Source of the DNA: Achromobacter sp. MYb9
Lineage (GTDB): Bacteria > Pseudomonadota > Gammaproteobacteria > Burkholderiales > Burkholderiaceae_B
NCBI RefSeq assembly: GCF_002975275.1
Contig: NZ_PCOQ01000003.1
Coordinates: 248,001-312,000, forward strand
DNA length: 64,000 nucleotides
Direction of reading: 5' to 3'
Shown here: positions 1-64,000 of the stretch, in pieces
Layout of the letters: the number at the start of each line of letters is the position of its first letter
Position numbering within the stretch: position 1 is the first letter of the stretch
Notes under the pieces: generated by a model
Seen by the model: the letters and a program-made list of their open reading frames with translations, nothing else
Databases searched by the model: none
What the model was told of the DNA's origin: nothing
Translations under genes and position numbers: made by a program

Positions 1-419
1 AACTGGACTTGTATGCGGCCATCGGCATCCGCCACGGAATAGGCGCGCCAGCGTTCGCCGCGCAGCGTGACGTCTTCGAATCCGTTGTGGAAATCCTGTA
101 TCAGGGGGTAGTCGGGCGCCCACGGCGACTGCACAAGCAGCCGCTTGTCGGCCAGCGCCCACACCTGGAAATTGAACGATTCGCCATCGAAGCGATTGGA
201 GTAGGGAAGTTCAAAGCGGTCTTCGCTGGACGGCCTGGCCTGCAGCAGGCTGGTGGGCAGCGACAGCAGCGCTTTCTGGGCGGCATCCCGCAAATCCCGG
301 TCCGACAGGCCGGTCTCGGCGCGGGTCTGTTCCAGGTAGATCAAGGAAAAGACGGTTACCCAGGTGGCGATCATGGCCAGGAACAGCGTGACCGCCACTT
401 GTCTGCGCAGGGTCTTCAT
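1..419 (-). CDS. Sensor histidine kinase, N-terminal part (cut by window edge)
   Basis: This is the first 139 codons of a membrane sensor kinase whose transmitter domain lies beyond position 1. The protein opens with MKTLRRQVAVTLFLAMIATW, a basic tip followed by a membrane segment at about residues 8-28. A periplasmic stretch follows, with a conserved-looking PWAPDYPL segment, as in QseC/TctE/PmrB-type kinases. Its ATG overlaps the TGA of the upstream response regulator by 4 bases, so the two are translationally coupled. It presumably phosphorylates that regulator. The exact subfamily cannot be fixed because the HisKA and ATPase domains are not in the window. Confidence 0.85.
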   Translation of the reverse strand, partial: MKTLRRQVAVTLFLAMIATWVTVFSLIYLEQTRAETGLSDRDLRDAAQKALLSLPTSLLQARPSSEDRFELPYSNRFDGESFNFQVWALADKRLLVQSPWAPDYPLIQDFHNGFEDVTLRGERWRAYSVADADGRIQVQ

Positions 420-1084
420 GGCGACACATCCGGCACGATGCGGTAGCCCAACCCGTGCTGGGTCTCGATCAGCCCGTCGCCCAGCTTGCGTCGCAACTGA
501 TGGATATAGACCGCCACGGTGTTGCTTTCGATGGTGCCGCTGCTGCCGTAGACGGCAACTTCCAATTGATCGCGGCTGACGGTGCTGCCCATGCGTTGCA
601 TCAGCGCCAACAGCGTGTGGTACTCATGCGCGCTCAGGCTGACGTCGCTGCCGCCTTGCGTCACCGTGCGGCGCGCGGGCTCCAGCACCACGTCGCGGCA
701 GCGCAGCGCCGACACCACGCTGTTGCTGCTGCGGCGAAGGACTGCGCGCATCCGGGCCAGCAGTTCGTCCAGCTGGAAAGGCTTCACCAGGTAATCGTCG
801 GCGCCGGCGTCCAGGCCCTGGATGCGGTCGCTAAGGCGGTCGCGAGCGGTGATGATCAGGACGGGGGTCGTGTCGAAGCGGGCGCGCAGCGCCTTCAGCA
901 CCGCCAGGCCGCTGCCGTCGGGCAACCCCAGGTCCAGCAGCACGGCTTGATAGCCGTGGTCCACCAGCGCCAGGTGCGCTTGCGGCATGTCGCGCGCCCA
1001 GTCCACGGCGGCGCCATCTTGAATCAGGCCCGCGCGCAGGGCGTCGCCCAGCATGGGGTCGTCTTCTACCAGCAGGATACGCAA
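416..1084 (-). CDS. OmpR-family response regulator (QseB/PmrA-like)
   Basis: A full-length 222-residue OmpR/PhoB-type regulator. The receiver domain (about 1-115) has the acidic pocket VEDD at residues 6-9, phospho-acceptor Asp51 in LLDLGLPDG and the conserved Lys in YLVKPF. The C-terminal winged helix (about 125-220) ends with VAVYIHQLRRKLG and the GLGYR motif. It is the first gene of a two-gene operon with the kinase that continues off the left end. A direct repeat matching the published PmrA box lies 40 bases upstream of its start, which suggests autoregulation. QseB, PmrA and TctD regulators look alike at this level, so no symbol is given. Confidence 0.93.
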   Translation of the reverse strand: MRILLVEDDPMLGDALRAGLIQDGAAVDWARDMPQAHLALVDHGYQAVLLDLGLPDGSGLAVLKALRARFDTTPVLIITARDRLSDRIQGLDAGADDYLVKPFQLDELLARMRAVLRRSSNSVVSALRCRDVVLEPARRTVTQGGSDVSLSAHEYHTLLALMQRMGSTVSRDQLEVAVYGSSGTIESNTVAVYIHQLRRKLGDGLIETQHGLGYRIVPDVSP

Positions 1085-1123
1085 GCAAGCTCCAGGGCCG
1101 TCCGTGGCGGGTTGCGCCGGGGC

Positions 1124-1140
1124 CTTAAAGAATTATTAAA
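1124..1140 (-). promoter_or_regulatory. PmrA/QseB-box-like direct repeat
   Basis: On the minus strand the sequence reads TTTAAT-AATTC-TTTAAG, two hexamers 11 bases apart. This fits the known PmrA box pattern YTTAAK-N5-YTTAAK at every defined position. It lies between the divergent regulator gene (start 1084) and the MipA-type gene (start 1217), where it could control either or both. No strong -10 box is obvious on the minus strand; GACAAT at 1151-1156 is a possible -10 for the plus-strand gene. Regulation itself is inferred. Confidence 0.55.
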
Positions 1141-1216
1141 AGTTGCTCAGGACAATGCAGGCCAAGCCCGGGGGCGGTCGCCCACGGTCACTGTAATAAC
1201 ACTGAAGGAAGCCCTG

Positions 1217-1981
1217 ATGCGGATGGGTATATTAGCAAGAGGCGCGCTTGCGGGCGCGATGTTCACCGGGGCTGGCGCGGTCTACGCGCAAAGCGGGAAC
1301 TTCATCGGATTGGGGGTCGGAGCGATTCCCGTTTATGAGGGTTCCAGCGAGTATCGGGCGCTTCCGGTGCCGCTGATCAACTACCAATCCGGCAATTTCT
1401 TCATCACGCCCCGCATGGGGCTCCCCGCGATGGGGCTGAAGACTTCGCTGGCATCCGATCTGGATGCGGGCGTATTCGTGGGGATGTCGCTGGGGCGCAA
1501 GGCCGATGACGCCGACCTCACGAAGGGGCTGGACGACATCAAATTCCACGGCGCCTACGGCGCCTACGTGGAATGGACCCCCGGCCGGTATTCGCTGGGC
1601 GCGGGCTACAAGCAGGCGGCCCGCAGCGGCTACGGCGGCACGCTGGAACTGCGGGCGTCGTATGCGGCGCTGATGACCGAGAAGCACACCGTGCAGGTGG
1701 GCGTTCGCACCGAATGGGCCAGCAGCGATTACATGCAGACCTGGTTCGGCGTCACGTCCTCGCAAGCGGCCCGCAGCCGCGAGGGCCTGTCGACGTACTC
1801 GCCTTCGTCGGGGTTCAAGAACGTGGGTCTCTACTCCACCTGGATGTACCAGATCAATCCCAGCTGGAGCACGGTGTCCACGATTGGCGTCAACACCTTG
1901 CTGGGCGACGCCCGAGACAGCCCGCTGACCGACCGCAAGACCAACGTATTCGGCTCGGTGGGCGTGGCGTACCGCTTCTGA
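1217..1981 (+). CDS. MipA/OmpV-family outer-membrane protein
   Basis: A 254-residue predicted beta-barrel of the MipA/OmpV family, whose members scaffold murein synthases or affect antibiotic entry. It has a signal peptide ending near AVYAQSG (about residue 24). Alternating aromatic/hydrophobic strands follow (IPVYEGSSEYRALPVPLINYQ is the family's typical opening segment), and the protein ends in VAYRF, an outer-membrane C-terminal phenylalanine. The start at 1217 is chosen because AAGGA sits 8 bases upstream and the signal peptide follows directly; the frame stays open further upstream only as antisense to the regulator. It is divergent from the two-component operon and shares its regulatory repeat. 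Confidence 0.9.
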   Translation: MRMGILARGALAGAMFTGAGAVYAQSGNFIGLGVGAIPVYEGSSEYRALPVPLINYQSGNFFITPRMGLPAMGLKTSLASDLDAGVFVGMSLGRKADDADLTKGLDDIKFHGAYGAYVEWTPGRYSLGAGYKQAARSGYGGTLELRASYAALMTEKHTVQVGVRTEWASSDYMQTWFGVTSSQAARSREGLSTYSPSSGFKNVGLYSTWMYQINPSWSTVSTIGVNTLLGDARDSPLTDRKTNVFGSVGVAYRF

Positions 1982-2082
1982 TCGGTGGGCAGGGCGGACG
2001 CAAAAACGGATGACGGTTCTGCTGGGGGAACAGATACAATTTCCGCCAGAATCTCCGCCACCCGTTTTGATGATCCCATCCC

Positions 2083-3078
2083 ATGCCCGCCTTCCCGCCC
2101 GAGCCCCAAGCTGTCCATAGCCCCACCACGCGCCACGCGATATTCATCGTCGCCACGCTGAACCCGGGGGCTGCCGCCGCCGAAACCGTCCGCGGCTGGT
2201 GCGCCGACGTGGCCACATTGACGCGTACCGTCGGGACGCGCGCGCCGCAGCAGAATCTATCCTGTGTCTGTGCGTTCGGGTCGGACGCCTGGGATGTGCT
2301 GTTCGGGCAGCCTCGGCCAGCGTCCCTGCATCCGTTCCGCGTGTTCGGCGACGGCGCGCGCGTTGCGGTGTCCACGCCTGGCGATCTGCTGCTGCACATC
2401 CGCGCGGAATCCATGGACGTTTGCTTTGAGCTTGCGACGCTGCTGGTCAACGGGCTGGGCGATGCCGTGACCGTGGTCGACGAAGTCCATGGCTTTCGCT
2501 ACTTCGACCGGCGCGCCATCATCGGTTTCGTCGACGGCACCGAAAACCCCGAAGGGCGCGAGGCCGTCGATTTCACCGTGATCGGCGACGAAGACTCGGA
2601 ATTCGCGGGTGGCAGCTACGTGCTGGTGCAGAAGTATCTGCACGACATGGCGGGGTGGAACGCCCTGACGGTCGAGAACCAGGAAGGCATCATTGGCCGC
2701 CACAAGCTATCGAATGTGGAACTGGACGACGATATCAAGCCGGCGTCTTCGCACAGCGCGCTGACGACGCTGGAAGAGAACGGCCAGGAAGTGAAAATCC
2801 TGCGCGACAACATGCCGTTCGGCCGTCCCGGCGTGGGTGAATTCGGCACGTATTTCATCGGCTACGCGCGTTCGCCCGCGCCGATCGAGCAAATGCTCGA
2901 GAACATGTTCGTCGGCCGTCCGGCCGGCAATTACGACCGCCTGCTGGACTACAGCCGTGCCGTGACGGGCAGCCTGTTCTTCGTGCCGTCCGCCGAACTG
3001 CTGGAATCCTTGGAAACGCGTGCGGCCGTTGCGCAAGCACCGCAGTTGGCGGCGACGCCGTCTCCTTCGGCCGCCTGA
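2083..3078 (+). CDS. DyP-type heme peroxidase (YfeX-like)
   Basis: A 331-residue dye-decolourising peroxidase, a cytoplasmic heme enzyme that oxidises bulky substrates with hydrogen peroxide. The family hallmark GFVDGTENP is at about residues 148-156; its Asp is the distal catalytic residue. The second half contains KILRDNMPFG and FIGYARSP, typical of the YfeX/class P branch, and the C-terminal ferredoxin-like fold ends in LDYSRAVTGSLFFVPS. No Tat signal is present and no encapsulin gene lies beside it, so a cytosolic location is likely. It is transcribed alone, with about 100 bases before it and 213 bases before the next gene. Its physiological substrate cannot be read from sequence. Confidence 0.93.
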   Translation: MPAFPPEPQAVHSPTTRHAIFIVATLNPGAAAAETVRGWCADVATLTRTVGTRAPQQNLSCVCAFGSDAWDVLFGQPRPASLHPFRVFGDGARVAVSTPGDLLLHIRAESMDVCFELATLLVNGLGDAVTVVDEVHGFRYFDRRAIIGFVDGTENPEGREAVDFTVIGDEDSEFAGGSYVLVQKYLHDMAGWNALTVENQEGIIGRHKLSNVELDDDIKPASSHSALTTLEENGQEVKILRDNMPFGRPGVGEFGTYFIGYARSPAPIEQMLENMFVGRPAGNYDRLLDYSRAVTGSLFFVPSAELLESLETRAAVAQAPQLAATPSPSAA

Positions 3079-3291
3079 CGGTTGCTGCCCGGCTCCACGT
3101 CACCGGTATTTCTGCTTCTACGACTAAAGACCGATGCGTCCGCACCGGTCCGCTGCTACCGTCCGCCAGGAGCAGTCCCGCAGCTCAGGCTCCGACCGTC
3201 CGGCTGCATGGCAGCGCGGCGGGAGCCGGGCGCGGGGGCTGCCTGGCCGGCGCTGGCGCGGCTTCCTTTTGTCAGCAAGCAGGAGAACATC
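3079..3291 (+). promoter_or_regulatory. Leader/promoter region of the peptide locus (213 bases)
   Basis: No gene or strong promoter can be read here. A direct repeat of CACCGGT occurs at 3101-3107 and 3143-3149, 42 bases or four helical turns apart, which could be a regulator site or chance. The ribosome site AGGAGA lies at 3281-3286. Confidence 0.3.
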
Positions 3292-3489
3292 ATGCAGAAA
3301 ATCAACAAACCGGAACCGTCGGATACGGCAGCGGACCTTCAGGTTCAGCCTTTGACCTCGGAAGAAATCGGCCAGGTCAGCGGCGGCGTAGGCACGGCCC
3401 GGATGCTCACGGCCGTTACGCCAGGCAAAGGCAACGGCGCTCGGGGGAACATGCTGAATACCGGCAAAGGGCTTTTCACCGGAAAGTAA
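3292..3489 (+). CDS. Double-glycine leader peptide 1 (microcin-like or signal precursor)
   Basis: A 65-residue precursor. Residues 1-32 form a leader ending VSGG; its QVQPL (17-21), Glu25 and VSGG (29-32) recur at the same positions in the next peptide. The predicted mature part is 33 residues, rich in Gly, Thr and Lys, with five basic and no acidic residues and no cysteine. The start at 3292 is preferred over an in-frame upstream start at 3082 because AGGAGA lies 5 bases before it and the leader then matches peptide 2 in length. It is the first gene of a peptide-peptide-HlyD-C39 ABC locus. C39 peptidases cut after GG, so export with cleavage is expected. Antibacterial or signalling function is inferred; no immunity gene or modifying enzyme is seen. 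Confidence 0.8.
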   Translation: MQKINKPEPSDTAADLQVQPLTSEEIGQVSGGVGTARMLTAVTPGKGNGARGNMLNTGKGLFTGK

Positions 3490-3533
3490 GTCAACCCGCG
3501 ACGCCATCAACGGCGCGCCAACGGGAGTCATCC

Positions 3534-3716
3534 ATGGAAAAGACCGTGCCTATGGTGTCGATGGACGACACCTCGGAAAAGCAGGTCCAACCGCTCAGCG
3601 AGCGCGAAGTCCTGGAAGTGAGCGGGGGGGCGAATAGCCGGCAAATCTTCATCAAAAGCCCGACGGCCCCCACGGGCCCTGCCGCCAGGCCAAGCCGCCA
3701 GAGCAACTTCCGGTAA
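3534..3716 (+). CDS. Double-glycine leader peptide 2 (microcin-like or signal precursor)
   Basis: A 60-residue precursor encoded 44 bases after peptide 1. The leader is again exactly 32 residues. It shares Lys3, Asp11, QVQPL (17-21), Glu25 and VSGG (29-32) with peptide 1. The predicted 28-residue core is unrelated to core 1: it starts ANSRQIFIKS and continues as a proline/arginine-rich tail with five basic and no acidic residues and no cysteine. A GGAG ribosome site lies about 8 bases before the ATG. Shared leader with diverged cores is what two substrates of one C39 exporter should look like. A terminator follows at 3742-3773. It could be half of a two-peptide bacteriocin, a proline-rich antimicrobial, or a pheromone. 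Confidence 0.78.
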   Translation: MEKTVPMVSMDDTSEKQVQPLSEREVLEVSGGANSRQIFIKSPTAPTGPAARPSRQSNFR

Positions 3717-3741
3717 GCCCGGTTCCAGGCCGCAGTCATGA

Positions 3742-3773
3742 CACGCGGCGGCTTGGCCGTCGCGTGCTTTTTT
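3742..3773 (+). terminator. Intrinsic terminator/attenuator between peptide and exporter genes
   Basis: A 10-base-pair stem (3742-3751 with 3757-3766, one G-U pair) with a 5-base loop is followed directly by six T residues (3768-3773). It lies 25 bases after peptide 2 and 28 bases before the fusion-protein start. Partial termination here would give many peptide transcripts for few exporter transcripts. Confidence 0.75.
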
Positions 3774-3800
3774 CCCTCTGCTTGTTTCAGGCCTTGCCCG

Positions 3801-5048
3801 ATGTCGCTTTATCGCAAACAAGCGCTAGCCGCGCAACGTTCCGTCGGACTGGGCGATATCGTCCTGATCCGGCCGGTGTCGTTTGCCCTGGTCACGGCGG
3901 TGTTGGGCGGCTTCGTGCTGGCCGTGTGCCTGTTCCTGGCGTTCGGCACCTATACCAAGCGCGCGACGGTCAGCGGCCAGCTTGCCCCGGACGCCGGCTT
4001 GCTCAAACTCTATGTGCCACAGGCGGGCGTGGTGCTGGAACGTCCCGCCCGCGAGGGCCAGCATGTCCGGGCAGGCGACGTGCTGTACGTCGTGTCGGGC
4101 GACCAGCAAAGCGCGCTTGGCGACACCCAGCAGGCCATCAGCGGGCAGATACGGCAGCGCGAAGACAGCCTGCGCCAGGCCCGCCAGAAAACTCTGTTGC
4201 TGCAACGAAGCGAACACGACACGCTGGCCGCGGGCATCAACGGATTGACGTCGCAGCTTGCGGCGATCGACAGCCAGATCGACGGCCAACGCGGCCGGAT
4301 CAAGCTGGCGGAGGATAGCGCGCAGCGCTATCGAAACCTGATGGAAAAGGGCTACCTGTCGCCCGAAGAATCCGACCAGAAGCGCGCCGATCTGCTAGAG
4401 CAGCGCAACCAGCTGCAGGCCTTGCTGCGCGACCGCATCGGTATCGCCATGGACCTTGCCAATCGGAAATCTTCGCTGGCCGACCTGACGCTGCGCCAGC
4501 AGAACCAGCTGGCGCAGCTGGACCGCGACCTGGCGGGCGTGGCGGTGGACCTGACCCAAAGCGAAGCCAAGCGTCGCGTCGTCGTGACGGCGCCGCAGGC
4601 GGGCGTGCTGACCGCGATGACGGCCGAGGTGGGCCAGGCGGTGGACCCCCGGCGCCCGCTGGCCGCAATCGTGCCTGACGGCGCCAAGTTGCTGGCCGAG
4701 CTGTACGCGCCCAGCCGCGCGGTGGGTTTCGTGGCGCCGGGCGATGCCGTGCTGATGCGCCTTGAAGCCTACCCATACCAGACCTTCGGCCAGCAGCGCG
4801 GCGTGGTCCAGACCGTGACGCGCAGCGCGTTGCCGGAATGGCAAATGACCGATGGCGCTGCGGGACCGGGCGATAAAGAACCGATGTATCGGATAACGGT
4901 ATCGCTGGACACGCCGGCGCACGGCCCCCAGGGGCAGGTGCTGGCGTTGCGGCCCGGCATGCGGCTGGACGCGGACCTGCTTCAGCAGACGCGCCGCCTG
5001 TACCAATGGGCGTTCGATCCCGCCTATCGACTGTCGGGGAAACTGTGA
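3801..5048 (+). CDS. HlyD/CvaA-type membrane fusion protein of peptide exporter
   Basis: A 415-residue periplasmic adaptor linking an inner-membrane ABC exporter to an outer-membrane channel. One transmembrane helix (about 33-53, SFALVTAVLGGFVLAVCLFL) is followed by a lipoyl-like half-motif (VPQAGVVLERPAREGQHVRAGD), a long coiled coil (about 110-245, heptad-rich Gln/Leu/Arg) and the returning half-motif VVVTAPQAGVLTAMTAEVGQ. The ATG at 3801 is chosen because it gives the usual short cytoplasmic tip MSLYRKQ; the frame upstream runs through the terminator hairpin. It ends 2 bases before the ABC gene. No TolC-type channel is encoded nearby, so an outer-membrane partner elsewhere is needed. Confidence 0.92.
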   Translation: MSLYRKQALAAQRSVGLGDIVLIRPVSFALVTAVLGGFVLAVCLFLAFGTYTKRATVSGQLAPDAGLLKLYVPQAGVVLERPAREGQHVRAGDVLYVVSGDQQSALGDTQQAISGQIRQREDSLRQARQKTLLLQRSEHDTLAAGINGLTSQLAAIDSQIDGQRGRIKLAEDSAQRYRNLMEKGYLSPEESDQKRADLLEQRNQLQALLRDRIGIAMDLANRKSSLADLTLRQQNQLAQLDRDLAGVAVDLTQSEAKRRVVVTAPQAGVLTAMTAEVGQAVDPRRPLAAIVPDGAKLLAELYAPSRAVGFVAPGDAVLMRLEAYPYQTFGQQRGVVQTVTRSALPEWQMTDGAAGPGDKEPMYRITVSLDTPAHGPQGQVLALRPGMRLDADLLQQTRRLYQWAFDPAYRLSGKL

Positions 5049-5050
5049 CC

Positions 5051-7219
5051 ATGCTTGAACGCCTGACGCTCGGCGTCAAACGGCGGGTGCCCAGGCTCCT
5101 GCAAACCGAGGCCGCCGAGTGCGGACTGGCTTGCGTGGGCATGGTTGCGGGGTTCCATGGCCACCACCAAAGCCTGGCCAGCCTGCGCGGCCGCTTTCCC
5201 GTGTCGCTCAAAGGCGCCACGCTTGCAACGCTGATTCATGTGGCCGGCCAGCTGGGGCTGGCGTCCCGGCCCGTGAAGGCGGGCCTGGGCGCGCTTGGCA
5301 AGCTGAAACTTCCCTGCATCCTGCATTGGGAGTTCAACCACTTCGTGGTGCTGACCGACATCAATGCGCGGTCGGCCACGCTGATCGACCCCGCCTCTGG
5401 CGTCCGGAAATGCACCATTAGCGAGCTGTCCGCGTCGTACACCGGCGTGGCGCTGGAACTGTGGCCGACGCCGGATTTCCAGACGGCCAACGAGAACAAA
5501 CCGGTCCGGCTACGTGAACTGACGGGGCGAGTTACCGGCCTGGGCGCGGCGTTTTCGCAGGTAATGCTGCTGGCGTTGGCGCTGGAAGTGCTGACGGTGG
5601 TTCAGCCCTTTTTTCTGCAATGGGTCGTGGACCACGTGTTGAACACCGGTGACCGCGACCTTCTGACCACGCTGGCGCTGGCCTTTGGCCTGCTGATGGT
5701 GATGCTGCAGCTGACGTCGGTGGCGCGCAGCTGGATGCTGATGTTCATGGGCACGACGCTGAACCTGCAATGGCGCAGCAACGTCTTCACGCATCTGCTG
5801 CGGCTGCCTGTCGGGTACTTCGAAAAGCGGCACCTGGGTGACATCGTGTCGCGCTTCGGGGCCATCGACACCATCCAGCGCACCGTCACCACGTCGTTCC
5901 TGGAGGCGCTGCTGGACGGCATCGTCATGGTGATCACGCTGGTGTTGATGTTCTTGTACAGCCCGCCGCTGGCGTGGATCGCGGTGGGCGCGATGGCGTT
6001 GTACGGGCTGGCGCGGTGGTCTGGCTATGCGTCGCTGCGCTATGCCACCGAAGAACACATCATTCACGCCGCGAAAGAACAATCGCACTTTCTGGAAACC
6101 GTGCGCGGGGTCAAGGCGATCAAGCTATTCCAGCATCAGAACGACCGGCGTTCGCGTTGGCTGGCGCTGCTGGTCAATGAAATCAATGCCGATCTGCGTG
6201 TGCAGAAGTGGGCGCTGTTTTTCCGCACGTTCAACGGTCTGCTCTTTGGCCTGTCGTCGATTGCGATCCTGTGGCTGGGCGCGCGGCTGGTCCTGGATGG
6301 CCAGTTCACGGTCGGCGCCTTGCTGGCCTTCATCGTCTACAAGACCCTGTTCGACAAGCGGGTGGCGGCGCTGCTGGACAAGTTCGTGGAAGTGAAAATG
6401 TTGCGGCTGCAGGGCGAACGCCTGGCGGATATCGTCCGCGAGACGCCGGAAGCCGCCGACGAGATGCCGCGCGCGGATGGCGCCGTGACGCAGTCACCCG
6501 CCATCGAAGTGCGCAATCTGCGTTTTCGCTATAGCCCGCAAGAGCCTTACGTCCTGGACGATGTCAGCTTTCGCATTGAACCGGGCGAATCCGTCGCCAT
6601 CACGGGCCCCTCCGGCGGCGGCAAGACGACGCTGATCAATATCCTGCTGGGCATCCTGACGCCTACTGAAGGCGAAGTGCTGGTCGACGGCGTGCCGGTG
6701 CGCGGAATGGGCGCGGCCGCCCTGCGCAGGATGGCGGGAACGGTGCTGCAGGACGATGTGCTGTTTGCCGGATCCATCGGCGAGAACATCAGCTTCTTCG
6801 ACCCGCAGTACGACCCGGACCGAGCCGCCGAATGCGCGGCAATCGCCGCCATTCACGACGACATCTGCGCGATGCCCATGGGCTACAACACGCTGGTTGG
6901 CGACATGGGGACGGTATTGTCCGGCGGGCAGAAACAACGCGTGTTGCTGGCGCGCGCGCTCTACAAGCAGCCGGCGCTGCTGTTCCTGGACGAGGCGACA
7001 AGCCATTTGGACATCACGCGCGAGCGGGTGGTCAACGTGGCCATCGCCAAACTGAACATGACGCGGGTGATCGTGGCGCATCGGCCCGACACCATCGCCG
7101 CGGCCGGGCGCGAGATTGCGCTCGCGGGCGGCAAGGTCGCCGCCGACAGCGGCGCGCCTAAACTGGCTTCCCGAACACGCCGCCGCGCCGAGCCACAAGC
7201 GTCGCCTGTGTACGATTAA
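5051..7219 (+). CDS. Peptidase-C39 bacteriocin-type ABC exporter/maturase
   Basis: A 722-residue bifunctional exporter of the CvaB/LagD class. Residues 1-135 form a C39 cysteine peptidase with an intact triad: Cys24 in TEAAECGLAC, His97 in WEFNHFVVL and Asp113 in LIDPASG. Oxyanion-type Gln18 is also present. Six transmembrane helices occupy about 165-430. The ATPase domain has GPSGGGKTT, the signature LSGGQKQR, Walker B LLFLDEA and a switch histidine in IVAHRPD. It should cleave the double-glycine leaders of the two upstream peptides and export the cores. The ATG at 5051 is used because it puts the peptidase Cys at the normal distance from the N-terminus. Its last 62 bases overlap the convergent regulator gene. 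Confidence 0.95.
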   Translation: MLERLTLGVKRRVPRLLQTEAAECGLACVGMVAGFHGHHQSLASLRGRFPVSLKGATLATLIHVAGQLGLASRPVKAGLGALGKLKLPCILHWEFNHFVVLTDINARSATLIDPASGVRKCTISELSASYTGVALELWPTPDFQTANENKPVRLRELTGRVTGLGAAFSQVMLLALALEVLTVVQPFFLQWVVDHVLNTGDRDLLTTLALAFGLLMVMLQLTSVARSWMLMFMGTTLNLQWRSNVFTHLLRLPVGYFEKRHLGDIVSRFGAIDTIQRTVTTSFLEALLDGIVMVITLVLMFLYSPPLAWIAVGAMALYGLARWSGYASLRYATEEHIIHAAKEQSHFLETVRGVKAIKLFQHQNDRRSRWLALLVNEINADLRVQKWALFFRTFNGLLFGLSSIAILWLGARLVLDGQFTVGALLAFIVYKTLFDKRVAALLDKFVEVKMLRLQGERLADIVRETPEAADEMPRADGAVTQSPAIEVRNLRFRYSPQEPYVLDDVSFRIEPGESVAITGPSGGGKTTLINILLGILTPTEGEVLVDGVPVRGMGAAALRRMAGTVLQDDVLFAGSIGENISFFDPQYDPDRAAECAAIAAIHDDICAMPMGYNTLVGDMGTVLSGGQKQRVLLARALYKQPALLFLDEATSHLDITRERVVNVAIAKLNMTRVIVAHRPDTIAAAGREIALAGGKVAADSGAPKLASRTRRRAEPQASPVYD

Positions 7220-7793
7220 GCACGCCAAGCGCGCCCAGAATCGCCGACACATGTGTCTTGACGGTTTTTTCCGTCATGTTGAGGCGTTCCGAGATTTCCT
7301 TGTTGCGCAGGCCGTCGCACATCAGCCGCAGCACTTCGCCCTGGCGCGGCGTCAAGGTGCGCAGCAGGGCGGCATCGTCCTGTGCGCCGGCTGGCGCGCC
7401 GGCAGCGAATTTGCCGGGCAGGGTGTCGGCCGCGTTAAGCGTTTCCAGTGCCGCGGCCAGCTCCTGGCAACTGGCGGATTTGTTCAGATAGCCGCGCGCG
7501 CCGGCCTCCATCGCGCGGCGCTCGTCTTCGGGGTCCTGCGAGGCGGACAGCACCAGCACGCGTAGTTGCGAGCGCCGTTGGCGCAAGCGCTTGAGAAGGT
7601 CCGCGCCGGCCATGTCGGGCAGGTAGTAGTCCATGATGACGTTGCCGATGCCGGTGTGGCGCTCCAGCACATCCAGCGCTTCCTGGCCGCTGGCGGCGGG
7701 ATGCACCGTCAGCGCCGGCAGGGCATGCGCCAGCGCCATGACCAGGGCTTCGCGGAACATGGCGTGATCATCGACAAGCAATACGGCCTTCAT
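7158..7793 (-). CDS. NarL/FixJ-type response regulator (LuxR HTH)
   Basis: A 211-residue regulator. The receiver domain has VDDH at 7-10, phospho-acceptor Asp55 in IMDYYLPD, and Lys in YLNKSAS. A linker rich in Ala and Gly leads to a LuxR-type helix-turn-helix (about 142-205: LTPRQGEVLRLM, EKTVKTHV). Its ATG overlaps the TGA of the hybrid kinase by 4 bases, so the kinase is the likely partner. The 3' end runs 62 bases into the end of the convergent C39 exporter gene, so strong transcription of one gene would be antisense to the other. A role in controlling the peptide locus is only suggested by position. Confidence 0.92.
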   Translation of the reverse strand: MKAVLLVDDHAMFREALVMALAHALPALTVHPAASGQEALDVLERHTGIGNVIMDYYLPDMAGADLLKRLRQRRSQLRVLVLSASQDPEDERRAMEAGARGYLNKSASCQELAAALETLNAADTLPGKFAAGAPAGAQDDAALLRTLTPRQGEVLRLMCDGLRNKEISERLNMTEKTVKTHVSAILGALGVLNRTQATLVARRGGVFGKPV

Positions 7794-9625
7794 TCGGCGT
7801 CTCCGGAGTGGGGGCTGGCGGCGGATGCCCGCAGCATGGCCGTCACGCGTTCGCGCAACGCCTGCACTTGAACCGGCTTATGCAATAGGGGGATGCCGCG
7901 CGCGGCGGCTTCGGCCAGCCGCGCTGGATCGGTGTCGCCGCTGACCAGCAGCGCGGGCAGGTCCGGATCGTTGTATTCCTCGCGCAGGCGCTCGATCACG
8001 TGGATGCCGGTTTCGTGTTCGCGCAGGCGATAGTCGCTGATGATCAGGGCAGGGCGTTCGGCCAGCGGCAGCACGCGTTCGAACAGGGCATTGCCGCTGG
8101 TCGCCGCGATGACGCGGCATCCCCAGCTTTCAAACAGCATGGTCAGGCCGGCCAGGTTCTGGGCATCGTCGTCCACCAATAGCGCCAATTGCCCCGGTAG
8201 CCCGGCGTGCCGTGCAGTCGGCCGTGACGCGTCCGGACTGGCCTCGACGGGGCCGGTGTCAACGGCGTAAGACAGCGGCACGGCCACGCTGAATACGGTG
8301 CCGCGACCTTCTTCGGAACGCAATTCCAGCGGGTGGCCCAGCAGCCGCGCCGTGCGACGGACGATCGCCAGGCCCAGCCCCAGACCCTTGCTGCGGTCTC
8401 GTTCCGGATTGCCCAGTTGGTGGAATTCCCAGAAGATCCGTTCCTGTTCGGGTTTGGGAATGCCCGCGCCGTTATCCCAGACTTCAATACGCAATTGGCC
8501 GTCGGCGCGGCGGCAGCCGACCAGCACGCGGCCACCGGCCGTATGCGTGATGGCGTTGCTGATCAGGTTGCGCAGAATGCGTTCCAGCAGCACCGGGTCC
8601 GAAAACACGCTGGCCGAGCAGGCGCGCACGCGCAGCGACATGCCTTTTTCCCTGGCCTGCGGCGCGTATTCGGCGCGCAGCTGGTCCAGCAACGGATTCA
8701 CGGGAAACCCCTGCCAGCGAGGGTCGATGACCCCGGCGTCCAGCCGCGACAGATTCAGCAAGGCATCGAAAAGGTGGCCCATGGCCGCCATCGCGCTGGC
8801 GATGTTGTCGACCAGGTAGTGGCCATGGCGGGACAGGGGCTCGTTGGTCAGCAAGCCCAGGAAGAGATTCACTGCGTGCACCGGTTGGCGCAGGTCATGG
8901 CTGGCGGCGGCGAGAAACCGGGACTTTTCCAGGTCGCTGCGTTCGGCCGCGATTTTCTCCTGGCGCACCTGTTCCAGCAGCGCGAGGTTCTCGTATCCCA
9001 GCCGCAACGCATCCAGATGCGTGCGATTCATGCGATGGATGAAGGCCAGGGTAGCGACCAGGTACGCCAGCCCGCCCGACACCAGCGCCAGATGGATGGC
9101 GGACGGCTGCGCGGCCAGCGCGATGAACATGGGCGCGAAGGCCGGTACCTCGAACGCGTACATGACGGGCAGCACCATGTAGTTCGAGTAGATGGCGCCC
9201 GTGCCCAGGCCAAAGAGGATGACGATGAAAAAGAGCTGATATTCCAGCGGAACGAAGAACGTCCAGTAGGCAAACGGCAGGCCCCACAGGATGCCGGAGC
9301 AAAGGTTCCCCACCAGCATGCGCCGCAGCCAGCGTTGCGCGGCGGCCGGATCCGCGCGACGGCGGTCGTAGGCAAACATGGCGGCCAGGCGCAGCGCGCC
9401 CACGGCAAGCGTCGCCCCGATCCACCACAGGACTTCGTTCAGGGGAAGCACGCCGTGCAACGCAAAGGCCGAAAAGCAGGCGCTGATCAGCGACCCCGCC
9501 AGCGCAAATGGGAAGCTGCGGCGCAAGGCCTCTACCTGCACCTGATGGATGCGGGCGGCATGCGATGAAGCATGCGATGCGGCGGGCGCGGAAGGGGAAG
9601 GAGACGGGCCGATGGCGGGCTGCAC
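7790..9625 (-). CDS. Hybrid sensor histidine kinase with C-terminal receiver
   Basis: A 611-residue inner-membrane kinase. The N-terminal half (about 38-198) has six hydrophobic helices and almost no periplasmic domain. A HisKA domain carries His243 in ASHDLRQPVHAVN. An ATPase domain follows, with NLISNAITHT, EVWDNGAGIP and SKGLGLGLAIV. A receiver domain (about 478-600) has VDDDAQN, Asp531 in IISDYRLREHETG, and HKPVQ. The domain order HisKA-ATPase-REC with a separate LuxR regulator is common in Bordetella-like bacteria. It is coupled to the regulator at 7158-7793 by a 4-base overlap. The signal is unknown; a multi-helix membrane sensor without periplasmic domain fits a hydrophobic or membrane-derived cue. 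Confidence 0.92.
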   Translation of the reverse strand: MQPAIGPSPSPSAPAASHASSHAARIHQVQVEALRRSFPFALAGSLISACFSAFALHGVLPLNEVLWWIGATLAVGALRLAAMFAYDRRRADPAAAQRWLRRMLVGNLCSGILWGLPFAYWTFFVPLEYQLFFIVILFGLGTGAIYSNYMVLPVMYAFEVPAFAPMFIALAAQPSAIHLALVSGGLAYLVATLAFIHRMNRTHLDALRLGYENLALLEQVRQEKIAAERSDLEKSRFLAAASHDLRQPVHAVNLFLGLLTNEPLSRHGHYLVDNIASAMAAMGHLFDALLNLSRLDAGVIDPRWQGFPVNPLLDQLRAEYAPQAREKGMSLRVRACSASVFSDPVLLERILRNLISNAITHTAGGRVLVGCRRADGQLRIEVWDNGAGIPKPEQERIFWEFHQLGNPERDRSKGLGLGLAIVRRTARLLGHPLELRSEEGRGTVFSVAVPLSYAVDTGPVEASPDASRPTARHAGLPGQLALLVDDDAQNLAGLTMLFESWGCRVIAATSGNALFERVLPLAERPALIISDYRLREHETGIHVIERLREEYNDPDLPALLVSGDTDPARLAEAAARGIPLLHKPVQVQALRERVTAMLRASAASPHSGDAE

Positions 9626-9695
9626 GGGTCTGGGGGAAGGCTACGCGCGGGAAGGGCCTGGACCGGGAAGACCCGGTGCGGAATGTAGGCGGATT

Positions 9696-11669
9696 TTAGA
9701 CCGATTGCGGCGCGACAGGGCGTATTTGCAGCACGGCGGTCAAGACGGTCTGGCCTGGCGCGGACGAGACCTCAAGCATCCCGTTCACGCGGGCAATGCG
9801 GGCATGCATGCTGCGCATGCCGACGCTGACGCCCGCTTGCCGCACGGCCGCCACGTCGAAGCCGGCGCCGTTGTCTTCGATCCGAAGCCGCAGCTCGCCA
9901 GGCGCGGGTTGCAGCAGCTGTAGTTGCACGCGGCGCGCGCGGCTGTGCTTGACCACGTTGGTCAGGGCCTCTTCCACCAACCGGGTCAGCGCCAGGCATT
10001 GCAGGGGCGTGGGCGGCGTGACCCATTGCGGCGGGAACTGCCAGCTGGACGCCAGGTCCAGTTCGTCGAAGAGTTGCACGAAGCGGTGGCGAAGCGGGGC
10101 GGCCCATTCCAGCGGCGTCGCCGGCACTTTGACGTCGGCGCTTGAACCGCTGTCGATCGTCTGGCGCAGGTCGTCGCGCAGCAGTTTCAGCATGGACAGA
10201 AATTGCTGGCCCTGTAGTGGCGCCTTGGCCTGTTCCACCATGGCCATCATGCGTACCAGCGATCCGCCCAGCCCATCATGCAGGTCATGCGCGATCTGCA
10301 ACCGTTCCTGCAGACGGGTGTTGCTCATGGCCAGCGCGTGCTCGCGCTCCAAGGTGTCGGCCAGTTCCGTGCGAGCCTGCGCGATGCCGTCCGCCAGTTC
10401 GTGGTTGAAGCGTTCGATGCGCCGCACGTTGCGCGCATGGCGCATTCCCAGGATGGCGGACATGAAGAGGGTGACGACGATGCTGGAAACCGAGGTGTAG
10501 GTCGGCCCGGGGCCGATCAGTTTCATCATCAGCAGCAAGTCGTGGATGCTGACGGCGAAGATGATCAGCAGGCACGCCGCCAGCATCCCGTGTTCCGGTT
10601 GCCGCGTCCGCCATGCATGCCAGGAGAACTGCAGGCAGTTTCCCAGGAAAATGGCGGCGCTTCCCAGCACGCCCGCGCTCAACGCATGGGGCAGCGCGGC
10701 ATCAGGCGTGAACGCCAGCATGGCCAGCATCGCGGCCGAGACGATCCACAGTGCGCGCTCGGTGCGAGGCAGCGATTGTTCGCCGAAGCGCCAGATGAAG
10801 AGGCAGAAGCAGGCCGCATACAGCACCAGGGCCATGGCGTTGGCGCGCGCCGCCATCAGGGTGCTGGCGAACGGCCAGGGGTCCGTCGCCAGCACGTTGG
10901 CGACGAACAGCACCCAGAACAGCGCCATCAGCGCGTACCAGCCGTAGGTGGTCTGTTCGCGGCGGACGATCCAGATGCAGAAGAACAGCGCGCCCAGAAC
11001 GCCGGAGACGATCAGGTTCAGCACGTACAGGGTGCGGTTCGTCCACCACAGGTCTTCCTGCAGGGCCTGCATGGCCCGCGATCCGCCCAGGTGGACCGGG
11101 CCCATGCCCGGCGTCTGCTGCCATAGGCCGACCACGCGCACCCACAGCGTGTTCACGCCGTCGTGCAGCAAGGCTTCGGGCAGGCGCCAGTAGCGCGGCA
11201 TGTTCCAGCTGCGCGACAGCGGCTCCGTCAGGTGCGGATCGCGCCAGATCAGTTCATCGTTGATGAAGATCTCGCCGGCCATGACCACGGATTCGAGCGT
11301 CAGGCCGACCGATCCGGCTTGCGCGCCGGGGCATTGGCGTTGCCAGTCGATGCGGTACCAGACCGTGCCGCTGTAGTCCGGCCACCGCTTCGCCCAGTCG
11401 TCGGGCAGCGTGACCGGCAGCCAGGGCGAGGCGTCAGGCCGGCTGCCGTCGGCCGCGCCCTGGGCGGCGGCGATGGACAGCACCTGGACTGTGCAGGCCG
11501 CAGGCGACGCGGGCGCGGCTTCGGCCAGGGCCGGGACCAGAAGCGCGCACAGCGCCAGCCAGCATGCGAACCACCCCCTCAGTCCAGCAAGCCCCGCGCG
11601 CGCGCGGTATGCACCGCCCGCGTGCGCGAGGAGACTGCCAGTTTGCGGTAGATGTGCTTGATGTGACAT
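9696..11669 (-). CDS. 7TMR-DISM-type sensor histidine kinase
   Basis: A 657-residue kinase. A signal-like segment at about 30-51 precedes a periplasmic jelly-roll/galactose-binding-like domain (about 80-200: WYRIDW, GEIFINDELIW, NTLWVRVVG). Seven hydrophobic helices follow (about 214-410), then a HisKA_3 transmitter with His464 in AHDLHDGLGGSLV and an ATPase domain with EEALTNVVKHS and RIEDNGAGF. This is the 7TMR-DISM layout, thought to sense carbohydrate-like ligands. The first ATG lies 91 bases inside the upstream regulator gene; a later CTG just before LRGWFACW would give a cleaner signal peptide, so the true start is uncertain. It pairs with the LuxR regulator at 11579-12262. Confidence 0.88.
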   Translation of the reverse strand: MSHQAHLPQTGSLLAHAGGAYRARAGLAGLRGWFACWLALCALLVPALAEAAPASPAACTVQVLSIAAAQGAADGSRPDASPWLPVTLPDDWAKRWPDYSGTVWYRIDWQRQCPGAQAGSVGLTLESVVMAGEIFINDELIWRDPHLTEPLSRSWNMPRYWRLPEALLHDGVNTLWVRVVGLWQQTPGMGPVHLGGSRAMQALQEDLWWTNRTLYVLNLIVSGVLGALFFCIWIVRREQTTYGWYALMALFWVLFVANVLATDPWPFASTLMAARANAMALVLYAACFCLFIWRFGEQSLPRTERALWIVSAAMLAMLAFTPDAALPHALSAGVLGSAAIFLGNCLQFSWHAWRTRQPEHGMLAACLLIIFAVSIHDLLLMMKLIGPGPTYTSVSSIVVTLFMSAILGMRHARNVRRIERFNHELADGIAQARTELADTLEREHALAMSNTRLQERLQIAHDLHDGLGGSLVRMMAMVEQAKAPLQGQQFLSMLKLLRDDLRQTIDSGSSADVKVPATPLEWAAPLRHRFVQLFDELDLASSWQFPPQWVTPPTPLQCLALTRLVEEALTNVVKHSRARRVQLQLLQPAPGELRLRIEDNGAGFDVAAVRQAGVSVGMRSMHARIARVNGMLEVSSAPGQTVLTAVLQIRPVAPQSV

Positions 11670-12262
11670 TCGACGGTGTAGCGCGACAGGAACAGCTGCT
11701 CGGCGATTTCTCGATTGGCAAGCCCTTCGGCCACCAGGCGAAGGATCTGGCTTTCGCGGGGGCTAAGTATCTCACCGCTTGGCGTACCGGGCTGTTCCGC
11801 GGGCCGGGGGCGCAGTTCTTCGATGATGCGCCGCGCGACGAAGGGATCGATCGGCGCGCCGCCTCGCAGCACGCTGCGCAAGGACAGCGCAACTTCGATG
11901 TCGTCGCGTTCCTTCAGCACATAGCCCGTCGCGCCGGCGCGCAACGCCGCCAGGATCGCGTCTTCCGTGCACCAGGCGGAAATGACCAGGATGGCCAGGC
12001 CGGGGTCGGCCGCGTGCATCTCGGCGATCAGGTCGATGCCGCTGCCGTCCGGCAGGCCCAGATCCACCAGCGCCAGCGCGACCGGCTGGTTGGCCAGGCA
12101 GGCCCGCGCCTCGACCAGCGACCCGGCGTAGACCAGGGCGTCGGGCTGATACCCAAGTTGCAGCAGCAGTCCTTCCAGCCGGCGGCAGACCAGGGGTTCG
12201 TCTTCCACCAGCAGCACCGGCGCCGGCAGGGTGAGTTCGGGGGCTTGCAGGGTGTCGGACAT
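11579..12262 (-). CDS. NarL/FixJ-type response regulator (LuxR HTH)
   Basis: A 227-residue regulator with a receiver domain (acidic pocket VEDEP at 19-23, Asp67 in LVDLGLPDG, Lys in VLKERDD) and a LuxR helix-turn-helix near 160-220 (LSPRESQILRLV, RYTVECHIKHIYRKL). It overlaps the start of the 7TMR-DISM kinase by 91 bases and is the first gene of the four-gene minus-strand signalling set. It presumably receives phosphate from that HisKA_3 kinase, as NarX/NarL-like pairs do. Its target genes are unknown; the divergent chemoreceptor and the convergent peptide locus are both candidates by position only. Confidence 0.92.
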   Translation of the reverse strand: MSDTLQAPELTLPAPVLLVEDEPLVCRRLEGLLLQLGYQPDALVYAGSLVEARACLANQPVALALVDLGLPDGSGIDLIAEMHAADPGLAILVISAWCTEDAILAALRAGATGYVLKERDDIEVALSLRSVLRGGAPIDPFVARRIIEELRPRPAEQPGTPSGEILSPRESQILRLVAEGLANREIAEQLFLSRYTVECHIKHIYRKLAVSSRTRAVHTARARGLLD

Positions 12263-12373
12263 AAGGGGGAGGGCTGGAAAGGCGGGATCGCCCGATTCTA
12301 ATTGTGAGGGGGGCGTGGACAGGGCGGCTATCCCTGGAAACAGGTAAAAGCCGAAAATTCAAGGGTTTACCCC

Positions 12374-12400
12374 TAAAGTCCGGGCCGGGAATGCCGTAAG
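12374..12400 (+). promoter_or_regulatory. Sigma-28 (FliA)-like promoter of the chemoreceptor gene
   Basis: TAAAGTCC at 12374-12381, an 11-base spacer, and GCCGTAAG at 12393-12400. The E. coli FliA consensus is TAAAGTTT-N11-GCCGATAA; 6 of 8 and 5 of 8 positions agree and the spacer is exact. It sits 80 bases before the start of a methyl-accepting chemotaxis protein, which is the expected class of target. Confidence 0.6.
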
Positions 12401-12480
12401 CCCATCGTGGCCGTCGGTTTTCGACCGTGGGCCGTGGACCCGTGTCCTCCGATATGGGCAGTGGCTGAAATAAGGCAAGC

Positions 12481-14340
12481 ATGAAAATTACCTCGTTGCG
12501 CAACCGGATCCTGTTGATTACTTGCTTTACCGTTGTCGGCGCCCTGGTGCTGTCCGGGATCACGACCTACCAGATCGTCCGCAGCAACATGATGGCGACG
12601 ATCTCCGGCAACCTGGACGCCATTGCCGCCGGCAATGCCAGCGCCATCGAACGCTGGTCCGAGGACAAGGCCCAGGCCGTCGTTGCGACCGCCGCCGTGG
12701 TTGAAAAAGGCGACCCTCGCGGCCTGACCAAATTGATGGGCGAAACCAACGGCTTTCCCATTTCCACCATTGGGTGGTCCGACAAGACCTTTTTCTCGAC
12801 CACGCAGGTGGCGGCCGACTACGATCCCACGGCGCGCCCCTGGTACAAAAGCGCGGTCGCGGCGGGCAAGCTGACGGTCACCAAGCCGTATGGCGATTCG
12901 GGCACGGGCAAGCTCTATGTGGCGTTCACCACGCCGATGATCCGCGGCGGCCAGACGACGGGCGTGTTGAGCGGCGCCGTCCCGCTGGACGGCATCCAGA
13001 ACATCATCCGCGCGATCCGTCCCACGCCGTCCAGCCTGGCTTTCGTGGTGGCGACCGACGGACAGGTCATTGCGCACGTGAACGACAAGCTGGCGCTCAA
13101 GCCCTCCACGGACGTGGCGCCTGAACTGACGCCTGCCGCGCTGTCGGCAATGTTGCGCGACGGCGCCGAACCGTTGACCGTCAACCTGGATGGGGTGCCA
13201 AAGCTGCTCAAGGCCCGCCGCATTCCCGGCACGGACTGGTCGCTGGTGATCGCGCTGGACAGCGCCGAAGCCACCGCTGGCCTGGCGCAGGTGCTGAACG
13301 CTACATTGATCTCGCTGGTGGTGCTGACGCTGCTGGCCGTGGCCATCGCAAGCGTGGTGACCTCCCGCGCGTTCAAGCGTCTGTCGGCCGTGCGCGACGC
13401 GATGGACACCATCGGCTCCGGCGACGGCGACATGACGCATCGCCTGGAAGTCGTGGGCCATGACGAAGTGGCGCAGATCTCGTCGTCGTTCAACGCGTTT
13501 GTCGACAAAATCAGCACGGTGATGCTGGACGTGCGCACGGGCGTGCATTCGATGTCCGCCGCCACCAGCGAAATCGACATGGGCAACCGCGACCTGTCGC
13601 AGCGCACTGAAACGTCGGCGGGGTCCCTGCAGGAAACGTCGTCGGCGCTGACGCAGCTGACCTCCAGCGTCCGCCAGACGGAAGAGGCGGCGCAGCACGC
13701 CACGCGCCTGGCCACGGAAGCCAGCTCCGCTGCGGAACGTGGCGGTCAGGTCGTCACGGACGCGGTGACGACGATGAGCGCCATTTCGCAATCGTCGCAA
13801 CGCATCACCGAGATCATCAGCGTGATCGACGGCATTGCCTTCCAGACCAACATCCTGGCGCTGAACGCGGCCGTCGAAGCCGCGCGCGCTGGCGAGCAAG
13901 GCCGCGGCTTTGCCGTCGTGGCGGGCGAAGTCCGCACCTTGGCGCAGCGCAGCGCGGCATCGGCGCAAGAGATCCGGACGCTGATCCAGGCGTCGGTCGA
14001 AAACGTCAAGAGCGGCACCGAACGCGTGCAAGCCGCCGGTTCCACCATGAGCGAGATTGTCGAAGGCATTTCGCGCGTGCAGCGGCTGGTGGCCGAAATC
14101 CACGGCGCGGTGACCGAGCAAAGCGTCGGCATCAGCCAGATCGACCGCAGCGTGGCGGACATGGACCAGGCAACGCAGCAGAACGCGGCACTGGTGGAAG
14201 AGTCGGCGGCAGCGTCGGCCATGCTCAGCGATCAGGCTCGCTTGCTGGCCGATACCGTGGCGCGCTTCAAATTGCGTGACCAGGCCCCTGATTCGGCGCC
14301 CCGCATGCTGGCTTTGCCGCAGTCGGCACCGGCCTATTGA
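12481..14340 (+). CDS. Methyl-accepting chemotaxis protein with dCache_1 sensor
   Basis: A 619-residue chemoreceptor. TM1 is at about 10-30, a periplasmic dCache_1 domain at about 35-270, TM2 at about 278-300, then HAMP and a long cytoplasmic coiled-coil signalling domain. The signalling tip reads [20 protein letters not shown], and [16 protein letters not shown] follows. The sensor contains Arg119, Trp121, Tyr122, Tyr137 and Asp139 with the same spacing as the published amino-acid-binding motif of dCache_1AA receptors such as PctA, so amino acids are the likely attractants. No C-terminal NWETF-like pentapeptide is present. A sigma-28-like promoter precedes it and a strong hairpin follows. 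The motif match is by eye. Confidence 0.95.
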
Positions 14341-14361
14341 GGCCTTCGCGGGTCCCATCGC

Positions 14362-14386
14362 CTCCCGCCTGGCAAGCAGGCGGGAG
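14362..14386 (+). terminator. Hairpin after chemoreceptor gene
   Basis: A perfect 10-base-pair inverted repeat (14362-14371 with 14377-14386) with a 5-base loop starts 22 bases after the chemoreceptor stop. Only two T residues follow, so it is a strong hairpin but a weak canonical intrinsic terminator. Confidence 0.45.
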
Positions 14387-14446
14387 TTGCCTGTCAGCCT
14401 GGTTGGCCGCAGAATCTGCGAAGCCCAAGAACTGAACAGAGGATGA

Positions 14447-15256
14447 ATGATGGTTGACCACGCAGCGCCCGTCCCAGCAAGTTGCTTGATTCCAACCGCA
14501 CTGGGAAGAATCCACGCCCGGATCTGGCCAGCCGGAGACGCCCAGGCAGCCGGCGCGCCGATCGTTCTGCTGCATGACTCGCTAGGGTGCGTGGACCTGT
14601 GGCGCGACTTTCCCGCCAAGCTGGCGCAGTCCACGGGGCGTGCCGTGATCGCTTATGACCGGCTGGGCTTCGGCCAGTCGGATCCGCATCCTGGCCATCT
14701 TTTGCCGGACTTCGTGGCCAATGAAGCGGAGGACGCCTTCGCCGCCCTGGCGAACCATTTCGAGCTCCCCCGCTTTCTCGTTTTCGGCCATAGCGTCGGC
14801 GGCGGGATGGCGGTGTCGGTCGCCGCCGCGTTCGGGCAACGCTGCATTGGCGTCATGACCGAATCCGCCCAGGAATTCGTGGAAGACCGTACCCTGGAGG
14901 GCATCCGCGTGGCGGGCGAGCAATTCAAGGACCCGGCCCAGTTGGACCGTCTGAAGCGCTATCACGGCGAGAAGGCACAGTGGGTGCTGGATGCCTGGGT
15001 CAAGACCTGGCAGTCGGCCGAGTTCGCCGATTGGAATCTGGACGCGGTCCTGCCGCGCGTCACGGCGCCGCTCTTGGCCATCCATGGCGAAAACGACGAG
15101 TACGGCTCCATGCGCCATCCCGAAAAGCTGGTGGCCCTGGCAGGCGGACCGGCGTCGATGCTGCCGATGCCGGGTTGCGGCCATGTGCCCCATCGCGAGC
15201 GAGAAGACGCCGTGCTGGAAGCGGTGCGCGAATTCCTGTCCCCCAACGGCATCTGA
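14447..15256 (+). CDS. Alpha/beta-fold hydrolase
   Basis: A 269-residue hydrolase of the alpha/beta superfamily. The nucleophile elbow is GHSVGGG at about residue 110, with Ser as nucleophile. The oxyanion region is VLLHDSLG near 44-51, and the usual acid and base are supplied by GENDEYGSM (Asp) and GCGHVPHRE (His) near the C-terminus. AYDRLGFGQSDP is the typical strand-4 segment. AGAGG lies upstream of ATG 14447; a second ATG follows immediately at 14450. It stands alone between the chemoreceptor hairpin and a possible sigma-28 promoter. The family includes esterases, haloperoxidases and ring-cleavage hydrolases; the substrate cannot be told from the sequence. Confidence 0.9.
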   Translation: MMVDHAAPVPASCLIPTALGRIHARIWPAGDAQAAGAPIVLLHDSLGCVDLWRDFPAKLAQSTGRAVIAYDRLGFGQSDPHPGHLLPDFVANEAEDAFAALANHFELPRFLVFGHSVGGGMAVSVAAAFGQRCIGVMTESAQEFVEDRTLEGIRVAGEQFKDPAQLDRLKRYHGEKAQWVLDAWVKTWQSAEFADWNLDAVLPRVTAPLLAIHGENDEYGSMRHPEKLVALAGGPASMLPMPGCGHVPHREREDAVLEAVREFLSPNGI

Positions 15257-15290
15257 GGCGTCCGGGCGGCGGCCGGGGCGGCGTTACGGC

Positions 15291-15317
15291 TTAATTTTCC
15301 GGGCATCCTGCCGTTAG
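15291..15317 (+). promoter_or_regulatory. Possible second sigma-28 (FliA)-like promoter
   Basis: TTAATTTT at 15291-15298, an 11-base spacer, and GCCGTTAG at 15310-15317. Six of eight positions agree with the FliA consensus in each half and the spacing is exact. It lies 65 bases before the ATG of the 512-residue unknown protein. Weaker evidence than the chemoreceptor promoter because the target has no known link to motility. Confidence 0.4.
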
Positions 15318-15381
15318 GACTACGAGAACGCCGGATAAATCTGGGCAGGCCTTGCCCACGCGCTGGGACGACACCGCCACC

Positions 15382-16920
15382 ATGACCGCCATCAGTTCGC
15401 CGGGAGGGCTGCAAAGCACCATCCCGTTCAGTACCGCCCACGTCGTCGCGCGCGCGCCGGCCACCACGCTGACGGGCGCCGCGTCCGCCTCGACCCGGGT
15501 CGCGTTGGGCCAGCCGGCATCGGCCACCCATTCCACGCTCTATACGCAGACCGGCGCGATCACGGATTCCCTGTCGGCGCTGATGTCCCGCAACATGCGC
15601 GCGGGCAACCCGTTCCAGGACGTGGGCGCGGCGTTGCTGGGCCGCTTTCGAGCCGATGGCGGCAACTATGCCCAATCGGTGTCGGCGCCCGGCGTGCCGG
15701 CGCAGACATCGTCGGACAGCGCGCTGTCTTCCCGGTTGAGCCTGCAGGGCGACAACACCGTGTCGTTGCGCATCGCCACCGCCAGCGGCGCCAAGGTCGA
15801 GATTTCCCTGGCGCGCGGCCAGGACGGCATGGCGGTGCAGATCGACGTGACCGACGGCACGTTGACCGAGGACGAGCGCAATGCGATCGCGGCCCTGTCC
15901 GGCGCCTTCGAAGATGCGCTGGAGGGGCTGTCCCACGTGCCGCCGCGGCTGGATGTCGCCGGCCTGGCGGATGTCGACCCCGCCATCCTGTCGTCGGTGA
16001 ATCTGCGCGCCGTGACGCGGGCCAATGGCGTTGCGGTGCAGGCCATCGAATTCCAGGCCGACAGCGGGCAGCGGTCAATCACGTACACGGGCCCCGCCGG
16101 CGAAGTCAGCGTCAACGCCGACCTGAGCAAGCCCGCCACCTTCGGCACCGCCGAGCAGCAGGCGGCGGCCATCGACAAGGCGTTGCTGCAGTTTGATGGC
16201 GCGCGGCGTCGCGGCGACGGCGACGAAGCGCTGATGGCCATGTTCAAGAGTGCCTTCTCCGCCGTGCACAGCAGTTATGGCGCCGCGCAAACCGAACGGT
16301 CGCAGCCGGCCGGAACGGTTGTTCGCGTACCCGCGTCTGCGTCCCATCGCGCCTTGCTGTCCGGTCTGGCGGATTACTCCGCGTCGATCACGCAGGAATC
16401 GAAGCGCGTGAATCCGGGGCGCCCGGAGGAGATCGACGGCTTTTCGTTGCGGGTGTCGCAGAGCAGCAAGGTCGCGGGGCGGGCCGGATCGAACCTGGCC
16501 GTGACGCAGGAACAGCGGTCCGCGCTGGACGCCAGCTTCCACAAGCCGTTGTCGGCGCACCAGCCGCTGGCGCTGACCTCGGACAAGTCGTCGCAGAGTT
16601 ATCTCTACTACCAGGTCAAAGATTCGGTCAGCACCCGCACCGAGCTGGCAGAGGAGCGTGGCGGCCTGACCCTGGCATCGATGACGCAGTCTCGCAACCT
16701 GTCCATGCAGGTGTCCAGGTTCGTGGGCGGAGAGCGCGTGGAACTCACCGTCATTCCTACGGTAGATACGGTCACGCATGACCTGCTGCCGATGCTGCGC
16801 GCCGCGCAACTGGACGGGCAGGAAGAAGACAGCAGGCAGCCGCGCGACCAGACCGAGACGATCCTGCGCCGCAGGTACCACGATCTGGCGCGATCGGTCG
16901 CGGCATTGCAACAGGGGTGA
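15382..16920 (+). CDS. Uncharacterised 512-residue protein
   Basis: I do not recognise this family. The ATG at 15382 gives MTAISSPGGLQST; a TTG at 15352 would add ten residues but has no better ribosome site. There is no signal peptide or membrane helix. The N-terminal 80 residues are Ser/Thr/Ala-rich and low in charge, like a flexible or secreted-type tail. A middle part (about 115-290) alternates beta-rich segments such as NTVSLRIATASGAKVEISLA and AIEFQADSGQRSITYTG. The last 30 residues are charged and helical (RDQTETILRRRYHDLARSVA). A FliA-like promoter lies just upstream. The UvrA2 gene starts 37 bases after it. It could be a flagellum-associated or exported protein, but function is unknown. 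Confidence 0.85.
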   Translation: MTAISSPGGLQSTIPFSTAHVVARAPATTLTGAASASTRVALGQPASATHSTLYTQTGAITDSLSALMSRNMRAGNPFQDVGAALLGRFRADGGNYAQSVSAPGVPAQTSSDSALSSRLSLQGDNTVSLRIATASGAKVEISLARGQDGMAVQIDVTDGTLTEDERNAIAALSGAFEDALEGLSHVPPRLDVAGLADVDPAILSSVNLRAVTRANGVAVQAIEFQADSGQRSITYTGPAGEVSVNADLSKPATFGTAEQQAAAIDKALLQFDGARRRGDGDEALMAMFKSAFSAVHSSYGAAQTERSQPAGTVVRVPASASHRALLSGLADYSASITQESKRVNPGRPEEIDGFSLRVSQSSKVAGRAGSNLAVTQEQRSALDASFHKPLSAHQPLALTSDKSSQSYLYYQVKDSVSTRTELAEERGGLTLASMTQSRNLSMQVSRFVGGERVELTVIPTVDTVTHDLLPMLRAAQLDGQEEDSRQPRDQTETILRRRYHDLARSVAALQQG

Positions 16921-16957
16921 GCCGCCGCGGTTCGCGGCGTCCATTATTATTCCTGGC

Positions 16958-19489
16958 ATGAGCCAGCGAAAGAAATCCGCCAAGCCGCGCGCCGACGCCT
17001 GCATCCGCGTTCGTGGGGCGCGCGAACACAATCTGAAGAACGTGGATGTGGACATCCCGCGGGATGCGCTGGTGGTGTTTTCCGGCGTATCGGGATCGGG
17101 CAAGTCGTCTCTGGCCTTCGGCACGTTGTACGCCGAAGCGCAGCGGCGGTACCTGGAGTCCCTGTCGCCTTATGCCCGGCGCCTGATCGACCAGGTCGGC
17201 GTGCCCGACGTGGACGCCATTGATGGCCTGCCGCCGGCGGTTGCGCTGCAGCAGCAACGCGGCACCCCGAACGTGCGTTCCACGGTCGGCAGCGTCACCA
17301 CCTTGTCCAGCATGTTGCGCATGCTGTATTCGCGGGCCGGCACCTACCCCGCGCGCCAGCCGATGCTGTATGCCGAAGACTTTTCGCCCAACACGCCGCA
17401 GGGCGCCTGCCCGAATTGCCACGGCCTGGGCTACGTCTACGACGTGACCGAGCAATCCATGGTGCCTGATCCGTCGCTGACCATCCGGGAGCGCGCCATC
17501 GCGTCGTGGCCGCCCGCCTGGCACGGGCAGAACCTGCGCGACATCCTGGTCACGCTGGGCTACGACGTCGATACGCCCTGGCGCGACCTGCCCAAGAAGG
17601 CTCGCGACTGGATCCTGTACACCGACGAGCAGCCGACGGCGCCCGTCTATGCGGGGTTCACGCCTGCTGAAACCCGGGCCGCGCTGCGCCGCAAGCAAGA
17701 GCCTAGCTACATGGGCACCTACACGGGCGCGCGGCGCTACGTGATGCACACGTTCGCCACCACGCAAAGCGCCATGATGAAAAAGCGCGTGGCCCGCTTC
17801 ATGACCGGGGCGCCGTGCCCCGTTTGCGACGGCCGGCGGCTCAAGCGTGAAGCGCTATCGGTCAAGTTCGCGGGGCTGGACATCGGCACGTTGTCGCGCT
17901 TGCCGCTTGCCCGCATCGCGCAGATCCTGGCCCCCGCGGCCAGCGGCCATGCCGACGGGGCGGCGGCCGACGGCGCACGCCACGTCGCGGCCCAACGCAT
18001 CGCCCATGACCTGGTCGAGCGTATCGGGACCTTGCAGGCGCTGGGTCTGGGCTATCTGGCGATGGACCGGTCCACGCCCACCCTGTCGCCCGGCGAGCTC
18101 CAGCGGCTGCGGCTGGCCACCCAGATCCGGTCGAACCTGTTCGGTGTCGTGTATGTGCTGGACGAACCGTCCGCCGGCCTGCATCCGGCGGACGGGCAGG
18201 CGCTGCACCGCGCGCTGGACCAATTGAAGGCGGCCGGCAACACGCTGTTCGTCGTGGAGCACGACCTGGCCACGCTGCGGCGCGCGGACTGGCTGGTGGA
18301 CGTCGGGCCCGGCGCCGGCCAGCATGGCGGGCAGGTGCTGTATAGCGGGCCGCCCGAGGGCCTGCGCAACGTCGACGCGTCACTGACCGCGCGGTATCTG
18401 TTCGACCGGGCGGCCCCGCGCAGCCGGCCGGCCCGCGAACCTTCGGGATGGCTGTCGTTGCGGGGCATCCGGCGCAACAACCTGCATGGCCTGGATGCCC
18501 GCTTTCCCTTGGGGGCGTTCACGGCGGTAACGGGCGTGTCAGGGTCGGGGAAAAGCAGCCTGGTCAGCCAGGCATTGGTGGAATTGATCGGCGAGCATCT
18601 GGGCCACGAGCCCGCCGTCGAAGAACCCGAAGGCGATCTTCCGCCGCCCGGCGGCCTGCCGCGCACGACGGGCCGCATCGAGGCCGGCGCCGACGCCATC
18701 AAGCGGCTGGTCAACGTGGACCAGAAACCCATCGGCCGCACGCCCCGCTCCAATCTGGCGACCTACACCGGGTTGTTCGACCACGTTCGCAAACTGTTCG
18801 CCGGAACCCGTGCGGCCAAGTCGCGCCGGTACGGCGCCGGCCGCTTCTCGTTCAATGTCGCCCAGGGGCGATGCGAGACATGCGAAGGCGAGGGCTTTGT
18901 CAGTATCGAACTGCTGTTCATGCCCAGCGTCTATGCGCCTTGCCCCGCCTGCCACGGCAGCCGCTACAACGCCAAGACGCTGGAAATCGAATGGAACGGC
19001 CGCAACATCGCGCAAGTCCTGGCGATGACGGTCGACGAGGCGCGGGACTTTTTCCAGGACGAACCCGTGGTGCAACGTCCCTTGGCGCTGCTGCACGAGA
19101 TCGGCCTGGGCTATCTTCGCCTGGGGCAACCCGCCACCGAACTGTCCGGTGGCGAAGCGCAGCGCATCAAGCTGGCCACCGAGCTGCAGCGCAACCAGCG
19201 CGGCAACACGCTCTACGTGCTGGACGAACCCACGACCGGCCTGCACGCGGCGGATGTGGATAAGCTGATGGCGCAGCTGCACGGCCTGGTGGATGCCGGC
19301 AACACCGTCGTTGTCGTCGAGCACGACTTGCGCGTGGTCGCGGGTAGCGACTGGATGATCGACGTCGGGCCGGGTGCCGGCGACGAGGGTGGCCGTATCG
19401 TCGCCGAAGGCACGCCGCACGCCGTCAGCCAGGCCGGCGCCGGGGCGACGGCCCCTTTCCTGAAGACACTGTTTCAAGCATCCCGATGA
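16958..19489 (+). CDS. UvrA2-type excinuclease ATPase (class II, lacks UvrB-binding domain)
   Basis: An 843-residue UvrA paralogue with two ABC ATPase modules. The first Walker A is GVSGSGKSS (43-51), the second GVSGSGKSSLVSQ near 527. Both signatures are present (LSPGELQRLRLA, LSGGEAQRIKLA), as are zinc-finger cysteine pairs CPNC, CPVC, CETC and CPAC. Compared with canonical UvrA (about 940 residues) the stretch after LRMLYSRAGTYPARQP runs straight into the first zinc finger, so the roughly 120-residue UvrB-binding insert is missing. Such UvrA2/DrrC proteins are linked to tolerance of DNA-binding drugs rather than core excision repair. The ATG at 16958 starts just before the conserved CIRVRGAREHNLKN. 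It overlaps the GNAT gene by 4 bases. Confidence 0.93.
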   Translation: MSQRKKSAKPRADACIRVRGAREHNLKNVDVDIPRDALVVFSGVSGSGKSSLAFGTLYAEAQRRYLESLSPYARRLIDQVGVPDVDAIDGLPPAVALQQQRGTPNVRSTVGSVTTLSSMLRMLYSRAGTYPARQPMLYAEDFSPNTPQGACPNCHGLGYVYDVTEQSMVPDPSLTIRERAIASWPPAWHGQNLRDILVTLGYDVDTPWRDLPKKARDWILYTDEQPTAPVYAGFTPAETRAALRRKQEPSYMGTYTGARRYVMHTFATTQSAMMKKRVARFMTGAPCPVCDGRRLKREALSVKFAGLDIGTLSRLPLARIAQILAPAASGHADGAAADGARHVAAQRIAHDLVERIGTLQALGLGYLAMDRSTPTLSPGELQRLRLATQIRSNLFGVVYVLDEPSAGLHPADGQALHRALDQLKAAGNTLFVVEHDLATLRRADWLVDVGPGAGQHGGQVLYSGPPEGLRNVDASLTARYLFDRAAPRSRPAREPSGWLSLRGIRRNNLHGLDARFPLGAFTAVTGVSGSGKSSLVSQALVELIGEHLGHEPAVEEPEGDLPPPGGLPRTTGRIEAGADAIKRLVNVDQKPIGRTPRSNLATYTGLFDHVRKLFAGTRAAKSRRYGAGRFSFNVAQGRCETCEGEGFVSIELLFMPSVYAPCPACHGSRYNAKTLEIEWNGRNIAQVLAMTVDEARDFFQDEPVVQRPLALLHEIGLGYLRLGQPATELSGGEAQRIKLATELQRNQRGNTLYVLDEPTTGLHAADVDKLMAQLHGLVDAGNTVVVVEHDLRVVAGSDWMIDVGPGAGDEGGRIVAEGTPHAVSQAGAGATAPFLKTLFQASR

Positions 19490-19935
19490 GCCTTACCTAC
19501 CGACTTGCCCGCCCTGAAGACGCCGCCGCCTGCATCGTGTTGCGCGGCCTGACCCGCGAAAACGCCGTGACCGCGGCAGAGCTGGCTGACGCCGGGATCA
19601 CGCCAGAGACCTGGAGCGCGGGGATCGAATCCGGCTTGTATCCGGGCGTGGTCGCCGTCGACGGCGGCAAGCTGGCCGGCTATTGCTTCGGACACCGCGA
19701 CACGGGAGAAATCGTCGTGCTTGCGCTGCTGCCGGCATTCGAAGGCCGGGGCGTGGGCAAGACGGTGTTGAGCATGACGGCCGAGCTTTTGCGCCAGCGG
19801 GGCTTTGCACGCTTGTTCCTGGGCTGCGCCGCCGATCCCGCAGTGCGGTCATACGGGTTTTATCGCCATCTGGGATGGCGGTCGACGGGCACGTTCAACG
19901 CGGCGGGCGACGAGGTGCTGGAGTTCCTGTTTTGA
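19486..19935 (+). CDS. GNAT-family N-acetyltransferase
   Basis: A 149-residue GNAT domain. The acetyl-CoA pyrophosphate loop is FEGRGVGKTVLS near residue 86, followed by a helix and GFARLFLGCAADPAVRSYGFYRHLGW, the usual C-terminal strand-helix with Tyr as a possible general acid. Its ATG overlaps the UvrA2 stop (ATGA), so it is coupled to that gene and may act in the same process, for example acetylating a toxic amine. That link is inference. The acceptor substrate cannot be deduced. Confidence 0.88.
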   Translation: MSLTYRLARPEDAAACIVLRGLTRENAVTAAELADAGITPETWSAGIESGLYPGVVAVDGGKLAGYCFGHRDTGEIVVLALLPAFEGRGVGKTVLSMTAELLRQRGFARLFLGCAADPAVRSYGFYRHLGWRSTGTFNAAGDEVLEFLF

Positions 19936-19984
19936 ACGTCGTCCTTTAAGCCCCGCCCCGGCAGGGCAGGGCCGAGCCGCCGCG

Positions 19985-20761
19985 CTACAGCTCTTGCTCC
20001 AGCAAGCCCTGCATCCGCTCCATGCTTTCCTGGTTGACCTGGATCACGCCGGTGCCGGGCTGGTCGATGTCGACGATGAACGTCAACACCAGCGCGATCA
20101 GCGCCGCGAAGAGGCCCGTCGACGTCAGCCGTCTGCGCCCGTACAGGCCGGTGCCGTAGGCAATGTAGGCCACGGCGCCCGCGCTGACGATGAATAGCAG
20201 GTAGAAAACCGGCTCGGGCACATGGTTCTCAAGCGCCACGCGGCGCTTTTCGTTGACTTGTGCCATTTCATTGATGGCCTGGATGAACATGATCGTCGAG
20301 ATGGCCGGTGGGTTGTCGGCGGTGTCGGCGGCCAAGGTGCGGATCTGGCGTTCGATGCGGCGCGACGTGGCGCTGGCCGCGTCGAAACGGGGAATGTCGT
20401 TTTCCGCGTCATGCAGTTCCAGCGCGGCTTTGGTGTATTCCAGCAGCAAGCGGGGCACCTGCGTCCGCGCCGATGGCGCGATCAATTGCGAACGCCAATA
20501 CGCGTTGCCGATGGCATTGGCCTCTTCCAGCACCAGGTTCTTGCGCGCTTCGAATCGCGTGACCGACATGGCGAAGGTAAAGCCCAGCAGCAGGGCCAGC
20601 AGGCCGAGCAGGGCGGTCTGCAGCGCGGTGATGTGCGTGCGGTGCGACTCGTCGGCCGGTTTGCGTTGCCGCCGGCCCAGCCGGAAGCAGAGCTCGATGA
20701 TGCCCAGGAAGACGATGACGCCGATGAAGAAAAGATAGGATTCGTCGAAGTTCCTGAGCAT
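19985..20761 (-). CDS. Bestrophin-like (DUF4239) membrane protein
   Basis: A 258-residue inner-membrane protein with four predicted helices: about 9-27, 46-66, 188-205 and 216-235. The arrangement of two helices, a long soluble middle domain (about 70-185, with NAIGNAYWRSQLI and RQIRTLAADTADNPP), and two more helices is that of the DUF4239 bestrophin-like family. FARKNLVLEEANAIGNAYWR-type segments after helix 2 are characteristic. The family may form ion channels, but no member of this branch is well characterised. It is convergent with the GNAT gene and divergent from the aldo/keto reductase. Confidence 0.8.
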   Translation of the reverse strand: MLRNFDESYLFFIGVIVFLGIIELCFRLGRRQRKPADESHRTHITALQTALLGLLALLLGFTFAMSVTRFEARKNLVLEEANAIGNAYWRSQLIAPSARTQVPRLLLEYTKAALELHDAENDIPRFDAASATSRRIERQIRTLAADTADNPPAISTIMFIQAINEMAQVNEKRRVALENHVPEPVFYLLFIVSAGAVAYIAYGTGLYGRRRLTSTGLFAALIALVLTFIVDIDQPGTGVIQVNQESMERMQGLLEQEL

Positions 20762-20904
20762 GGCGCCTCCCTCGCGGACACGCCAGCGTATGCGGATTGC
20801 GGCAGGGTGGCAAGCTGCCGGATCCCCGGGGGGGTTGTCAGCGAAACGCCAACATCTTGGAGTAAGGTGTCGATTCCCGATTAAGACCCCGCACGGAGCA
20901 GAAC

Positions 20905-21954
20905 TTGAAAACCCGCAAACTCGGCCGTACCGACCTGGATGTCAGCCTGATTGGATTGGGCACCATGACCTGGGGCGAACAGAACACCGAGGCCGAAGCG
21001 CATCAGCAACTGGACTACGCGCTGTCGCGCGGCGTCAACCTGGTCGACGTGGCCGAAATGTATCCGGTGCCGCCCAAGCCCGAGACCCAGGGCCTGACCG
21101 AAACCTATATCGGCACCTGGCTGGCGCGCAGCAAGCGCCGCCATGACATCGTGTTGGCCAGCAAGGTGGCCGGCCCGGTGCGCGACCCCAAGCGCCCCGG
21201 CCATATCCGCGACGGCAAGACCTTCCTGGACCGGAAGAACCTGACGGCGGCGCTGGACGCCAGCCTCAAGCGGCTGCAGACGGATTACCTGGACCTGTAT
21301 CAGTTGCACTGGCCCGACCGCACTACCGCCACGTTTGGGCAACTGAATTACCCCTGGGTGGAAGACGACCACACCGTGCCGATCGAGGAAACATTGTCGG
21401 TGCTGCAAGACTTCGTCCGCGCCGGCAAGGTGCGCCACGTGGGCGTCTCCAACGAAACGCCGTGGGGTGTGGGCCAGTTCCTGCGCCACGCCGATACGCA
21501 CGCGCTGCCGCGCATCGTGTCGATCCAGAACGCGTACAGCCTCTTGAACCGGGTGTTCGAAATCGGTTTGTCCGAATTCACCCACCATGAAGGCGTGGGC
21601 CTGCTGGCCTATTCGCCGCTGGCGATGGGCATGCTCTGCGGCAAGTACCTGAACGGCGCGCGTCCCGATGGCGCGCGGTTGACCCGTTACACCCGTTTCA
21701 CCCGCTACAGCAACCCGCAGGCCGAGGCCGCCACCGCCGAATACGTGGCGTTGGCGCGCGAGCACGGCATGTCGCCCACCCACCTGGCGCTGGCCTGGGT
21801 GAACCAGCGCCCGTTCGTCACCAGCAACCTGGTGGGCGCCACGACGCTTGAGCAACTGAAGGAGAACATCGACAGCGTCGACGTGACGTTGTCGCCTGAA
21901 TTGTTGAAGGCGATCGACGGGATTCACACGCGCCATCCGAATCCCGCGCCCTGA
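20905..21954 (+). CDS. Tas-like NADP(H)-dependent aldo/keto reductase
   Basis: A 349-residue TIM-barrel reductase. The catalytic tetrad is visible as Asp48 and Tyr53 in LVDVAEMY, Lys87 in LASKVAGP and His135 in YQLHWPDR. The opening MKTRKLGRTDLDVSLIGLGT and the long loop DRTTATFGQLNYPW match the E. coli Tas branch. The C-terminal NADP-binding segment is VGATTLEQLKENIDSV. It should reduce aldehydes or ketones in the cytoplasm; the natural substrate is unknown. It begins 143 bases after the divergent DUF4239 gene and is followed 44 bases later by a lipoprotein gene that may be co-transcribed. Confidence 0.93.
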   Translation: MKTRKLGRTDLDVSLIGLGTMTWGEQNTEAEAHQQLDYALSRGVNLVDVAEMYPVPPKPETQGLTETYIGTWLARSKRRHDIVLASKVAGPVRDPKRPGHIRDGKTFLDRKNLTAALDASLKRLQTDYLDLYQLHWPDRTTATFGQLNYPWVEDDHTVPIEETLSVLQDFVRAGKVRHVGVSNETPWGVGQFLRHADTHALPRIVSIQNAYSLLNRVFEIGLSEFTHHEGVGLLAYSPLAMGMLCGKYLNGARPDGARLTRYTRFTRYSNPQAEAATAEYVALAREHGMSPTHLALAWVNQRPFVTSNLVGATTLEQLKENIDSVDVTLSPELLKAIDGIHTRHPNPAP

Positions 21955-21998
21955 TCCCGCGGCCAGCCAGAAGCCACTCCAAGAGCTTGCCAAGCGCC

Positions 21999-22607
21999 AT
22001 GCGACGCCTCGTGACGACGTTGCTGCTATCGGCGCTTGCGCTCATGGTGGCGGGTTGCGCATCGACCAAGGTCTATACCGAAGACGTCTCCACGCTGATG
22101 GTGTCGTCGGACGGCAAGACCTTCGCCGTGCTGGGGCCGCGGTATCACTATCTGTTCGACATGCCGCCCGCGATGGCGCAGTCGATGGCGTCCGGGTTCC
22201 GGACGCGGCTGACTGCCGTGGTCCTGCGCGATTTTCACGTGGGGGCCGATGGCCTCACCTGGGGCCTGGTGCGCCTGCAATTGATGGACAACGCCTCGCC
22301 GAGCGACCGGAAAGAGGCGCTGGCCATGCACTTCAACACCACGAAGGATGGGTTGGTGTATTACACCCATCACCTTAAAGGCAAGCGCTACCTTGCCCGG
22401 CCGGATACGCCCACCGCGGCGCAGGCGGCGGGGGTGGCAGCGACGTCGCTGGACCAGTCGTATCGCGTCACGGTGCAGGACTCGCAAGGCAGCGCCGACA
22501 TGATGAAGCTGCTGTCTCCGGTCACCTTCCTGGCCGGGACGGGGTTTGTGATCGCCAATCCAGGCGTAGTGCTTTTCGCGTTGCCGGTGGCGGGACTGGA
22601 GCCTTAG
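21999..22607 (+). CDS. Putative lipoprotein, uncharacterised
   Basis: A 202-residue exported lipoprotein. A basic tip MRRLVTT and hydrophobic stretch end in the lipobox LMVAGCASTK, with Cys at residue 20. The residue after Cys is Ala, so sorting to the outer membrane is expected. The soluble part is alpha/beta with no domain I recognise (LGPRYHYLFDMPPAM, VHFTT-like DKEALAMHFNTT). A hydrophobic C-terminal stretch VTFLAGTGFVIANPGVVLFALPVAG may insert in a membrane. A TTG at 21987 extends the frame by four residues, but ATG 21999 gives the normal signal peptide. It may share a transcript with the aldo/keto reductase. Confidence 0.8.
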   Translation: MRRLVTTLLLSALALMVAGCASTKVYTEDVSTLMVSSDGKTFAVLGPRYHYLFDMPPAMAQSMASGFRTRLTAVVLRDFHVGADGLTWGLVRLQLMDNASPSDRKEALAMHFNTTKDGLVYYTHHLKGKRYLARPDTPTAAQAAGVAATSLDQSYRVTVQDSQGSADMMKLLSPVTFLAGTGFVIANPGVVLFALPVAGLEP

Positions 22608-22635
22608 GCCATTCCGTCAGCGGTCGGGGTTGTCT

Positions 22636-22661
22636 TGATTCGTAAATCTTATTGCGAATCA
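22636..22661 (+). promoter_or_regulatory. Inverted repeat in AT-rich promoter of siderophore receptor (possible Fur site)
   Basis: TGATTCG (22636-22642) and CGAATCA (22655-22661) form a perfect inverted repeat with a 12-base spacer. It lies in an AT-rich island (22636-22684) within otherwise GC-rich DNA, 56 bases before the receptor start. About half of the positions fit a 19-base Fur box, so a Fur site is plausible from gene function but not proven by the match. Confidence 0.4.
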
Positions 22662-22716
22662 GTTTTATTAATAATAAAAAACACCCTTTACATCCCCGCT
22701 CTCTGGAGAATTCAAC

Positions 22717-24882
22717 GTGGTCCGTCCGTCTTCCACCCGGAAGGGCCGTGCGCGCAAGCTCGCACGGCCCGCTGTTACGCCTTCCGTTCTTGCCCTGGCG
22801 TTGGGCATGGTTTTTCCGGTTGGGGCGCAAGCACAATCCACTACCGACCCACACGGCGTGGCGCAATTGCCTGCCGTCACGGTCAAGGCCGCGCCGCTCG
22901 ACGAGACGTTGGAGCATCTGTCCGCCCCGGTGAATACGGGCGCGCTGGGCAATCGCAGCCAGTTGGAAACGCCGTTCTCGACCACCGTGGTGACCGCGGC
23001 CGATATCGAGGAACGGCAAGTCAGCAAGCTGGGCGATGTGTTCGCCCTGGATGCCTCCGTCAGCGACAACAGCGCCTCGTATGGCGCCTGGGCCAGTTAT
23101 CTGACGGTGCGTGGCCTGCCGCTGGACTGGCAGAATTCCTATCGCATCGACGGTAAGCCGTTCCTGAGCTATGTGACGACGCTGCCGTTCGAACAGTTCG
23201 AGCAGATTGATCTGTTGAAGGGGGCGTCGGGCTTCATGTACGGCTTTGGCTCGCCGGGCGGCCTGGTCAACTACGTGACCAAGAAGCCCACCGACGAGCC
23301 GGTGCGCCGGATCGAGCTGGGCTATGTGTCGAAAGGCCTGCTGCGCGAGCAGGTGGACCTGGGCGGCCGGGCGGGCCAAAGCGGCACGTTCGGCTACCGC
23401 CTGAATGCGACGCACGAAGAAGGCAACACGTATAACGGCGGCTCGCTGTATCGCGATTCCGTGTCATTGGCGCTGGACGCGCGCTTGACGGACAAGCTGA
23501 CCTGGGACTTTCAGTCCATTTATCAAGACCGCAAGGCGATCGGCCAGGAACCCACCATTTATGCCGGGCAACTGGCGGGCAGCGAACTGCCGTTGGCGGT
23601 GCGCAATGACAACGGCAAGCTGGTGGGCCAGGGCCCGTACGCCGACAACGATTTCCGCTATTACTCGACAGGCTTGAAGTACCAGCTATCGTCCGACTGG
23701 AGCGTGCGCACCGATTACAGCTACAGCACCACGCGCACGCGCCGCAACGAGTCCGTGCTGTTCCTGCAAAATCAGGCGGGCGATTACGACGACTACCGCT
23801 CCGACTACGGCGAGGCCTACGCCTACAACCAGTGGCAAGGCATGATCGAAGGCAAGTTCGCGACCGGTCCGCTGAAGCACCACGTGGTGGCTGGCGCATC
23901 GTGGCAAAAGCAGAAGAACGACTACAGCGTCAATGGCGTGTATCAGCTGCAGGGCACGGGCAACCTGCGTTCGCAAAACACGAACACCTACTACAGCGAG
24001 GGCAGCCTGGACCTGTACCGCGCAGCAGAGATCACGCAGAAGGCGATGTTCGCCAGCGACACGATCGACCTTACGGGGGGCTGGTCGCTGCTGGGCGGTT
24101 TGCGCTACACCAACTACGAGCAGACGGCATTTGACGCCACGGGCGCGCAATCGTCGAGCTACGACAAGAACGGCGTGCTGACGCCGACCATCGCACTGAT
24201 GTACAAGATCACGCCGCAGACGATGGCCTACGCCAGCTATATCGAGTCGCTGGAACCGGGCTCGTCGGTGGGCAACATCTACACCAACTACGGCGCCTTG
24301 CTGGATCCCTTGAAGAGCAAGCAGTATGAACTAGGCGTGAAAACGGACCAGGACGACTGGGCCGCGACGGCGGCGCTCTTTCGCATCGAGAAGAAGGCCG
24401 AATACGCCAACGCGGCCAACGAACTGACGCAGGACGGAAAATCGATCTATCAGGGGCTGGAGCTGGGCGCATCGGCGCGCGTGGCGACGAACTGGAACGT
24501 GGGTGGCAGCCTGATGTTCCTGGATTCCGAATACAAGAAGGGCAACAACTACACGGGCAACCGCGTGGCGGGCGCGCCGAAGCTGGTGGCGGCGGCGCAG
24601 GTGGCGTATTCGGTGCCGCAATTGCCGGGCCTGAAGCTGCGCGCGGATGTGAAGTACACCGGCAACACCATGTTGGGCGCATCGAACAACGTGAAGGTCA
24701 GCGACTACGCCATCGTCAACATCGGCGCCACCTACGACACGCAGATCTACGGCTACGAGACGACGTTCCGCGCCGGCATCAACAACCTGACGGACAAGCG
24801 CTATTGGCTGTTCCAGTCGTCCGACTACGTGAAGGCAGGCGACCCGCGCACCTACGGCCTGAGCGCCAGCGTCAAGTTCTAG
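22717..24882 (+). CDS. TonB-dependent siderophore receptor
   Basis: A 721-residue outer-membrane receptor for a ferric siderophore. The GTG at 22717 is chosen because CTGGAGAA lies 9 bases upstream and a long signal peptide follows, ending near GAQAQST (about 40). A TonB box LPAVTVKA (about 49-56) precedes the plug domain (TVVTAADIEERQVSKLGDVF; YLTVRGLPLD; LKGASGFMYGFGSPGGLVNY). The 22-strand barrel ends in SVKF with terminal Phe. There is no N-terminal STN signalling domain, so surface signalling through an anti-sigma factor is unlikely. No biosynthesis genes are nearby, which fits use of a foreign siderophore. Its end overlaps the convergent phosphoesterase gene by 4 bases. Confidence 0.95.
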   Translation: MVRPSSTRKGRARKLARPAVTPSVLALALGMVFPVGAQAQSTTDPHGVAQLPAVTVKAAPLDETLEHLSAPVNTGALGNRSQLETPFSTTVVTAADIEERQVSKLGDVFALDASVSDNSASYGAWASYLTVRGLPLDWQNSYRIDGKPFLSYVTTLPFEQFEQIDLLKGASGFMYGFGSPGGLVNYVTKKPTDEPVRRIELGYVSKGLLREQVDLGGRAGQSGTFGYRLNATHEEGNTYNGGSLYRDSVSLALDARLTDKLTWDFQSIYQDRKAIGQEPTIYAGQLAGSELPLAVRNDNGKLVGQGPYADNDFRYYSTGLKYQLSSDWSVRTDYSYSTTRTRRNESVLFLQNQAGDYDDYRSDYGEAYAYNQWQGMIEGKFATGPLKHHVVAGASWQKQKNDYSVNGVYQLQGTGNLRSQNTNTYYSEGSLDLYRAAEITQKAMFASDTIDLTGGWSLLGGLRYTNYEQTAFDATGAQSSSYDKNGVLTPTIALMYKITPQTMAYASYIESLEPGSSVGNIYTNYGALLDPLKSKQYELGVKTDQDDWAATAALFRIEKKAEYANAANELTQDGKSIYQGLELGASARVATNWNVGGSLMFLDSEYKKGNNYTGNRVAGAPKLVAAAQVAYSVPQLPGLKLRADVKYTGNTMLGASNNVKVSDYAIVNIGATYDTQIYGYETTFRAGINNLTDKRYWLFQSSDYVKAGDPRTYGLSASVKF

Positions 24883-25688
24883 GCGTTCACTTCCCACAGG
24901 CGATCAGGCGCGAAGTCCGCCTGTTCGCCCTTTCTGGCATAGCCCAACGGGTTGGCCACGATGCGGCAGCCGTCTTTCACGTAGTCGTGCGCGCAGTGCA
25001 GGTGCCCGTGCATCCATGTGTGGGCCAGCGGCAACAGAGCGTCCAGCGCATTGCAGAAGCCCGCGGTGCCGGGCGTGACGCCATAGCGCGGATCGGCGCT
25101 GGCCAGCGTGGGCGCGAAATGGGTGATGGCCAACGTCGGGCCGTCGAACGGCTCGCGCAGCGCTGCATCCAGCCATTGCTGGCACACCAGGCCCTGCTCG
25201 CGCATCTGCTCGGCCATGAAGGGCGCGCCGTGGCGGCGCATCTGGGCCTTTTCCAGATAGAAGTCGGCCGCGCGGAAGGCCTTGGCGCGTTTGGTCAGCG
25301 CGGCGCCGAGGGTGTCGCTGTCGGTGGCCAACGCGTCGAAGTCCGTCCAGAGCGTGGTGCCGACCAGCCGCACGCCGTCGATGACGCAGGTTTCGCGCTC
25401 CAGCCACTGGATGCCCAGCGCATGGCATAGCTCGCGCAGGCGGTCGTGCGTGTCGTCGAAATCCAGATTGTCGTATTCGTGATTGCCGGGCACGAACACC
25501 ACGGGCGTGGGCCAGCCGTTGCGCGGCGCGTAGCTGCCCAGGCCGAAGTCCGTGCCATTCAGCTTCGAACCCCGCTGATACGAGCCGATGTCCCCGGCCA
25601 GCACCAGCAGGTCGGCGCCCGGCGTGGGCCGCGCCAGGAAGGTCGGATCGGATTCTAGATGCAGGTCGGAAAGCAATTGGATCTTCAT
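24879..25688 (-). CDS. Metallophosphoesterase
   Basis: A 269-residue calcineurin-like phosphoesterase. The dinuclear metal motifs are all present: LSDLHLES (5-12), LAGDIGS (about 34), PGNHEYD (about 72-78), ITHFAPT (about 188) and GHLH (about 226). The ATG at 25688 is used because it starts directly at MKIQLLSDLHLE; the frame upstream adds an unlikely 14-residue tail. There is no signal peptide, so it is cytosolic. Members of this group hydrolyse phosphodiesters or phosphomonoesters and the substrate cannot be read from sequence. Tail-to-tail with the TonB receptor. Confidence 0.92.
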   Translation of the reverse strand: MKIQLLSDLHLESDPTFLARPTPGADLLVLAGDIGSYQRGSKLNGTDFGLGSYAPRNGWPTPVVFVPGNHEYDNLDFDDTHDRLRELCHALGIQWLERETCVIDGVRLVGTTLWTDFDALATDSDTLGAALTKRAKAFRAADFYLEKAQMRRHGAPFMAEQMREQGLVCQQWLDAALREPFDGPTLAITHFAPTLASADPRYGVTPGTAGFCNALDALLPLAHTWMHGHLHCAHDYVKDGCRIVANPLGYARKGEQADFAPDRLWEVNA

Positions 25689-25756
25689 GCCCGATATCTT
25701 ATGCGACACTTTCCCCTCGGAACTACCCACTCATCCGACAACCAGGAGAAACGCCC

Positions 25757-26161
25757 ATGCGTATCGCGATCGCCACGGCCGCCGCGCTGATGCTGGCGGC
25801 CAGCGCGCAGGCGCAGCCGCTGAATTGCGCCAATGCTGCCACGCAGACGGACATGAACCTGTGCGCTGACCAAGCCTACAGGAAGTCGGATGCCGCGCTG
25901 AACAAGGCCTACAAAACCGTCATCGGGCGCCTGAAGGACGACCGGACCAAGACGACGCAACTGCAAGCCGCCCAGAAGGCCTGGCTGTTTTTCCGCGATG
26001 CGGAATGCGCGTTTTCGGCCAGCGGCACGACGGGCGGCAGCGCATACCCGATGGTGCTGAGCCAGTGCCTGGATTCGCTGACGCAGACCCGCACCAAAGA
26101 ACTCGACGCCTACCTGAAATGCCAGGAAGGCGACATGAGCTGCCCGGTGCCAGGCAGGTAA
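25757..26161 (+). CDS. LprI-like (DUF1311) secreted protein
   Basis: A 134-residue exported protein. The signal peptide ends at SAQAQPL (about residue 20). The mature part carries the DUF1311/LprI pattern: NCANAATQTDMNLCADQAYRKSD, a Leu-rich helix and AQKAWLFFRDAECAF, with six cysteines likely in disulfides. Mycobacterial LprI inhibits lysozyme, and the domain is widespread in proteobacteria with largely unknown roles. A strong AGGAG lies upstream of the ATG. Its TAA shares one base with the next gene's ATG, so translation of the Tag glycosylase is probably coupled. Confidence 0.88.
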   Translation: MRIAIATAAALMLAASAQAQPLNCANAATQTDMNLCADQAYRKSDAALNKAYKTVIGRLKDDRTKTTQLQAAQKAWLFFRDAECAFSASGTTGGSAYPMVLSQCLDSLTQTRTKELDAYLKCQEGDMSCPVPGR

Positions 26162-26835
26162 TGACGTTGCTCGACGTCACGGCTGTCGCCAACAGCCCGA
26201 ACCCCGCGGACAAGGCGGGATTGGTGTGGGACGCGCACGGCGTGCCGCGCTGCTTCTGGCAACCGTCCATGGCCGACTATCACGACCACGAATGGGGCCG
26301 TCCCGTTGGCGACGACCGCCGCCTGTATGAAAAGATCTGCCTGGAAGGCTTCCAGGCGGGCATGGCGTGGATCACCATCCTGCGCAAGCGCGAGGCCTTC
26401 CGCGAAGCCTTCGACGACTTTGACTTTGAACGCGTGGCGCGCTATACGGAGCAAGACGTCGACCGGCTGATGGGCAACCCCGCCATTGTGCGCAACCGCG
26501 CCAAGATCGTGTCCACCATCAACAACGCGCGCCGGGCGCTGGCGCTGGCCGAGGAAACGGGATCGCTGTCCCGCTGGTTGTGGCGCCACGAGCCGCCCGC
26601 GGCTGAACGGCCGGGCACGGTCGACCTGGACTACTGGAACCAGAACCCGACGTCGGCGGCATCGACGGCGCTGTCGCGCGCCTTGAAAAAGCGCGGCTGG
26701 ACCTTCGTGGGGCCGACCACGATGTATGCCTTCATGCAGGCGGTCGGCATGGTCAACGACCATATGAACGGCTGCGTCTGCCGGCCCGTCGTCGACGCCG
26801 CCCGGGCGGCGTTCAAACGACCCAGCCCGGCATGA
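26161..26835 (+). CDS. tag: DNA-3-methyladenine glycosylase I
   Basis: A 224-residue base-excision repair enzyme that removes 3-methyladenine from alkylated DNA. It has the family opening CFWQPSMADYHDHEWGRPV (about 32-50) with the zinc Cys and His, LEGFQAGMAWITILRKREAF with the catalytic-site Glu and Trp, and the C-terminal NDHMNGCVC that gives the other zinc ligands. FVGPTTMYAFMQAVGMVNDH is diagnostic of Tag. The ATG at 26161 overlaps the previous stop by one base. The protein carries about 30 extra N-terminal residues compared with E. coli Tag (187 residues), so the true start could be slightly later. Confidence 0.95.
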   Translation: MTLLDVTAVANSPNPADKAGLVWDAHGVPRCFWQPSMADYHDHEWGRPVGDDRRLYEKICLEGFQAGMAWITILRKREAFREAFDDFDFERVARYTEQDVDRLMGNPAIVRNRAKIVSTINNARRALALAEETGSLSRWLWRHEPPAAERPGTVDLDYWNQNPTSAASTALSRALKKRGWTFVGPTTMYAFMQAVGMVNDHMNGCVCRPVVDAARAAFKRPSPA

Positions 26836-26868
26836 CGCGGCGAGCGCAGCGTGCATAATGCTTGGCGC

Positions 26869-26897
26869 TTGATTTGGTTGCGGCTCGCAAGTATATT
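26869..26897 (+). promoter_or_regulatory. Sigma-70-type promoter of the MarR-GNAT gene
   Basis: TTGATT at 26869-26874, a 17-base spacer, and TATATT at 26892-26897. The start codon is 31 bases after the -10 box. Two copies of one palindrome lie on this promoter, one in the spacer and one just downstream. Confidence 0.65.
26877..26891 (+). promoter_or_regulatory. Operator copy 1 for the MarR-GNAT regulator
   Basis: GTTGCG-GCT-CGCAAG, a near-perfect palindrome with one mismatch in the last base. It fills the spacer between the -35 and -10 boxes. Its centre is 22 bases, two helical turns, from the centre of operator copy 2. Confidence 0.6.
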
Positions 26898-26898
26898 G

Positions 26899-26913
26899 GT
26901 TGCGTACCGCAAC
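26899..26913 (+). promoter_or_regulatory. Operator copy 2 for the MarR-GNAT regulator
   Basis: GTTGCG-TAC-CGCAAC, a perfect 6-3-6 palindrome starting one base after the -10 box and covering the expected transcription start. A bound dimer here and at copy 1 would block RNA polymerase, so negative autoregulation is the natural reading. Confidence 0.65.
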
Positions 26914-26927
26914 TTATCGGGGCCGCC

Positions 26928-27899
26928 ATGGATCTCATCGACTTTCCCTCCCAGTCCCGCGAGCAGACCATTCGGGACCTGCGGGAGTTTTCCCGCAAGC
27001 TGGTGCGCGAACTGGGCTTCATGCGAACGTCCCTGGCGGGAAGCGACCTGGCCCCCTCGGCCGTGCACGCCATTATCGAGATCGGCTTGCAACCGGGCAT
27101 TCAGGCCCGCGACCTGGCGGCCATCCTCAGGCTGGACAAGTCCAACACCAGCCGTCAGTTGGCCAAGTTGGAATCCGCCGGGCTGGTCTCGCGCGAAACC
27201 GACACCGATGACGCGCGGTCTTCCCGTCTGGCGCTTACTGACGCAGGGCTCGCGTTGCGCGCCCGGATCGACCAGTTCGCCACCGATCAAGTGTCGCGGG
27301 CGTTGCGCCAGCTGGCACCGGATGACCAGCAATCGCTGATCCGCTTCATGTCCCTGTACGCCAATGCGCTGTCGCGCGAAAACCCCAACGTGTCGCCGGG
27401 GGCGGTGGCGGGCATCGACGATCAGATCCGCGAAGGCTATGTGCCGGGCTGCATCGGCGACGTCGCCAGTCTGCATGCCCGCTACTACGCGCAGGCCTCG
27501 GGTTTTGGCGTGTACTTCGAACGCAAGGTGGCCAGCGAATTGGGCGACTTCGCCGAAGGGCTCCCGGCCGCGGGCAAAAACATGTGGCTGTACGTGGACG
27601 GGGGCAGGGTGCTGGCCTCCATCGTGATCGATGGCGATCTGGCCAGCGGTCAGGCGCACCTGCGTTGGTTCATCGTGGACGAATCGCTACGCGGCATGGG
27701 CGTGGGCCGGGCGCTGCTTGAACGCGCGCTGGCGTTCGCCGACGCGCATTACAACCAGACCTACCTGTGGACATTCAAAGGGCTGGACGCCGCCCGTCAC
27801 CTGTACGAGGCGGCGGGGTTTGTCCTGACGGACGAATCGGAAGGCCGCCAATGGGGCAGCGTGGTGGTCGAGCAGCGCTTCTTGCGCCGCAGCCGCTAG
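26928..27899 (+). CDS. MarR-type regulator fused to GNAT acetyltransferase
   Basis: A 323-residue fusion. Residues about 15-140 form a MarR winged helix (IIEIGLQPGIQARDLAAILRLDKSNTSRQLAKLESAGLVSRETDTDDARSS is split here over helices and wing; ILRLDKSNTSRQL is the recognition helix). Residues about 165-318 form a GNAT domain with DESLRGMGVGRALLERAL as the acetyl-CoA loop and LWTFKGLDAARHLYEAAGF as the C-terminal strand-helix. The ATG at 26928 is preferred to an upstream frame opening at 26862, which would put the promoter and operators in coding sequence. Such MarR-GNAT fusions are known in proteobacteria; acetyl-CoA or an acetylated ligand may modulate DNA binding. Two palindromes on its own promoter suggest autorepression. 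Confidence 0.92.
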   Translation: MDLIDFPSQSREQTIRDLREFSRKLVRELGFMRTSLAGSDLAPSAVHAIIEIGLQPGIQARDLAAILRLDKSNTSRQLAKLESAGLVSRETDTDDARSSRLALTDAGLALRARIDQFATDQVSRALRQLAPDDQQSLIRFMSLYANALSRENPNVSPGAVAGIDDQIREGYVPGCIGDVASLHARYYAQASGFGVYFERKVASELGDFAEGLPAAGKNMWLYVDGGRVLASIVIDGDLASGQAHLRWFIVDESLRGMGVGRALLERALAFADAHYNQTYLWTFKGLDAARHLYEAAGFVLTDESEGRQWGSVVVEQRFLRRSR

Positions 27900-27970
27900 C
27901 CAGCGCGGCGCGCCGCTTACACGCGTAGCGGAAATACGTCGATACATCCACGCAGCCGGGCACGCCGGCC

Positions 27971-28004
27971 GTTTCACGTGGATGTCACGTCGCGTTCCTA
28001 GACT
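27971..28004 (+). promoter_or_regulatory. Pho-box-like promoter
   Basis: GTTTCAC (27971-27977), four bases, ATGTCAC (27982-27988): two repeats with an 11-base period as in the PhoB site CTGTCAT-N4-CTGTMAY. A -10-like TAGACT (27999-28004) follows after exactly 10 bases, the spacing usual at PhoB-activated promoters. It precedes the small lipoprotein and phospholipase C genes, and phospholipase C is a common Pho-regulon member. The match is imperfect in the outer bases. Confidence 0.5.
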
Positions 28005-28069
28005 CCCCGAGGTCATGCCGGCTGACAACGGCGTGAGAGTCTGCTTCCGCCATTTACTCCGACCTTCCC

Positions 28070-28243
28070 ATGCCCTCCAAACCCCTAGCAAGAATGCTTG
28101 CGGCCACGCTGCTTGCGGCCGCCGCCTTGTCCGCCTGTGGCGGCGATGACAGCGACGAATCGTCGCCGGCCAATCCCGAGCCTCCCGTTACGGAGCAGCC
28201 CAATCCGCCGGCGCCGGCGCCAGTGCTGCGCTGCGCGCCCTGA
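28070..28243 (+). CDS. Small proline-rich lipoprotein (57 residues)
   Basis: A short open frame: MPSKPLARMLAATLLAAAAL leads to the lipobox LSACGGDD with Cys at residue 23. The mature 35 residues are acidic then proline-rich (NPEPPVTEQPNPPAPAPV) and end in RCAP, with a second cysteine near the end. Asp does not directly follow the lipid Cys, so outer-membrane sorting is expected. It lies between the Pho-box-like promoter and the phospholipase C gene, 55 bases before the latter, and is probably in the same transcript. It resembles small lipoproteins encoded beside secreted enzymes, but no family is recognised. Confidence 0.6.
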   Translation: MPSKPLARMLAATLLAAAALSACGGDDSDESSPANPEPPVTEQPNPPAPAPVLRCAP

Positions 28244-28298
28244 GCCGCGCCTGGCTCGATCCGCTTCGTCCCGTCCCTAACGACACCGAATCCCGACA

Positions 28299-30533
28299 AT
28301 GACTTCTCGCCGTAACTTTCTCCAGACCACCACGGGCGCAGGGTTTGCCGCGGCCGCGCTGGCCGCGTTCCCGCCCAGCATTCGCCGCGCCCTGGCCATC
28401 CCGGCCAACAATGCCACCGGCACCATCAACGATGTCGAGCACGTGATCATCCTCATGCAGGAGAACCGCTCGTTCGATCACTACTTCGGCACGCTCAAGG
28501 GCGTGCGCGGCTTTGGCGACCGCTTCACGATCCCGCTGGCCAACGGCCGCAACGTCTGGCAGCAGCAGCGTGCCAACGGCGCCGTGCTCACGCCCTATCA
28601 CCTGGACGGCAGCGCCAACAATGCGCAGCGCGCGGACGGCGCGCACCATACCTGGGCAGACAGCCAGGCTGCCTGGGACCATGGCCGCATGCAGCGTTGG
28701 CCCGCCGAGAAAACCGATATCTCGATGGGCTATTTCAAAGAGCGTGAAATCCCGTTCCAGTTCGCGTTGGCCAACGCCTTCACGCTATGCGACGCCTATC
28801 ACTGCTCGATGCATACTGGCACCGACGCCAACCGGTCCTTCCATTTGACCGGCACGAACGGCGCGACGGCAGGCGGCGCATCGTTCGTCAACAATGAATG
28901 GGATTGGATCGACGGGCAGGCCGCCACGCAAAACCGGGGCTACACCTGGAAGACCTACGCCGAACGGCTGGAAGAGGCGGGCATCAGCTGGATTTCATAC
29001 CAGAACATGCCGGACGAATGGGGCGACAACATGCTCGGCGCATTCCAGACGTTCCGCCGCGCCAACATGGCTTCAGGCTTTCCCGTATCCAGCGGCGGCG
29101 AGCCGGGCGTGCCGTATGCCAACACGGGCCAGGCGCTGCCATACCACGCCTACGACGCAGCAACCGACAACGCCCACAACCCGCTGTACAAGGGCATCGC
29201 CAATACCCTGCCCGGCACGGCGCCCGAAAATTACCTGGACGCTTTCAAGCGCGACATCCGCGAAGGCAAGCTGCCGCAGGTCAGCTGGATGAATGCGCCG
29301 TCGATCTACTGCGAGCATCCCGGCCCGTCCAGCCCGGTGCAGGGCGCGTGGTTCTTGCAGGAAGTGCTGGACGCCCTGACCGCGGTGCCCGAGGTCTGGA
29401 GCAAGACGGTGGTGCTGGTGAACTTCGACGAGAACGACGGCTACTTCGATCACGTGCCGTCCCCATCGGCGCCTTCGCCCGATTCCGGCCTGGCCAAGGC
29501 AGGAAAGTCGACGCTGCACGACGCCGACATGGCGTTCGAGTATTTCTCGCATCCCGCGCCGGCGGGCAGCGGCAGCCAACCCGCGCCGGACGGCCGCGTC
29601 TATGGCCCCGGCCCCCGCGTGCCCTTGTTTGTGATTTCACCGTGGAGCCGTGGCGGCTGGGTCAATTCGCAGGTGTTCGATCACACCTCGGTGCTGCGTT
29701 TCCTGGAGACGCGTTTCGGGGTCAGGGAACCCAACATCAGCCCGTTCCGCCGGGCCGTCTGCGGCGATTTGACCAGCGCGTTCAACTTCCAGACGCCGAA
29801 CACGGAAGCACTGCCCACGCTGGCCGGGCGCACGACCCGAAGCGCCGCCGACCAGTTGCGCCGCGCGCAGGAAGCGCTGCCCGCCATGCCCTTGCCGACC
29901 GACATGCAACTGCCCCTTCAGGCCAGCGGCACGCGCCCGTCGCGCGCGCTGCCCTACGAACTGCACGTCAGCGCGCGGTGCAGCGCCGAAGGCATGGTCG
30001 AGCTGCTGTTCTCCAACACGGGTAAACAGGCAGCAGTCTTCCACGTCTATGACCGGCTGAATCTGGCGCGCATCCCGCGTCGCTATGTCGTGGAAGCGGA
30101 GAAGTCGCTGTCGGATACCTGGAATGCGTTCCGCGACAATCTGGGCCGCTACGACCTATGGGTGCTGGGGCCCAATGGCTTGCACCGTCACTTCAAGGGC
30201 GACACCCAGCGCATTGCGGATACGGACGTCGCGCCCGAGATCCGCGTCTGCTACGACATCGCCAACGGCGACGTCTACGCCGAACTCATGAACGCCGGCG
30301 CCACGGCCGCCGATTTCACAGTGACGGCGATGGCCTATCGTCAGGATGGCCCGTGGCGCCAGACGGTGGCGGGCAAGGCCACGGCGTCGTTGCATTGGTC
30401 GCTGGAAGGCAGCGCGCAGTGGTACGACTTTGCCGTCACCTGCGCAAGCGACCCGACCTACTACCGCCGCTTCGCGGGCCGGGTCGAGACGGGCAAGCAC
30501 ACGGTCAGCGATCCGGCGATGGGGCTTGCGTAA
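28299..30533 (+). CDS. Phosphocholine-specific phospholipase C (Tat-exported)
   Basis: A 744-residue secreted phospholipase C of the Pseudomonas PlcH/PlcN type, which splits phosphatidylcholine or sphingomyelin to phosphocholine and a diglyceride or ceramide. The N-terminus MTSRRNFLQTTTGAGFAAAA is a twin-arginine signal. The catalytic phosphoesterase domain (about 45-430) contains ILMQENRSFDHYFGTLKG, NFDENDGYFDHV and SPWSRGGWVNSQVFDHTSV. Two C-terminal DUF756-type beta domains follow (about 540-640 and 650-735). Full length for the family. It may be co-transcribed with the 57-residue lipoprotein from a Pho-box-like promoter, so phosphate starvation is the likely inducer. No PlcR chaperone gene is seen. 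Confidence 0.95.
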   Translation: MTSRRNFLQTTTGAGFAAAALAAFPPSIRRALAIPANNATGTINDVEHVIILMQENRSFDHYFGTLKGVRGFGDRFTIPLANGRNVWQQQRANGAVLTPYHLDGSANNAQRADGAHHTWADSQAAWDHGRMQRWPAEKTDISMGYFKEREIPFQFALANAFTLCDAYHCSMHTGTDANRSFHLTGTNGATAGGASFVNNEWDWIDGQAATQNRGYTWKTYAERLEEAGISWISYQNMPDEWGDNMLGAFQTFRRANMASGFPVSSGGEPGVPYANTGQALPYHAYDAATDNAHNPLYKGIANTLPGTAPENYLDAFKRDIREGKLPQVSWMNAPSIYCEHPGPSSPVQGAWFLQEVLDALTAVPEVWSKTVVLVNFDENDGYFDHVPSPSAPSPDSGLAKAGKSTLHDADMAFEYFSHPAPAGSGSQPAPDGRVYGPGPRVPLFVISPWSRGGWVNSQVFDHTSVLRFLETRFGVREPNISPFRRAVCGDLTSAFNFQTPNTEALPTLAGRTTRSAADQLRRAQEALPAMPLPTDMQLPLQASGTRPSRALPYELHVSARCSAEGMVELLFSNTGKQAAVFHVYDRLNLARIPRRYVVEAEKSLSDTWNAFRDNLGRYDLWVLGPNGLHRHFKGDTQRIADTDVAPEIRVCYDIANGDVYAELMNAGATAADFTVTAMAYRQDGPWRQTVAGKATASLHWSLEGSAQWYDFAVTCASDPTYYRRFAGRVETGKHTVSDPAMGLA

Positions 30534-30540
30534 GCCGGGG

Positions 30541-30564
30541 GCGCATCAGATTACGCTGATGCGC
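30541..30564. terminator. Hairpin between convergent phospholipase C and pentapeptide genes
   Basis: A perfect 9-base inverted repeat, GCGCATCAG (30541-30549) and CTGATGCGC (30556-30564), with a 6-base loop. It starts 8 bases after the phospholipase stop and overlaps the last codons of the minus-strand pentapeptide gene. No T-tract follows on either strand, so termination is uncertain. Confidence 0.35.
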
Positions 30565-31241
30565 AACTCGGCCAGCAGCACGGCGGCCTGCGCTTTGGAA
30601 ATCGTGGCGCCGGCCAGGCGGGCGGCAACCGTCAGGTCGATGCCGCTCAGGTCCACTTCGCGCAGGTCGGCGCCTTCGAAGCGAACGTTCTTCAGATTCG
30701 CGTTGCGCAGGCTGCCGCCATGGAAGACCGTGTCGCGGAAGTCGCTGCCCGCCAGATCGGCGTCCGAGAAGTCCAGTTGCATGATGGTCGACTTGCGAAA
30801 CGATACGCCGCGCAGCAGCGCGCCCACCAGCAGGCATTCCTCGACGGTCCAGCCCAGGCAGGCCACGCCGTCGAAATCGGAACCGGTCAGTTTGCAGCCC
30901 TGGAACGTGGCCGCCGCCAGGCGGGCGCGGCGCCAGTTGGCGTTGTTCAGGTCGCAGTTCTGAAACACGGCATCGCTCGCGTCGGCCGAAGCGAAGTTGG
31001 CCTGGCCGCCACGGCAGCGCACCCACGACGTGTCGGCAAGCGTGGCGCCCTGAAACGAGGCGCCCGCGATGGCGCACGCGGTGAATTGCGCGCCATGCAG
31101 GTCCAGCCGGGAAAAGTCGGCCTCCTGGAAATCGCAGTCCTGGAACGACAGCGGCCGGCCCGCCGCGCGTTCAATCAAGGCCTCCATCGCCTTGCGGTCT
31201 ACCTCAAGGTCCGTCACGGTTTCAATTGCGTCTTGCGTCAT
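30546..31241 (-). CDS. Pentapeptide-repeat protein
   Basis: A 231-residue protein built mostly of pentapeptide repeats from about residue 35 to 210. Repeats such as ADFSR, LDLHG, AQFTA, ASFQG, ANFAS, SDFRD, ANLKN and ADLRE fit A(D/N)LXX and should form a right-handed quadrilateral beta-helix. The first 34 residues are helical and acidic. There is no signal peptide. Some pentapeptide proteins mimic DNA and protect gyrase (Qnr), others are type VI secretion cargo or scaffolds; nothing nearby favours one. It is 18 bases upstream of, and in the same orientation as, the RcsB-like regulator stop region, but is transcribed after it. Confidence 0.9.
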   Translation of the reverse strand: MTQDAIETVTDLEVDRKAMEALIERAAGRPLSFQDCDFQEADFSRLDLHGAQFTACAIAGASFQGATLADTSWVRCRGGQANFASADASDAVFQNCDLNNANWRRARLAAATFQGCKLTGSDFDGVACLGWTVEECLLVGALLRGVSFRKSTIMQLDFSDADLAGSDFRDTVFHGGSLRNANLKNVRFEGADLREVDLSGIDLTVAARLAGATISKAQAAVLLAELRISVI

Positions 31242-31259
31242 GCTTGTGGTCTCGTTTCT

Positions 31260-31910
31260 TTACTGGAAAATCCCGCTTTCTACGCAGAATGCTACCAATT
31301 CCTGGTCCGTCCGAACGTTCAGCTTGCGCATGGCGGAAATCTTTTGTCCGCTGACGGTCTTGACGCTGCGCTGGAGCGTTTCGGCGACCTGCATCATGGA
31401 CCCGCCCTGGATGAAGTGGCGCAGCACTTCATATTCCTTGGGCGACAGGCTGTTGATGCGTTCGCCGATGAACTTGGTGCGCGAATCCGTGGTGCCTTCG
31501 CCTTGGAAACCTGGTGGATAGTACGTGCGGCCAGCGCGTAGCGTCTGCAATGCCGTCAAGATTTCGGCCAGGTTGTCGCGCTTGAGCACCACGGCAGCGA
31601 CGCCCGTGTCATACAGGGCCGAAATGATCATGGGGTTGGACACCATCGTCAGCACGACGATCCGTGCGCGGGAAAAGTGCCGCGTCAGGTACCTGACCAG
31701 GCGGATGCCGTCGCCATAGGTTTCATCGCCTGGCATCGAATAGTCGGTGATGATCACATCAGGCAGGTCAAGGCGTAGATGGTCGATCAGCGCTGTCGGG
31801 CTGGCCAGTGTCGCGGCGATCTCGAAACTGAGTTCCTTTTCGAGCAAATCGCGCATGGCCATCAGCACCAGCGGATGGTCGTCGGCAAGGACTATTCTGA
31901 GTCGTTCCAT
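31260..31910 (-). CDS. RcsB-like response regulator
   Basis: A 216-residue LuxR-type regulator close to RcsB. Shared features include ADDHPLVL (9-16), phospho-acceptor Asp56 in IITDYSMPGDETYGDGIRL, VLTMVSNP and VLKRDN. In the DNA-binding domain they are LSPKEYEVLRHF and RSVKTVSGQKISAMRKLNV. The start at 31910 is chosen because it puts the acceptor at residue 56, as in RcsB; in-frame ATGs at 31952 and 31943 would add 11-14 residues, and none has a clear ribosome site. It lies 135 bases after the hybrid kinase on the same strand and should be its output. In enteric bacteria RcsB controls capsule, motility and envelope stress; targets here are unknown. Confidence 0.9.
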   Translation of the reverse strand: MERLRIVLADDHPLVLMAMRDLLEKELSFEIAATLASPTALIDHLRLDLPDVIITDYSMPGDETYGDGIRLVRYLTRHFSRARIVVLTMVSNPMIISALYDTGVAAVVLKRDNLAEILTALQTLRAGRTYYPPGFQGEGTTDSRTKFIGERINSLSPKEYEVLRHFIQGGSMMQVAETLQRSVKTVSGQKISAMRKLNVRTDQELVAFCVESGIFQ

Positions 31911-32045
31911 TCGGGGGCGCGGAGAAATGAGCGGGTGGAGCATCGGGATCATTCTGCACCAGGGCTCACTCTTGAACTAGGAATTTCCGAAGTTCAAGGA
32001 ACGAATGTCCGCCCGGTTTCGGCGCGTTGTAAGCAAAAGACATGG

Positions 32046-34892
32046 TCAGCTGGAAGGGGCCTTGATCGATTGCAGGGTTTGGCGCAATGCGGCCAATGCC
32101 AAGGGTTTGACAAGCAGGCAGGTCATGCCGGCGTCCATGCCGCGTCGCTGCTCGTCGGGAAAGGCGTTCGCGGTGATGCCCAGTATGGGCCCGCCGTAGC
32201 CACGCTGACGCAGTTGCCGCGTGAAGGCGTAGCCGTCCAGCCGGGGCATGTTCAGGTCGGTCAGCACGGCATCGAAGCTCATCAGCTCGGGCAGGTTCAG
32301 CGCTTCTTCGCCATTTTCCGCCAGCACGACGGCGCAGCCCAGGTGTTCCAGTTGTTCGCGCAGGATCAACTGGCTGATGGGGTTGTCTTCGGCGACGAGC
32401 AGCCTCAGGTTCAGCGAGTCGGACGGTGTTTCGGCTTCAAGCGCCGGGCTGCGTGCCAAACCGCTTTGCGCCAAGTGGACCGCATGGCGGATGCTGGCCA
32501 GGCTGTACGCGTTGGCGAACCAGGTGCTGGGGCTGTCGTCGACCGGTGCCGGCAGGCCTGGAGGGTGGATGACGACCTGCGGTTTGCTCCAGTGGCCACG
32601 GCGTTTCGCGTGCGGCCAGGCTTGCACCAGCACGGCAGAGCCAGCCGCTGCGGCGCTGCCTGCGGAATAGGGCAACGCCACCGCGCCCCAACGGCGCAGC
32701 CACTCGCAAAGGTTGTTGACGATCTCGGGCACCGCGCCTTGCACGTAGACCGCCGTGCTCTCAAGACAGGGAACGGGTGCGTCGGGCGTGTCCGTCGCAT
32801 GAGGCAACCGGATTTCAAAAGTGATGCTCGTGCCAAGGCCGGATTCGCTGACGGCATTGAGCTGGCCATTCATCGTGTCCGCCAGGCGGCGGCAAATCGA
32901 CAGCCCCAAGCCGGTGCCCGGCAGATCCACCGGGCTGTCCGCGTCAACCTGATAGTAGGGGTCGAACAATCGGCTCTGGTGGGCGGGCGCGATGCCGGGC
33001 CCCGTGTCCGCCACCTGGAAGCTCAGGTCGGCGCCTTCGTGATCGCTGCCGTCAAGCTTCAGGCGCAATACGATCTGGCCGGAGTCCGTGAACTTGATGG
33101 CGTTGCTGACAAGGTTGTCGAGTATCTGGCGAATGCGCGTCGCGTCGCCCATCACCGAGGCGGGCGATTCCGGGTCGGCGACGGCATAAGCGCGCAAGCC
33201 TTTGGCGTGCGCGCGCGCGGCAAAGCTGGCGACGACGTTGTTCAGCAGCTCGACGGGTGAGAAGGGGGCGCACTGCAAAGCGGTATGGCCCGCTTCGATG
33301 CGCGAGATATCCAATGTGTCGTTGATGGTGCGAAGCAAGGATGCCGACGACTGCTGGATGGTCTCGAGATACTGCGCCTGCTGGCCGCTGACAGAGGTCA
33401 GCGAGAACAATTCGAGCGTGCCAAGAATGCCATAGAGCGGCGTCCGGATCTCGTGGCTCATCGTGGTGAGAAAAAGGGTCTTGGCCTCGTTGGCGGCTTC
33501 TGCGTCGCGCTTGGCCTGCAACAGTGATTGCTCCACGCGTTTCAACGGCGAGATATCGCTGATGCCGCAAAGCACCACGGCTTCGCCCCGATACGTGGTG
33601 GGGGCGAAGGTCAGGTAAGCGCTGCGGCCGTCGCTCAGTTTATGTTCGCGCGTGGTCTCGTTGCCGTCGCGGGGCAGGATGTCGGCCCGCCAGCCCGGCG
33701 CGCCCCGGAACCAGCGCCGTGCCATGTCGTTGGACAGGACAATGGCGCCGTCGGTACGGCGCAGCAGGCAAAGGCCCACCGGGGCCACCTCGATCAGCTT
33801 CTGATTGAGCGACACGCTGTCGGCCAGGGCTTCGTATTGACGCAGCGCGGGCAGCACGATATGGCGGCGGATGTAGCGCACCTGCAGTACCACGGCGAGG
33901 GTCAATAGCAGGGACGCGAAGGCCGTCGTCTGCAAGGCAATGGCGTTGTCTTGCAGCACGCGCTGCAGCGGCATGTAATACACCAGCCGCCAGCCGTCTT
34001 CACCCACGGATTTGCTCAGCACCAGATAGTCGGGGAGCCATCCTTGGCCTTGCAGGCCGAAGGCGTCTTCGCGCGACGAGTGGGCCAGCGTGCGGTCGGC
34101 GGCAGCGGCGTCCGGGCTGTGCATGACGGGACGGTTACGCTCGTCGAACAGCACATAGTTGCCCGCGCCCGCCCGTGGCATGTTCACGGCGGACTCGACG
34201 CCCTGGACTTCCAGGCCGATCCAGCCGGCCTCGGTGTCTGCGGGGTCCAGTGGCGTGAACAGGAAGAGCCGCATGGCGGTGTCCTGCGGCGGATGCAGCC
34301 AGATGATCCGCGGTTGTCCGTGGGCGGTCGGTCGGATATTGATATCGGCCAGGGTGCGCGTCAGCCATTCCTGGATATCGGTGGAGATCGGGGTCAGGGC
34401 AAGCGGGTCGCGAGTCGACATCCGCAGCGCGGTGGCGTGACGGGGCGAGCTGTAGACCACCTTGGTGCTGGCCAGCGCCACGCGTTGCAGGTCGCGATGG
34501 GTCAGTACCAGTGCCCATTCGTAAGCGCCCGGGGTCGATTGCAGTGGCAGGACCTCGATCTGCGGAGCCGCGCCCGCGTGGGCAAGCGCTTCTTCCATGT
34601 GCTGGGTGCCATTGTTGCGCACGGCGGAGGCAGAGAGGGATCGCAGCAGCGCTTCGCGTTGGTCGAAGAACTGCTGCGCATCGTAGGCGGCGGCGTTCAT
34701 GTGGCGGCGGTAGGTGGACACGACGTTGGTGAACGCCCCATACAGGTAGAGCGTGACGCCCGCAGCAATGCACACGAGCAAGGCTACCGCAAGAAAATGC
34801 AGCAGCAAGGAGGCCGCGCGTGGCGCGGATTGAGATTCAAGGGCGGGAGCGCCGCAGTCTTCTAGCAGCATTTGTTCCCATGATAGAAACAC
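32046..34892 (-). CDS. RcsC-like hybrid sensor histidine kinase
   Basis: A 948-residue inner-membrane hybrid kinase. TM1 is at about 28-53, a periplasmic domain at 55-318, and TM2 at about 320-338. A PAS-like domain (360-450) follows, then HisKA with His480 in [13 protein letters not shown], and an ATPase domain ([31 protein letters not shown]). A degenerate receiver-like segment (about 708-805) corresponds to the RcsC ABL region, and the receiver (about 828-945) carries Asp879 in [11 protein letters not shown]. It has no histidine phosphotransfer domain, yet its neighbour is an RcsB-like regulator, so a separate RcsD-type transfer protein is needed and none is in the window. It is divergent from a degenerate EAL gene. 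Confidence 0.93.
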
Positions 34893-35048
34893 CTGCTTAC
34901 CAGGGGAATAAGAAGAATCTCAAAGTGAACCGGGCTGGCGGGCAGGCGTTTTGGGGCGCGTAGCGGCGGCCGCTGGGTTGATAAGGATCGCGTGGCCTGC
35001 CGGTTTAAGAACTTTCTTGTTCATTTTTGAGCGGGCGTAGGCAGTATT

Positions 35049-35070
35049 GGCCGGATACGGAGCTCCGGCC
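35049..35070. promoter_or_regulatory. Inverted repeat between hybrid kinase and EAL gene
   Basis: GGCCGGA (35049-35055) and TCCGGCC (35064-35070) form a perfect inverted repeat with an 8-base loop in the 280-base divergent intergenic region (34893-35172). It could be an operator or an RNA hairpin in the EAL leader. Nothing else in this region stands out; AT-rich patches at 34901-34925 and 35007-35030 are possible promoters. Confidence 0.3.
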
Positions 35071-35172
35071 TCGGATTCTCCCCGCGATGCTGCAACGCGG
35101 CCGGTTCACGTGCTGTGCCGCTGCCGTTGTGCTGCGGCCAGACGTTAATCGAGAACAGAATGACTTTGACTC

Positions 35173-35970
35173 ATGAAGGATGACGCCCGTTCCTGGCCTT
35201 CACAGGAAGCGTCCGTTCTGCTGCGCTTTCAACCTGTCTTCACTGCGCAAGGCCAAGTCCACGAATATGCCGTGCTGGGACGTTGCCGCCCCTCTCTCTG
35301 GAACAGCCTCAGGCCTTCCCGGGGCACCGCCGGGCTAGCGGCCGGCGTGGCCTTCTTCAAGAGATTCAACGCCTCGATCGATCTGTCGTTTGAACACGCG
35401 TTGGACGTGAACGCCTCGGGATCCCTGGCAGAGCGCCTGTGCGTCGAACTGGGAATCGGCCTGGTCAACGAAAAGATATGGGTCAACAAGCAGGCCTGCC
35501 ATGACGATATCGCGCCGCTGACGGTGGCGGCATCAAGCGTCACATTCACGTTGCCGCTTAGCGGCAGGCTGGCGAAGCGCGCCGACATCCTGGCGCGCTA
35601 TCCCGACTTCGTTCCCCGTTTGCGCGCGCGCCTGGAGCCCGGCGGCGCCCATGGCGTGGCATCCGAATACGGCATATTGCGTGCCGAAGGGCTGCAAGTA
35701 CAGATACCGCCGGGCTTGTCCGCAGATCGTCCCTTGCAGGGGCGGTTCTTCACGCTGATGGAGCGCGCCTGGAGCGCCAACCTGCAAGTGGTGGCAAGCG
35801 GTGTGGACGACATCCGAGATTTCGCGTGGATGCGGCTGCATAGCGATCTGCTGTTTCGGGGCGCCGCCATGTCCGCGCCGCTCAGCGCCGATTGCCTGGA
35901 CGCCTGGCTACAAGCCGATAGCAGCGCATGGCGGTCATTCCGCGCCTGTACCACGCGCTTTGCCGGCTGA
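35173..35970 (+). CDS. Degenerate EAL-domain protein (probably not a phosphodiesterase)
   Basis: A 265-residue protein with the outline of an EAL domain. LLRFQPVFTAQGQVHEYAVLGRCR occupies the place of the usual QPIV...EALxR opening, with the EAL triplet replaced by AVL. IGLVNEKIWVNKQ stands for strand 2. The late motif reads LQVVASGVDDIRDFAWMRLHSDLLFRGAAMSAPL, where active enzymes have a Glu in xAEGVE and QG before the last strand. Metal-binding Glu and Asp residues are thus missing. Such proteins (YdiV, BvgR-like) act by protein contact, not by cutting cyclic di-GMP. It is divergent from the RcsC-like kinase gene, so a shared pathway is plausible. No membrane segment is present. Confidence 0.75.
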   Translation: MKDDARSWPSQEASVLLRFQPVFTAQGQVHEYAVLGRCRPSLWNSLRPSRGTAGLAAGVAFFKRFNASIDLSFEHALDVNASGSLAERLCVELGIGLVNEKIWVNKQACHDDIAPLTVAASSVTFTLPLSGRLAKRADILARYPDFVPRLRARLEPGGAHGVASEYGILRAEGLQVQIPPGLSADRPLQGRFFTLMERAWSANLQVVASGVDDIRDFAWMRLHSDLLFRGAAMSAPLSADCLDAWLQADSSAWRSFRACTTRFAG

Positions 35971-36034
35971 GTCAACACCCGGCGCGCGTCGGGTGCAGAA
36001 TGCCGGCGGCCGGGGCGTTATTGAAGCCGGCGCT

Positions 36035-36481
36035 TCAGCTTGCCGTGTCGGACTGCATGCGGCCCAGAATGAACCCATCCACCGCGCTGGTGCGGCCACG
36101 CCACAGCGTGGGCTGCCCGGCGACAGGCGAGCCGTCCGCCGCAAAGAACAAGGCATCGGCAAGGTGAATGTAATTGGGCAGCGGATCGGCGGGCTGGGGC
36201 ACGCGGAAGACGTCGCCCAATTCGGCCAGCGACGCATGCACGCTGGCGCGGGTGTCCGCGTCGATCGCGCTTAGCGAGTTCGTGAAACTGGCGGCGAAAC
36301 GGTCGAAATATTCCGCGCCCGATACGATCGAGCCAGACACCATCATGCCGCCCATCTGCAACGTCACGCCGATGCTTTCGATCTGGCTCCCGTTGTTCAC
36401 CAGGTTGACCAGGAATTGAAGAAAGGCGTCCGCGCCGGGTGCGGCGTTCTTGTCCTGGATGGAGAGGGAATCGATGCTCAT
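36035..36481 (-). CDS. GvpU-like conserved hypothetical protein
   Basis: A 148-residue soluble protein. The core DAFLQFLVNLVNNGSQIESIGVTLQMGGMMVSGSIVSGAEYFDRFAASF resembles the beta-strand/helix pattern of gas vesicle accessory protein GvpU and its proteobacterial relatives, where a short hydrophobic strand MGGMMVSGSIVS is central. A helical acidic middle part and a C-terminal region with YIHLADALFFAADG and LWRGRTSAVDGFILG follow, a segment resembling DUF-type small beta folds. The ATG at 36481 is chosen because the frame upstream to 36799 has no such pattern. No gas vesicle genes (gvpA, gvpF and so on) are present, so a flotation role is unlikely. The assignment rests on memory of the family. 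Confidence 0.6.
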   Translation of the reverse strand: MSIDSLSIQDKNAAPGADAFLQFLVNLVNNGSQIESIGVTLQMGGMMVSGSIVSGAEYFDRFAASFTNSLSAIDADTRASVHASLAELGDVFRVPQPADPLPNYIHLADALFFAADGSPVAGQPTLWRGRTSAVDGFILGRMQSDTAS

Positions 36482-36707
36482 TGTTCGGGTCTCGAAAAGG
36501 GCGGAAAGAGCCACAAGATACTCGAAGCGCGTGAAAAATACACCGATCACAATCGCCCGAAAAACGGCAGGATCGGGCGTCAGACCGCGCCATCCACGGC
36601 GGCGCGCTGGCGCTACCGTGGCAGGCTGCGGAACGATCTGGCCTTCTTCGCCCGGCGGACTAGCGCGATCAATTCGATGATCGGCACGCCTTGCCGGGCA
36701 AGCTGTC

Positions 36708-38030
36708 CTACCAGCCCCAGCAGGTCCCCGCAGCGGGTTTGCCGCAAGCGCGGTAATTCGCCGCGAACCACAGTTTGCCGGCATTGCGCGGCGTGCCATT
36801 GTCCTTGACGTCGTTGCGGGTCAGCTCGTCCAGCGTGTCGCGTGAGCCCTTGACTGAAACGCCGGCCACGACGTTTGCCGTCAACGGAATCACGCCAAGG
36901 CTGGCCGCCGTGCGGTCGTCGAAGACGATGTCCGTGACGGCCAATGCGCCCATCTTCAATGACGCATCGCGCACGGCAGCGGCGTAGCTGTCGTTGGCGC
37001 CGCCCGGCGCCAGCGTGGCGTTGAACGAACTGGGCGCCAGGATCTGCGCGGGCGTGGCGGGCGCCAGCATCTTGTACTGGTCAAGCGCGGGCAACTGGCC
37101 GCCGGCGGCTTGGCGGCGCAGCCAGTCGCCCCACAGGAATTCCGCGAACTCCGGCAGGCTGCCGTTCTTGTAGGCGATGTCGCGCGTGTAGTAGACCAGC
37201 GAGCGGTAGCGGTCTTCCTGCATGCCGCCGGCCTCGTCGGCGCTGGCCATGCCCAGGCGGCTGGGCAGTTGGTCCACGGTGATGGGCTGGTTCTGGCCGT
37301 CGCGCAGCCAGGCGCGGCGTTCATCGACCATGCGTTGCCAGAATGCGGCGGCGGTGGTCAAGTCGCTGTAGTTGGCGTCGACCTTCACCCAGACGGGCAG
37401 CTGGGGGCCGCCATCGAAAATGGTGCGCAGCGACGAGAACGTGTGGTGGCCGTCCGTCAGGTAAAGATTGCCGTCCCACCCGACGACGACGGTCTTCAGG
37501 TTGTCGGTATGCGTGCCGGGTGCGTCCTTGCAGGCGAAGGTTTCCGGCTGGTCCAGCCGCGCGGCGCGGGCCGCGGCGATGTCCGCGAATTTCTGCGCGC
37601 GCTCGGTGCCGCCCATGTCTTCGCAGTAGTCGTCGAATTTCTTGCCGACGGTGCGGTCCAGGTAGTCCAAATGCAAGGCGGCATCGGCCGCCCAGGTCGC
37701 CCGGTTGAAGTCGCCTTGCCAGCGGCCCAGCTTGTAGTAGATCTGGTCGTAGCCGATGGCGGCCTGGGTAGGGCGCAGTTCTTCGATGCGAACCTGGATG
37801 ACGTCGCCGGCCTTCGCCTTCAGATAGGCGGTGTTGCGGGTGGGCGTTTCGACTTCCGGCGCGGGGTCGACGACCACGGGCGGGGGCGTGACGACGGGCG
37901 TGTCATCGTCATCGTCGCCATCGCCGCCATTGCAGGCGGCCAGCGCCAGCGGCAGCAAGGCCGCGGCCAGCAGGCGCAGAAGTGGCCGGGGAAGCAGGAC
38001 GGGGGTCGAGGGGGTATCGGTCTGTGTCAT
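36708..38030 (-). CDS. ParB-like nuclease-fold lipoprotein
   Basis: A 440-residue exported lipoprotein. The signal peptide ends in the lipobox ALAACNGGDGDDDDDTP with Cys at about residue 33, followed by an acidic and proline-rich linker. The soluble domain (about 65-300) carries features of the ParB-like PF08857 family: EELRPTQAAIGYDQIYYKLGRW, NLYLTDGHHTFSSLRTI and WVKVDANYSDL. DGHHT is the family hallmark. ParB-like domains bind CTP or cut nucleic acids in other contexts; in an envelope lipoprotein the role is unknown. The ATG at 38030 begins the signal peptide; the open frame upstream to 38123 is in the promoter region. No partition genes are nearby. Confidence 0.78.
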   Translation of the reverse strand: MTQTDTPSTPVLLPRPLLRLLAAALLPLALAACNGGDGDDDDDTPVVTPPPVVVDPAPEVETPTRNTAYLKAKAGDVIQVRIEELRPTQAAIGYDQIYYKLGRWQGDFNRATWAADAALHLDYLDRTVGKKFDDYCEDMGGTERAQKFADIAAARAARLDQPETFACKDAPGTHTDNLKTVVVGWDGNLYLTDGHHTFSSLRTIFDGGPQLPVWVKVDANYSDLTTAAAFWQRMVDERRAWLRDGQNQPITVDQLPSRLGMASADEAGGMQEDRYRSLVYYTRDIAYKNGSLPEFAEFLWGDWLRRQAAGGQLPALDQYKMLAPATPAQILAPSSFNATLAPGGANDSYAAAVRDASLKMGALAVTDIVFDDRTAASLGVIPLTANVVAGVSVKGSRDTLDELTRNDVKDNGTPRNAGKLWFAANYRACGKPAAGTCWGW

Positions 38031-38175
38031 TGGACGGTGGGGGCTGCGATCGAAAAGTATCCAATGATGACTGGCGCGTATGTCCCGTGTATTGCACTGT
38101 CTGCCGGTAAGGGAAATTCCCAATGCCGACGCGTTTGTCCATAATCCAGCTTGGATTCAAAGGAGGATACCGGCT

Positions 38176-38850
38176 ATGGCGATCATCAACTTCTGGCGGG
38201 CTTGCTTCGTTGCGTTCCTGGGCGCCGTGGGCGCGGACGCGGCGGCAGCCGACGCGCCAGCCACGCAACTGTTGTCGGCCGCCGCGCAGGGCGAGACGGC
38301 GCGTGTGCGCGAACTGCTGGCCCGCGGCGCGCCGCTGGAAGCGCGGGATGCGCAGGGCAATACGCCCCTGCTGCGCGCGACGCAGGGCAACCACGCGCAG
38401 GCTGCCCGCGTCCTGATCGAGGCGGGCGCAGACGTGAACGCGCAGAATCAAATGCAGGACAGCGCCTACTTGTTGGCAGGCGCCCAGGGTTATCGCGAGA
38501 TCCTGGCGCTGACCCTACAGCATGGCGCGGACCTGAAAAGTACCAACCGCTACGGAGGCACGGCGCTGATTCCGGCCTGCGAACGCGGCCACGTGGAAGT
38601 CGTGAAGACGCTGCTGCAAGCGGGCGTGGACCCCAACCACGTAAACCGGCTGGGCTGGACGGGCCTGTTGGAAGCCATCATCCTGAGCGATGGCGGCCCA
38701 CGCCACCAGGAGATCGTCGCGTTGCTGATCGAAGGCGGCGCCGACGTGAACCTGGCTGACGGTGACGGCCGCACGCCGATCGCGCATGCCCGCCAACGGG
38801 GGCAGCGCGAAATGGTTCAACTGCTGGAACGTGCCGGCGCGCGCGGGTGA
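38176..38850 (+). CDS. Exported ankyrin-repeat protein
   Basis: A 224-residue protein. A perfect AGGAGG lies 9 bases before ATG 38176. The signal peptide MAIINFWRACFVAFLGAVGA ends near DAAAADAP (about 26). Five to six ankyrin repeats follow from about 35 to 220 (AAAQGETARVRELLARGAP, GNTPLLRATQGNHAQAARVLIEAG, GGTALIPACERGHVEVVKTLLQAG, GRTPIAHARQRGQREMVQLLERAG). It is probably periplasmic and binds a protein partner. Similar genes in Pseudomonas (AnkB) support periplasmic catalase, but no catalase gene is here. Its last 34 bases overlap the convergent MFS transporter gene. Confidence 0.9.
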   Translation: MAIINFWRACFVAFLGAVGADAAAADAPATQLLSAAAQGETARVRELLARGAPLEARDAQGNTPLLRATQGNHAQAARVLIEAGADVNAQNQMQDSAYLLAGAQGYREILALTLQHGADLKSTNRYGGTALIPACERGHVEVVKTLLQAGVDPNHVNRLGWTGLLEAIILSDGGPRHQEIVALLIEGGADVNLADGDGRTPIAHARQRGQREMVQLLERAGARG

Positions 38851-40001
38851 TTCCGCCGGTGCGTGTGCAGCAGCAGGGCGCACACCATGAGCCAGGCGCC
38901 GGAAAGTGGCAAGGCGGAATGGAAGGGCAGCCACGAACTGGCCGCCAGGCCCAGGCCCAGCATGGCGTAGTAGGCAAGGCCGAACAAGGCGCCCGCGCGG
39001 CCCAGGCAATGGCCGTACCGGCTTAGCGCAGGGCCGAGCAGGTTCGGGATCGCCAGTCCGTAGCCGGCGAAGATCGGCAGCGCTGCCATGGCCCACATCC
39101 AGCCAGGTTGCGGGTGCACCAACACGACGGCGCATTGCGCCAGCACGCCGGCCAGGACCCAGCACAAGCCATAGCGCACCCGATCCGACGGGGCGGTCTG
39201 TGCTGGCAGGCGCCGGTTGCTGACGGCGCCCAGGCAGCCGGCCGCGGCCACGGCCAAACCGACCCAGCCAAATCCCAGCCCGGGCAGATGACCGACCATG
39301 AAAGGGCCGGCGGAGTAGAAAGAGAACACCAGGAAGTTAAGGCCCGCGACCTGCGCGGCGGTGCGCCGCAGCGGAGCGTCCGCCAGCATGTGGCGGGCAA
39401 GCGCCCGCAGCGGAACGGCAGCCATGGCGGCTTCACGGGTTTCCATCAGGTGGCGGCCGCTCTGAGCCAGCAGCAGGAAAATCGCCAGCGCGATGGTCAG
39501 CAGCACGCCTTGGTAACCCGCGCGATCCGAAACCAGTTGACCAACCAGGGGGCCGACGGCGGGGGACCATGCCAGCACCGCGCCCAAGGTGACGAAATAG
39601 CGGGTCAGGGCGCCACCGGCGAGGCGGTCGCGCAACAAGGTCTGTGTCGTGACGGAACAAGTCGCCAGTCCCGCGGCCTGGATAAAGCGGCCAAACAGCA
39701 AGCCTTCGAAGCTGGGAGCGATCAGCGCGCACAGGGTTCCGGCCAGGCCGGTTGCCAGACCGGCAAGCAGGGCGGGGCGGCGGCCCCAGGCGTCCGCAAG
39801 GTGCCCCCATAGCAGGACACCCAGCGCGAAACCCAGAAAGAAAACTCCCATGACGGATTGGGCGGCGCCGGCGTCCAGCCGCCAATGCCGCGCCAGGTCC
39901 GGCAGGGCCGGGGCAAGAATGGTTTCTGCGATCTGCGGTAGCGCCAGCAAGGCGATGACCAGGCCGCGCGGCGGCAGACCGTCCAGGGAGGGGTGTTTCA
40001 T
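38817..40001 (-). CDS. Bcr/CflA-type MFS drug efflux transporter
   Basis: A 394-residue inner-membrane transporter with 12 predicted helices. The motif-A loop GHLADAWGRRPALLAG lies between helices 2 and 3, and the motif-C-like WSPAVGPLVGQLV in helix 5 marks a drug:proton antiporter of the Bcr/CflA group. FAETILAPALPDLARHW-type helix 1 is typical (here PQIAETILAPALPDLARHW). The ATG at 40001 is used because the first helix then follows a normal short tip. It is divergent from an AraC regulator gene, with a palindrome between them. The substrate is unknown. Confidence 0.92.
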   Translation of the reverse strand: MKHPSLDGLPPRGLVIALLALPQIAETILAPALPDLARHWRLDAGAAQSVMGVFFLGFALGVLLWGHLADAWGRRPALLAGLATGLAGTLCALIAPSFEGLLFGRFIQAAGLATCSVTTQTLLRDRLAGGALTRYFVTLGAVLAWSPAVGPLVGQLVSDRAGYQGVLLTIALAIFLLLAQSGRHLMETREAAMAAVPLRALARHMLADAPLRRTAAQVAGLNFLVFSFYSAGPFMVGHLPGLGFGWVGLAVAAAGCLGAVSNRRLPAQTAPSDRVRYGLCWVLAGVLAQCAVVLVHPQPGWMWAMAALPIFAGYGLAIPNLLGPALSRYGHCLGRAGALFGLAYYAMLGLGLAASSWLPFHSALPLSGAWLMVCALLLHTHRRNHPRAPARSSS

Positions 40002-40053
40002 GGGACGCCGTGAAAAAGGGCCTAGCGTACCCAGCCTAATGAAAGCAAAATCA

Positions 40054-40076
40054 CGATGTTTTGCCATAAAACATCG
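40054..40076. promoter_or_regulatory. Perfect palindrome between MFS efflux and AraC genes
   Basis: CGATGTTTT (40054-40062), spacer GCCAT, AAAACATCG (40068-40076): a perfect 9-5-9 inverted repeat in an 85-base divergent region. It ends 10 bases before the AraC start codon and lies 53 bases from the MFS start. This is the obvious operator for the AraC protein or another dimeric regulator. Confidence 0.6.
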
Positions 40077-40086
40077 CTAATACGAC

Positions 40087-40854
40087 ATGCCGCATTACTC
40101 GCCTGACGCCGTGCTGGATCCCGACAGCGCCGTGTGTCCCATCGTGGGGCTGGCCATCGACACCCGCGCCCATGCGTCTGACTGGCATATGCATCGCCGC
40201 ACGCAACTGCTTTACCAGGCGGAAGGCGGCGTCACGCTGTTCCTGCCCGACCGCGTGGGGCAACTGGCGCCGCTGCAGGCCGCATGGCTGCCCGCCGGTT
40301 GCACGCACCGTACCGCCATGCACGGCAGTTTTGCCTACCGCAGCCTGTACTTCGACGTGCAGGCTTATCCGGGACTGCCGGTCGAACCCCTGATCCTGGA
40401 CGTGAATCCGTTGTTGCGGGCGTTGATCCTGCGCGTGACGGACTGGCCGGCCGACGCTGTCCTGAGCTTGGCACAGACGCGCATCGTGGAGACCTTGCTG
40501 GATGAATTGGCGGCCGCGCCTACCGCGCCGATGCCTCTGCCCATGCCTCGCGACCGGCGGCTGGCGCCCATCGCGAAAGCGCTGTTGCTTGACCCGGCTT
40601 GCCCGTTGTCCCTCGCGGATTGGGCCGGTCGGGTGGGCGCCAGCAGTCGCACGCTGGAACGGTTGTTCCTGTTGGAAACCGGGCTGTCGTTTGGCCGCTG
40701 GCGGACGCAGACCCGATTGCTGGCCGCGCGGGCGCACTTGGCCGAAGGCATGTCGGTCACGGCGGTGGCGCACGCGATGGGCTATGCCAGCGACAGCGCG
40801 TTCATCGCCATGTACCGCCGCATCTATGGAGAATCACCGCGACGAAAAAGGTGA
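40087..40854 (+). CDS. AraC-family transcriptional regulator
   Basis: A 255-residue regulator. The N-terminal cupin-like sensing domain (about 10-115) has HASDWHMHRRTQLLYQAEGGVTLF and AAWLPAGCTHR. The C-terminal domain (about 150-250) has two helix-turn-helix units: LSLADWAGRVGASSRTLERLF and MSVTAVAHAMGYASDSAFIAMYRRIYGESP, the AraC signature. It faces the Bcr-type efflux gene across a perfect palindrome and probably controls it. AraC proteins with this short cupin front often respond to aromatic or xenobiotic compounds; the ligand here is unknown. Confidence 0.93.
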   Translation: MPHYSPDAVLDPDSAVCPIVGLAIDTRAHASDWHMHRRTQLLYQAEGGVTLFLPDRVGQLAPLQAAWLPAGCTHRTAMHGSFAYRSLYFDVQAYPGLPVEPLILDVNPLLRALILRVTDWPADAVLSLAQTRIVETLLDELAAAPTAPMPLPMPRDRRLAPIAKALLLDPACPLSLADWAGRVGASSRTLERLFLLETGLSFGRWRTQTRLLAARAHLAEGMSVTAVAHAMGYASDSAFIAMYRRIYGESPRRKR

Positions 40855-40856
40855 TC

Positions 40857-40931
40857 CCCCACGCTGCGCACGCTGCGTGTGCTGGCTGCCCCCCAAGGGG
40901 CGCTTTTTATCTTGGGGCGGCCCGAGATAAA
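40857..40931. repeat. Intergenic repeat-like sequence (Alcaligenaceae type)
   Basis: A non-coding stretch with internal repeats: ACGCTGCGCACGCTGCG and two CTTGGGG/CCCCAAG complementary blocks around CGCTTTTTATCTTGGGGCGG. I recall near-identical intergenic sequences in many Achromobacter and Bordetella genomes, so it may be a dispersed element. Only one copy is present in this window, so its repeat nature rests on memory. Confidence 0.35.
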
Positions 40932-40966
40932 AAAACGCCGGCCCCGTAAGAGGCCGGCGCGTTTTT
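40929..40966. terminator. Bidirectional terminator after porin gene
   Basis: CGCCGGCC (40936-40943) pairs with GGCCGGCG (40952-40959) around an 8-base loop. A run of A residues (40929-40935) precedes it and GTTTTT (40961-40966) follows. Read on the minus strand the stem is followed by seven T residues, giving a strong intrinsic terminator 15 bases after the porin stop. Confidence 0.8.
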
Positions 40967-40980
40967 ACGCTGTGCGACGC

Positions 40981-42090
40981 TTAGAACTGGTGGCGGATGC
41001 CCACGCCTGCGGCGGTGCTCTTCAAGCCGTCGATGAACGCGTAATCCGTGCCGTACGAACCGTAGGCATACAGATTGGTGCGCTTGGACAGGTCGTAGGT
41101 GTAGCCCACGCTGTAGACGTTCATGTTGGCGTCGCCGCCCGTCAGCTTGTCGTTGGACGGGGCTACGTGCTGCCACGAGGCGAACACGCTGCTGGCGCCG
41201 CCAACAGGCAGGGTCGCGCCCAGCATGTAGGCGTTGGCCTTGAAGCCGTTCACGAAGCGGTTGCTGCCGAATTCGTCGCTGAAGGGCGTGCCGGCGGGCA
41301 GGTCCTGGCCGACGAACCAGCCGTCGGTGGTGCGACCGTAGGCGGCCGCCAGCTTCACGACTTCCAGGTCATACGACACGCCCAGCGCGTACTGGCGCGG
41401 CGTGGCGTCGCTGTCGATCGTGGCGCTGCGATTGGAGCCATTCAGTTGGTCGTACGTCAGCGCGACGTTCAGCGGGCCTTGCACGTAGCGCAGGCCGGCG
41501 GTGATGCCGCGCGTGTTGTCCGCCGTGCGGAAGCCGGTCTGGTCGGCGCTAGTGTCGTCCGCGTTGAACGAGTAGCCGATGCCGAACTCAAACCCGTTCA
41601 CCGACGGGGTGCGGTACATGACCATGTTGTCCCAGCGCATGGTGTTGGCCGCGCTGAAACCCAGGCCCAGGTTGGATTGGGTGTAGCTGGTGTAGAAGGG
41701 GTCGATGTCGGCCAGGTAGTTCGAGCCGATCGTGGCTTGGCGGCCGAAATCCAGTTGGCCCCAGGCGTCGTTGGCCAGGCCGATGGTGGCTTGGCGTCCG
41801 AACAGGCGGCCGGATTGCCCCCGCTGGCCGTTTGCGGAATCAAAGCCGCTTTCCAGCTTGAAGACGGCGCGCAGGCCGTCGCCCAGATCTTCGGATCCGC
41901 GCAGGCCCCAGCGGGAGCCGGCCTGGATGCCGTTGATCATGCCGAGCTTGCTACCACTGTAGCCGTCGCCTTTGATCTTGTTGTAGCCGATGCCGGTGTC
42001 GATGACACCATAGAGGGTGACTGACGGTTCTGCCTGTGCAATGCCTGTAAAAGCGGTCAGCATCGCAGCGGCGAGCAGCGTCTTTTTCAT
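40981..42090 (-). CDS. Trimeric porin (Gram-negative general porin family)
   Basis: A 369-residue outer-membrane porin of the betaproteobacterial OmpC-like family. The signal peptide MKKTLLAAAMLTAFTGIAQA is followed by EPSVTLYGVIDTGIGY, the standard first strand. RWGLRGSEDLGDGLRAVFKLESGF and LFGRQATIGLANDAWGQLDFGRQ are hallmark strands. A PEFG-like constriction loop is represented by FYTSYTQSNLGLGFS, and the protein ends in AAGVGIRHQF with terminal Phe. AGGAG lies about 10 bases before ATG 42090. It forms a general diffusion channel for small hydrophilic solutes. A strong terminator follows. Confidence 0.96.
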   Translation of the reverse strand: MKKTLLAAAMLTAFTGIAQAEPSVTLYGVIDTGIGYNKIKGDGYSGSKLGMINGIQAGSRWGLRGSEDLGDGLRAVFKLESGFDSANGQRGQSGRLFGRQATIGLANDAWGQLDFGRQATIGSNYLADIDPFYTSYTQSNLGLGFSAANTMRWDNMVMYRTPSVNGFEFGIGYSFNADDTSADQTGFRTADNTRGITAGLRYVQGPLNVALTYDQLNGSNRSATIDSDATPRQYALGVSYDLEVVKLAAAYGRTTDGWFVGQDLPAGTPFSDEFGSNRFVNGFKANAYMLGATLPVGGASSVFASWQHVAPSNDKLTGGDANMNVYSVGYTYDLSKRTNLYAYGSYGTDYAFIDGLKSTAAGVGIRHQF

Positions 42091-42353
42091 CCGGAGATCT
42101 CCTGGAGTGGGGTTGGAAAGCGTTGGAAAAAACAAAGGGAACAGCACGCCCGGCATAGCGCCAAGCGGGTGTTCCCAGGCCGCATTGTAGAACATTTACC
42201 CTATTTTCTGCCTATTGCGGTGGATTTTCCGGCTATTTCGCCTAAAACCTGACGCGGGGCGGGCCGTCGTGGGACGGTGTTCCGTCCCGCTGCGTTTGAC
42301 GGTTTCGTGCCATAGTGGCGTCTTGACCCGAAGCCCCTCTTACGGAATTCCAC

Positions 42354-43007
42354 GTGGACTATCCACTGCCCCTTGTCACCGTCGACGCTGTCTTGCTCAC
42401 TCTGAGGGCGGGCGTCCTGGAAATCGCCCTGCATCAGCGTGATCGCGCGCCGTTCAAAGACGCCATGGCGTTGCCCGGCGGGGTGGTGCATCTGGACGAA
42501 GACGCCAGCACCGAGGCCAGCGTGCGCCGCGTGCTTCGGGACAAGACGGGGTTCGAGCCACGCTATCTGGAACAGCTTCAGGTGTTTTCCGGGCCGGCCC
42601 GGGATCCGCGCAAGTGGTCGTTGTCGGTGTCCTATGTGGCGCTGGTGCCGGCGGCCGAACTGGAGGCGGCGACGCAGGCGGCGTTCCGCTTTGTCAGCGT
42701 GGACGCGTTGCCGCCCTTGGCGTTTGACCATGCCGATATCGTGGCGGCCGCCGTTGCCCGCTTGCGCGGCAAGTCCAGCTATTCGACATTGCCGTTCTTC
42801 CTGCTGCCGGAGCGTTTCACGTTGACCGAGCTGCAACACACCTATGAAGCCATCTTGCAGACCCGGCTGGAGAAATCGAATTTCCGCCGCAAGATGGAAG
42901 CCTGGGGCGTGCTGGAGGCCACCGAGGACTACATGGTGGGCGCTCAGCGCCCCGCCCGGCTGTATCGCCTGAAGGACTTCGCCTTGTTCGACCGCAGCGT
43001 CGGATAA
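42354..43007 (+). CDS. nrtR: NrtR-type Nudix-related regulator of NAD metabolism
   Basis: A 217-residue protein starting with GTG at 42354. The N-terminal Nudix-like domain (about 5-140) has ALPGGVVHLDEDASTEASVRRVLRDKTG. The Nudix box has lost its catalytic glutamates (REUXEE is RRVLRDK), as in NrtR regulators that bind ADP-ribose rather than cleave it. The C-terminal winged helix (about 145-215) contains FTLTELQHTYEAILQTRLEKSNFRRKME, the NrtR DNA-binding signature. It lies just upstream of a Prs homologue and NadV, the usual NrtR target genes. NrtR represses them and is released by ADP-ribose or related NAD products. Candidate operator repeats lie at 43051-43097. Confidence 0.88.
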   Translation: MDYPLPLVTVDAVLLTLRAGVLEIALHQRDRAPFKDAMALPGGVVHLDEDASTEASVRRVLRDKTGFEPRYLEQLQVFSGPARDPRKWSLSVSYVALVPAAELEAATQAAFRFVSVDALPPLAFDHADIVAAAVARLRGKSSYSTLPFFLLPERFTLTELQHTYEAILQTRLEKSNFRRKMEAWGVLEATEDYMVGAQRPARLYRLKDFALFDRSVG

Positions 43008-43037
43008 GTGTCGACTCGCCCCTTTATTCCAACATAG

Positions 43038-43067
43038 TTGCAAATCAACAATAAGTGGGCTTATACT
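43038..43067 (+). promoter_or_regulatory. Promoter of the NAD salvage operon
   Basis: TTGCAA at 43038-43043 and TATACT at 43062-43067, separated by 18 bases. It lies 39 bases before the Prs-homologue ATG. The -10 box overlaps the ATAAG/CTTAT inverted repeat. Confidence 0.6.
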
Positions 43068-43097
43068 GGCTTCACTTAGTTTTAAAATGCCACTAAG
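43051..43097 (+). promoter_or_regulatory. Candidate NrtR operator repeats
   Basis: Three overlapping inverted repeats: ATAAG (43051-43055) with CTTAT (43060-43064); TAAGTG (43052-43057) with CACTTA (43073-43078); and CTTAG (43075-43079) with CTAAG (43093-43097). They cover the -10 box and the transcript start of the Prs-NadV operon. The NrtR gene next door makes it the likely ligand. Which repeat is the real site cannot be decided by eye. Confidence 0.45.
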
Positions 43098-43105
43098 GGC
43101 TCATC

Positions 43106-43939
43106 ATGTTCACCATCACTGCGGTAGTAGAAGGGCAGCGCCAGAGCGATACGCCGGCTGCGTTCGTGTTTCCCGGGGGCGAAAGCCAGGTCACGGTGCC
43201 GGCCGGGTTGCGCGCCCAGGCCGATGCGGCCAGCGAGTTCCGCATCCACGCCCTGTTGAAGTCGGCCGATGACGTCATGCAACTGCTGATGCTGACGGAC
43301 GCGCTGCGGCGCCTGAACCCGGCCGTGCCGGTGCACCTGGACATGCCCTACGTGCCTTACGCCCGGCAGGACCGGGTGTGCAACCCCGGCGAGGCGCTGG
43401 GCGCCGCCGTGTTCTGCAAGTTGATCAACGATCAGCAGTACGCCACGGTGACCGTGGTCGAACCCCACAGCGACGTGACGCCCGCCCTGCTGCAACGCGT
43501 CCGCGTGATCGATGCGTCGGCTTTCCTTGCCCGCGCGTTGGCCGCCCCGGCCTTTGCCAACGGCGTCACGCTGATGGCGCCGGACGCTGGCGCCCGCAAG
43601 CGCGTGCAGGCGCTTGCCAAGGCGCTGGGCGTGGCGGACGTTCGCTTCGCCGAAAAGGTCCGCGACCCGCAAACCGGCCGCATCACCGAAACCCGAGTGC
43701 CCGCCGACATCCCCGCGCAGCCGGTGCTGGTGGTCGATGACATCTGCGACGGCGGCCGCACCTTCCTGGAGTTGGCCTCGGCCTTACGCGACACGACCCG
43801 GCAGCCGGTCTACCTGTATGTGACGCACGGCATCTTCAGCAAGGGGCTTGGCGAGCTCAACGCCCGCTACGCCGGCATCTTCACCGCTTACGACTGGACC
43901 GGCGCCGAAGGCGCCGGCGCCCCGGTGCTTGTCAATTAA
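43106..43939 (+). CDS. Ribose-phosphate pyrophosphokinase homologue of NAD salvage locus
   Basis: A 277-residue PRPP synthetase homologue, shorter than housekeeping Prs (about 315 residues). It keeps YVPYARQDRV (about 76-85, ATP site), VVEPHSDVTPALL and the PRPP-binding loop VLVVDDICDGGRTFLELASAL (about 209-229). AAGGG precedes the ATG at 43106. It is followed 15 bases later by nadV. This pairing is common: the enzyme makes PRPP from ribose 5-phosphate and ATP, and NadV uses PRPP to convert nicotinamide to NMN. The promoter and inverted repeats upstream suggest control by NrtR. Confidence 0.9.
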   Translation: MFTITAVVEGQRQSDTPAAFVFPGGESQVTVPAGLRAQADAASEFRIHALLKSADDVMQLLMLTDALRRLNPAVPVHLDMPYVPYARQDRVCNPGEALGAAVFCKLINDQQYATVTVVEPHSDVTPALLQRVRVIDASAFLARALAAPAFANGVTLMAPDAGARKRVQALAKALGVADVRFAEKVRDPQTGRITETRVPADIPAQPVLVVDDICDGGRTFLELASALRDTTRQPVYLYVTHGIFSKGLGELNARYAGIFTAYDWTGAEGAGAPVLVN

Positions 43940-43954
43940 GAAGGAAACCGAGCC

Positions 43955-45649
43955 ATGAATACCCGCGACGACCTGACCCTCAAGAACGGCATTAACCCCT
44001 TCCTGCAAGCCGACTTCTACAAGACAGGCCACCCCTTTCAGTATCCCAAGGGCACCAACAAGATCTTGGCCAACTTCACGCCGCGATCCGCCCGGCTGGC
44101 GCCGGTGCTGCCCGAGCTGTTCGACGGCAAGATTGTCTGGTTCGGCCTGCAAGGCTTCATCAAGGAAATCCTGATCGACCTGTTCGACCGCGAATTCTTC
44201 GGCAAGCCGGCGGGCGTGGCCGTGCGCCAGTACCAGCGGCGGGTGGACAATGCGCTGGGCAAGGGCGCGGTCACCGTCGACCACTTGCAGGCGCTGTATG
44301 AACTGGGCTATCTGCCGTTGGAGATCCGTTCGGTGCCCGAGGGCGCGCGCGTGGATATCCGCGTGCCGCCGGTGACTTTCGTCAACACGCACCCGGCCTT
44401 CGCGTGGCTGGTGACCTATATCGAGACGTTATTCAGCTGCGAGTCCTGGAAGGCATCCACCGTTGCGACCATCGCCTTCGAATACCGGAAGCTGCTGACG
44501 TACTTTGCACGCCTGACGGGCAGTCCGATGGACTTCGTGAACTGGCAGGGGCACGATTTTTCGATGCGTGGCATGGCGGGCCTGCACGACGCCCGCAAAT
44601 GCGGCGCGGGGCACTTGCTGTCGTTCACCGGCACCGACACGATCCCCGCCATTGACTACCTCGAGGACCTTTACGGCGCCGACTCCGACCGCGAACTGAT
44701 CGGCGGTTCGGTGCCGGCGACCGAACACTCGGTCATGTGCCTGGGCAGCAAAGAGGGCGAGATCGCGACCATCCGCCGCCTGGTCACGCAGGTCTACCCG
44801 GCGGGCATTGTGTCGGTGGTGTCGGACACGTGGGATTTCTGGCAGGTGGTGACGGACTTTGCCGCCGCCTTGAAGCCGGAAATCCTGGCGCGCCGGCCCG
44901 ACCCCTTCGGCAACGCCAAGGTCGTGTTCCGCCCCGATTCGGGCGACCCCGTGAAGATTCTGACGGGCTACTTTTGCACGGACGTGGCCAGCGTGGCGGA
45001 CGCCGCGGCCTTGGCGGCCGCTGGCCGCCAAGGCTTCGAGGCGGTGCGCGACGCGGCGACTGGCGCCTTCTGGTTGCTGGACGAAGATGCGCGCCCAAGC
45101 CAGGCGTTGCGCGAAGCGGAAGTGAAGGGCGCCGTGCAATGCCTGTGGGACATCTTCGGCGGCGTGGTGACGGACCGCGGCTACAAGCTGCTGGACTCGC
45201 ACGTGGGCCTGATCTATGGCGACTCCATCACGCTGGCCCGCGGCCGCGACATTCTGGTCCGGCTGGAAAAGAAGGGCTTCGCCTCGGGCAACGTCGTGCT
45301 TGGGATCGGGTCTTACACCTACCAGTACCTGACGCGCGACACGTTCGGGTGGGCGTTGAAGGCGACGTATGCCGAAGTCGACGGCGAACCCCAGGAACTG
45401 GTGAAGGATCCCGTCACGGATTCCGGCGTGAAGCGTTCGGCCAAGGGCCTGTTGCGGGTCGAGGAAACGGCGACGGGATATGTGCTGCTTGACCAGCAGA
45501 CCCCGGCGCAAGCCGAGGGTGGCGCGCTGGTGCCCGTGTTCCGCGATGGCAGCTTGCTGGTGGAGCAGAGCCTGGCCCAGATCCGGGAACGGTTGCAAGG
45601 GTCATGGGTGTGCCCAGAGCCGGGCAGCATCGATTGGACCGGGCGCTGA
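43955..45649 (+). CDS. nadV: Nicotinamide phosphoribosyltransferase
   Basis: A 564-residue NAMPT/NadV enzyme, longer than human NAMPT (491). It catalyses nicotinamide plus PRPP to NMN. Features include the opening LKNGINPFLQADFYKTGHPFQYP, MRGMAGLHDARKCGAGHLLSFTGTDTIPAID, SVPATEHSVMCLGS (with the phosphorylated His of NAMPT enzymes) and VVSDTWDFWQVVTDF. VFRPDSGDPVKIL is the phosphate-binding segment, and GDSITLARGRDIL and GIGSYTYQYLTRDTFGWALKATY complete the core. AAGGA precedes the ATG at 43955. It forms an operon with the Prs homologue, giving a compact NAD salvage route. A strong bidirectional terminator follows. Confidence 0.95.
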   Translation: MNTRDDLTLKNGINPFLQADFYKTGHPFQYPKGTNKILANFTPRSARLAPVLPELFDGKIVWFGLQGFIKEILIDLFDREFFGKPAGVAVRQYQRRVDNALGKGAVTVDHLQALYELGYLPLEIRSVPEGARVDIRVPPVTFVNTHPAFAWLVTYIETLFSCESWKASTVATIAFEYRKLLTYFARLTGSPMDFVNWQGHDFSMRGMAGLHDARKCGAGHLLSFTGTDTIPAIDYLEDLYGADSDRELIGGSVPATEHSVMCLGSKEGEIATIRRLVTQVYPAGIVSVVSDTWDFWQVVTDFAAALKPEILARRPDPFGNAKVVFRPDSGDPVKILTGYFCTDVASVADAAALAAAGRQGFEAVRDAATGAFWLLDEDARPSQALREAEVKGAVQCLWDIFGGVVTDRGYKLLDSHVGLIYGDSITLARGRDILVRLEKKGFASGNVVLGIGSYTYQYLTRDTFGWALKATYAEVDGEPQELVKDPVTDSGVKRSAKGLLRVEETATGYVLLDQQTPAQAEGGALVPVFRDGSLLVEQSLAQIRERLQGSWVCPEPGSIDWTGR

Positions 45650-45664
45650 AAGGTCGGACGGCGT

Positions 45665-45693
45665 AAAAAAAGCTCCCTGGGGAGCTTTTTTTT
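45665..45693. terminator. Bidirectional terminator between nadV and SURF1 genes
   Basis: AGCTCC (45671-45676) pairs with GGAGCT (45681-45686) around a 4-base loop, with an A-run before (45665-45670) and eight T residues in total after the stem (45686-45693). It works as an intrinsic terminator in both directions and sits between two convergent genes. Confidence 0.88.
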
Positions 45694-45697
45694 CGGG

Positions 45698-46477
45698 TCA
45701 GGCTTTGCCGCGCGCGCGCTTTTCTTCGCGTACGAAGATCACCACGCCGACGATGATCATGAGCGCCAGCGCGTACCAGGTGATGGCGTAGACCAGGTGA
45801 TTGTTCGGGAACGTCAGCGCCGTCAGGCCGCCGACGGGCGCTTTCGCGGGATCCCGGCTGGGGCTGGACGCCGCGTCGGCATCGATGAAGTACGGCGCCA
45901 CGTCGGTCAGCCCGCGTGCCGTGCCGATGGCCGGCAGGTCGCGTGAATACCAGAGGTTGGCCGCCGGATCGTTGTTGCGCAGGAAGCCGCTGCCGGGTTC
46001 ACCCATGCGCAGCAGGCCGGTGACGCTGCCTTGCGCAGGTGCCTGCGTGGTGTTGGCCGCGTTCTTGCGCCATTCCGGCAGGACGAACCCGCGGTTGACC
46101 AGCACGGTGCCGCCGTCGGCCAATTGCAGCGGCGTCATGACCCAGTAACCGCTGCCCAGTTCGGTGGCGGCTTGCACCAGCGTCTGGCGGTCGTACTGGT
46201 ACGTGCCGGAAGCGGCCACGTGGCGGTATTCAGCGTTATTGAAGGACAGGGCCCGCCAGTCTCGTTTGCCCGGCGCCGGCGTGGTGGGCGCATGAGCGCG
46301 CTGATTGACCTGCGCGATCAGGTCGCGCTTCCAGGCCAGCCGGTGCACCTGCCAGGTGCCCAGGGCGCACAGGCCCGCGAACAGCGCGACAGCAACCACC
46401 CCCAGGATGACCAGGGTGGTTTTGCTGCGCGGATTACGGGGGGTGTCGCCGGTATGAGTGTTTTTTACTGCTGCCAT
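45698..46477 (-). CDS. SURF1-family protein (oxidase assembly)
   Basis: A 259-residue SURF1-like membrane protein. TM1 is at about 22-42 (TLVILGVVAVALFAGLCALG, then TWQVHRLAWKRDLIAQV, the family signature). A periplasmic domain contains YWVMTPLQLADGGTVLVNRGFVLPEW, and a second helix lies near the C-terminus (HLVYAITWYALALMIIVGVVIF). SURF1 proteins help insert heme into heme-copper oxidases. Its ATG overlaps the cyoD stop by one base, so it is the last gene of the cyo operon and probably serves this oxidase. Confidence 0.92.
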   Translation of the reverse strand: MAAVKNTHTGDTPRNPRSKTTLVILGVVAVALFAGLCALGTWQVHRLAWKRDLIAQVNQRAHAPTTPAPGKRDWRALSFNNAEYRHVAASGTYQYDRQTLVQAATELGSGYWVMTPLQLADGGTVLVNRGFVLPEWRKNAANTTQAPAQGSVTGLLRMGEPGSGFLRNNDPAANLWYSRDLPAIGTARGLTDVAPYFIDADAASSPSRDPAKAPVGGLTALTFPNNHLVYAITWYALALMIIVGVVIFVREEKRARGKA

Positions 46478-46902
46478 CAGGGCATATTCCGCATGTCGTG
46501 TGTGGACATGGGCATCATATTGGAGTTCAAGTGATACATGATCCAGATTGACCCGCTGAGCGTGATTACGACCAGCACCAGCGTGAATATTAACGCCAAC
46601 ATGTTCCACCCGCTTTCGGACTTGGTGTCCATGTGCAGGAAGTACACGATGTGGACCACGATCTGCACGACGGCAAAAGCCAGGATCACCAGCGCGGTCG
46701 TGCGGGAACTGTCGAACACGCGGTCCATCACCAGCCAGAACGGGATGGCGGTCAGGATGGCCGCCAGGACAAAGCCCGTGAAGTAGCTCTTGAGCGTGCC
46801 GTGCCCGGCGCCGTCGTCATCGTCATGATCGTGGCCGCCGCCGTGGCCGTGCCCGTGGTCGCCATGCCCGCGATCAGCCAGGTTATCCATGTGCGAGCTC
46901 AT
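46477..46902 (-). CDS. cyoD: Cytochrome o ubiquinol oxidase subunit IV
   Basis: A 141-residue subunit IV of the bo3 oxidase with three transmembrane helices (about 41-61, 68-88 and 101-122; the third reads MLALIFTLVLVVITLSGSIWIMYHL). HIVYFLHMD is a typical motif. The N-terminal 35 residues are unusually rich in His, Gly and Asp (GHGDHGHGHGGGHDHDDDDG), which could bind metal. The ATG at 46902 lies in the cyoC end (4-base overlap). CyoD aids assembly and stability of the complex in the inner membrane. Confidence 0.93.
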   Translation of the reverse strand: MSSHMDNLADRGHGDHGHGHGGGHDHDDDDGAGHGTLKSYFTGFVLAAILTAIPFWLVMDRVFDSSRTTALVILAFAVVQIVVHIVYFLHMDTKSESGWNMLALIFTLVLVVITLSGSIWIMYHLNSNMMPMSTHDMRNMP

Positions 46903-47543
46903 GGCAGCACTCCCATCAGATAGACGAAGGTGAACACGCCCACCCAGATCAGATCCAGGAAGTGCCAGAACATCGACAGGCACATCAGGCGGCGCCGGTT
47001 TTCAGGGATCAGGCCGTGCATCTGCACCTGGATCATCATCGTCACCAGCCAGACGATGCCGAACGTGACGTGCAGCCCGTGCGTGCCGACCAGCGTGAAG
47101 AACGACGACAGGAAGGCGCTGCGTTGAGGGCCCGCGCCCTGGTGGATCAGGTGCGCGAATTCGTAGAGTTCCAGCGACAGGAAGCCCAGGCCAAGGATGC
47201 CGGTGACCGCCAGCCACAATTGCGTGGCGCCGATGCGGTTGCGCCGCATCTCCAGCATCGCAAAGCCGTAGGTGATGGACGACAGCAGCAGCAGGGACGT
47301 GTTCACCGCCACCAGCGGCAAATCGAACAGGTCCGCGCCTGATGGGCCCGCCGCATAGTTGCGGCCCAGCACGCCGTACGTCGCGAACAGGCAGGCGAAG
47401 ATGAGGCAGTCGCTCATCAGGTAAACCCAAAACCCCAGCAGGGTGCCGTTCTTGGGATGATGTTCGCCCGCGACGTAGAACACGGGCTCCGGGGGCGGCG
47501 GCGCGGTGCCGCCGGGCAGGGTGGGGGCCAGGGTATCAGACAT
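46899..47543 (-). CDS. cyoC: Cytochrome o ubiquinol oxidase subunit III
   Basis: A 214-residue subunit III with five predicted transmembrane helices. [22 protein letters not shown] opens the first helix; [52 protein letters not shown] and [19 protein letters not shown] follow. [10 protein letters not shown] and WHFLDLIW are conserved in CyoC. The ATG at 47543 overlaps the end of cyoB by 8 bases. Third gene of the cyoABCD operon. Confidence 0.96.
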
Positions 47544-49539
47544 TTTTCGCAAGCAACCTTGTCCGGGCGGCTTCTTCGCGCACGACCTCGTCGGCCGGCA
47601 CGTAGTAGTCGCGCTTGTAGTTGAAGGTATGAATGATGGACACCAGGATCAACGCGGCGAACGACAGCACGGCCAGCGGCCACATGTGCCAGATCAGCGC
47701 AAAGCCCATCACCACGCTGATCGCCGCCAGCACCACGCCGGCCCAGGTGTTCTTCGGCATGTGGATGGGGATGAAGCCTTGCTGCGGCCGCTGATAGCCG
47801 TGCTGCTTCATTTGCCACCAGGCGTCCAGGTCATGCACGCGCGGCGTGAACGCGAAGTTGTAGTTGGGCGGGGGCGACGACGTGGACCATTCCAGCGTGC
47901 GGCCGTCCCAGGGGTCGCCGCTGTCGTCGCGCAATTGGTCGCGCCGGCGGTAGCTGACGACCAGCTGGATGATGAAGCTGGCGATGCCGCAGGCGATCAG
48001 CAACGCGCCGAAGGCCGCTACCTGGAACCAGATTTGCAGCGACATGTCTTCGAAGTGGTTCACGCGGCGCGTCACGCCCATCAACCCCAGCACGTACAGC
48101 GGCATGAACGCCACGTAAAAGCCCACCAGCCAGAACCAGAACGAGCACTTGCCCCAGAACGGGTCGAGCTTGTAGCCGAAGGCCTTGGGGAACCAGTACG
48201 TGATGCCGGCCATCAGCCCGAACAGCACGCCGCCGATGATGACGTTGTGAAAGTGCGCGATCAGGAACAGGCTGTTGTGCAGCGCGAAGTCGGCGGGGGG
48301 CACGGCCAGCAGCACGCCTGTCATGCCGCCGATCACGAACGTGACCATGAAGCCCAGCGTCCACAGCATGGGTACTTCGAAGCGGATGCGGCCGCGGTAC
48401 ATGGTGAAGAGCCAGTTGAAGATCTTGGCCCCGGTCGGGATCGAGATGATCATGGTCGTGATCCCGAAGAACGAGTTCACGCTGGCGCCGGACCCCATGG
48501 TGAAGAAGTGGTGCAGCCAGACCAGGTACGACAACACCGTGATCACGACGGTGGCGTACACCATGGATGCGTAGCCGAACAGACGCTTGCGGCAGAAGGT
48601 GGCCACCACTTCCGAGAAGATGCCGAAGGCGGGCAGGATCAGGATGTAGACCTCGGGGTGGCCCCAGATCCAGATCAGGTTCACGTACATCATGGCGTTG
48701 CCGCCGAAGTCTGCCGTGAAGAAGTTGGTGCCGACGTAGCGGTCCATGGACAGCAGGGCCAGCACGGCGGTCAGCACGGGGAAGGCCGCCACGATCAGCA
48801 CGTTGGTGCACAGCGCCGTCCAGGTGAAGATGGGCATGCGCATCATGGTCATGCCGGGCGCGCGCATCTTCACGATGGTGACCAGCAGGTTGACGCCGGA
48901 TAGCAGGGTTCCCACCCCCGCTATCTGCAACGCCCAGATGTAGTAGTCGACCCCGACGTCGGGGCTCTGCATGATGCCTGACAAGGGCGGGTAGGCCAGC
49001 CAGCCCGTGCGCGCGAATTCGCCGACGAACAGCGACATCATCACCAGCACGACGCCACCCGTCGTCATCCAGAAGCTGAAGTTGTTCAGAAAGGGGAAGG
49101 CCACGTCGCGCGCGCCGATCTGCAGCGGCACGATGTAGTTCATCAGCCCCGTGACCAACGGCATGGCCACGAAGAAAATCATGATCACGCCGTGCGCGGT
49201 GAAGATCTGGTCATAGTGGTGCGGAGGCAGATAACCCGCCGAATCGCCGAAGGCCACCGCCTGTTGCAAGCGCATCATGATGGCATCGGCGAAACCGCGC
49301 AGCAGCATCACGATGCCCAGGATCACGTACATGATCCCGATCTTCTTGTGGTCGATACTGGTGAACCACTCGTGCCACAGGTAGCCCCATTTCTTGTAGT
49401 ACGTGATGGAGCCCACCACGACGATGCCGCCTACCGCCACCATGAAGAAGGTGGCAAGCAGGATGGGTTCGTGAAAGGGGATGGCGTCCCAGGTCAGTCG
49501 ACCGAAGATCAGCTTGAGGAGGTCAGGTTGATCAGGCAT
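47536..49539 (-). CDS. cyoB: Cytochrome o ubiquinol oxidase subunit I
   Basis: A 667-residue catalytic subunit of the bo3-type ubiquinol oxidase, which reduces oxygen to water and pumps protons. It has about 15 transmembrane helices. [16 protein letters not shown] carries the low-spin heme ligand. [15 protein letters not shown] carries the CuB His and the cross-linked Tyr. [10 protein letters not shown] supplies the two CuB histidines, and [12 protein letters not shown] carries the high-spin heme ligands. Full length for the family. Located 81 bases after cyoA; that gap has no gene. Confidence 0.98.
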
Positions 49540-49620
49540 CTCGATTCCAGCGTAAAGACCACGATTTCATGAAGCCCTTGCAACGGCCGGCCCGTGTCGC
49601 GACGGACGCGCGGCACGCCG

Positions 49621-50670
49621 CTACAACACGAGCCCTTCGGTGGACGTGCACATGGCGCCTACATACTTGCGCGGCGGCGTGCCGGCCAAGCCCAGGCGTT
49701 CGCGCGTTTCCGGGTCCAGCGTAGTGATGTTGAGCGCGCCCGGGATGCCCATGCCGCCCTGCGAGTCGATGGCCATCGCGTCTTTCATGCACATGCGGTT
49801 GCCTTCGACGCAGCGGTTCACGATGGCGTCGAACAGGCCCGGCGCGACCGTGGCGTAGCGCTGGACCGGGTTGCGTTCGCTGGGCTGCTCAAGCTTCAGG
49901 TAGGCGTCGCGGCTGAGCTTGTCGGGCGAGGCGCGGGTGTCGGCCACCCACTTGTCGAAGCCCTGCTGGTCCAGGCCGTGAAACTTGAAGCGCATGCCCG
50001 AGAAGCCCGATCCGCTGTAGTTGGCGGACAGGCCTTCGTATTCGCCGGGATGGTTGATCACCGCATGCAGCGTTGTCTGCATGCCGGGCATGGCGTAGAT
50101 CTGGCCCGCCAGCGCCGGCACGAAGAAGGAGTTCATCACGGTTGATGACGTGATCTTGAACTGGATGGGGCGGTCGACCGGCGCGGCCATTTCATTGACC
50201 GTGGCGATGCCTTGCTCGGGATAGAGGAAGAGCCACTTCCAGTCCAGCGCCACCACCTCGACGACAAGCGGTTTGGTACCCGCGGGGACCTCGCGGCCTT
50301 CGGACAGGCGCGCAAGCGGACGGTAGGGATCCAGTTGATGGGTGCTGACCCAGGTCAGGGCGCCGAGCGCGATGATGATCAGCAGGGGCGCAGCCCAGAT
50401 CAGAAGCTCCAGCATCGTGGAGTGGTTCCATTCCGGGTCGTAGTGGGCGTCTTTGTTGCTGGCCCGATAGCGCCACGCGAACAGGAAGGTCAGGAAGATC
50501 ACCGGCACGATGATCAGCAGCATCAAGCCGGTGGAGATGATGATCAGATTACGCTGTTGAAGTGCCACATCGCCCGATGGCGACAGCAGTACTGCATTGC
50601 ATCCGGCGAGCAATGGCAGGGCGGCAATCAGGATCAATCCGCGGAGCCTTGTGAAGGACGGCATAGCCAT
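49621..50670 (-). CDS. cyoA: Cytochrome o ubiquinol oxidase subunit II
   Basis: A 349-residue lipoprotein subunit II. The signal peptide ends in the lipobox LPLLAGCNAVLLSP with Cys at about residue 22. Two transmembrane helices follow (about 42-65 and 86-108). The periplasmic cupredoxin-like domain has ALDWKWLFLYPEQGIATVNE, TSSTVMNSFFVPALAGQIYAMPGM and EYEGLSANYSGSGFSGMRF. The CuA ligands are absent, as expected for a quinol oxidase. The ATG at 50670 is used; a second ATG two codons later is possible. It is the first gene of the operon and is divergent from an MHS transporter. Confidence 0.97.
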   Translation of the reverse strand: MAMPSFTRLRGLILIAALPLLAGCNAVLLSPSGDVALQQRNLIIISTGLMLLIIVPVIFLTFLFAWRYRASNKDAHYDPEWNHSTMLELLIWAAPLLIIIALGALTWVSTHQLDPYRPLARLSEGREVPAGTKPLVVEVVALDWKWLFLYPEQGIATVNEMAAPVDRPIQFKITSSTVMNSFFVPALAGQIYAMPGMQTTLHAVINHPGEYEGLSANYSGSGFSGMRFKFHGLDQQGFDKWVADTRASPDKLSRDAYLKLEQPSERNPVQRYATVAPGLFDAIVNRCVEGNRMCMKDAMAIDSQGGMGIPGALNITTLDPETRERLGLAGTPPRKYVGAMCTSTEGLVL

Positions 50671-50796
50671 ACCTCGAAACGTAACCGTGGGAGGTAAACG
50701 CAACACTACGCTGGAAGCCGCGAAAAATCTAGGGTAAAAAGAACAAAAGTGTGCAAGGCAGTGGCGTATTTCGGACCTCCTACAGTGAGCAAACCC

Positions 50797-52131
50797 ATGT
50801 CGACCACCACGCAATATCCCGGTCATGCTTCTTCCGTTCCCGGTCCTGGGGCGTTGACCGGCGGGGTCAGCCATGCCAAGGTGGCCCCCGGTGAAATCGC
50901 CGTCGGCGTGGTAGTGGGACGCGCCTCTGAGTACTTCGACTTCTTCGTGTTCGGCATCGCCTGCGTGCTGGTTTTTCCGAAGGTCTTCTTCCCCTTCGAA
51001 CCGCAACTGGAAGGCACGCTCTGGGCCTTCGTCATCTTCTCCTTCGCGTTCATCATGCGGCCCATCGGCACGGCGTTGTCGATGGCGATCCAGCGGCGTT
51101 GGGGCCGCGCCACAAAATTGACGGTCGCGCTGTTCGTGCTGGGAACGGCCACGGTGGGCATGGCGTTCCTGCCCAGCTACAACACGCTTGGCGCGCACGC
51201 CATCACGTTGCTGGCGGTGTTCCGGTGTCTGCAAGGGCTGGCGTTCGGCGGATCCTGGGACGGGCTGCCGTCGCTGCTGGCGCTGAACGCGCCGCCCAAT
51301 CGCCGTGGCTGGTATTCGATGATGGGCCAGTTGGGCGCGCCGGTCGGCTTCATGGTGGCCAGCGCGCTGTTCCTGTACCTGCACGTCACGCTGACGCAGT
51401 CGGACTTCCTGGAATGGGGCTGGCGCTATCCCTTCTTCGTGGCGTTCGCCATCAACGTGGTGGCGCTGTTCGCGCGGCTGCGCCTGGTCGTCACCGAGGA
51501 ATACACGCAGTTGCTGGAAGAGGGCGAGCTTGAACCCATCAGCATCGCCGAGATGGTGCGCTCGCAAGGCTATAACCTGTTCATCGGCGCTTTCGCGGCC
51601 TTGGCCAGCTACGCGCTATTCCACCTGGTCACGGTGTTTCCGTTGTCGTGGATCGCCGTCAGCGCCACGCAACAGATCACGGATGTGCTGATCGTGCAGA
51701 TCATCGGTGCCGTGATCGGCATCCTGGGGACGGTGGCATCGGGCTGGCTCGCCGACCGCATCGGCCGGCGCACGACGTTGGGCTTGCTGGCCGTGCTGAT
51801 TGCCGTGTTCGCGTTGTTCACGCCCTGGCTGCTGGGCGGCGGGCCGATGGGCCAGGACGCGTTCATCCTGGTGGGCTTCGCGCTGCTGGGCTTGTCGTAC
51901 GGCCAGGCTTCGGGCACCGTCACCGCCAACTTCACGCGCCGCTTCCGCTACACGGGCGCGGCGCTCACGTCCGACATGGCGTGGTTGGTCGGCGCGGCGT
52001 TCGCGCCGCTGGTCGCGTTGGGATTGTCGGCGCGCTTCGGCCTGGTGGCCGTCAGCATCTATCTGCTTTCCGGCGCGGCATGCACCTTGCTGGCGCTACG
52101 CATCAACAAGGTGCTGGAAACGCGCGACTGA
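50797..52131 (+). CDS. MHS-family MFS transporter (metabolite:proton symporter)
   Basis: A 444-residue inner-membrane transporter with 12 predicted helices. EYFDFFVFGIACVLVFPKVFFP is the usual helix 1 of the metabolite:H+ symporter group. GTALSMAIQRRWGRATKLTVAL and GWLADRIGRRTTLGLLAVLIA are the two motif-A loops. LQGLAFGGSWDGLPSLLALNAPPNRRGWY is the helix-4 region. The ATG at 50797 is chosen; a GTG at 50785 is in frame. Relatives carry citrate, shikimate, alpha-ketoglutarate or proline/betaine, so an organic acid or osmolyte is likely, but the substrate is unknown. Divergent from cyoA over 126 bases. Confidence 0.92.
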   Translation: MSTTTQYPGHASSVPGPGALTGGVSHAKVAPGEIAVGVVVGRASEYFDFFVFGIACVLVFPKVFFPFEPQLEGTLWAFVIFSFAFIMRPIGTALSMAIQRRWGRATKLTVALFVLGTATVGMAFLPSYNTLGAHAITLLAVFRCLQGLAFGGSWDGLPSLLALNAPPNRRGWYSMMGQLGAPVGFMVASALFLYLHVTLTQSDFLEWGWRYPFFVAFAINVVALFARLRLVVTEEYTQLLEEGELEPISIAEMVRSQGYNLFIGAFAALASYALFHLVTVFPLSWIAVSATQQITDVLIVQIIGAVIGILGTVASGWLADRIGRRTTLGLLAVLIAVFALFTPWLLGGGPMGQDAFILVGFALLGLSYGQASGTVTANFTRRFRYTGAALTSDMAWLVGAAFAPLVALGLSARFGLVAVSIYLLSGAACTLLALRINKVLETRD

Positions 52132-52158
52132 TCAGGGGGAACGCAAGGCATTGCCGCG

Positions 52159-53202
52159 TCAGCGGCCATGGCCTTCCAGCACGTTCGCCACGTTGATGCC
52201 CACATCGGCCACGGCATAGCCGCCTTCCATCGTGAACACCGTCGGCAGGCCCAGGCTGGCCAGTTTGCGGCCCACTTCAAGATAGTCAACGCTTTTCAGC
52301 TTGAACTTGGAGATCGGGTCGCCTTCGTACGTATCCACGCCCAGCGCGATCACGACGGCGTCGGCGCTGAATGCCTGAATGGCGGACAGGCCCTGTTGCA
52401 GCGCTTGCGTCCACGTGGCGAACTCGGTGCCGGCGGCCAGCGGCAGATTCAGGTTGGCGCCCCGGCCCGCGCCTTCGCCGCGCTCGTCGGCATAGCCCAG
52501 GAAGAAGGGGTATTCGGTGGTGGGGTCGCCATGGATCGACACCGTCAGCACGTCGCCGCGCTCGTAGAAGATGCTCTGCGTGCCGTTGCCGTGGTGATAG
52601 TCGACGTCAAGAATGGCCACGCGTTCGGCGCCCGCATCGCGGAGCGCTTGGGCCGCTATCGCGGCGTTGTTCAAGAAGCAATAGCCGCCGAAAAAGTCGG
52701 CGCCGGCATGGTGGCCGGGCGGCCGCGTCAATGCCATGGCGGCGCGTGGGCCGCCCGCAGCGGTGACGGCGCGCGCGGCGTCGATGGCGCAGGCCGCGCC
52801 GGCGGCGGCCGCTTCCCAGGTGCCGGCGGTCAGCGGGCAGCCGCTGTCGAACGAGAACAGGCCGACGCGCGCGGCGAAGTTGGTGGGTTCGATATCGTGG
52901 CGGAAGCCGCGCACGGGCCAGACCGAGGGCAGGATGTCGGTGTCCGCGTTCGCCGGATCCAGCGCCACCCAGTCTTGCCAGGCGCTGGCCAGGAAGTCCA
53001 CGTAGCGCGGCGTGTGCACGCGCTTGATCAGGTCCAGATCGGGCGACGAGGGGGCAAGCAGATTGCCGATGCCGCGTTCGCGCAACGCGTCCAGCACGTA
53101 TTCCAACCGCGCCGGCGTTTCGTGGCAGGGGACCAGCTTGCCGCGGAACATTTCCTGGCGGCCAGCATGCTTGTCATGGACGGGGTTGTGGAAGATCTGC
53201 AC
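52159..53202 (-). CDS. Histone deacetylase-family amidohydrolase (acetylpolyamine type)
   Basis: A 347-residue zinc amidohydrolase of the HDAC/acetoin utilization/AphA family. TRPPGHHAGADFFGGYCFLNN (about 157-177) carries the two active-site histidines. VAILDVDYHHGNGTQSIFYERGDVL carries the zinc-binding Asp and His, and VIALGVDTYEGDPISKFKL the second zinc-binding Asp. The start with FHNPVHDKHAGRQEMFRGKLVPCHE, containing an inserted loop, matches bacterial acetylpolyamine amidohydrolases. It likely deacetylates acetylputrescine or similar amides in the cytoplasm. It is transcribed alone and is convergent with the MHS transporter. Confidence 0.93.
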   Translation of the reverse strand: MQIFHNPVHDKHAGRQEMFRGKLVPCHETPARLEYVLDALRERGIGNLLAPSSPDLDLIKRVHTPRYVDFLASAWQDWVALDPANADTDILPSVWPVRGFRHDIEPTNFAARVGLFSFDSGCPLTAGTWEAAAAGAACAIDAARAVTAAGGPRAAMALTRPPGHHAGADFFGGYCFLNNAAIAAQALRDAGAERVAILDVDYHHGNGTQSIFYERGDVLTVSIHGDPTTEYPFFLGYADERGEGAGRGANLNLPLAAGTEFATWTQALQQGLSAIQAFSADAVVIALGVDTYEGDPISKFKLKSVDYLEVGRKLASLGLPTVFTMEGGYAVADVGINVANVLEGHGR

Positions 53203-53255
53203 GGCGTCGAGTCCTTGAAGGATTCAAAAAATGGAAGAAGACGGCAAGAGCGCCA

Positions 53256-53858
53256 CTATAGCGGCCGGAATGCATACCACGCCACGGCCGGAAGCTCACG
53301 GACAACGGAGTACAGGTCGCGCCATTCGAAGAAGCGGGGATAGCCGCCGCTGACATCCGTCACGCCGTGCCGGTGCAAGGCGAGCAGAGTGCGTGGCACG
53401 TGGAAGTACTGCGTGACGGCCAGCGCGCTGACGTAGCCATGATCGCGCATGTAGTCGCTGGCATGGCGCGCGGTCGCCCAGGAATTCACGCCCGCGCTGT
53501 CGGTCACGATGCGGTCGGCGGGCACCCCGCGCGTCAACAGATAGTCGCGCATCACGGCGGCTTCGTCGGCGCCGGCCGGGTCGATGCCGCCGCTGACAAA
53601 CAGCACGCGGCATTGCGATGCGGCAAAGCAGTCATAGGCGCGGTCCAGGCGGGCGGCAAGACGGGGTGACGGTTGCCCATCCGCTTCTACGGTGTTGCCC
53701 AACACGATGGCAACGTCGGCGGGGCGGGCGATGGTCAGCAACCCGGTTGCCGTCAGCGTGGTGGCAGCCAGCAGCAAGGCGCCCAGCGGCAAGGCGAGCA
53801 GCAGAAAGGCCGCGCGCCGGAGCGGACGGTATCGAACAGGGCGGGTGGCAGGCGGCAC
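53256..53858 (-). CDS. YdcF/SanA-like (DUF218) membrane protein
   Basis: A 200-residue protein with one N-terminal helix (about 15-43, AAFLLLALPLGALLLAATTL) and a periplasmic DUF218 domain. The domain has AIVLGNTVEADGQPSPRLAARLDRAYDCF, VLFVSGGIDPAGADEAAVMRDYLLTRGVPADRIVTDSAGVNSWATARHA and VTQYFHVPRTLLALHRHGV. These fit the DUF218 pattern of SanA, ElyC and YdcF. SanA is linked to vancomycin exclusion and ElyC to cell-envelope synthesis in E. coli. The role here is unknown. It ends 53 bases before the deacetylase gene. Confidence 0.88.
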   Translation of the reverse strand: MPPATRPVRYRPLRRAAFLLLALPLGALLLAATTLTATGLLTIARPADVAIVLGNTVEADGQPSPRLAARLDRAYDCFAASQCRVLFVSGGIDPAGADEAAVMRDYLLTRGVPADRIVTDSAGVNSWATARHASDYMRDHGYVSALAVTQYFHVPRTLLALHRHGVTDVSGGYPRFFEWRDLYSVVRELPAVAWYAFRPL

Positions 53859-53888
53859 GTGGGTTGTCGTCGGAAAAAGCGCCCCGGC

Positions 53889-55172
53889 TTACTGCGGCGC
53901 GGGCGGCCGTTTCGGCAGCGGGTAGTCGAACCCGATTTCGTTCGATACGACGGGCTGGGCCAGATTTCCCGGGTCGGTCAACACGACGGCCGCACGATAT
54001 TTTCCGGGCGCAAGCGGCGGCAGGAACGGGACATTGCTGTTGCCGTTGTCGTTCACCAGATAGGCCGGCTTGCCGTCCTCTGCGGCGGCCCAGACGATCG
54101 GGTCGCGGGCAAACCCCAGCGGGTTGGCTGGGTGCAGGGTGTCGCCTTCGCGCTGGTAGAGCGGGTGCACGATGCGGTCGCCCTGCGCATTGGTCAGCAG
54201 CAACCAGAGGCGCGGCGCGTTGAGGGCGGCGGGCGCATCACCGGTGTTGTCCAGGCTGACCATGAAGAGGCCGCCGTCTTCGCCGTCCCAATCGGCCAGC
54301 GTGTCGGCCAGGTCCAGCGTCAGGCCGCTTTGCGGTGACGGCACCGCCAGCCGATGCTTGTCCACGCGCAGATCGCCATAGCGCACCCATTTCAGTACTT
54401 CGCCCGCCGCCTTGCCGGGGGCGCGGACTTGCAGCCAGTCCGGCGGGCGCAGCGCCACGACGTCCAGGTGTTCGTTTTCGGCCACGGTCATCGCGGGCCG
54501 GGCGTTGACGTCGGGCGTGTCGTAGAGATCCAGCGTGCTGACTGGCACCGTGCCGCCTTCCAGCGGCGATCCTTCGCCTTCGATCTCGATGCGCGCGATG
54601 GTGCCGTCTTCGCGGAAACGGTAGGTCACGTCGGCGGCCTGGCTTTCCAGACCGAACAGCGCCTGGGTACCCCACGACGTGGCGCGCGCCGTGCCGTCGG
54701 GACGCAATACATATTCTTCGAAACCATTGCTGGCGGCGCCATACCGGCACGCCACGCGGATGACGGCCTGCTTGTCGTCGATCTCCGGGTTGACGAAGCC
54801 CCGGCAGGGGCTGGTCTGGTCGGGATGCGCAATTTCTTGAAAGGCGCCGCTACCGGGCCGGTACAGGAACAGGCGGGCGATGACCTGCGTGCTGCCGCCG
54901 CTTTGGCCCAGCACCAGATCGCGGTAGCCGTCGTGATCGATGTCGACGGATCCGATCTGGTCGACGGTCTCGTCGAAGGTGCCCAATTGCTGCGCGGGGC
55001 CGTTGCCCACGCGCACGGTCGCGCGTGGCGCGTCTTCGCCGCTGATCGTGACCACGGCGGACAGGCCGGCCGTGATGGGGTAGGGGAAGTCGCGCGGGGC
55101 GGGTTGCGCCTGCGCGCCTTGACCTGTTGTCGCCAGCGCGGCCAGGGCGGCCACAAGCAGAATCCGTTTCAA
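53889..55172 (-). CDS. Secreted protein of unknown function with VCBS/FG-GAP-like segment
   Basis: A 427-residue exported protein. No ATG fits; a TTG at 55172 preceded by GGAGAGG starts MKRILLVAALAALATTGQGA, an ideal signal peptide ending AQAQPAP (about 24). A segment near 70-85, SVDIDHDGYRDLVLGQSGGS, looks like one FG-GAP/VCBS calcium-binding repeat. STLDLYDTPDVNARPAMTVAENEHLDVV resembles a bacterial SH3-like motif. The C-terminal third (DWDGEDGGLFMVSLDNTGD, LAPGKYRAAVVLTDPGN) is beta-rich. The open frame upstream of TTG runs to 55607 but is antisense to the next gene. Function unknown; possibly an envelope-associated scaffold. Confidence 0.75.
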   Translation of the reverse strand: MKRILLVAALAALATTGQGAQAQPAPRDFPYPITAGLSAVVTISGEDAPRATVRVGNGPAQQLGTFDETVDQIGSVDIDHDGYRDLVLGQSGGSTQVIARLFLYRPGSGAFQEIAHPDQTSPCRGFVNPEIDDKQAVIRVACRYGAASNGFEEYVLRPDGTARATSWGTQALFGLESQAADVTYRFREDGTIARIEIEGEGSPLEGGTVPVSTLDLYDTPDVNARPAMTVAENEHLDVVALRPPDWLQVRAPGKAAGEVLKWVRYGDLRVDKHRLAVPSPQSGLTLDLADTLADWDGEDGGLFMVSLDNTGDAPAALNAPRLWLLLTNAQGDRIVHPLYQREGDTLHPANPLGFARDPIVWAAAEDGKPAYLVNDNGNSNVPFLPPLAPGKYRAAVVLTDPGNLAQPVVSNEIGFDYPLPKRPPAPQ

Positions 55173-55341
55173 CCGCCTCTCCCCGCTTCGAATTGAGTGG
55201 GGCAATATACCGCAGCCGATTGCGGGAAAACGAGCAGTGCTGCGGCCAGTGCCGCCCGGCTTCCTGGGTAGAATTGATTTTCTGGTGTTGTTCACGCTTT
55301 TCGAGTTTGGTTTGCGTCGCGCCTTTGCGCGTCGGTCCTCC

Positions 55342-55743
55342 ATGAATCTTCCGTTTCCGATCCGCCAAGAATGTCCGCCGGGCGCCTGCGTGTGCGACCG
55401 CGACCGGCTGCTGGCCGACCCGGGCGCGGACGTCCGCATCCTGCGCCTGACAAAAGAAGAGGAAAAGCGGCTGGTGGCGCGTCTGGAGAGCATCGTCAGC
55501 CTGGACGACCTGCGCGCCATGCAGGGGCGCATCCAGGCGCAGCTGGGCATCGTGATCCGCATCACGCCCAGCGACAACGAAGTGCGCACGTCGCGCGGTA
55601 TTGCCATTCATCTGGATGATGCGCCCGGCCTGTGCCGCAAGACGCGCACGTCGCTTCCCGCCGCGATCCGGCGGGGTTTCGATAACAAGCCCGAGATCGT
55701 CTATGCGCTGCTGAACGAGCGCGATCTGCTTAGCGGCACCTGA
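55342..55743 (+). CDS. Conserved hypothetical protein with N-terminal cysteine cluster
   Basis: A 133-residue soluble protein. Its start MNLPFPIRQECPPGACVCDR contains three cysteines (C-x4-C-x-C at residues 11, 16 and 18), then RILRLTKEEEKRLVARLESIVSLDDLRAM, a helical segment, and a beta-rich end with IRITPSDNEVRTSRGIAIHL and GLCRKTRTSLPAAIRR. I have no function for it; similar proteins seem to be common in Burkholderiales. The ATG at 55342 has no strong ribosome site; the open frame extends to 55237. It abuts, tail to tail, the exported protein at 55744-56361. Confidence 0.65.
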   Translation: MNLPFPIRQECPPGACVCDRDRLLADPGADVRILRLTKEEEKRLVARLESIVSLDDLRAMQGRIQAQLGIVIRITPSDNEVRTSRGIAIHLDDAPGLCRKTRTSLPAAIRRGFDNKPEIVYALLNERDLLSGT

Positions 55744-56361
55744 TCAGGACGTCTTGCCGGCTTCGCGGCATGGGGTCAGGGGCACGACAGTGGACGGCGT
55801 GCGGCCAGCTTCGGGCCGGGCGGCGGGCTTCTTGCCGCTGCGCACGGGATAAGACAACACGACGGCGCTGCCGGCATTCAGCTTGGGGGACGTCGCCGAG
55901 CCATACGCCACCGTCCAGCCGCGCACGGCCAGCGGCGCCAGGGTGTACTGCAAGGCGGACCCCGGCGATACGTGCGCGACTTTGCCCGCAAACAGTTCTT
56001 CCTGCGCCGTTTCCACGCCGTCGACGGCGGTATAGGTCACGATGCTGTCCAGCGCAGCCGATTCTTCATGGCGCGCCAGGATGGCGGTTTTGTACTTGCC
56101 GGGGGGGATGTCCGCCAGACTGACGGTCAAATGGTCCGTCGCCCGGCCGGCGGCGTCCAGCCGGACGCCCGTGACGTCGACGCGGGTCAGCGGCGCGGAA
56201 CCCGTGTTGCGCACGCGCACACTGTATTGGCCCGACGTTCCCGTCACCGTGCAGACTTCCACGCCTGAGGGGCTGGGGGAAGCGTGCGCGGGCGCCATGG
56301 CGCCCGCGGATAGCAAGGCCGCCAAAGACAAGCTCAGGGCAGGGACAGATCGGGTAAGCAC
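55744..56361 (-). CDS. Exported protein of unknown function
   Basis: A 205-residue protein. The signal peptide MLTRSVPALSLSLAALLSAG ends at APAHASPSPS (about 28). The middle part alternates beta-strands (VCTVTGTSGQYSVRVRNTGSAPLTRVDVTGVRLDAAGR; LTVSLADIPPGKYKTAIL), like an Ig-like or CARDB-type fold. The C-terminal tail is basic, proline-rich and ends with TPCREAGKTS. A CARDB-like beta sandwich is possible (NTGSAPLTRVDVTG). No function is known. Its stop abuts the convergent gene. Confidence 0.7.
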   Translation of the reverse strand: MLTRSVPALSLSLAALLSAGAMAPAHASPSPSGVEVCTVTGTSGQYSVRVRNTGSAPLTRVDVTGVRLDAAGRATDHLTVSLADIPPGKYKTAILARHEESAALDSIVTYTAVDGVETAQEELFAGKVAHVSPGSALQYTLAPLAVRGWTVAYGSATSPKLNAGSAVVLSYPVRSGKKPAARPEAGRTPSTVVPLTPCREAGKTS

Positions 56362-56412
56362 GGCACGCTCCTGGTGGGAGGCAGCGTGCCGGGTGGCGCG
56401 TTGCCAGCCTTA

Positions 56413-56814
56413 TTACACCACTTGGCGTCCGGGCGCCTCGGCGGCCTGCTGCCGCTTGCCCGCCAGCCAGTTCAGGATCAGCGCCACGACCAGCAGGCAG
56501 GCGATGATGAAGCCCCAGACAATCCAGCCCAGCACGGAGATCAGCGTGCCAAGGCTGCCGGCCACGGGCAGGATCTGGTTCAGGCCCTGGGCGGCCCAGA
56601 CCAGGCCGGCTTGCAGCGACTGCAGCCAGGCGGGATCGACCCACCCGGCGGCCCAGGCGGGCGCCACCCATTGCGAGGTGTCCAGCGCGGCCCCGGGCAC
56701 CTGTGCCGTGGCGATTGTCGCCAGGACCCAGTCCGTCAGTTGCAAGGTCAGCGCCACCAGCCCGGTCCAGAGTGCGGCAAGCACGGCAAAAGCGAGCCAG
56801 ATGAATTTTTTCAT
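56413..56814 (-). CDS. Small inner-membrane protein of unknown function
   Basis: A 133-residue protein with two hydrophobic helices: about 4-29 (IWLAFAVLAALWTGLVALTL) and about 90-113 (LISVLGWIVWGFIIACLLVV). The loop between them is rich in Trp, Ala and Gly (VAPAWAAGWVDPAWLQSLQAGLVWAAQGL), and the C-terminal tail is short and basic. It resembles small uncharacterised betaproteobacterial membrane proteins. It lies 51 bases before the exported protein on the same strand and 82 bases after the LysR regulator gene's stop. Confidence 0.7.
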   Translation of the reverse strand: MKKFIWLAFAVLAALWTGLVALTLQLTDWVLATIATAQVPGAALDTSQWVAPAWAAGWVDPAWLQSLQAGLVWAAQGLNQILPVAGSLGTLISVLGWIVWGFIIACLLVVALILNWLAGKRQQAAEAPGRQVV

Positions 56815-56895
56815 TGCAGTGGTACTCCGATTTCAAAGAACCGACAGGATAGAACCGATTCTATTTCTGAAAAACCAGCACTAATGTGACAAACA

Positions 56896-57789
56896 TTAAG
56901 AAAAAACCGAAGTTTTGGCATGCGCCAGCACCGTTTGCACCAGGGGGTGGTGCTGGCCGCGGCGGTTGCGGATGGCATGGATCTCTTCCTGCACATCGTC
57001 GCACCGGGCCAGGGGGCGTAAGCCGCGCAGCAGCCCGATGTCGTCGCCGCCCAGCCGGCTGAGCGGGAATACGCCAAGCCCGCGGGCAGCAAACACCGAC
57101 ATCAACGCGCTGTCTTCGAATTCACCCACCACGTTGGGAAACACCCCCTGCTCGCTGAACCAGCGGTCCAGGGTCTGGCGCAGCACGGAGTGCCCCGTCG
57201 GCAGCAGCACGGGCAGGCGCTCCAGGCAGCGGGGAAAGTCCAGCGTGTCGGCCTTGCGCACCAGCCGGGCGGGGCCGTACCAGTCCACCGGCGAGGAGAC
57301 GAGCCGGTCGCTGGTCAGCCGCAGGTTGGGGTTGGCGGGTGCGCCCTGGCCGGCCAGCACCAGGTCCAGGTGGTGCTGGGCCAATTCGCCCAGCAGTTCT
57401 TCGACTTCGCCCTCGTGGCAGGTCAGGCGCAGGTCAGGGGTGTCCAGCACAGGGCCAAGCAGGGCGTGGGCGGCCAGCTTGGAGATGCCGTCGGACAAGC
57501 CCACGGACAGCCGGATGACGGGCTTGGTGGCGGCGGCGCGCACTTCCTGGGGCAGTACGTGGCCGATCTGGAAGATCTCTTCGGCCCGGGCGAACGCGGC
57601 CTTGCCGGCGTCGGTCAGCGTCACGCCGCGGCCCGCCGGTTTGAGCAACTGGTGGCCCAGGTTTTTCTCCAGTTCGCGCACTTGGGCGCTGATGGTCTGG
57701 ATGGCCATATCCAGCCGTTCGGCGGCGCGCGAAAAGCCGCCTTCCTTGGCGACCATCCAGAAATAGTACAGATGACGGTAGTTCAGCAT
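56896..57789 (-). CDS. LysR-family regulator, NhaR-like
   Basis: A 297-residue LysR regulator. The start MLNYRHLYYFWMVAKEGGFS matches NhaR closely; the winged helix (about 1-60) has RAAERLDMAIQTISAQVRELEKNLG. The effector domain (about 92-290) has IRLSVGLSDGISKLAAHALLGPVL and LDLVLAGQGAPANPN. In E. coli NhaR activates the sodium/proton antiporter gene nhaA. No nhaA is in the window; the divergent neighbour is terC, so control of TerC by ion stress is a natural idea. The region between (57790-57894) is short. Confidence 0.9.
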   Translation of the reverse strand: MLNYRHLYYFWMVAKEGGFSRAAERLDMAIQTISAQVRELEKNLGHQLLKPAGRGVTLTDAGKAAFARAEEIFQIGHVLPQEVRAAATKPVIRLSVGLSDGISKLAAHALLGPVLDTPDLRLTCHEGEVEELLGELAQHHLDLVLAGQGAPANPNLRLTSDRLVSSPVDWYGPARLVRKADTLDFPRCLERLPVLLPTGHSVLRQTLDRWFSEQGVFPNVVGEFEDSALMSVFAARGLGVFPLSRLGGDDIGLLRGLRPLARCDDVQEEIHAIRNRRGQHHPLVQTVLAHAKTSVFS

Positions 57790-57894
57790 GTCTGGCTCAC
57801 TTCGGTTTTTTCGAACCTTAACTCACTTTCAAGCTGATTTCTCCGTTTGGGCAAGATCCGGATCATGGGCACCTTCGAACACAGCGGGGCACTC

Positions 57895-58881
57895 ATGGAC
57901 ACTCTGATCACCTTCTTCATGGCCGATTTTCTAGGGACACCGACCTGGAGTTGGCTGCTATTCATTGGCATCGTCGTCAGCTTGCTGGTCTTCGACCTGG
58001 GCGTGCTGCACAAGGAAGATCGCGAGATCGGCGTGCGTGAAAGCCTGTTGCTGTCGGCGGGTTACATCAGCGCGGCGCTGTTGTTCGGCGCCTGGGTATG
58101 GTGGCAGTTGGGCGCCGCCAGCGGCATGGCCTACTACACCGGCTTCATGATCGAAAAGTCGCTGTCGATGGACAACGTCTTCGTGATCGCGCTGATTTTC
58201 AGCTTCTTCGCGATTCCGCGGCAATACCAGCATCGCGTGCTGTTCTGGGGCATCCTGGGCGTGATCGTCCTGCGCGCCATCATGATCGGGCTGGGCGCCG
58301 CGCTGGTCAGTAACTTCGGCTGGCTGCTGTACCTGTTTGGCGCGTTCCTGGTGTTCACGGGCATCAAGATGTGGATGATCGCCGACCAGACGCCCGACAT
58401 CGCCACCAATCCGATCCTGAAGTTCCTGAAGCGTCACATGCGTGTGACGGAGGGGCTGCGCGGCAACGCGTTCATGGTGACCGAGACGGATCCGGCCACG
58501 TCGAAAAAGGTGCGTTTCGCGACGCCGCTGCTGTTGGCTCTGGTGCTGATCGAATTCGTGGACCTGGTGTTCGCGGTGGACTCGGTGCCGGCAATCTTCG
58601 CCATCACGACGGACCCGTTCATTGTCTACACCAGCAACATCTTCGCCATCCTGGGCCTGCGTGCGCTGTACTTTGCCCTGGCGGCGATGATCCACCGCTT
58701 CCATTACTTGAAGTATGCGTTGGCGCTGGTCCTGGTGTTCATCGGCACGAAGATCTTCCTGGTCGGTTTCATCGGCAAGGTGCCGGCGGCGATTTCGCTG
58801 GGCGTGACTTTCAGCCTGATCCTGGGCGGCGTGCTGTTCTCGCTGTGGAAAACCCGGTCGGCTGAATTGAAGACGCAGTAA
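57895..58881 (+). CDS. TerC-family integral membrane protein (Alx-like)
   Basis: A 328-residue membrane protein of the TerC/Alx family with nine or so helices. LVFDLGVLHKEDREIGVRESLL, MIEKSLSMDNVFVIALIFSFF and LVLIEFVDLVFAVDSVPAIFAI carry the conserved acidic motifs (EKSLSMDNVFV and EFVDLVFAVDS) that may bind divalent metal. Alx exports manganese. The ATG at 57895 gives the family start MDTLITFFMADFLGTPTW; an ATG at 57865 and a TTG at 57847 also lie in frame. No yybP-ykoY riboswitch fits in the 105 bases before it. A strong terminator follows. Likely metal-ion efflux. Confidence 0.92.
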   Translation: MDTLITFFMADFLGTPTWSWLLFIGIVVSLLVFDLGVLHKEDREIGVRESLLLSAGYISAALLFGAWVWWQLGAASGMAYYTGFMIEKSLSMDNVFVIALIFSFFAIPRQYQHRVLFWGILGVIVLRAIMIGLGAALVSNFGWLLYLFGAFLVFTGIKMWMIADQTPDIATNPILKFLKRHMRVTEGLRGNAFMVTETDPATSKKVRFATPLLLALVLIEFVDLVFAVDSVPAIFAITTDPFIVYTSNIFAILGLRALYFALAAMIHRFHYLKYALALVLVFIGTKIFLVGFIGKVPAAISLGVTFSLILGGVLFSLWKTRSAELKTQ

Positions 58882-58917
58882 TTGAAGACGCAAGCATTGC
58901 ATCGACGCAGTGGAGAA

Positions 58918-58946
58918 CCCGCCGGCTGGCCCCGGCGGGTTTTTTT
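58918..58946 (+). terminator. Intrinsic terminator after terC-like gene
   Basis: A perfect 8-base-pair stem, CCCGCCGG (58918-58925) with CCGGCGGG (58932-58939), has a 6-base loop and is followed by seven T residues (58940-58946). It lies 36 bases after the gene's stop. Confidence 0.92.
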
Positions 58947-58953
58947 CTGCATT

Positions 58954-58976
58954 ATTCATATTTAGTAGATATGAAT
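58954..58976. promoter_or_regulatory. Perfect palindrome upstream of tam
   Basis: ATTCATAT (58954-58961), spacer TTAGTAG, ATATGAAT (58969-58976): a perfect 8-7-8 inverted repeat within an AT-rich stretch (58948-59003). A possible -10, TAATAT (58998-59003), lies downstream. It is 81 bases before the tam ATG and is the likely operator for an unidentified regulator. Confidence 0.5.
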
Positions 58977-59057
58977 TCGTCTCTATTTCTATATTTGTAA
59001 TATGGATACGCCAGGCGTAGAGTCCGACCGTATACCGTCGTCCGGCAAGGAGCCGTC

Positions 59058-59837
59058 ATGAGCAACAACAGTTGGTCCGCCAAGCAGTATTCCGCCTTCG
59101 AAAACGAGCGCACGCGGCCGGTGCGCGATCTGGTGGCCGCCTTGCCCCACCCGTCCGTCGGGCTGGCGGTGGATCTGGGGTGCGGCCCCGGTAACTCCAC
59201 GGAGGTGCTGGCCAGCCGCTATCCCGATGCGAAGGTCATCGGCATGGACAGCTCGGAAGACATGGTCCAGGCCGCCCGCAAGCGCCTGCCCACGCTGGAC
59301 TTCGAACTGGCCGATATCGCCACCTGGGATCCGCCGCAGCAATTCGACGTGATCCTGGCGAACGCGGCCCTGCAATGGGTGCCCGACCACGCCACGCTGT
59401 ACCCGCGTCTGGTCGGCAAGCTGGCCCCGGGCGGCATCCTGGCCGTGCAGACGCCCGACAACATGGAAGAGCCCGCGCACCGTCTGGCGCGACAGGTGGC
59501 CGGCGAAGCGCCGTGGGCCGCCAAGACGGGCGGCGTAAAGCACCCGCCGCGCCACAGCGCCGCCTGGTACTACGAACTGCTGAAGCCGCACTGCGGCGTG
59601 CTGGACGTGTGGCGCACGACCTATCACCATCCGCTAGCGGGCGCCGCCGCAGTGGTGGAGTGGTTCAAGGGCACGGCGTTGCGTCCGTATCTGGACAAGC
59701 TGGACGCCGCCGAGCAGGCCGGGTTCCTGGCGCGTTACCAGGCGCTGATCGCCGAGGCCTATCCGGCGTTTGCCGACGGCACCGTGCTGCTGCCGTTTCC
59801 GCGCCTGTTCATCGTGGCAGGGCCGAAACAGGCATGA
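59058..59837 (+). CDS. tam: Trans-aconitate 2-methyltransferase
   Basis: A 259-residue SAM-dependent methyltransferase. WSAKQYSAFENERTRPVRDLVAALP opens as in Tam, followed by the SAM motif AVDLGCGPGNSTEVLA (about 37-52), IGMDSSEDMVQAARKRLP, FDVILANAALQWVPDH and WYYELLKPHCG. Tam methylates trans-aconitate, a by-product of the citric acid cycle that inhibits aconitase. AAGGAG lies just upstream of ATG 59058. The gene stands alone after a terminator and a palindrome. The next gene is convergent. Confidence 0.94.
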   Translation: MSNNSWSAKQYSAFENERTRPVRDLVAALPHPSVGLAVDLGCGPGNSTEVLASRYPDAKVIGMDSSEDMVQAARKRLPTLDFELADIATWDPPQQFDVILANAALQWVPDHATLYPRLVGKLAPGGILAVQTPDNMEEPAHRLARQVAGEAPWAAKTGGVKHPPRHSAAWYYELLKPHCGVLDVWRTTYHHPLAGAAAVVEWFKGTALRPYLDKLDAAEQAGFLARYQALIAEAYPAFADGTVLLPFPRLFIVAGPKQA

Positions 59838-59862
59838 GCGCGGCGCGGGCGGCGCGCCGGCC

Positions 59863-61290
59863 CTATTGCCAGCCGCCGCCCAACGACCGGTACAGGTCCA
59901 CCAGCGCCAACGACACCGCGGCCTGCATGGACACCCGAGCCTGGTCGCTGGTCAACACGGCGTTTTGCGCGCTGAGCACATTGACGAAGTCGGATGCGCC
60001 GGCCGCGTATTGGCGCTGCGCGTTGACCAGGGCACGGCGCGCGCTGGCCGACGCGCGTTCCAGGCTGGCGTGCGCAAGCTGTTGGGACTGATAGGCGGTC
60101 ATCGCGTTATCGACCTCGTGCCACGCGGCCAGCACGGTTTTCTGGAATAGCAGGGCGGCTTCCTGCGCTTGCGACTCGCGCAGGCGCAGCCGGCCCCGCA
60201 GGCGACCGCCCTCGAACAGCGGAATGTGCAACGCCGGGCCCACGCCGAAGATTCCGGCGTTATCCGTGTCCAGGTCCCGCAGCTGCAGGGCCTGCAGCCC
60301 AAGGTTGCCCGACAGCGTGATGCGCGGATAGAAGTCGCCTTCGGCCACGCCAATCGCGGCCACCGCCGCATGCAGCGTGGCCTGCGCCCGGCGGATGTCG
60401 GGCCGGCGTTCGGCGAGTTCACTGGGCATGCCTACCGGCACCCGCACGGGACCGCCCGGAATCGGCGCCACCGCCGCCAGCCGTTCGTGCAGCGCGTGGG
60501 GCGGTTGGTCCAGCAACAGCGCCAGCGCGTTCATCAACTGATCGACCCGCAGGGTTAGCGAAGGGACCGCCGCCTCGATGGCCGCCGCCTGCGCGTCGGC
60601 CTGCGACACGTCCAGCTCCGTGGCGACGCCTTCGCGCTGGCGCAGGCGGGTCAATGCCAGGTTGCGGCTGGCGTTGTCCAACGTCTTGTTCAATACCGCC
60701 AACTGATTCTGCGCCCCGCGCAGCAGGATGTAGTTGCGCGCCGTTTCCGCGCGGATCGACAAGACGACGCCGCGTTGCGCTTCCAGGGCGGCTTGCGACT
60801 GCGCGCCGGATTGTTCGACTTCGCGCCGGACTCGGCCCCACAGGTCCAGCTCCCAGCTGGCATCCACGCTGGTTTGCCACAGGTTGAAGGACGATCGGCC
60901 GTTGCGGCCCGATGGATCGGCCAGGCCGGTCTCGCTGTTCTGGCCGCGTTGGTAGCTGGCGCCGGCGCCCACCCGGGGCAGGGCGCCCGCTTCCGTGATG
61001 CCCAGCGCGGCCCGGCTTTGCCGCAGGTGCTCGTAGGCGATGCGTATGTCTACATTGGCTGCGCCGGCTTCGGCGATCAATGCGGTCAGGGTTGGGTCGC
61101 CAAAACTGTCCCACCACGATGCGTTCAAGGCGTCTTGGACGGGCGCGCTGGGCGCCGGCGTGGCGGTGGATGCGCGCCATTGCGCGGGCAATTGCGCTTG
61201 TGGCGCGACGAACTCGGGTTCGACCGCGCAACCGCCCAAGCCCAACAGCGTGATAAGCAGCAGCGCGCGCGATGGCTGGCGGCGTTTCAT
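59863..61290 (-). CDS. Outer-membrane efflux lipoprotein (NodT family)
   Basis: A 475-residue TolC-like outer-membrane channel. The signal peptide ends in the lipobox LLGLGGCAVEPEF with Cys at about residue 21. Two outer-membrane efflux domains follow, with long helices (RIAYEHLRQSRAALGITEAGALPRVGAG, SIRAETARNYILLRGAQNQLAVLNKTL, VPVGMPSELAERRPDIRRAQATLHAAVAAIGVAEGDFYPRITLSG). ELAERRPDIRRAQATL is the NodT hallmark. It overlaps the EmrA-type gene by 4 bases and is the third gene of the tripartite efflux operon. It might also serve the C39 exporter, but nothing proves that. Confidence 0.94.
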   Translation of the reverse strand: MKRRQPSRALLLITLLGLGGCAVEPEFVAPQAQLPAQWRASTATPAPSAPVQDALNASWWDSFGDPTLTALIAEAGAANVDIRIAYEHLRQSRAALGITEAGALPRVGAGASYQRGQNSETGLADPSGRNGRSSFNLWQTSVDASWELDLWGRVRREVEQSGAQSQAALEAQRGVVLSIRAETARNYILLRGAQNQLAVLNKTLDNASRNLALTRLRQREGVATELDVSQADAQAAAIEAAVPSLTLRVDQLMNALALLLDQPPHALHERLAAVAPIPGGPVRVPVGMPSELAERRPDIRRAQATLHAAVAAIGVAEGDFYPRITLSGNLGLQALQLRDLDTDNAGIFGVGPALHIPLFEGGRLRGRLRLRESQAQEAALLFQKTVLAAWHEVDNAMTAYQSQQLAHASLERASASARRALVNAQRQYAAGASDFVNVLSAQNAVLTSDQARVSMQAAVSLALVDLYRSLGGGWQ

Positions 61291-62342
61291 TGCACGGCCT
61301 CCTGCAACGTTGCGACGGTGTCGACAACGGCTTCCACCGACATGCCGGCACGCAGCCGTGGCGTGGTGTCCGGCAGGGCGTCCAGCACGATCTTGACTGG
61401 CAGGCGCTGCGCCACCTTGGTGAAATTGCCGGTGGCATTGCTGGGCGCAACGGGAGAGAAACTCAACCCGGTGCCGGGCGCGATGCTCTGCACCCGACCG
61501 TGCAGCGGCGTGCCGGGGTAGGCGTCGACGGTAATCGTCGCGGTCTGGCCCGGCCGCATGTGGGTCAATTGCCGTTCGCGGAAGTTCGCCACCACATAGG
61601 CCTGCTGCAAAGGCACGACCGCAAGGATCGCCGTGCCAGGGCTGACATAGGCGCCCACGCGCAACGCGCGGCGGCCGATCGTGCCATCGATGGGCGAGGT
61701 GATCTGCGTGTACGACAGGTTCAGGTCGGCGCGGTCTTTCAAGGCTTGGGCGCGTTGCAAGCCGGCCCGCGCGGCATCGCGCTGCGCCAACAGCACGTCT
61801 TGCTGCTTGCGCGCGGCCTGCAGTGTGGCCAGGTGCTCGGCCTGCCGCGCCTGCGCCGTCTCCAGCCGGCTCTTGGCCTGTTCGAACACCTGTTGCGTGC
61901 CTGCACCTTCACTGGCCAGGCGACGATGGCGCTGGAGTTCGCTCTCGGCGAAGCGGATGTCTGCCAGATCGGCGCGGGTGACGGCGTGGGCCTGGTCGAT
62001 CACGGCCTGCTGGCGTTCCAGCGTGGCGGAGGCGTTGGACAGCTGCGCGGCGGCAACGGCCAGGTCGGCGCGGGCGGCGGCCAACGCCGCCTGATAATCG
62101 CGGTCGTCGATGCGGGCCAGCAACTGGCCTTGCTTGACGTCCTGGTTATCGTCCACCAGCACGGCTTCGATGAAGCCGGAGACCTGCGGCGCGACGATGG
62201 TGTGGTCGGCGGTGATGGTGGCGTCGTCCGTGGACTCGGTGGAGGTCGACGCGGACCACGACCATCCGCCGTAGGCGAGCAGGCCCAGTGCGGCGAACGC
62301 CGCGGTGCGCGGAAGCAAAGTGCGAAATGAAGGTGTTGTCAT
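61287..62342 (-). CDS. EmrA/HlyD-type membrane fusion protein
   Basis: A 351-residue periplasmic adaptor. One N-terminal helix (about 11-30, FAALGLLAYGGWSWSAS) is followed by the biotin-lipoyl half-motif TITADHTIVAPQVSGFIEAVLVDDNQDVKQGQLLARID. A coiled coil spans about 90-215. The second lipoyl half is LNLSYTQITSPIDGTIG, and the beta-barrel has VVANFRERQLTHMRPGQTATITVDAYP. That segment is characteristic of EmrA. The ATG at 62342 is used; the frame is open further to 62396 over the end of the EmrB gene. It bridges the pump and the NodT channel. Confidence 0.94.
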   Translation of the reverse strand: MTTPSFRTLLPRTAAFAALGLLAYGGWSWSASTSTESTDDATITADHTIVAPQVSGFIEAVLVDDNQDVKQGQLLARIDDRDYQAALAAARADLAVAAAQLSNASATLERQQAVIDQAHAVTRADLADIRFAESELQRHRRLASEGAGTQQVFEQAKSRLETAQARQAEHLATLQAARKQQDVLLAQRDAARAGLQRAQALKDRADLNLSYTQITSPIDGTIGRRALRVGAYVSPGTAILAVVPLQQAYVVANFRERQLTHMRPGQTATITVDAYPGTPLHGRVQSIAPGTGLSFSPVAPSNATGNFTKVAQRLPVKIVLDALPDTTPRLRAGMSVEAVVDTVATLQEAVQ

Positions 62343-62355
62343 AAGGGACTCGATG

Positions 62356-63852
62356 TCAGGTTGCGGCGCGAGGCGGGTAGATCCGGGTCGCGACAAGGGG
62401 AATCAGAAGAATCAGCAGCACGGCCACGGCGGCCATGCACAGATAGAGATCGGCGGAGGTCATGACGGCGGCCTGCTCCTGCACGCGCCGGGACAGTCCG
62501 GCCACGCTTTCGCCGCCGATGCTCAAGGGGAAGTTGCCCAACTGGTCGGCCAGCTGGCTGGCGTGCGTGTTGCGGCGCCAGGTCGCCAGCGCGTCCAGCA
62601 GGCCGGTCGCGGCCACGGCGGCAAACCCCTTGATGGTGTTGAACCATGCGGACGCATACGGGCCGTCCTGGGGCGCGAGGCCGCCGGTGGCCAGCATCAG
62701 CAAGGGGATGACGGCCATGGGTTGCGCGAAGATCTGCACGGCCTCCAGCAGATAGAACTGGTCGCGCGACCAGACGGGCGTCAGTTGGGAGCCCAACACG
62801 CAGGAGGCGGCCAACAGCGACAGGCCGGCGGCCAGCACCCAGCGGCAATCGACCTGCCGCAGATTGCACAGCGCGGCGACCAGCGGCAGCGCGACCAGTT
62901 GCGGCAGGCCCATCGTCAACAGCACGGGCGCGGTTTCCAGCGGCCGATAGCCGCGCAGTTGCGCGAGGAAACTGGCGGGTATCAGAATCACGCCCAACAG
63001 CACGATCAGGACGCCGCCCAGGGTCAGCAGGGCATGGCTCAGATTGCGGTTGCGCAAAAGCTGGATCTTGAAGAACGGCAGCGGATGAGACCACTCGTTG
63101 ACCATGAAGAGCACCATCAACACTCCGCCCGCGCCCAGCAGGCCGGCGATCAATGGCGAATTCAGCCAGTCCAGGCGGTCGCCTTGCAGCAGGCCGATGA
63201 CCAGCATGGCCAGCGCCGGCGCGCCCAGCAGCAAGCCGCGCCGGTCGAACAGGCGAAACCGTTCCAGTTTGAGCGGGTCTTGCGGCAGGCCTTTCCAGAC
63301 CGCGGCCATGGCCAGCAACGCGGGGCCGCAAACCAGCCAGAACGCCCAGCGCCAGCCCAGCACGTCGGTGCAGAAGGCGGCCAGCGGAATGCCAAGGCTG
63401 GGCGCGAACGTGGCCGTCAGCGCATAGCCGCCCAGGCCATACAGCTTGAGGTTGGGCGGAAGAAAGCGCAGCGCCACGGTCATCAGCATTGGCGGCAAGG
63501 CGCCGCCAGCCAGGCCTTGCAAGGTGCGCAGTAGCAGCAGCACGGGCAGGTTGGGAGCAAAGGGGCACAGCGCGCCGAACAGCGTGAAGGCGCCAAGGGC
63601 CGCGACGGTGAACCGGCGTAGCGAAAACGTGACCGAGCACCATGGGGCGAAAGCCATCGCGCAGACCGAGGCGGCGGCATAGACCGCGACGAACCAGGTG
63701 CCCTGGTCGACGCTGATGCCGAGCGCGCCGCGGATGTCGGGAAGCGCCATCTTGGTGACGTTCTCGTTGAGGCCGGCCAGGATGACGGCCAGCAGCACGC
63801 CGGATAGACCGGTCAGGATGCGCCGGCCAAAGGCCGATGAGGGAGACTGCAT
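62356..63852 (-). CDS. DHA2-family MFS drug exporter (EmrB-like)
   Basis: A 498-residue inner-membrane transporter with 14 predicted helices. AVILAGLNENVTKMALPDIRGAL (helix 1), GTWFVAVYAAASVCAMAFAPW (helix 2) and RTLQGLAGGALPPMLMTVAL (helix 4) are typical of the DHA2 group. Helix 1 normally carries a DxTIVNVALP motif; here the Asp position is Asn (GLNENVTKMALP), an unusual change. ATGs at 63852 and 63882 are both possible; neither has a strong ribosome site. It starts the emrB-emrA-nodT operon and exports drugs or other toxic compounds through the NodT channel. Nothing is seen in 63883-64000. Confidence 0.93.
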   Translation of the reverse strand: MQSPSSAFGRRILTGLSGVLLAVILAGLNENVTKMALPDIRGALGISVDQGTWFVAVYAAASVCAMAFAPWCSVTFSLRRFTVAALGAFTLFGALCPFAPNLPVLLLLRTLQGLAGGALPPMLMTVALRFLPPNLKLYGLGGYALTATFAPSLGIPLAAFCTDVLGWRWAFWLVCGPALLAMAAVWKGLPQDPLKLERFRLFDRRGLLLGAPALAMLVIGLLQGDRLDWLNSPLIAGLLGAGGVLMVLFMVNEWSHPLPFFKIQLLRNRNLSHALLTLGGVLIVLLGVILIPASFLAQLRGYRPLETAPVLLTMGLPQLVALPLVAALCNLRQVDCRWVLAAGLSLLAASCVLGSQLTPVWSRDQFYLLEAVQIFAQPMAVIPLLMLATGGLAPQDGPYASAWFNTIKGFAAVAATGLLDALATWRRNTHASQLADQLGNFPLSIGGESVAGLSRRVQEQAAVMTSADLYLCMAAVAVLLILLIPLVATRIYPPRAAT

Positions 63853-64000
63853 GGGAATAGCGCCTTGGAAGACAGGAGCCATTCAGTCTAGGGAGATGCG
63901 TCCTTATGAAACACCGGGCGCGGCGCAACGCAGGCTTGCGCCGCGTGCAAGGCTGGCGCATGCCGGCGGAGCGGGGCTTGCATGCAGGACAACACTGGAT

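What the first reader, a model, noticed from the sequence alone, without database searches (positions are those of the whole stretch)
3292..7219. Two double-glycine peptides with their own C39 ABC exporter and fusion protein
Seen directly: two tandem precursors of 65 and 60 residues have leaders of identical length (32) that share QVQPL at 17-21, Glu25 and VSGG at 29-32. Their cores (33 and 28 residues) are unrelated. The exporter keeps the C39 triad (Cys24, His97, Asp113) and all ABC motifs. Established: C39 exporters cut after GG and secrete the core. Unusual: both cores carry five basic and no acidic residues, no cysteine and no long hydrophobic stretch, unlike class II microcins; core 2 is Pro/Arg-rich. 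No immunity protein and no modifying enzyme is visible. This may be an undescribed small-peptide antimicrobial or signalling system in Alcaligenaceae.
Basis: partly seen in the sequence, partly recalled or inferred. Interest (0 to 1): 0.85.

Follow-up and report, generated by a model that had tools for sequence, protein, structure and literature searches.

The report
Switch-controlled secreted peptides in Achromobacter
A bacterium carries two small, positively charged peptides built to be cut and exported by their own pump; relatives show that they belong to a fast-changing peptide family led by one conserved DNA signal, most likely used against other bacteria, though no activity has been measured.

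Summary
In detail: two GG-leader precursors (3292-3489, 3534-3716), an HlyD-type adaptor and a C39 ABC exporter with intact triad. One point is wrong: the cores are not unrelated. They form a family with similar ends (xG(P)NR-like start, K/R and an aromatic residue near the end) and a fast-changing middle. All 13 Achromobacter genomes (of 43 searched) with the orthologous exporter have 1-2 such precursors; three Pandoraea genomes have 2-5. All 14 exporter loci found first by their exporter start with the box TACGACTAAAG(A/T)CC(G/A)ATG (one with a mismatch), which resembles the binding site of the response regulator CrbR/ErdR. A LuxR-type regulator lies beside the exporter in 13 of 13 Achromobacter loci, with a NahK/ErcS-type hybrid kinase in 11, and its presence tracks the box. 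Searching 32 Pandoraea genomes with the box led from 7 of 7 exact sites (4 new, 1 of the 7 decayed) to precursors. In Achromobacter 14 of 31 box sites precede other genes, among them T6SS tssB, sapC and exported proteins. The kinase sensor is conserved while cores diverge, so the peptides look like output, not signal. Likeliest role: interbacterial antagonism (inferred; no immunity gene seen, no activity data).

The parts
3119..3136 (+). Promoter box TACGACTAAAGACCGATG, resembling the CrbR/ErdR (ACTU) site
   Evidence: Best-conserved 18 bp of the upstream alignment (mean column identity 0.987, median window 0.688); only match with up to 3 mismatches in the window's genome; literature match
3154..3162 (+). 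-10-like stretch TGCTACCGT, 17 bp after the box
   Evidence: Conserved in the upstream alignment; reading as -10 is inference; sigma-70 scan found no consensus promoter
3243..3283 (+). Conserved 5' UTR hairpin beside the ribosome-binding site (inner hairpin 3252-3276)
   Evidence: 98.6% of cells paired against at most 70.7% when slid, 5 compensatory cells, but pairs-with-double-change reached by 93 of 500 shuffles; the window's own stretch folds differently alone
3292..3489 (+). Precursor 1, 65 aa: leader 3292-3387, core VGTARMLTAVTPGKGNGARGNMLNTGKGLFTGK
3534..3716 (+). Precursor 2, 60 aa: leader 3534-3629, core ANSRQIFIKSPTAPTGPAARPSRQSNFR
3742..3773 (+). Intrinsic-terminator-like hairpin (11 pairs) with T run between precursor 2 and HlyD
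   Evidence: the scan of the region found 4 such sites against 3.8 expected, so the case rests on its strength and recurrence
3801..5048 (+). HlyD-type membrane fusion protein, 415 aa
   Evidence: Pfam HlyD_3, TIGR01843 below cutoff
5051..7219 (+). C39 peptidase ABC exporter, 722 aa
   Evidence: Pfam Peptidase_C39, ABC_membrane, ABC_tran; triad intact
7158..7793 (-). LuxR-type (REC + GerE) response regulator, CrbR/ErdR-like, convergent and overlapping the exporter end
   Evidence: adjacent in 13 of 13 Achromobacter loci; co-occurs with the box
7790..9625 (-). Hybrid histidine kinase (six-helix sensor, HisKA, HATPase, REC), NahK/ErcS-like
   Evidence: present in 11 of 13 exporter loci

Best explanation
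A two-component-controlled peptide secretion unit. The CrbR/ErdR-like regulator (7158-7793), driven by its hybrid kinase, binds the box at 3119-3136 and switches on two precursor genes. The C39 domain of the exporter recognises the leader, whose helix ends just before the cut, and cleaves after Gly-Gly; exporter, HlyD protein and an outer-membrane channel encoded elsewhere release the 33- and 28-residue cationic cores. A terminator-like hairpin between precursors and export genes would keep peptide in excess of pump. Similar ends and a fast-changing middle suggest a common uptake or target feature plus a specificity segment; the likeliest role is antagonism of related bacteria, as an output of the switch. 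Shown from sequence: anatomy, family, box, and co-occurrence of box and regulator. Inferred: binding, activation, cleavage, export and antagonism. The regulated-export part alone I hold at about 0.85; the number below is for the whole, antagonism included.
For: Precursors in 13 of 13 exporter loci of Achromobacter; box in all 13 (one with a mismatch) and in P. captiosa; regulator present and box present in 19 of 21 against 1 of 22 genomes, and in the 30 genomes without exporter 6 of 8 against 1 of 22, p = 3e-4; box search in 32 Pandoraea genomes: 7 of 7 exact sites lead to precursors, 4 of them new; regulator in all 3 of those genomes and in 6 of 32 in all, p = 0.004; box like the experimentally tested ACTU motif of CrbR (PMC5715377, passages). 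For antagonism: core dN 4.8-62 times exporter dN in 14 pairs, cationic cores, several precursors per genome, same box before tssB of a T6SS in two relatives.
Against: No immunity gene in the operon. Cores are short, without hydrophobic stretches in 23 of 24 (one search prints the values), unlike verified class II microcins. The regulator is far below the NCBIfam ErdR cutoff (104.6 of 390 bits). 14 of 31 Achromobacter box sites precede other genes, and 3 of 6 Pandoraea genomes with the regulator show no box. One regulator genome (G010) has no box and one box genome (G038, one mismatch) has no close regulator. Genomes are related, so the p values overstate independence. In P. aeruginosa most tested ErdR targets rose in the erdR mutant (PMC9927353, passages), so the sign of control is uncertain.
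Confidence: 0.42

Rival explanations
1. Self-directed or community role: the exported cationic peptides act on the producer population, for example in autolysis, biofilm or surface behaviour, not against rivals.
For: Neisseria Nap peptides, small cationic GG peptides beside a C39 peptidase gene, had no detectable antimicrobial activity and promoted autolysis (PMC11798529, sections 5, 6, 9); EbfG1-4 GG proteins serve biofilm formation (PMC4997328, abstract); no immunity gene; several other box targets are sapC-type or long exported proteins.
Against: Fast change of the core is less expected for a self-directed function; tssB under the same box in two relatives.
Confidence: 0.24
2. Peptide pheromone: the secreted core is sensed, by the neighbouring kinase or another receptor, and feeds back on its own promoter, a Gram-negative counterpart of ComABCDE.
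For: Precursor, exporter, kinase and regulator are adjacent in 11 of 13 Achromobacter loci; the box probably read by that regulator drives the precursors; the kinase has a six-helix sensor.
Against: Sensor at least 83% identical between 11 exporter loci and 0.73-0.91 identical to the window's in 7 loci without exporter, so it does not follow the cores; kinase absent in 2 of 13 exporter genomes; regulator kept in 6 genomes without the exporter; pair unlinked to the exporter in P. captiosa; kinase is HisKA and regulator GerE type.
Confidence: 0.15
3. Relic or annotation artefact: the small frames are not translated or the system is decaying.
For: No Pfam match for either precursor, one sub-cutoff NCBIfam match for precursor 1; one Pandoraea copy is decayed.
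Against: Frame, leader, ribosome-binding site and box kept in 13 of 13 Achromobacter loci; leader dN/dS 0.12-0.45 in 7 divergent pairs (0.62-1.34 or undefined in 7 close pairs with few changes), exporter 0.05-0.14.
Confidence: 0.03

Closest known systems
Class II microcin systems (MccV type; A. baumannii Mcc17978, PMC10333792 abstract)
   Same: Small GG-leader precursor, C39 ABC exporter with the Cys/His/Asp triad, membrane fusion protein, no modifying enzyme, variable cores
   Different: Precursors 58-70 aa against 75-120 aa of verified microcins; no immunity gene in the operon; cores without hydrophobic stretch; box of CrbR/ErdR type, where the Mcc17978 abstract reports a putative Fur site; antibacterial activity unknown
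Neisseria Nap peptides (PMC11798529)
   Same: Several small cationic GG peptides, mature length 16-36 there and 20-38 here, with C39 processing
   Different: Nap island has a separate C39 peptidase gene napP and the channel gene napF, a LagC-like napI and phase variation; here a complete C39 ABC exporter and a two-component box; no sequence comparison was made
CrbS/CrbR (ErdR) acetate regulon of Pseudomonas (PMC5715377)
   Same: LuxR-type regulator and a near-identical inverted-repeat box just upstream of the promoter
   Different: CrbS has an SLC5 transporter sensor; here the kinase has a six-helix sensor and NahK/ErcS-like core; targets are peptides, secretion and surface genes
ComABCDE-type GG pheromone systems (recalled)
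   Same: GG peptide, C39 exporter and adjacent two-component genes; ComA is among the PDB homologues of the exporter
   Different: Kinase and regulator of other families; sensor does not co-vary with the peptide
Caulobacter CdzC/CdzD two-peptide system (recalled, not looked up)
   Same: Two small peptides with a C39 type I export system
   Different: CdzC/D are recalled as glycine-zipper proteins; such cargo occurs with more distant exporters (L028, L030, L035, L044, by eye), not here

Membership tests
Class II microcin system | Precursor with GG/GA leader | tested here: met
Class II microcin system | C39 ABC exporter with Cys, His, Asp | tested here: met
Class II microcin system | Membrane fusion protein | tested here: met
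   HlyD_3
Class II microcin system | Outer-membrane channel (TolC) | not tested
   None in the Achromobacter operon; P. captiosa L016 and Burkholderia L044 have an OEP gene after the exporter; the window's genome was not searched for TolC
Class II microcin system | Cognate immunity gene near the precursor (51-216 aa in verified systems) | tested here: not met
   No such gene in the operon: gaps of 54-142 bp before HlyD in 14 loci; neighbours are the regulator and unrelated genes. An unlinked gene is not excluded
Class II microcin system | Precursor length 75-120 aa | tested here: not met
   60 and 65 aa here; 58-70 aa in A1; range from PMC9746304 passages
Class II microcin system | Antibacterial activity | not testable with these tools
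   needs an assay
CrbR/ErdR-type control | ACTU-type box before the target | tested here: met
   first 11 letters equal the site listed for PFLU0447
CrbR/ErdR-type control | Regulator belongs to ErdR by NCBIfam cutoff | tested here: not met
   104.6 of 390 bits; so 'works like', not 'is', ErdR
NahK/ErcS hybrid kinase family | NCBIfam NF041832 cutoff | tested here: not met
   best hit, 358.3 of 400 bits over residues 228-597
GG-peptide pheromone system (ComABCDE-like) | Receptor kinase that co-varies with the peptide | tested here: not met
   for the adjacent kinase; other receptors not tested
GG-peptide pheromone system (ComABCDE-like) | LytTR-type regulator (recalled) | tested here: not met
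   GerE domain

The most novel reading that the evidence does not exclude
A Gram-negative ribosomal-peptide autoinducer circuit: the invariant ends of the exported cores are sensed by the six-helix hybrid kinase, which through the box drives more peptide and, in sister species, T6SS and exported surface proteins, so that a secreted peptide sets the competitive state of the population while its variable middle acts on rivals.
Probability: 0.12. Interest if true: 0.85.

Novelty: new variant of a known kind. Interest (0 to 1): 0.6.

Why it matters
Functions of GG peptides in Gram-negative bacteria outside the enterics are mostly open. Here a peptide family, its promoter box and its probable regulator come together, so the conditions of expression become testable, and the box finds further members: 7 of 7 exact sites in 32 Pandoraea genomes led to precursors, 4 of them new. 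It also suggests that a CrbR/ErdR-like switch, known from acetate and ethanol metabolism, has been turned to secretion and competition genes in Burkholderiales.

Tried and rejected
Rejected: 'cores unrelated'. Weakened: the adjacent kinase as receptor of the variable core. The first scan for precursors used too strict a pattern and missed most; searches replaced it. Profile search with A1 in 399 genomes of the order: the window's own genome plus 6 genomes with weak matches (E 5.7e-4 to 9.6e-3); only the best, L150, was inspected and shows no GG precursor. Only 27 of the 399 rows are printed, at most 15 candidates per genome are scored, and P. captiosa was not in the sample, so absence elsewhere is not shown. 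Box in the family (268 genomes): outside the window's genus 3 one-mismatch matches against 4 control matches, that is chance level, none before a precursor (L146-L148). Exporter relatives on plasmids at E <= 1e-150: 109 records, best 62% identity. Precursor fold: helix 23-29, core without structure, pLDDT 60. Kinase sensor fold: six helices, pLDDT 84, no PDB match at E <= 0.001. PADLOC: two ATPase-type hits on the exporter only. Rfam: nothing near a gathering score. PDB search with A1: one match at E 0.56. Literature search with ACTAAAG alone gave nothing useful.

Weaknesses: one genome per species, related by descent. The Pandoraea box pattern was widened at one position after two P. captiosa sites had been seen.
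Full report
WHAT IS THERE. The window lies in a 6.68 Mb genome (C3:248001-312000); its exporter is 84-97% identical to named Achromobacter records, so I call the genus Achromobacter. Two small genes at 3292-3489 and 3534-3716 encode precursors with 32-residue leaders ending in VSGG and cores of 33 and 28 residues. An HlyD-type gene (3801-5048) and a C39 ABC exporter gene (5051-7219) follow; triad and ABC motifs are intact. A hairpin of 11 pairs with a T run lies between precursor 2 and hlyD (3742-3773). In the 14 intervals scanned, 8 have a run of four or more T after a foldable stretch; the other 6 show a GC-rich inverted repeat only by eye. Convergent with the exporter are a LuxR-type response regulator (7158-7793) and a hybrid histidine kinase (7790-9625).

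A FAMILY, NOT TWO UNRELATED PEPTIDES. Of 43 genomes of the genus, 13 have the exporter at 83-100% identity; a 14th (G025) has a 53% relative with other cargo. All 13 have a GG precursor in front of hlyD; three (window, L010, L011) have a second in tandem and four (L013, L103, L104, L105) a second, divergent one: 20 precursors. With three of Pandoraea captiosa (L016) they form alignment A1. In 18 representative cores (24, with 6 near-duplicates dropped) G at +2 occurs in 14, K/R at +4/+5 in 18 and an aromatic in the last five in 15, each reached by 0 of 20,000 shuffles; K/R at -9 to -5 in 16, reached by 34. These features were picked after seeing the cores. All 24 cores have 3-6 K/R and 0-1 D/E. 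Over 14 pairs of loci core dN is 4.8-62 times that of the exporter; core dN/dS is 0.40-2.46 in 12 pairs and undefined in 2; exporter 0.05-0.14; leader 0.12-0.45 in the 7 divergent pairs and 0.62-1.34 or undefined in the 7 close ones. Counts are small and core alignments uncertain, so this is no formal test of selection. The model of precursor 1 has a helix at 23-29 and an unstructured core, at low confidence.

THE BOX. In the upstream alignment of the 13 loci the best-conserved stretch is 3118-3136 around TACGACTAAAGACCGATG. It ends 148-162 bp before the start codon in Achromobacter and 247 bp before it in P. captiosa; L010 has one mismatch; the four divergent precursors have a copy with one mismatch at the same distance. 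In the window's genome it is the only match with up to 3 mismatches; the reversed control gives 3. A search of papers for these letters found the ACTU motif of CrbR in Pseudomonas fluorescens: a listed site is TACGACTAAAGTCTAAA, the acs site lies at -52 to -36, and mutation plus an E. coli reporter showed it is required (PMC5715377, passages). CrbR is also named ErdR (PMC12997753, passages). In P. aeruginosa ErdR bound 13 of 15 promoters found, and most tested genes rose in the mutant (PMC9927353, passages), so activation here is inferred from the acs precedent.

THE REGULATOR. NCBIfam places the regulator near NarL and ErdR, far below cutoff (ErdR 104.6 of 390 bits), and the kinase nearest NahK/ErcS (358.3 of 400). 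The regulator is next to the exporter in 13 of 13 loci, whether or not the Dyp/MipA genes of the window flank them; the kinase is missing in two (G028, G014). Regulator (57% or more) and box: 19 of 21 against 1 of 22 genomes; in the 30 genomes without the exporter 6 of 8 against 1 of 22 (p = 3e-4); exceptions are G010, G013 and G038. The genus search gave 31 sites with up to one mismatch, against 1 control match. By my tally precede precursors and 14 do not: tssB (L117 by Pfam, L119 alike), sapC (L121 by Pfam; L124, L130 alike), long exported-protein frames (L125, L126, L136, L141, L142 without Pfam match; L127 with autotransporter domains), a kinase gene (L113), another regulator (L140) and one without clear target (L133). 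Outside the genus the family search gave 3 matches and 4 control matches, that is chance.

PROSPECTIVE TEST. P. captiosa has a regulator 71% identical over the DNA-binding part, convergent with a homologous intact kinase (46%), away from the exporter. Its three box sites (exact or with one mismatch) lead to the exporter operon with three precursors, an orphan precursor (L166) and a decayed copy without usable start (L167). A box search with one position widened, in 32 Pandoraea genomes, gave 7 exact sites in three genomes and 2 one-mismatch sites in a fourth, with 2 control matches; all 7 exact sites lead to precursors of this family (3 were those of P. captiosa, 4 were new), neither of the others does. 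G685 has two tandem orphans, each with its own box, and an operon with three precursors; G670 has an operon with two; both operons have HlyD (57%) and exporter (68%). The regulator is in 6 of 32 genomes, among them all three with exact boxes (p = 0.004); the other three show no box.

HOW IT PROBABLY WORKS. Kinase and regulator act on the box; precursors are made in excess of the pump because of the hairpin; the C39 domain cuts after GG; HlyD, exporter and a channel release the cores. The kinase sensor is 89% identical on average among 11 exporter loci (minimum 83%), more than its ATPase domain (84%), and 73-91% identical to the window's in 7 loci without the exporter. A receptor that follows the variable core would look otherwise, so I read the peptides as output. 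Antagonism is the likeliest role: fast-changing cationic cores, often more than one per genome, and T6SS under the same box in two relatives. The missing immunity gene and the Nap precedent (PMC11798529, sections 5, 6 and 9) keep self-directed roles open. None of this has been tested by experiment.

NOVELTY. GG peptides with C39 exporters in Gram-negative bacteria are a known kind; PMC9746304 (passages) mentions a 2003 survey of 79 genomes. The core family, its box and the regulator link were not found in print in the searches, which cover open-licence papers only. I rate it a new variant of a known kind.

Noticed in passing
window 3243-3283: Hairpin in the 5' UTR beside the ribosome-binding site, conserved in 17 UTRs of main and divergent precursors: 98.6% of cells paired against at most 70.7% when slid. 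Against: pairs with change on both sides are reached by 93 of 500 shuffles, and the window's stretch folds differently on its own. Not in Rfam.
   Followed up: partly
window 9696-12262: A second two-component pair (7TMR-DISM kinase with HisKA_3, and a LuxR-type regulator) follows directly and is syntenic in L009-L012, and in L112 without the exporter.
   Followed up: no
L009 and L011, about 10111-12933: The hybrid kinase is missing although regulator, exporter and precursors remain; the DISM kinase then lies next to the regulator.
   Followed up: partly
L117 and L119, 1501-2143: The same box lies in front of tssB of a type VI secretion system in two genomes without the peptide exporter.
   Followed up: partly
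L028, L030, L035, L044 upstream of HlyD: More distant relatives of the exporter sit beside Gly/Ala-rich GG precursors of another kind (by eye), so the exporter family serves several cargo types.
   Followed up: no
L167, downstream of position 4739: A decayed precursor copy of P. captiosa behind an intact box; G685 has an intact relative (L170).
   Followed up: no
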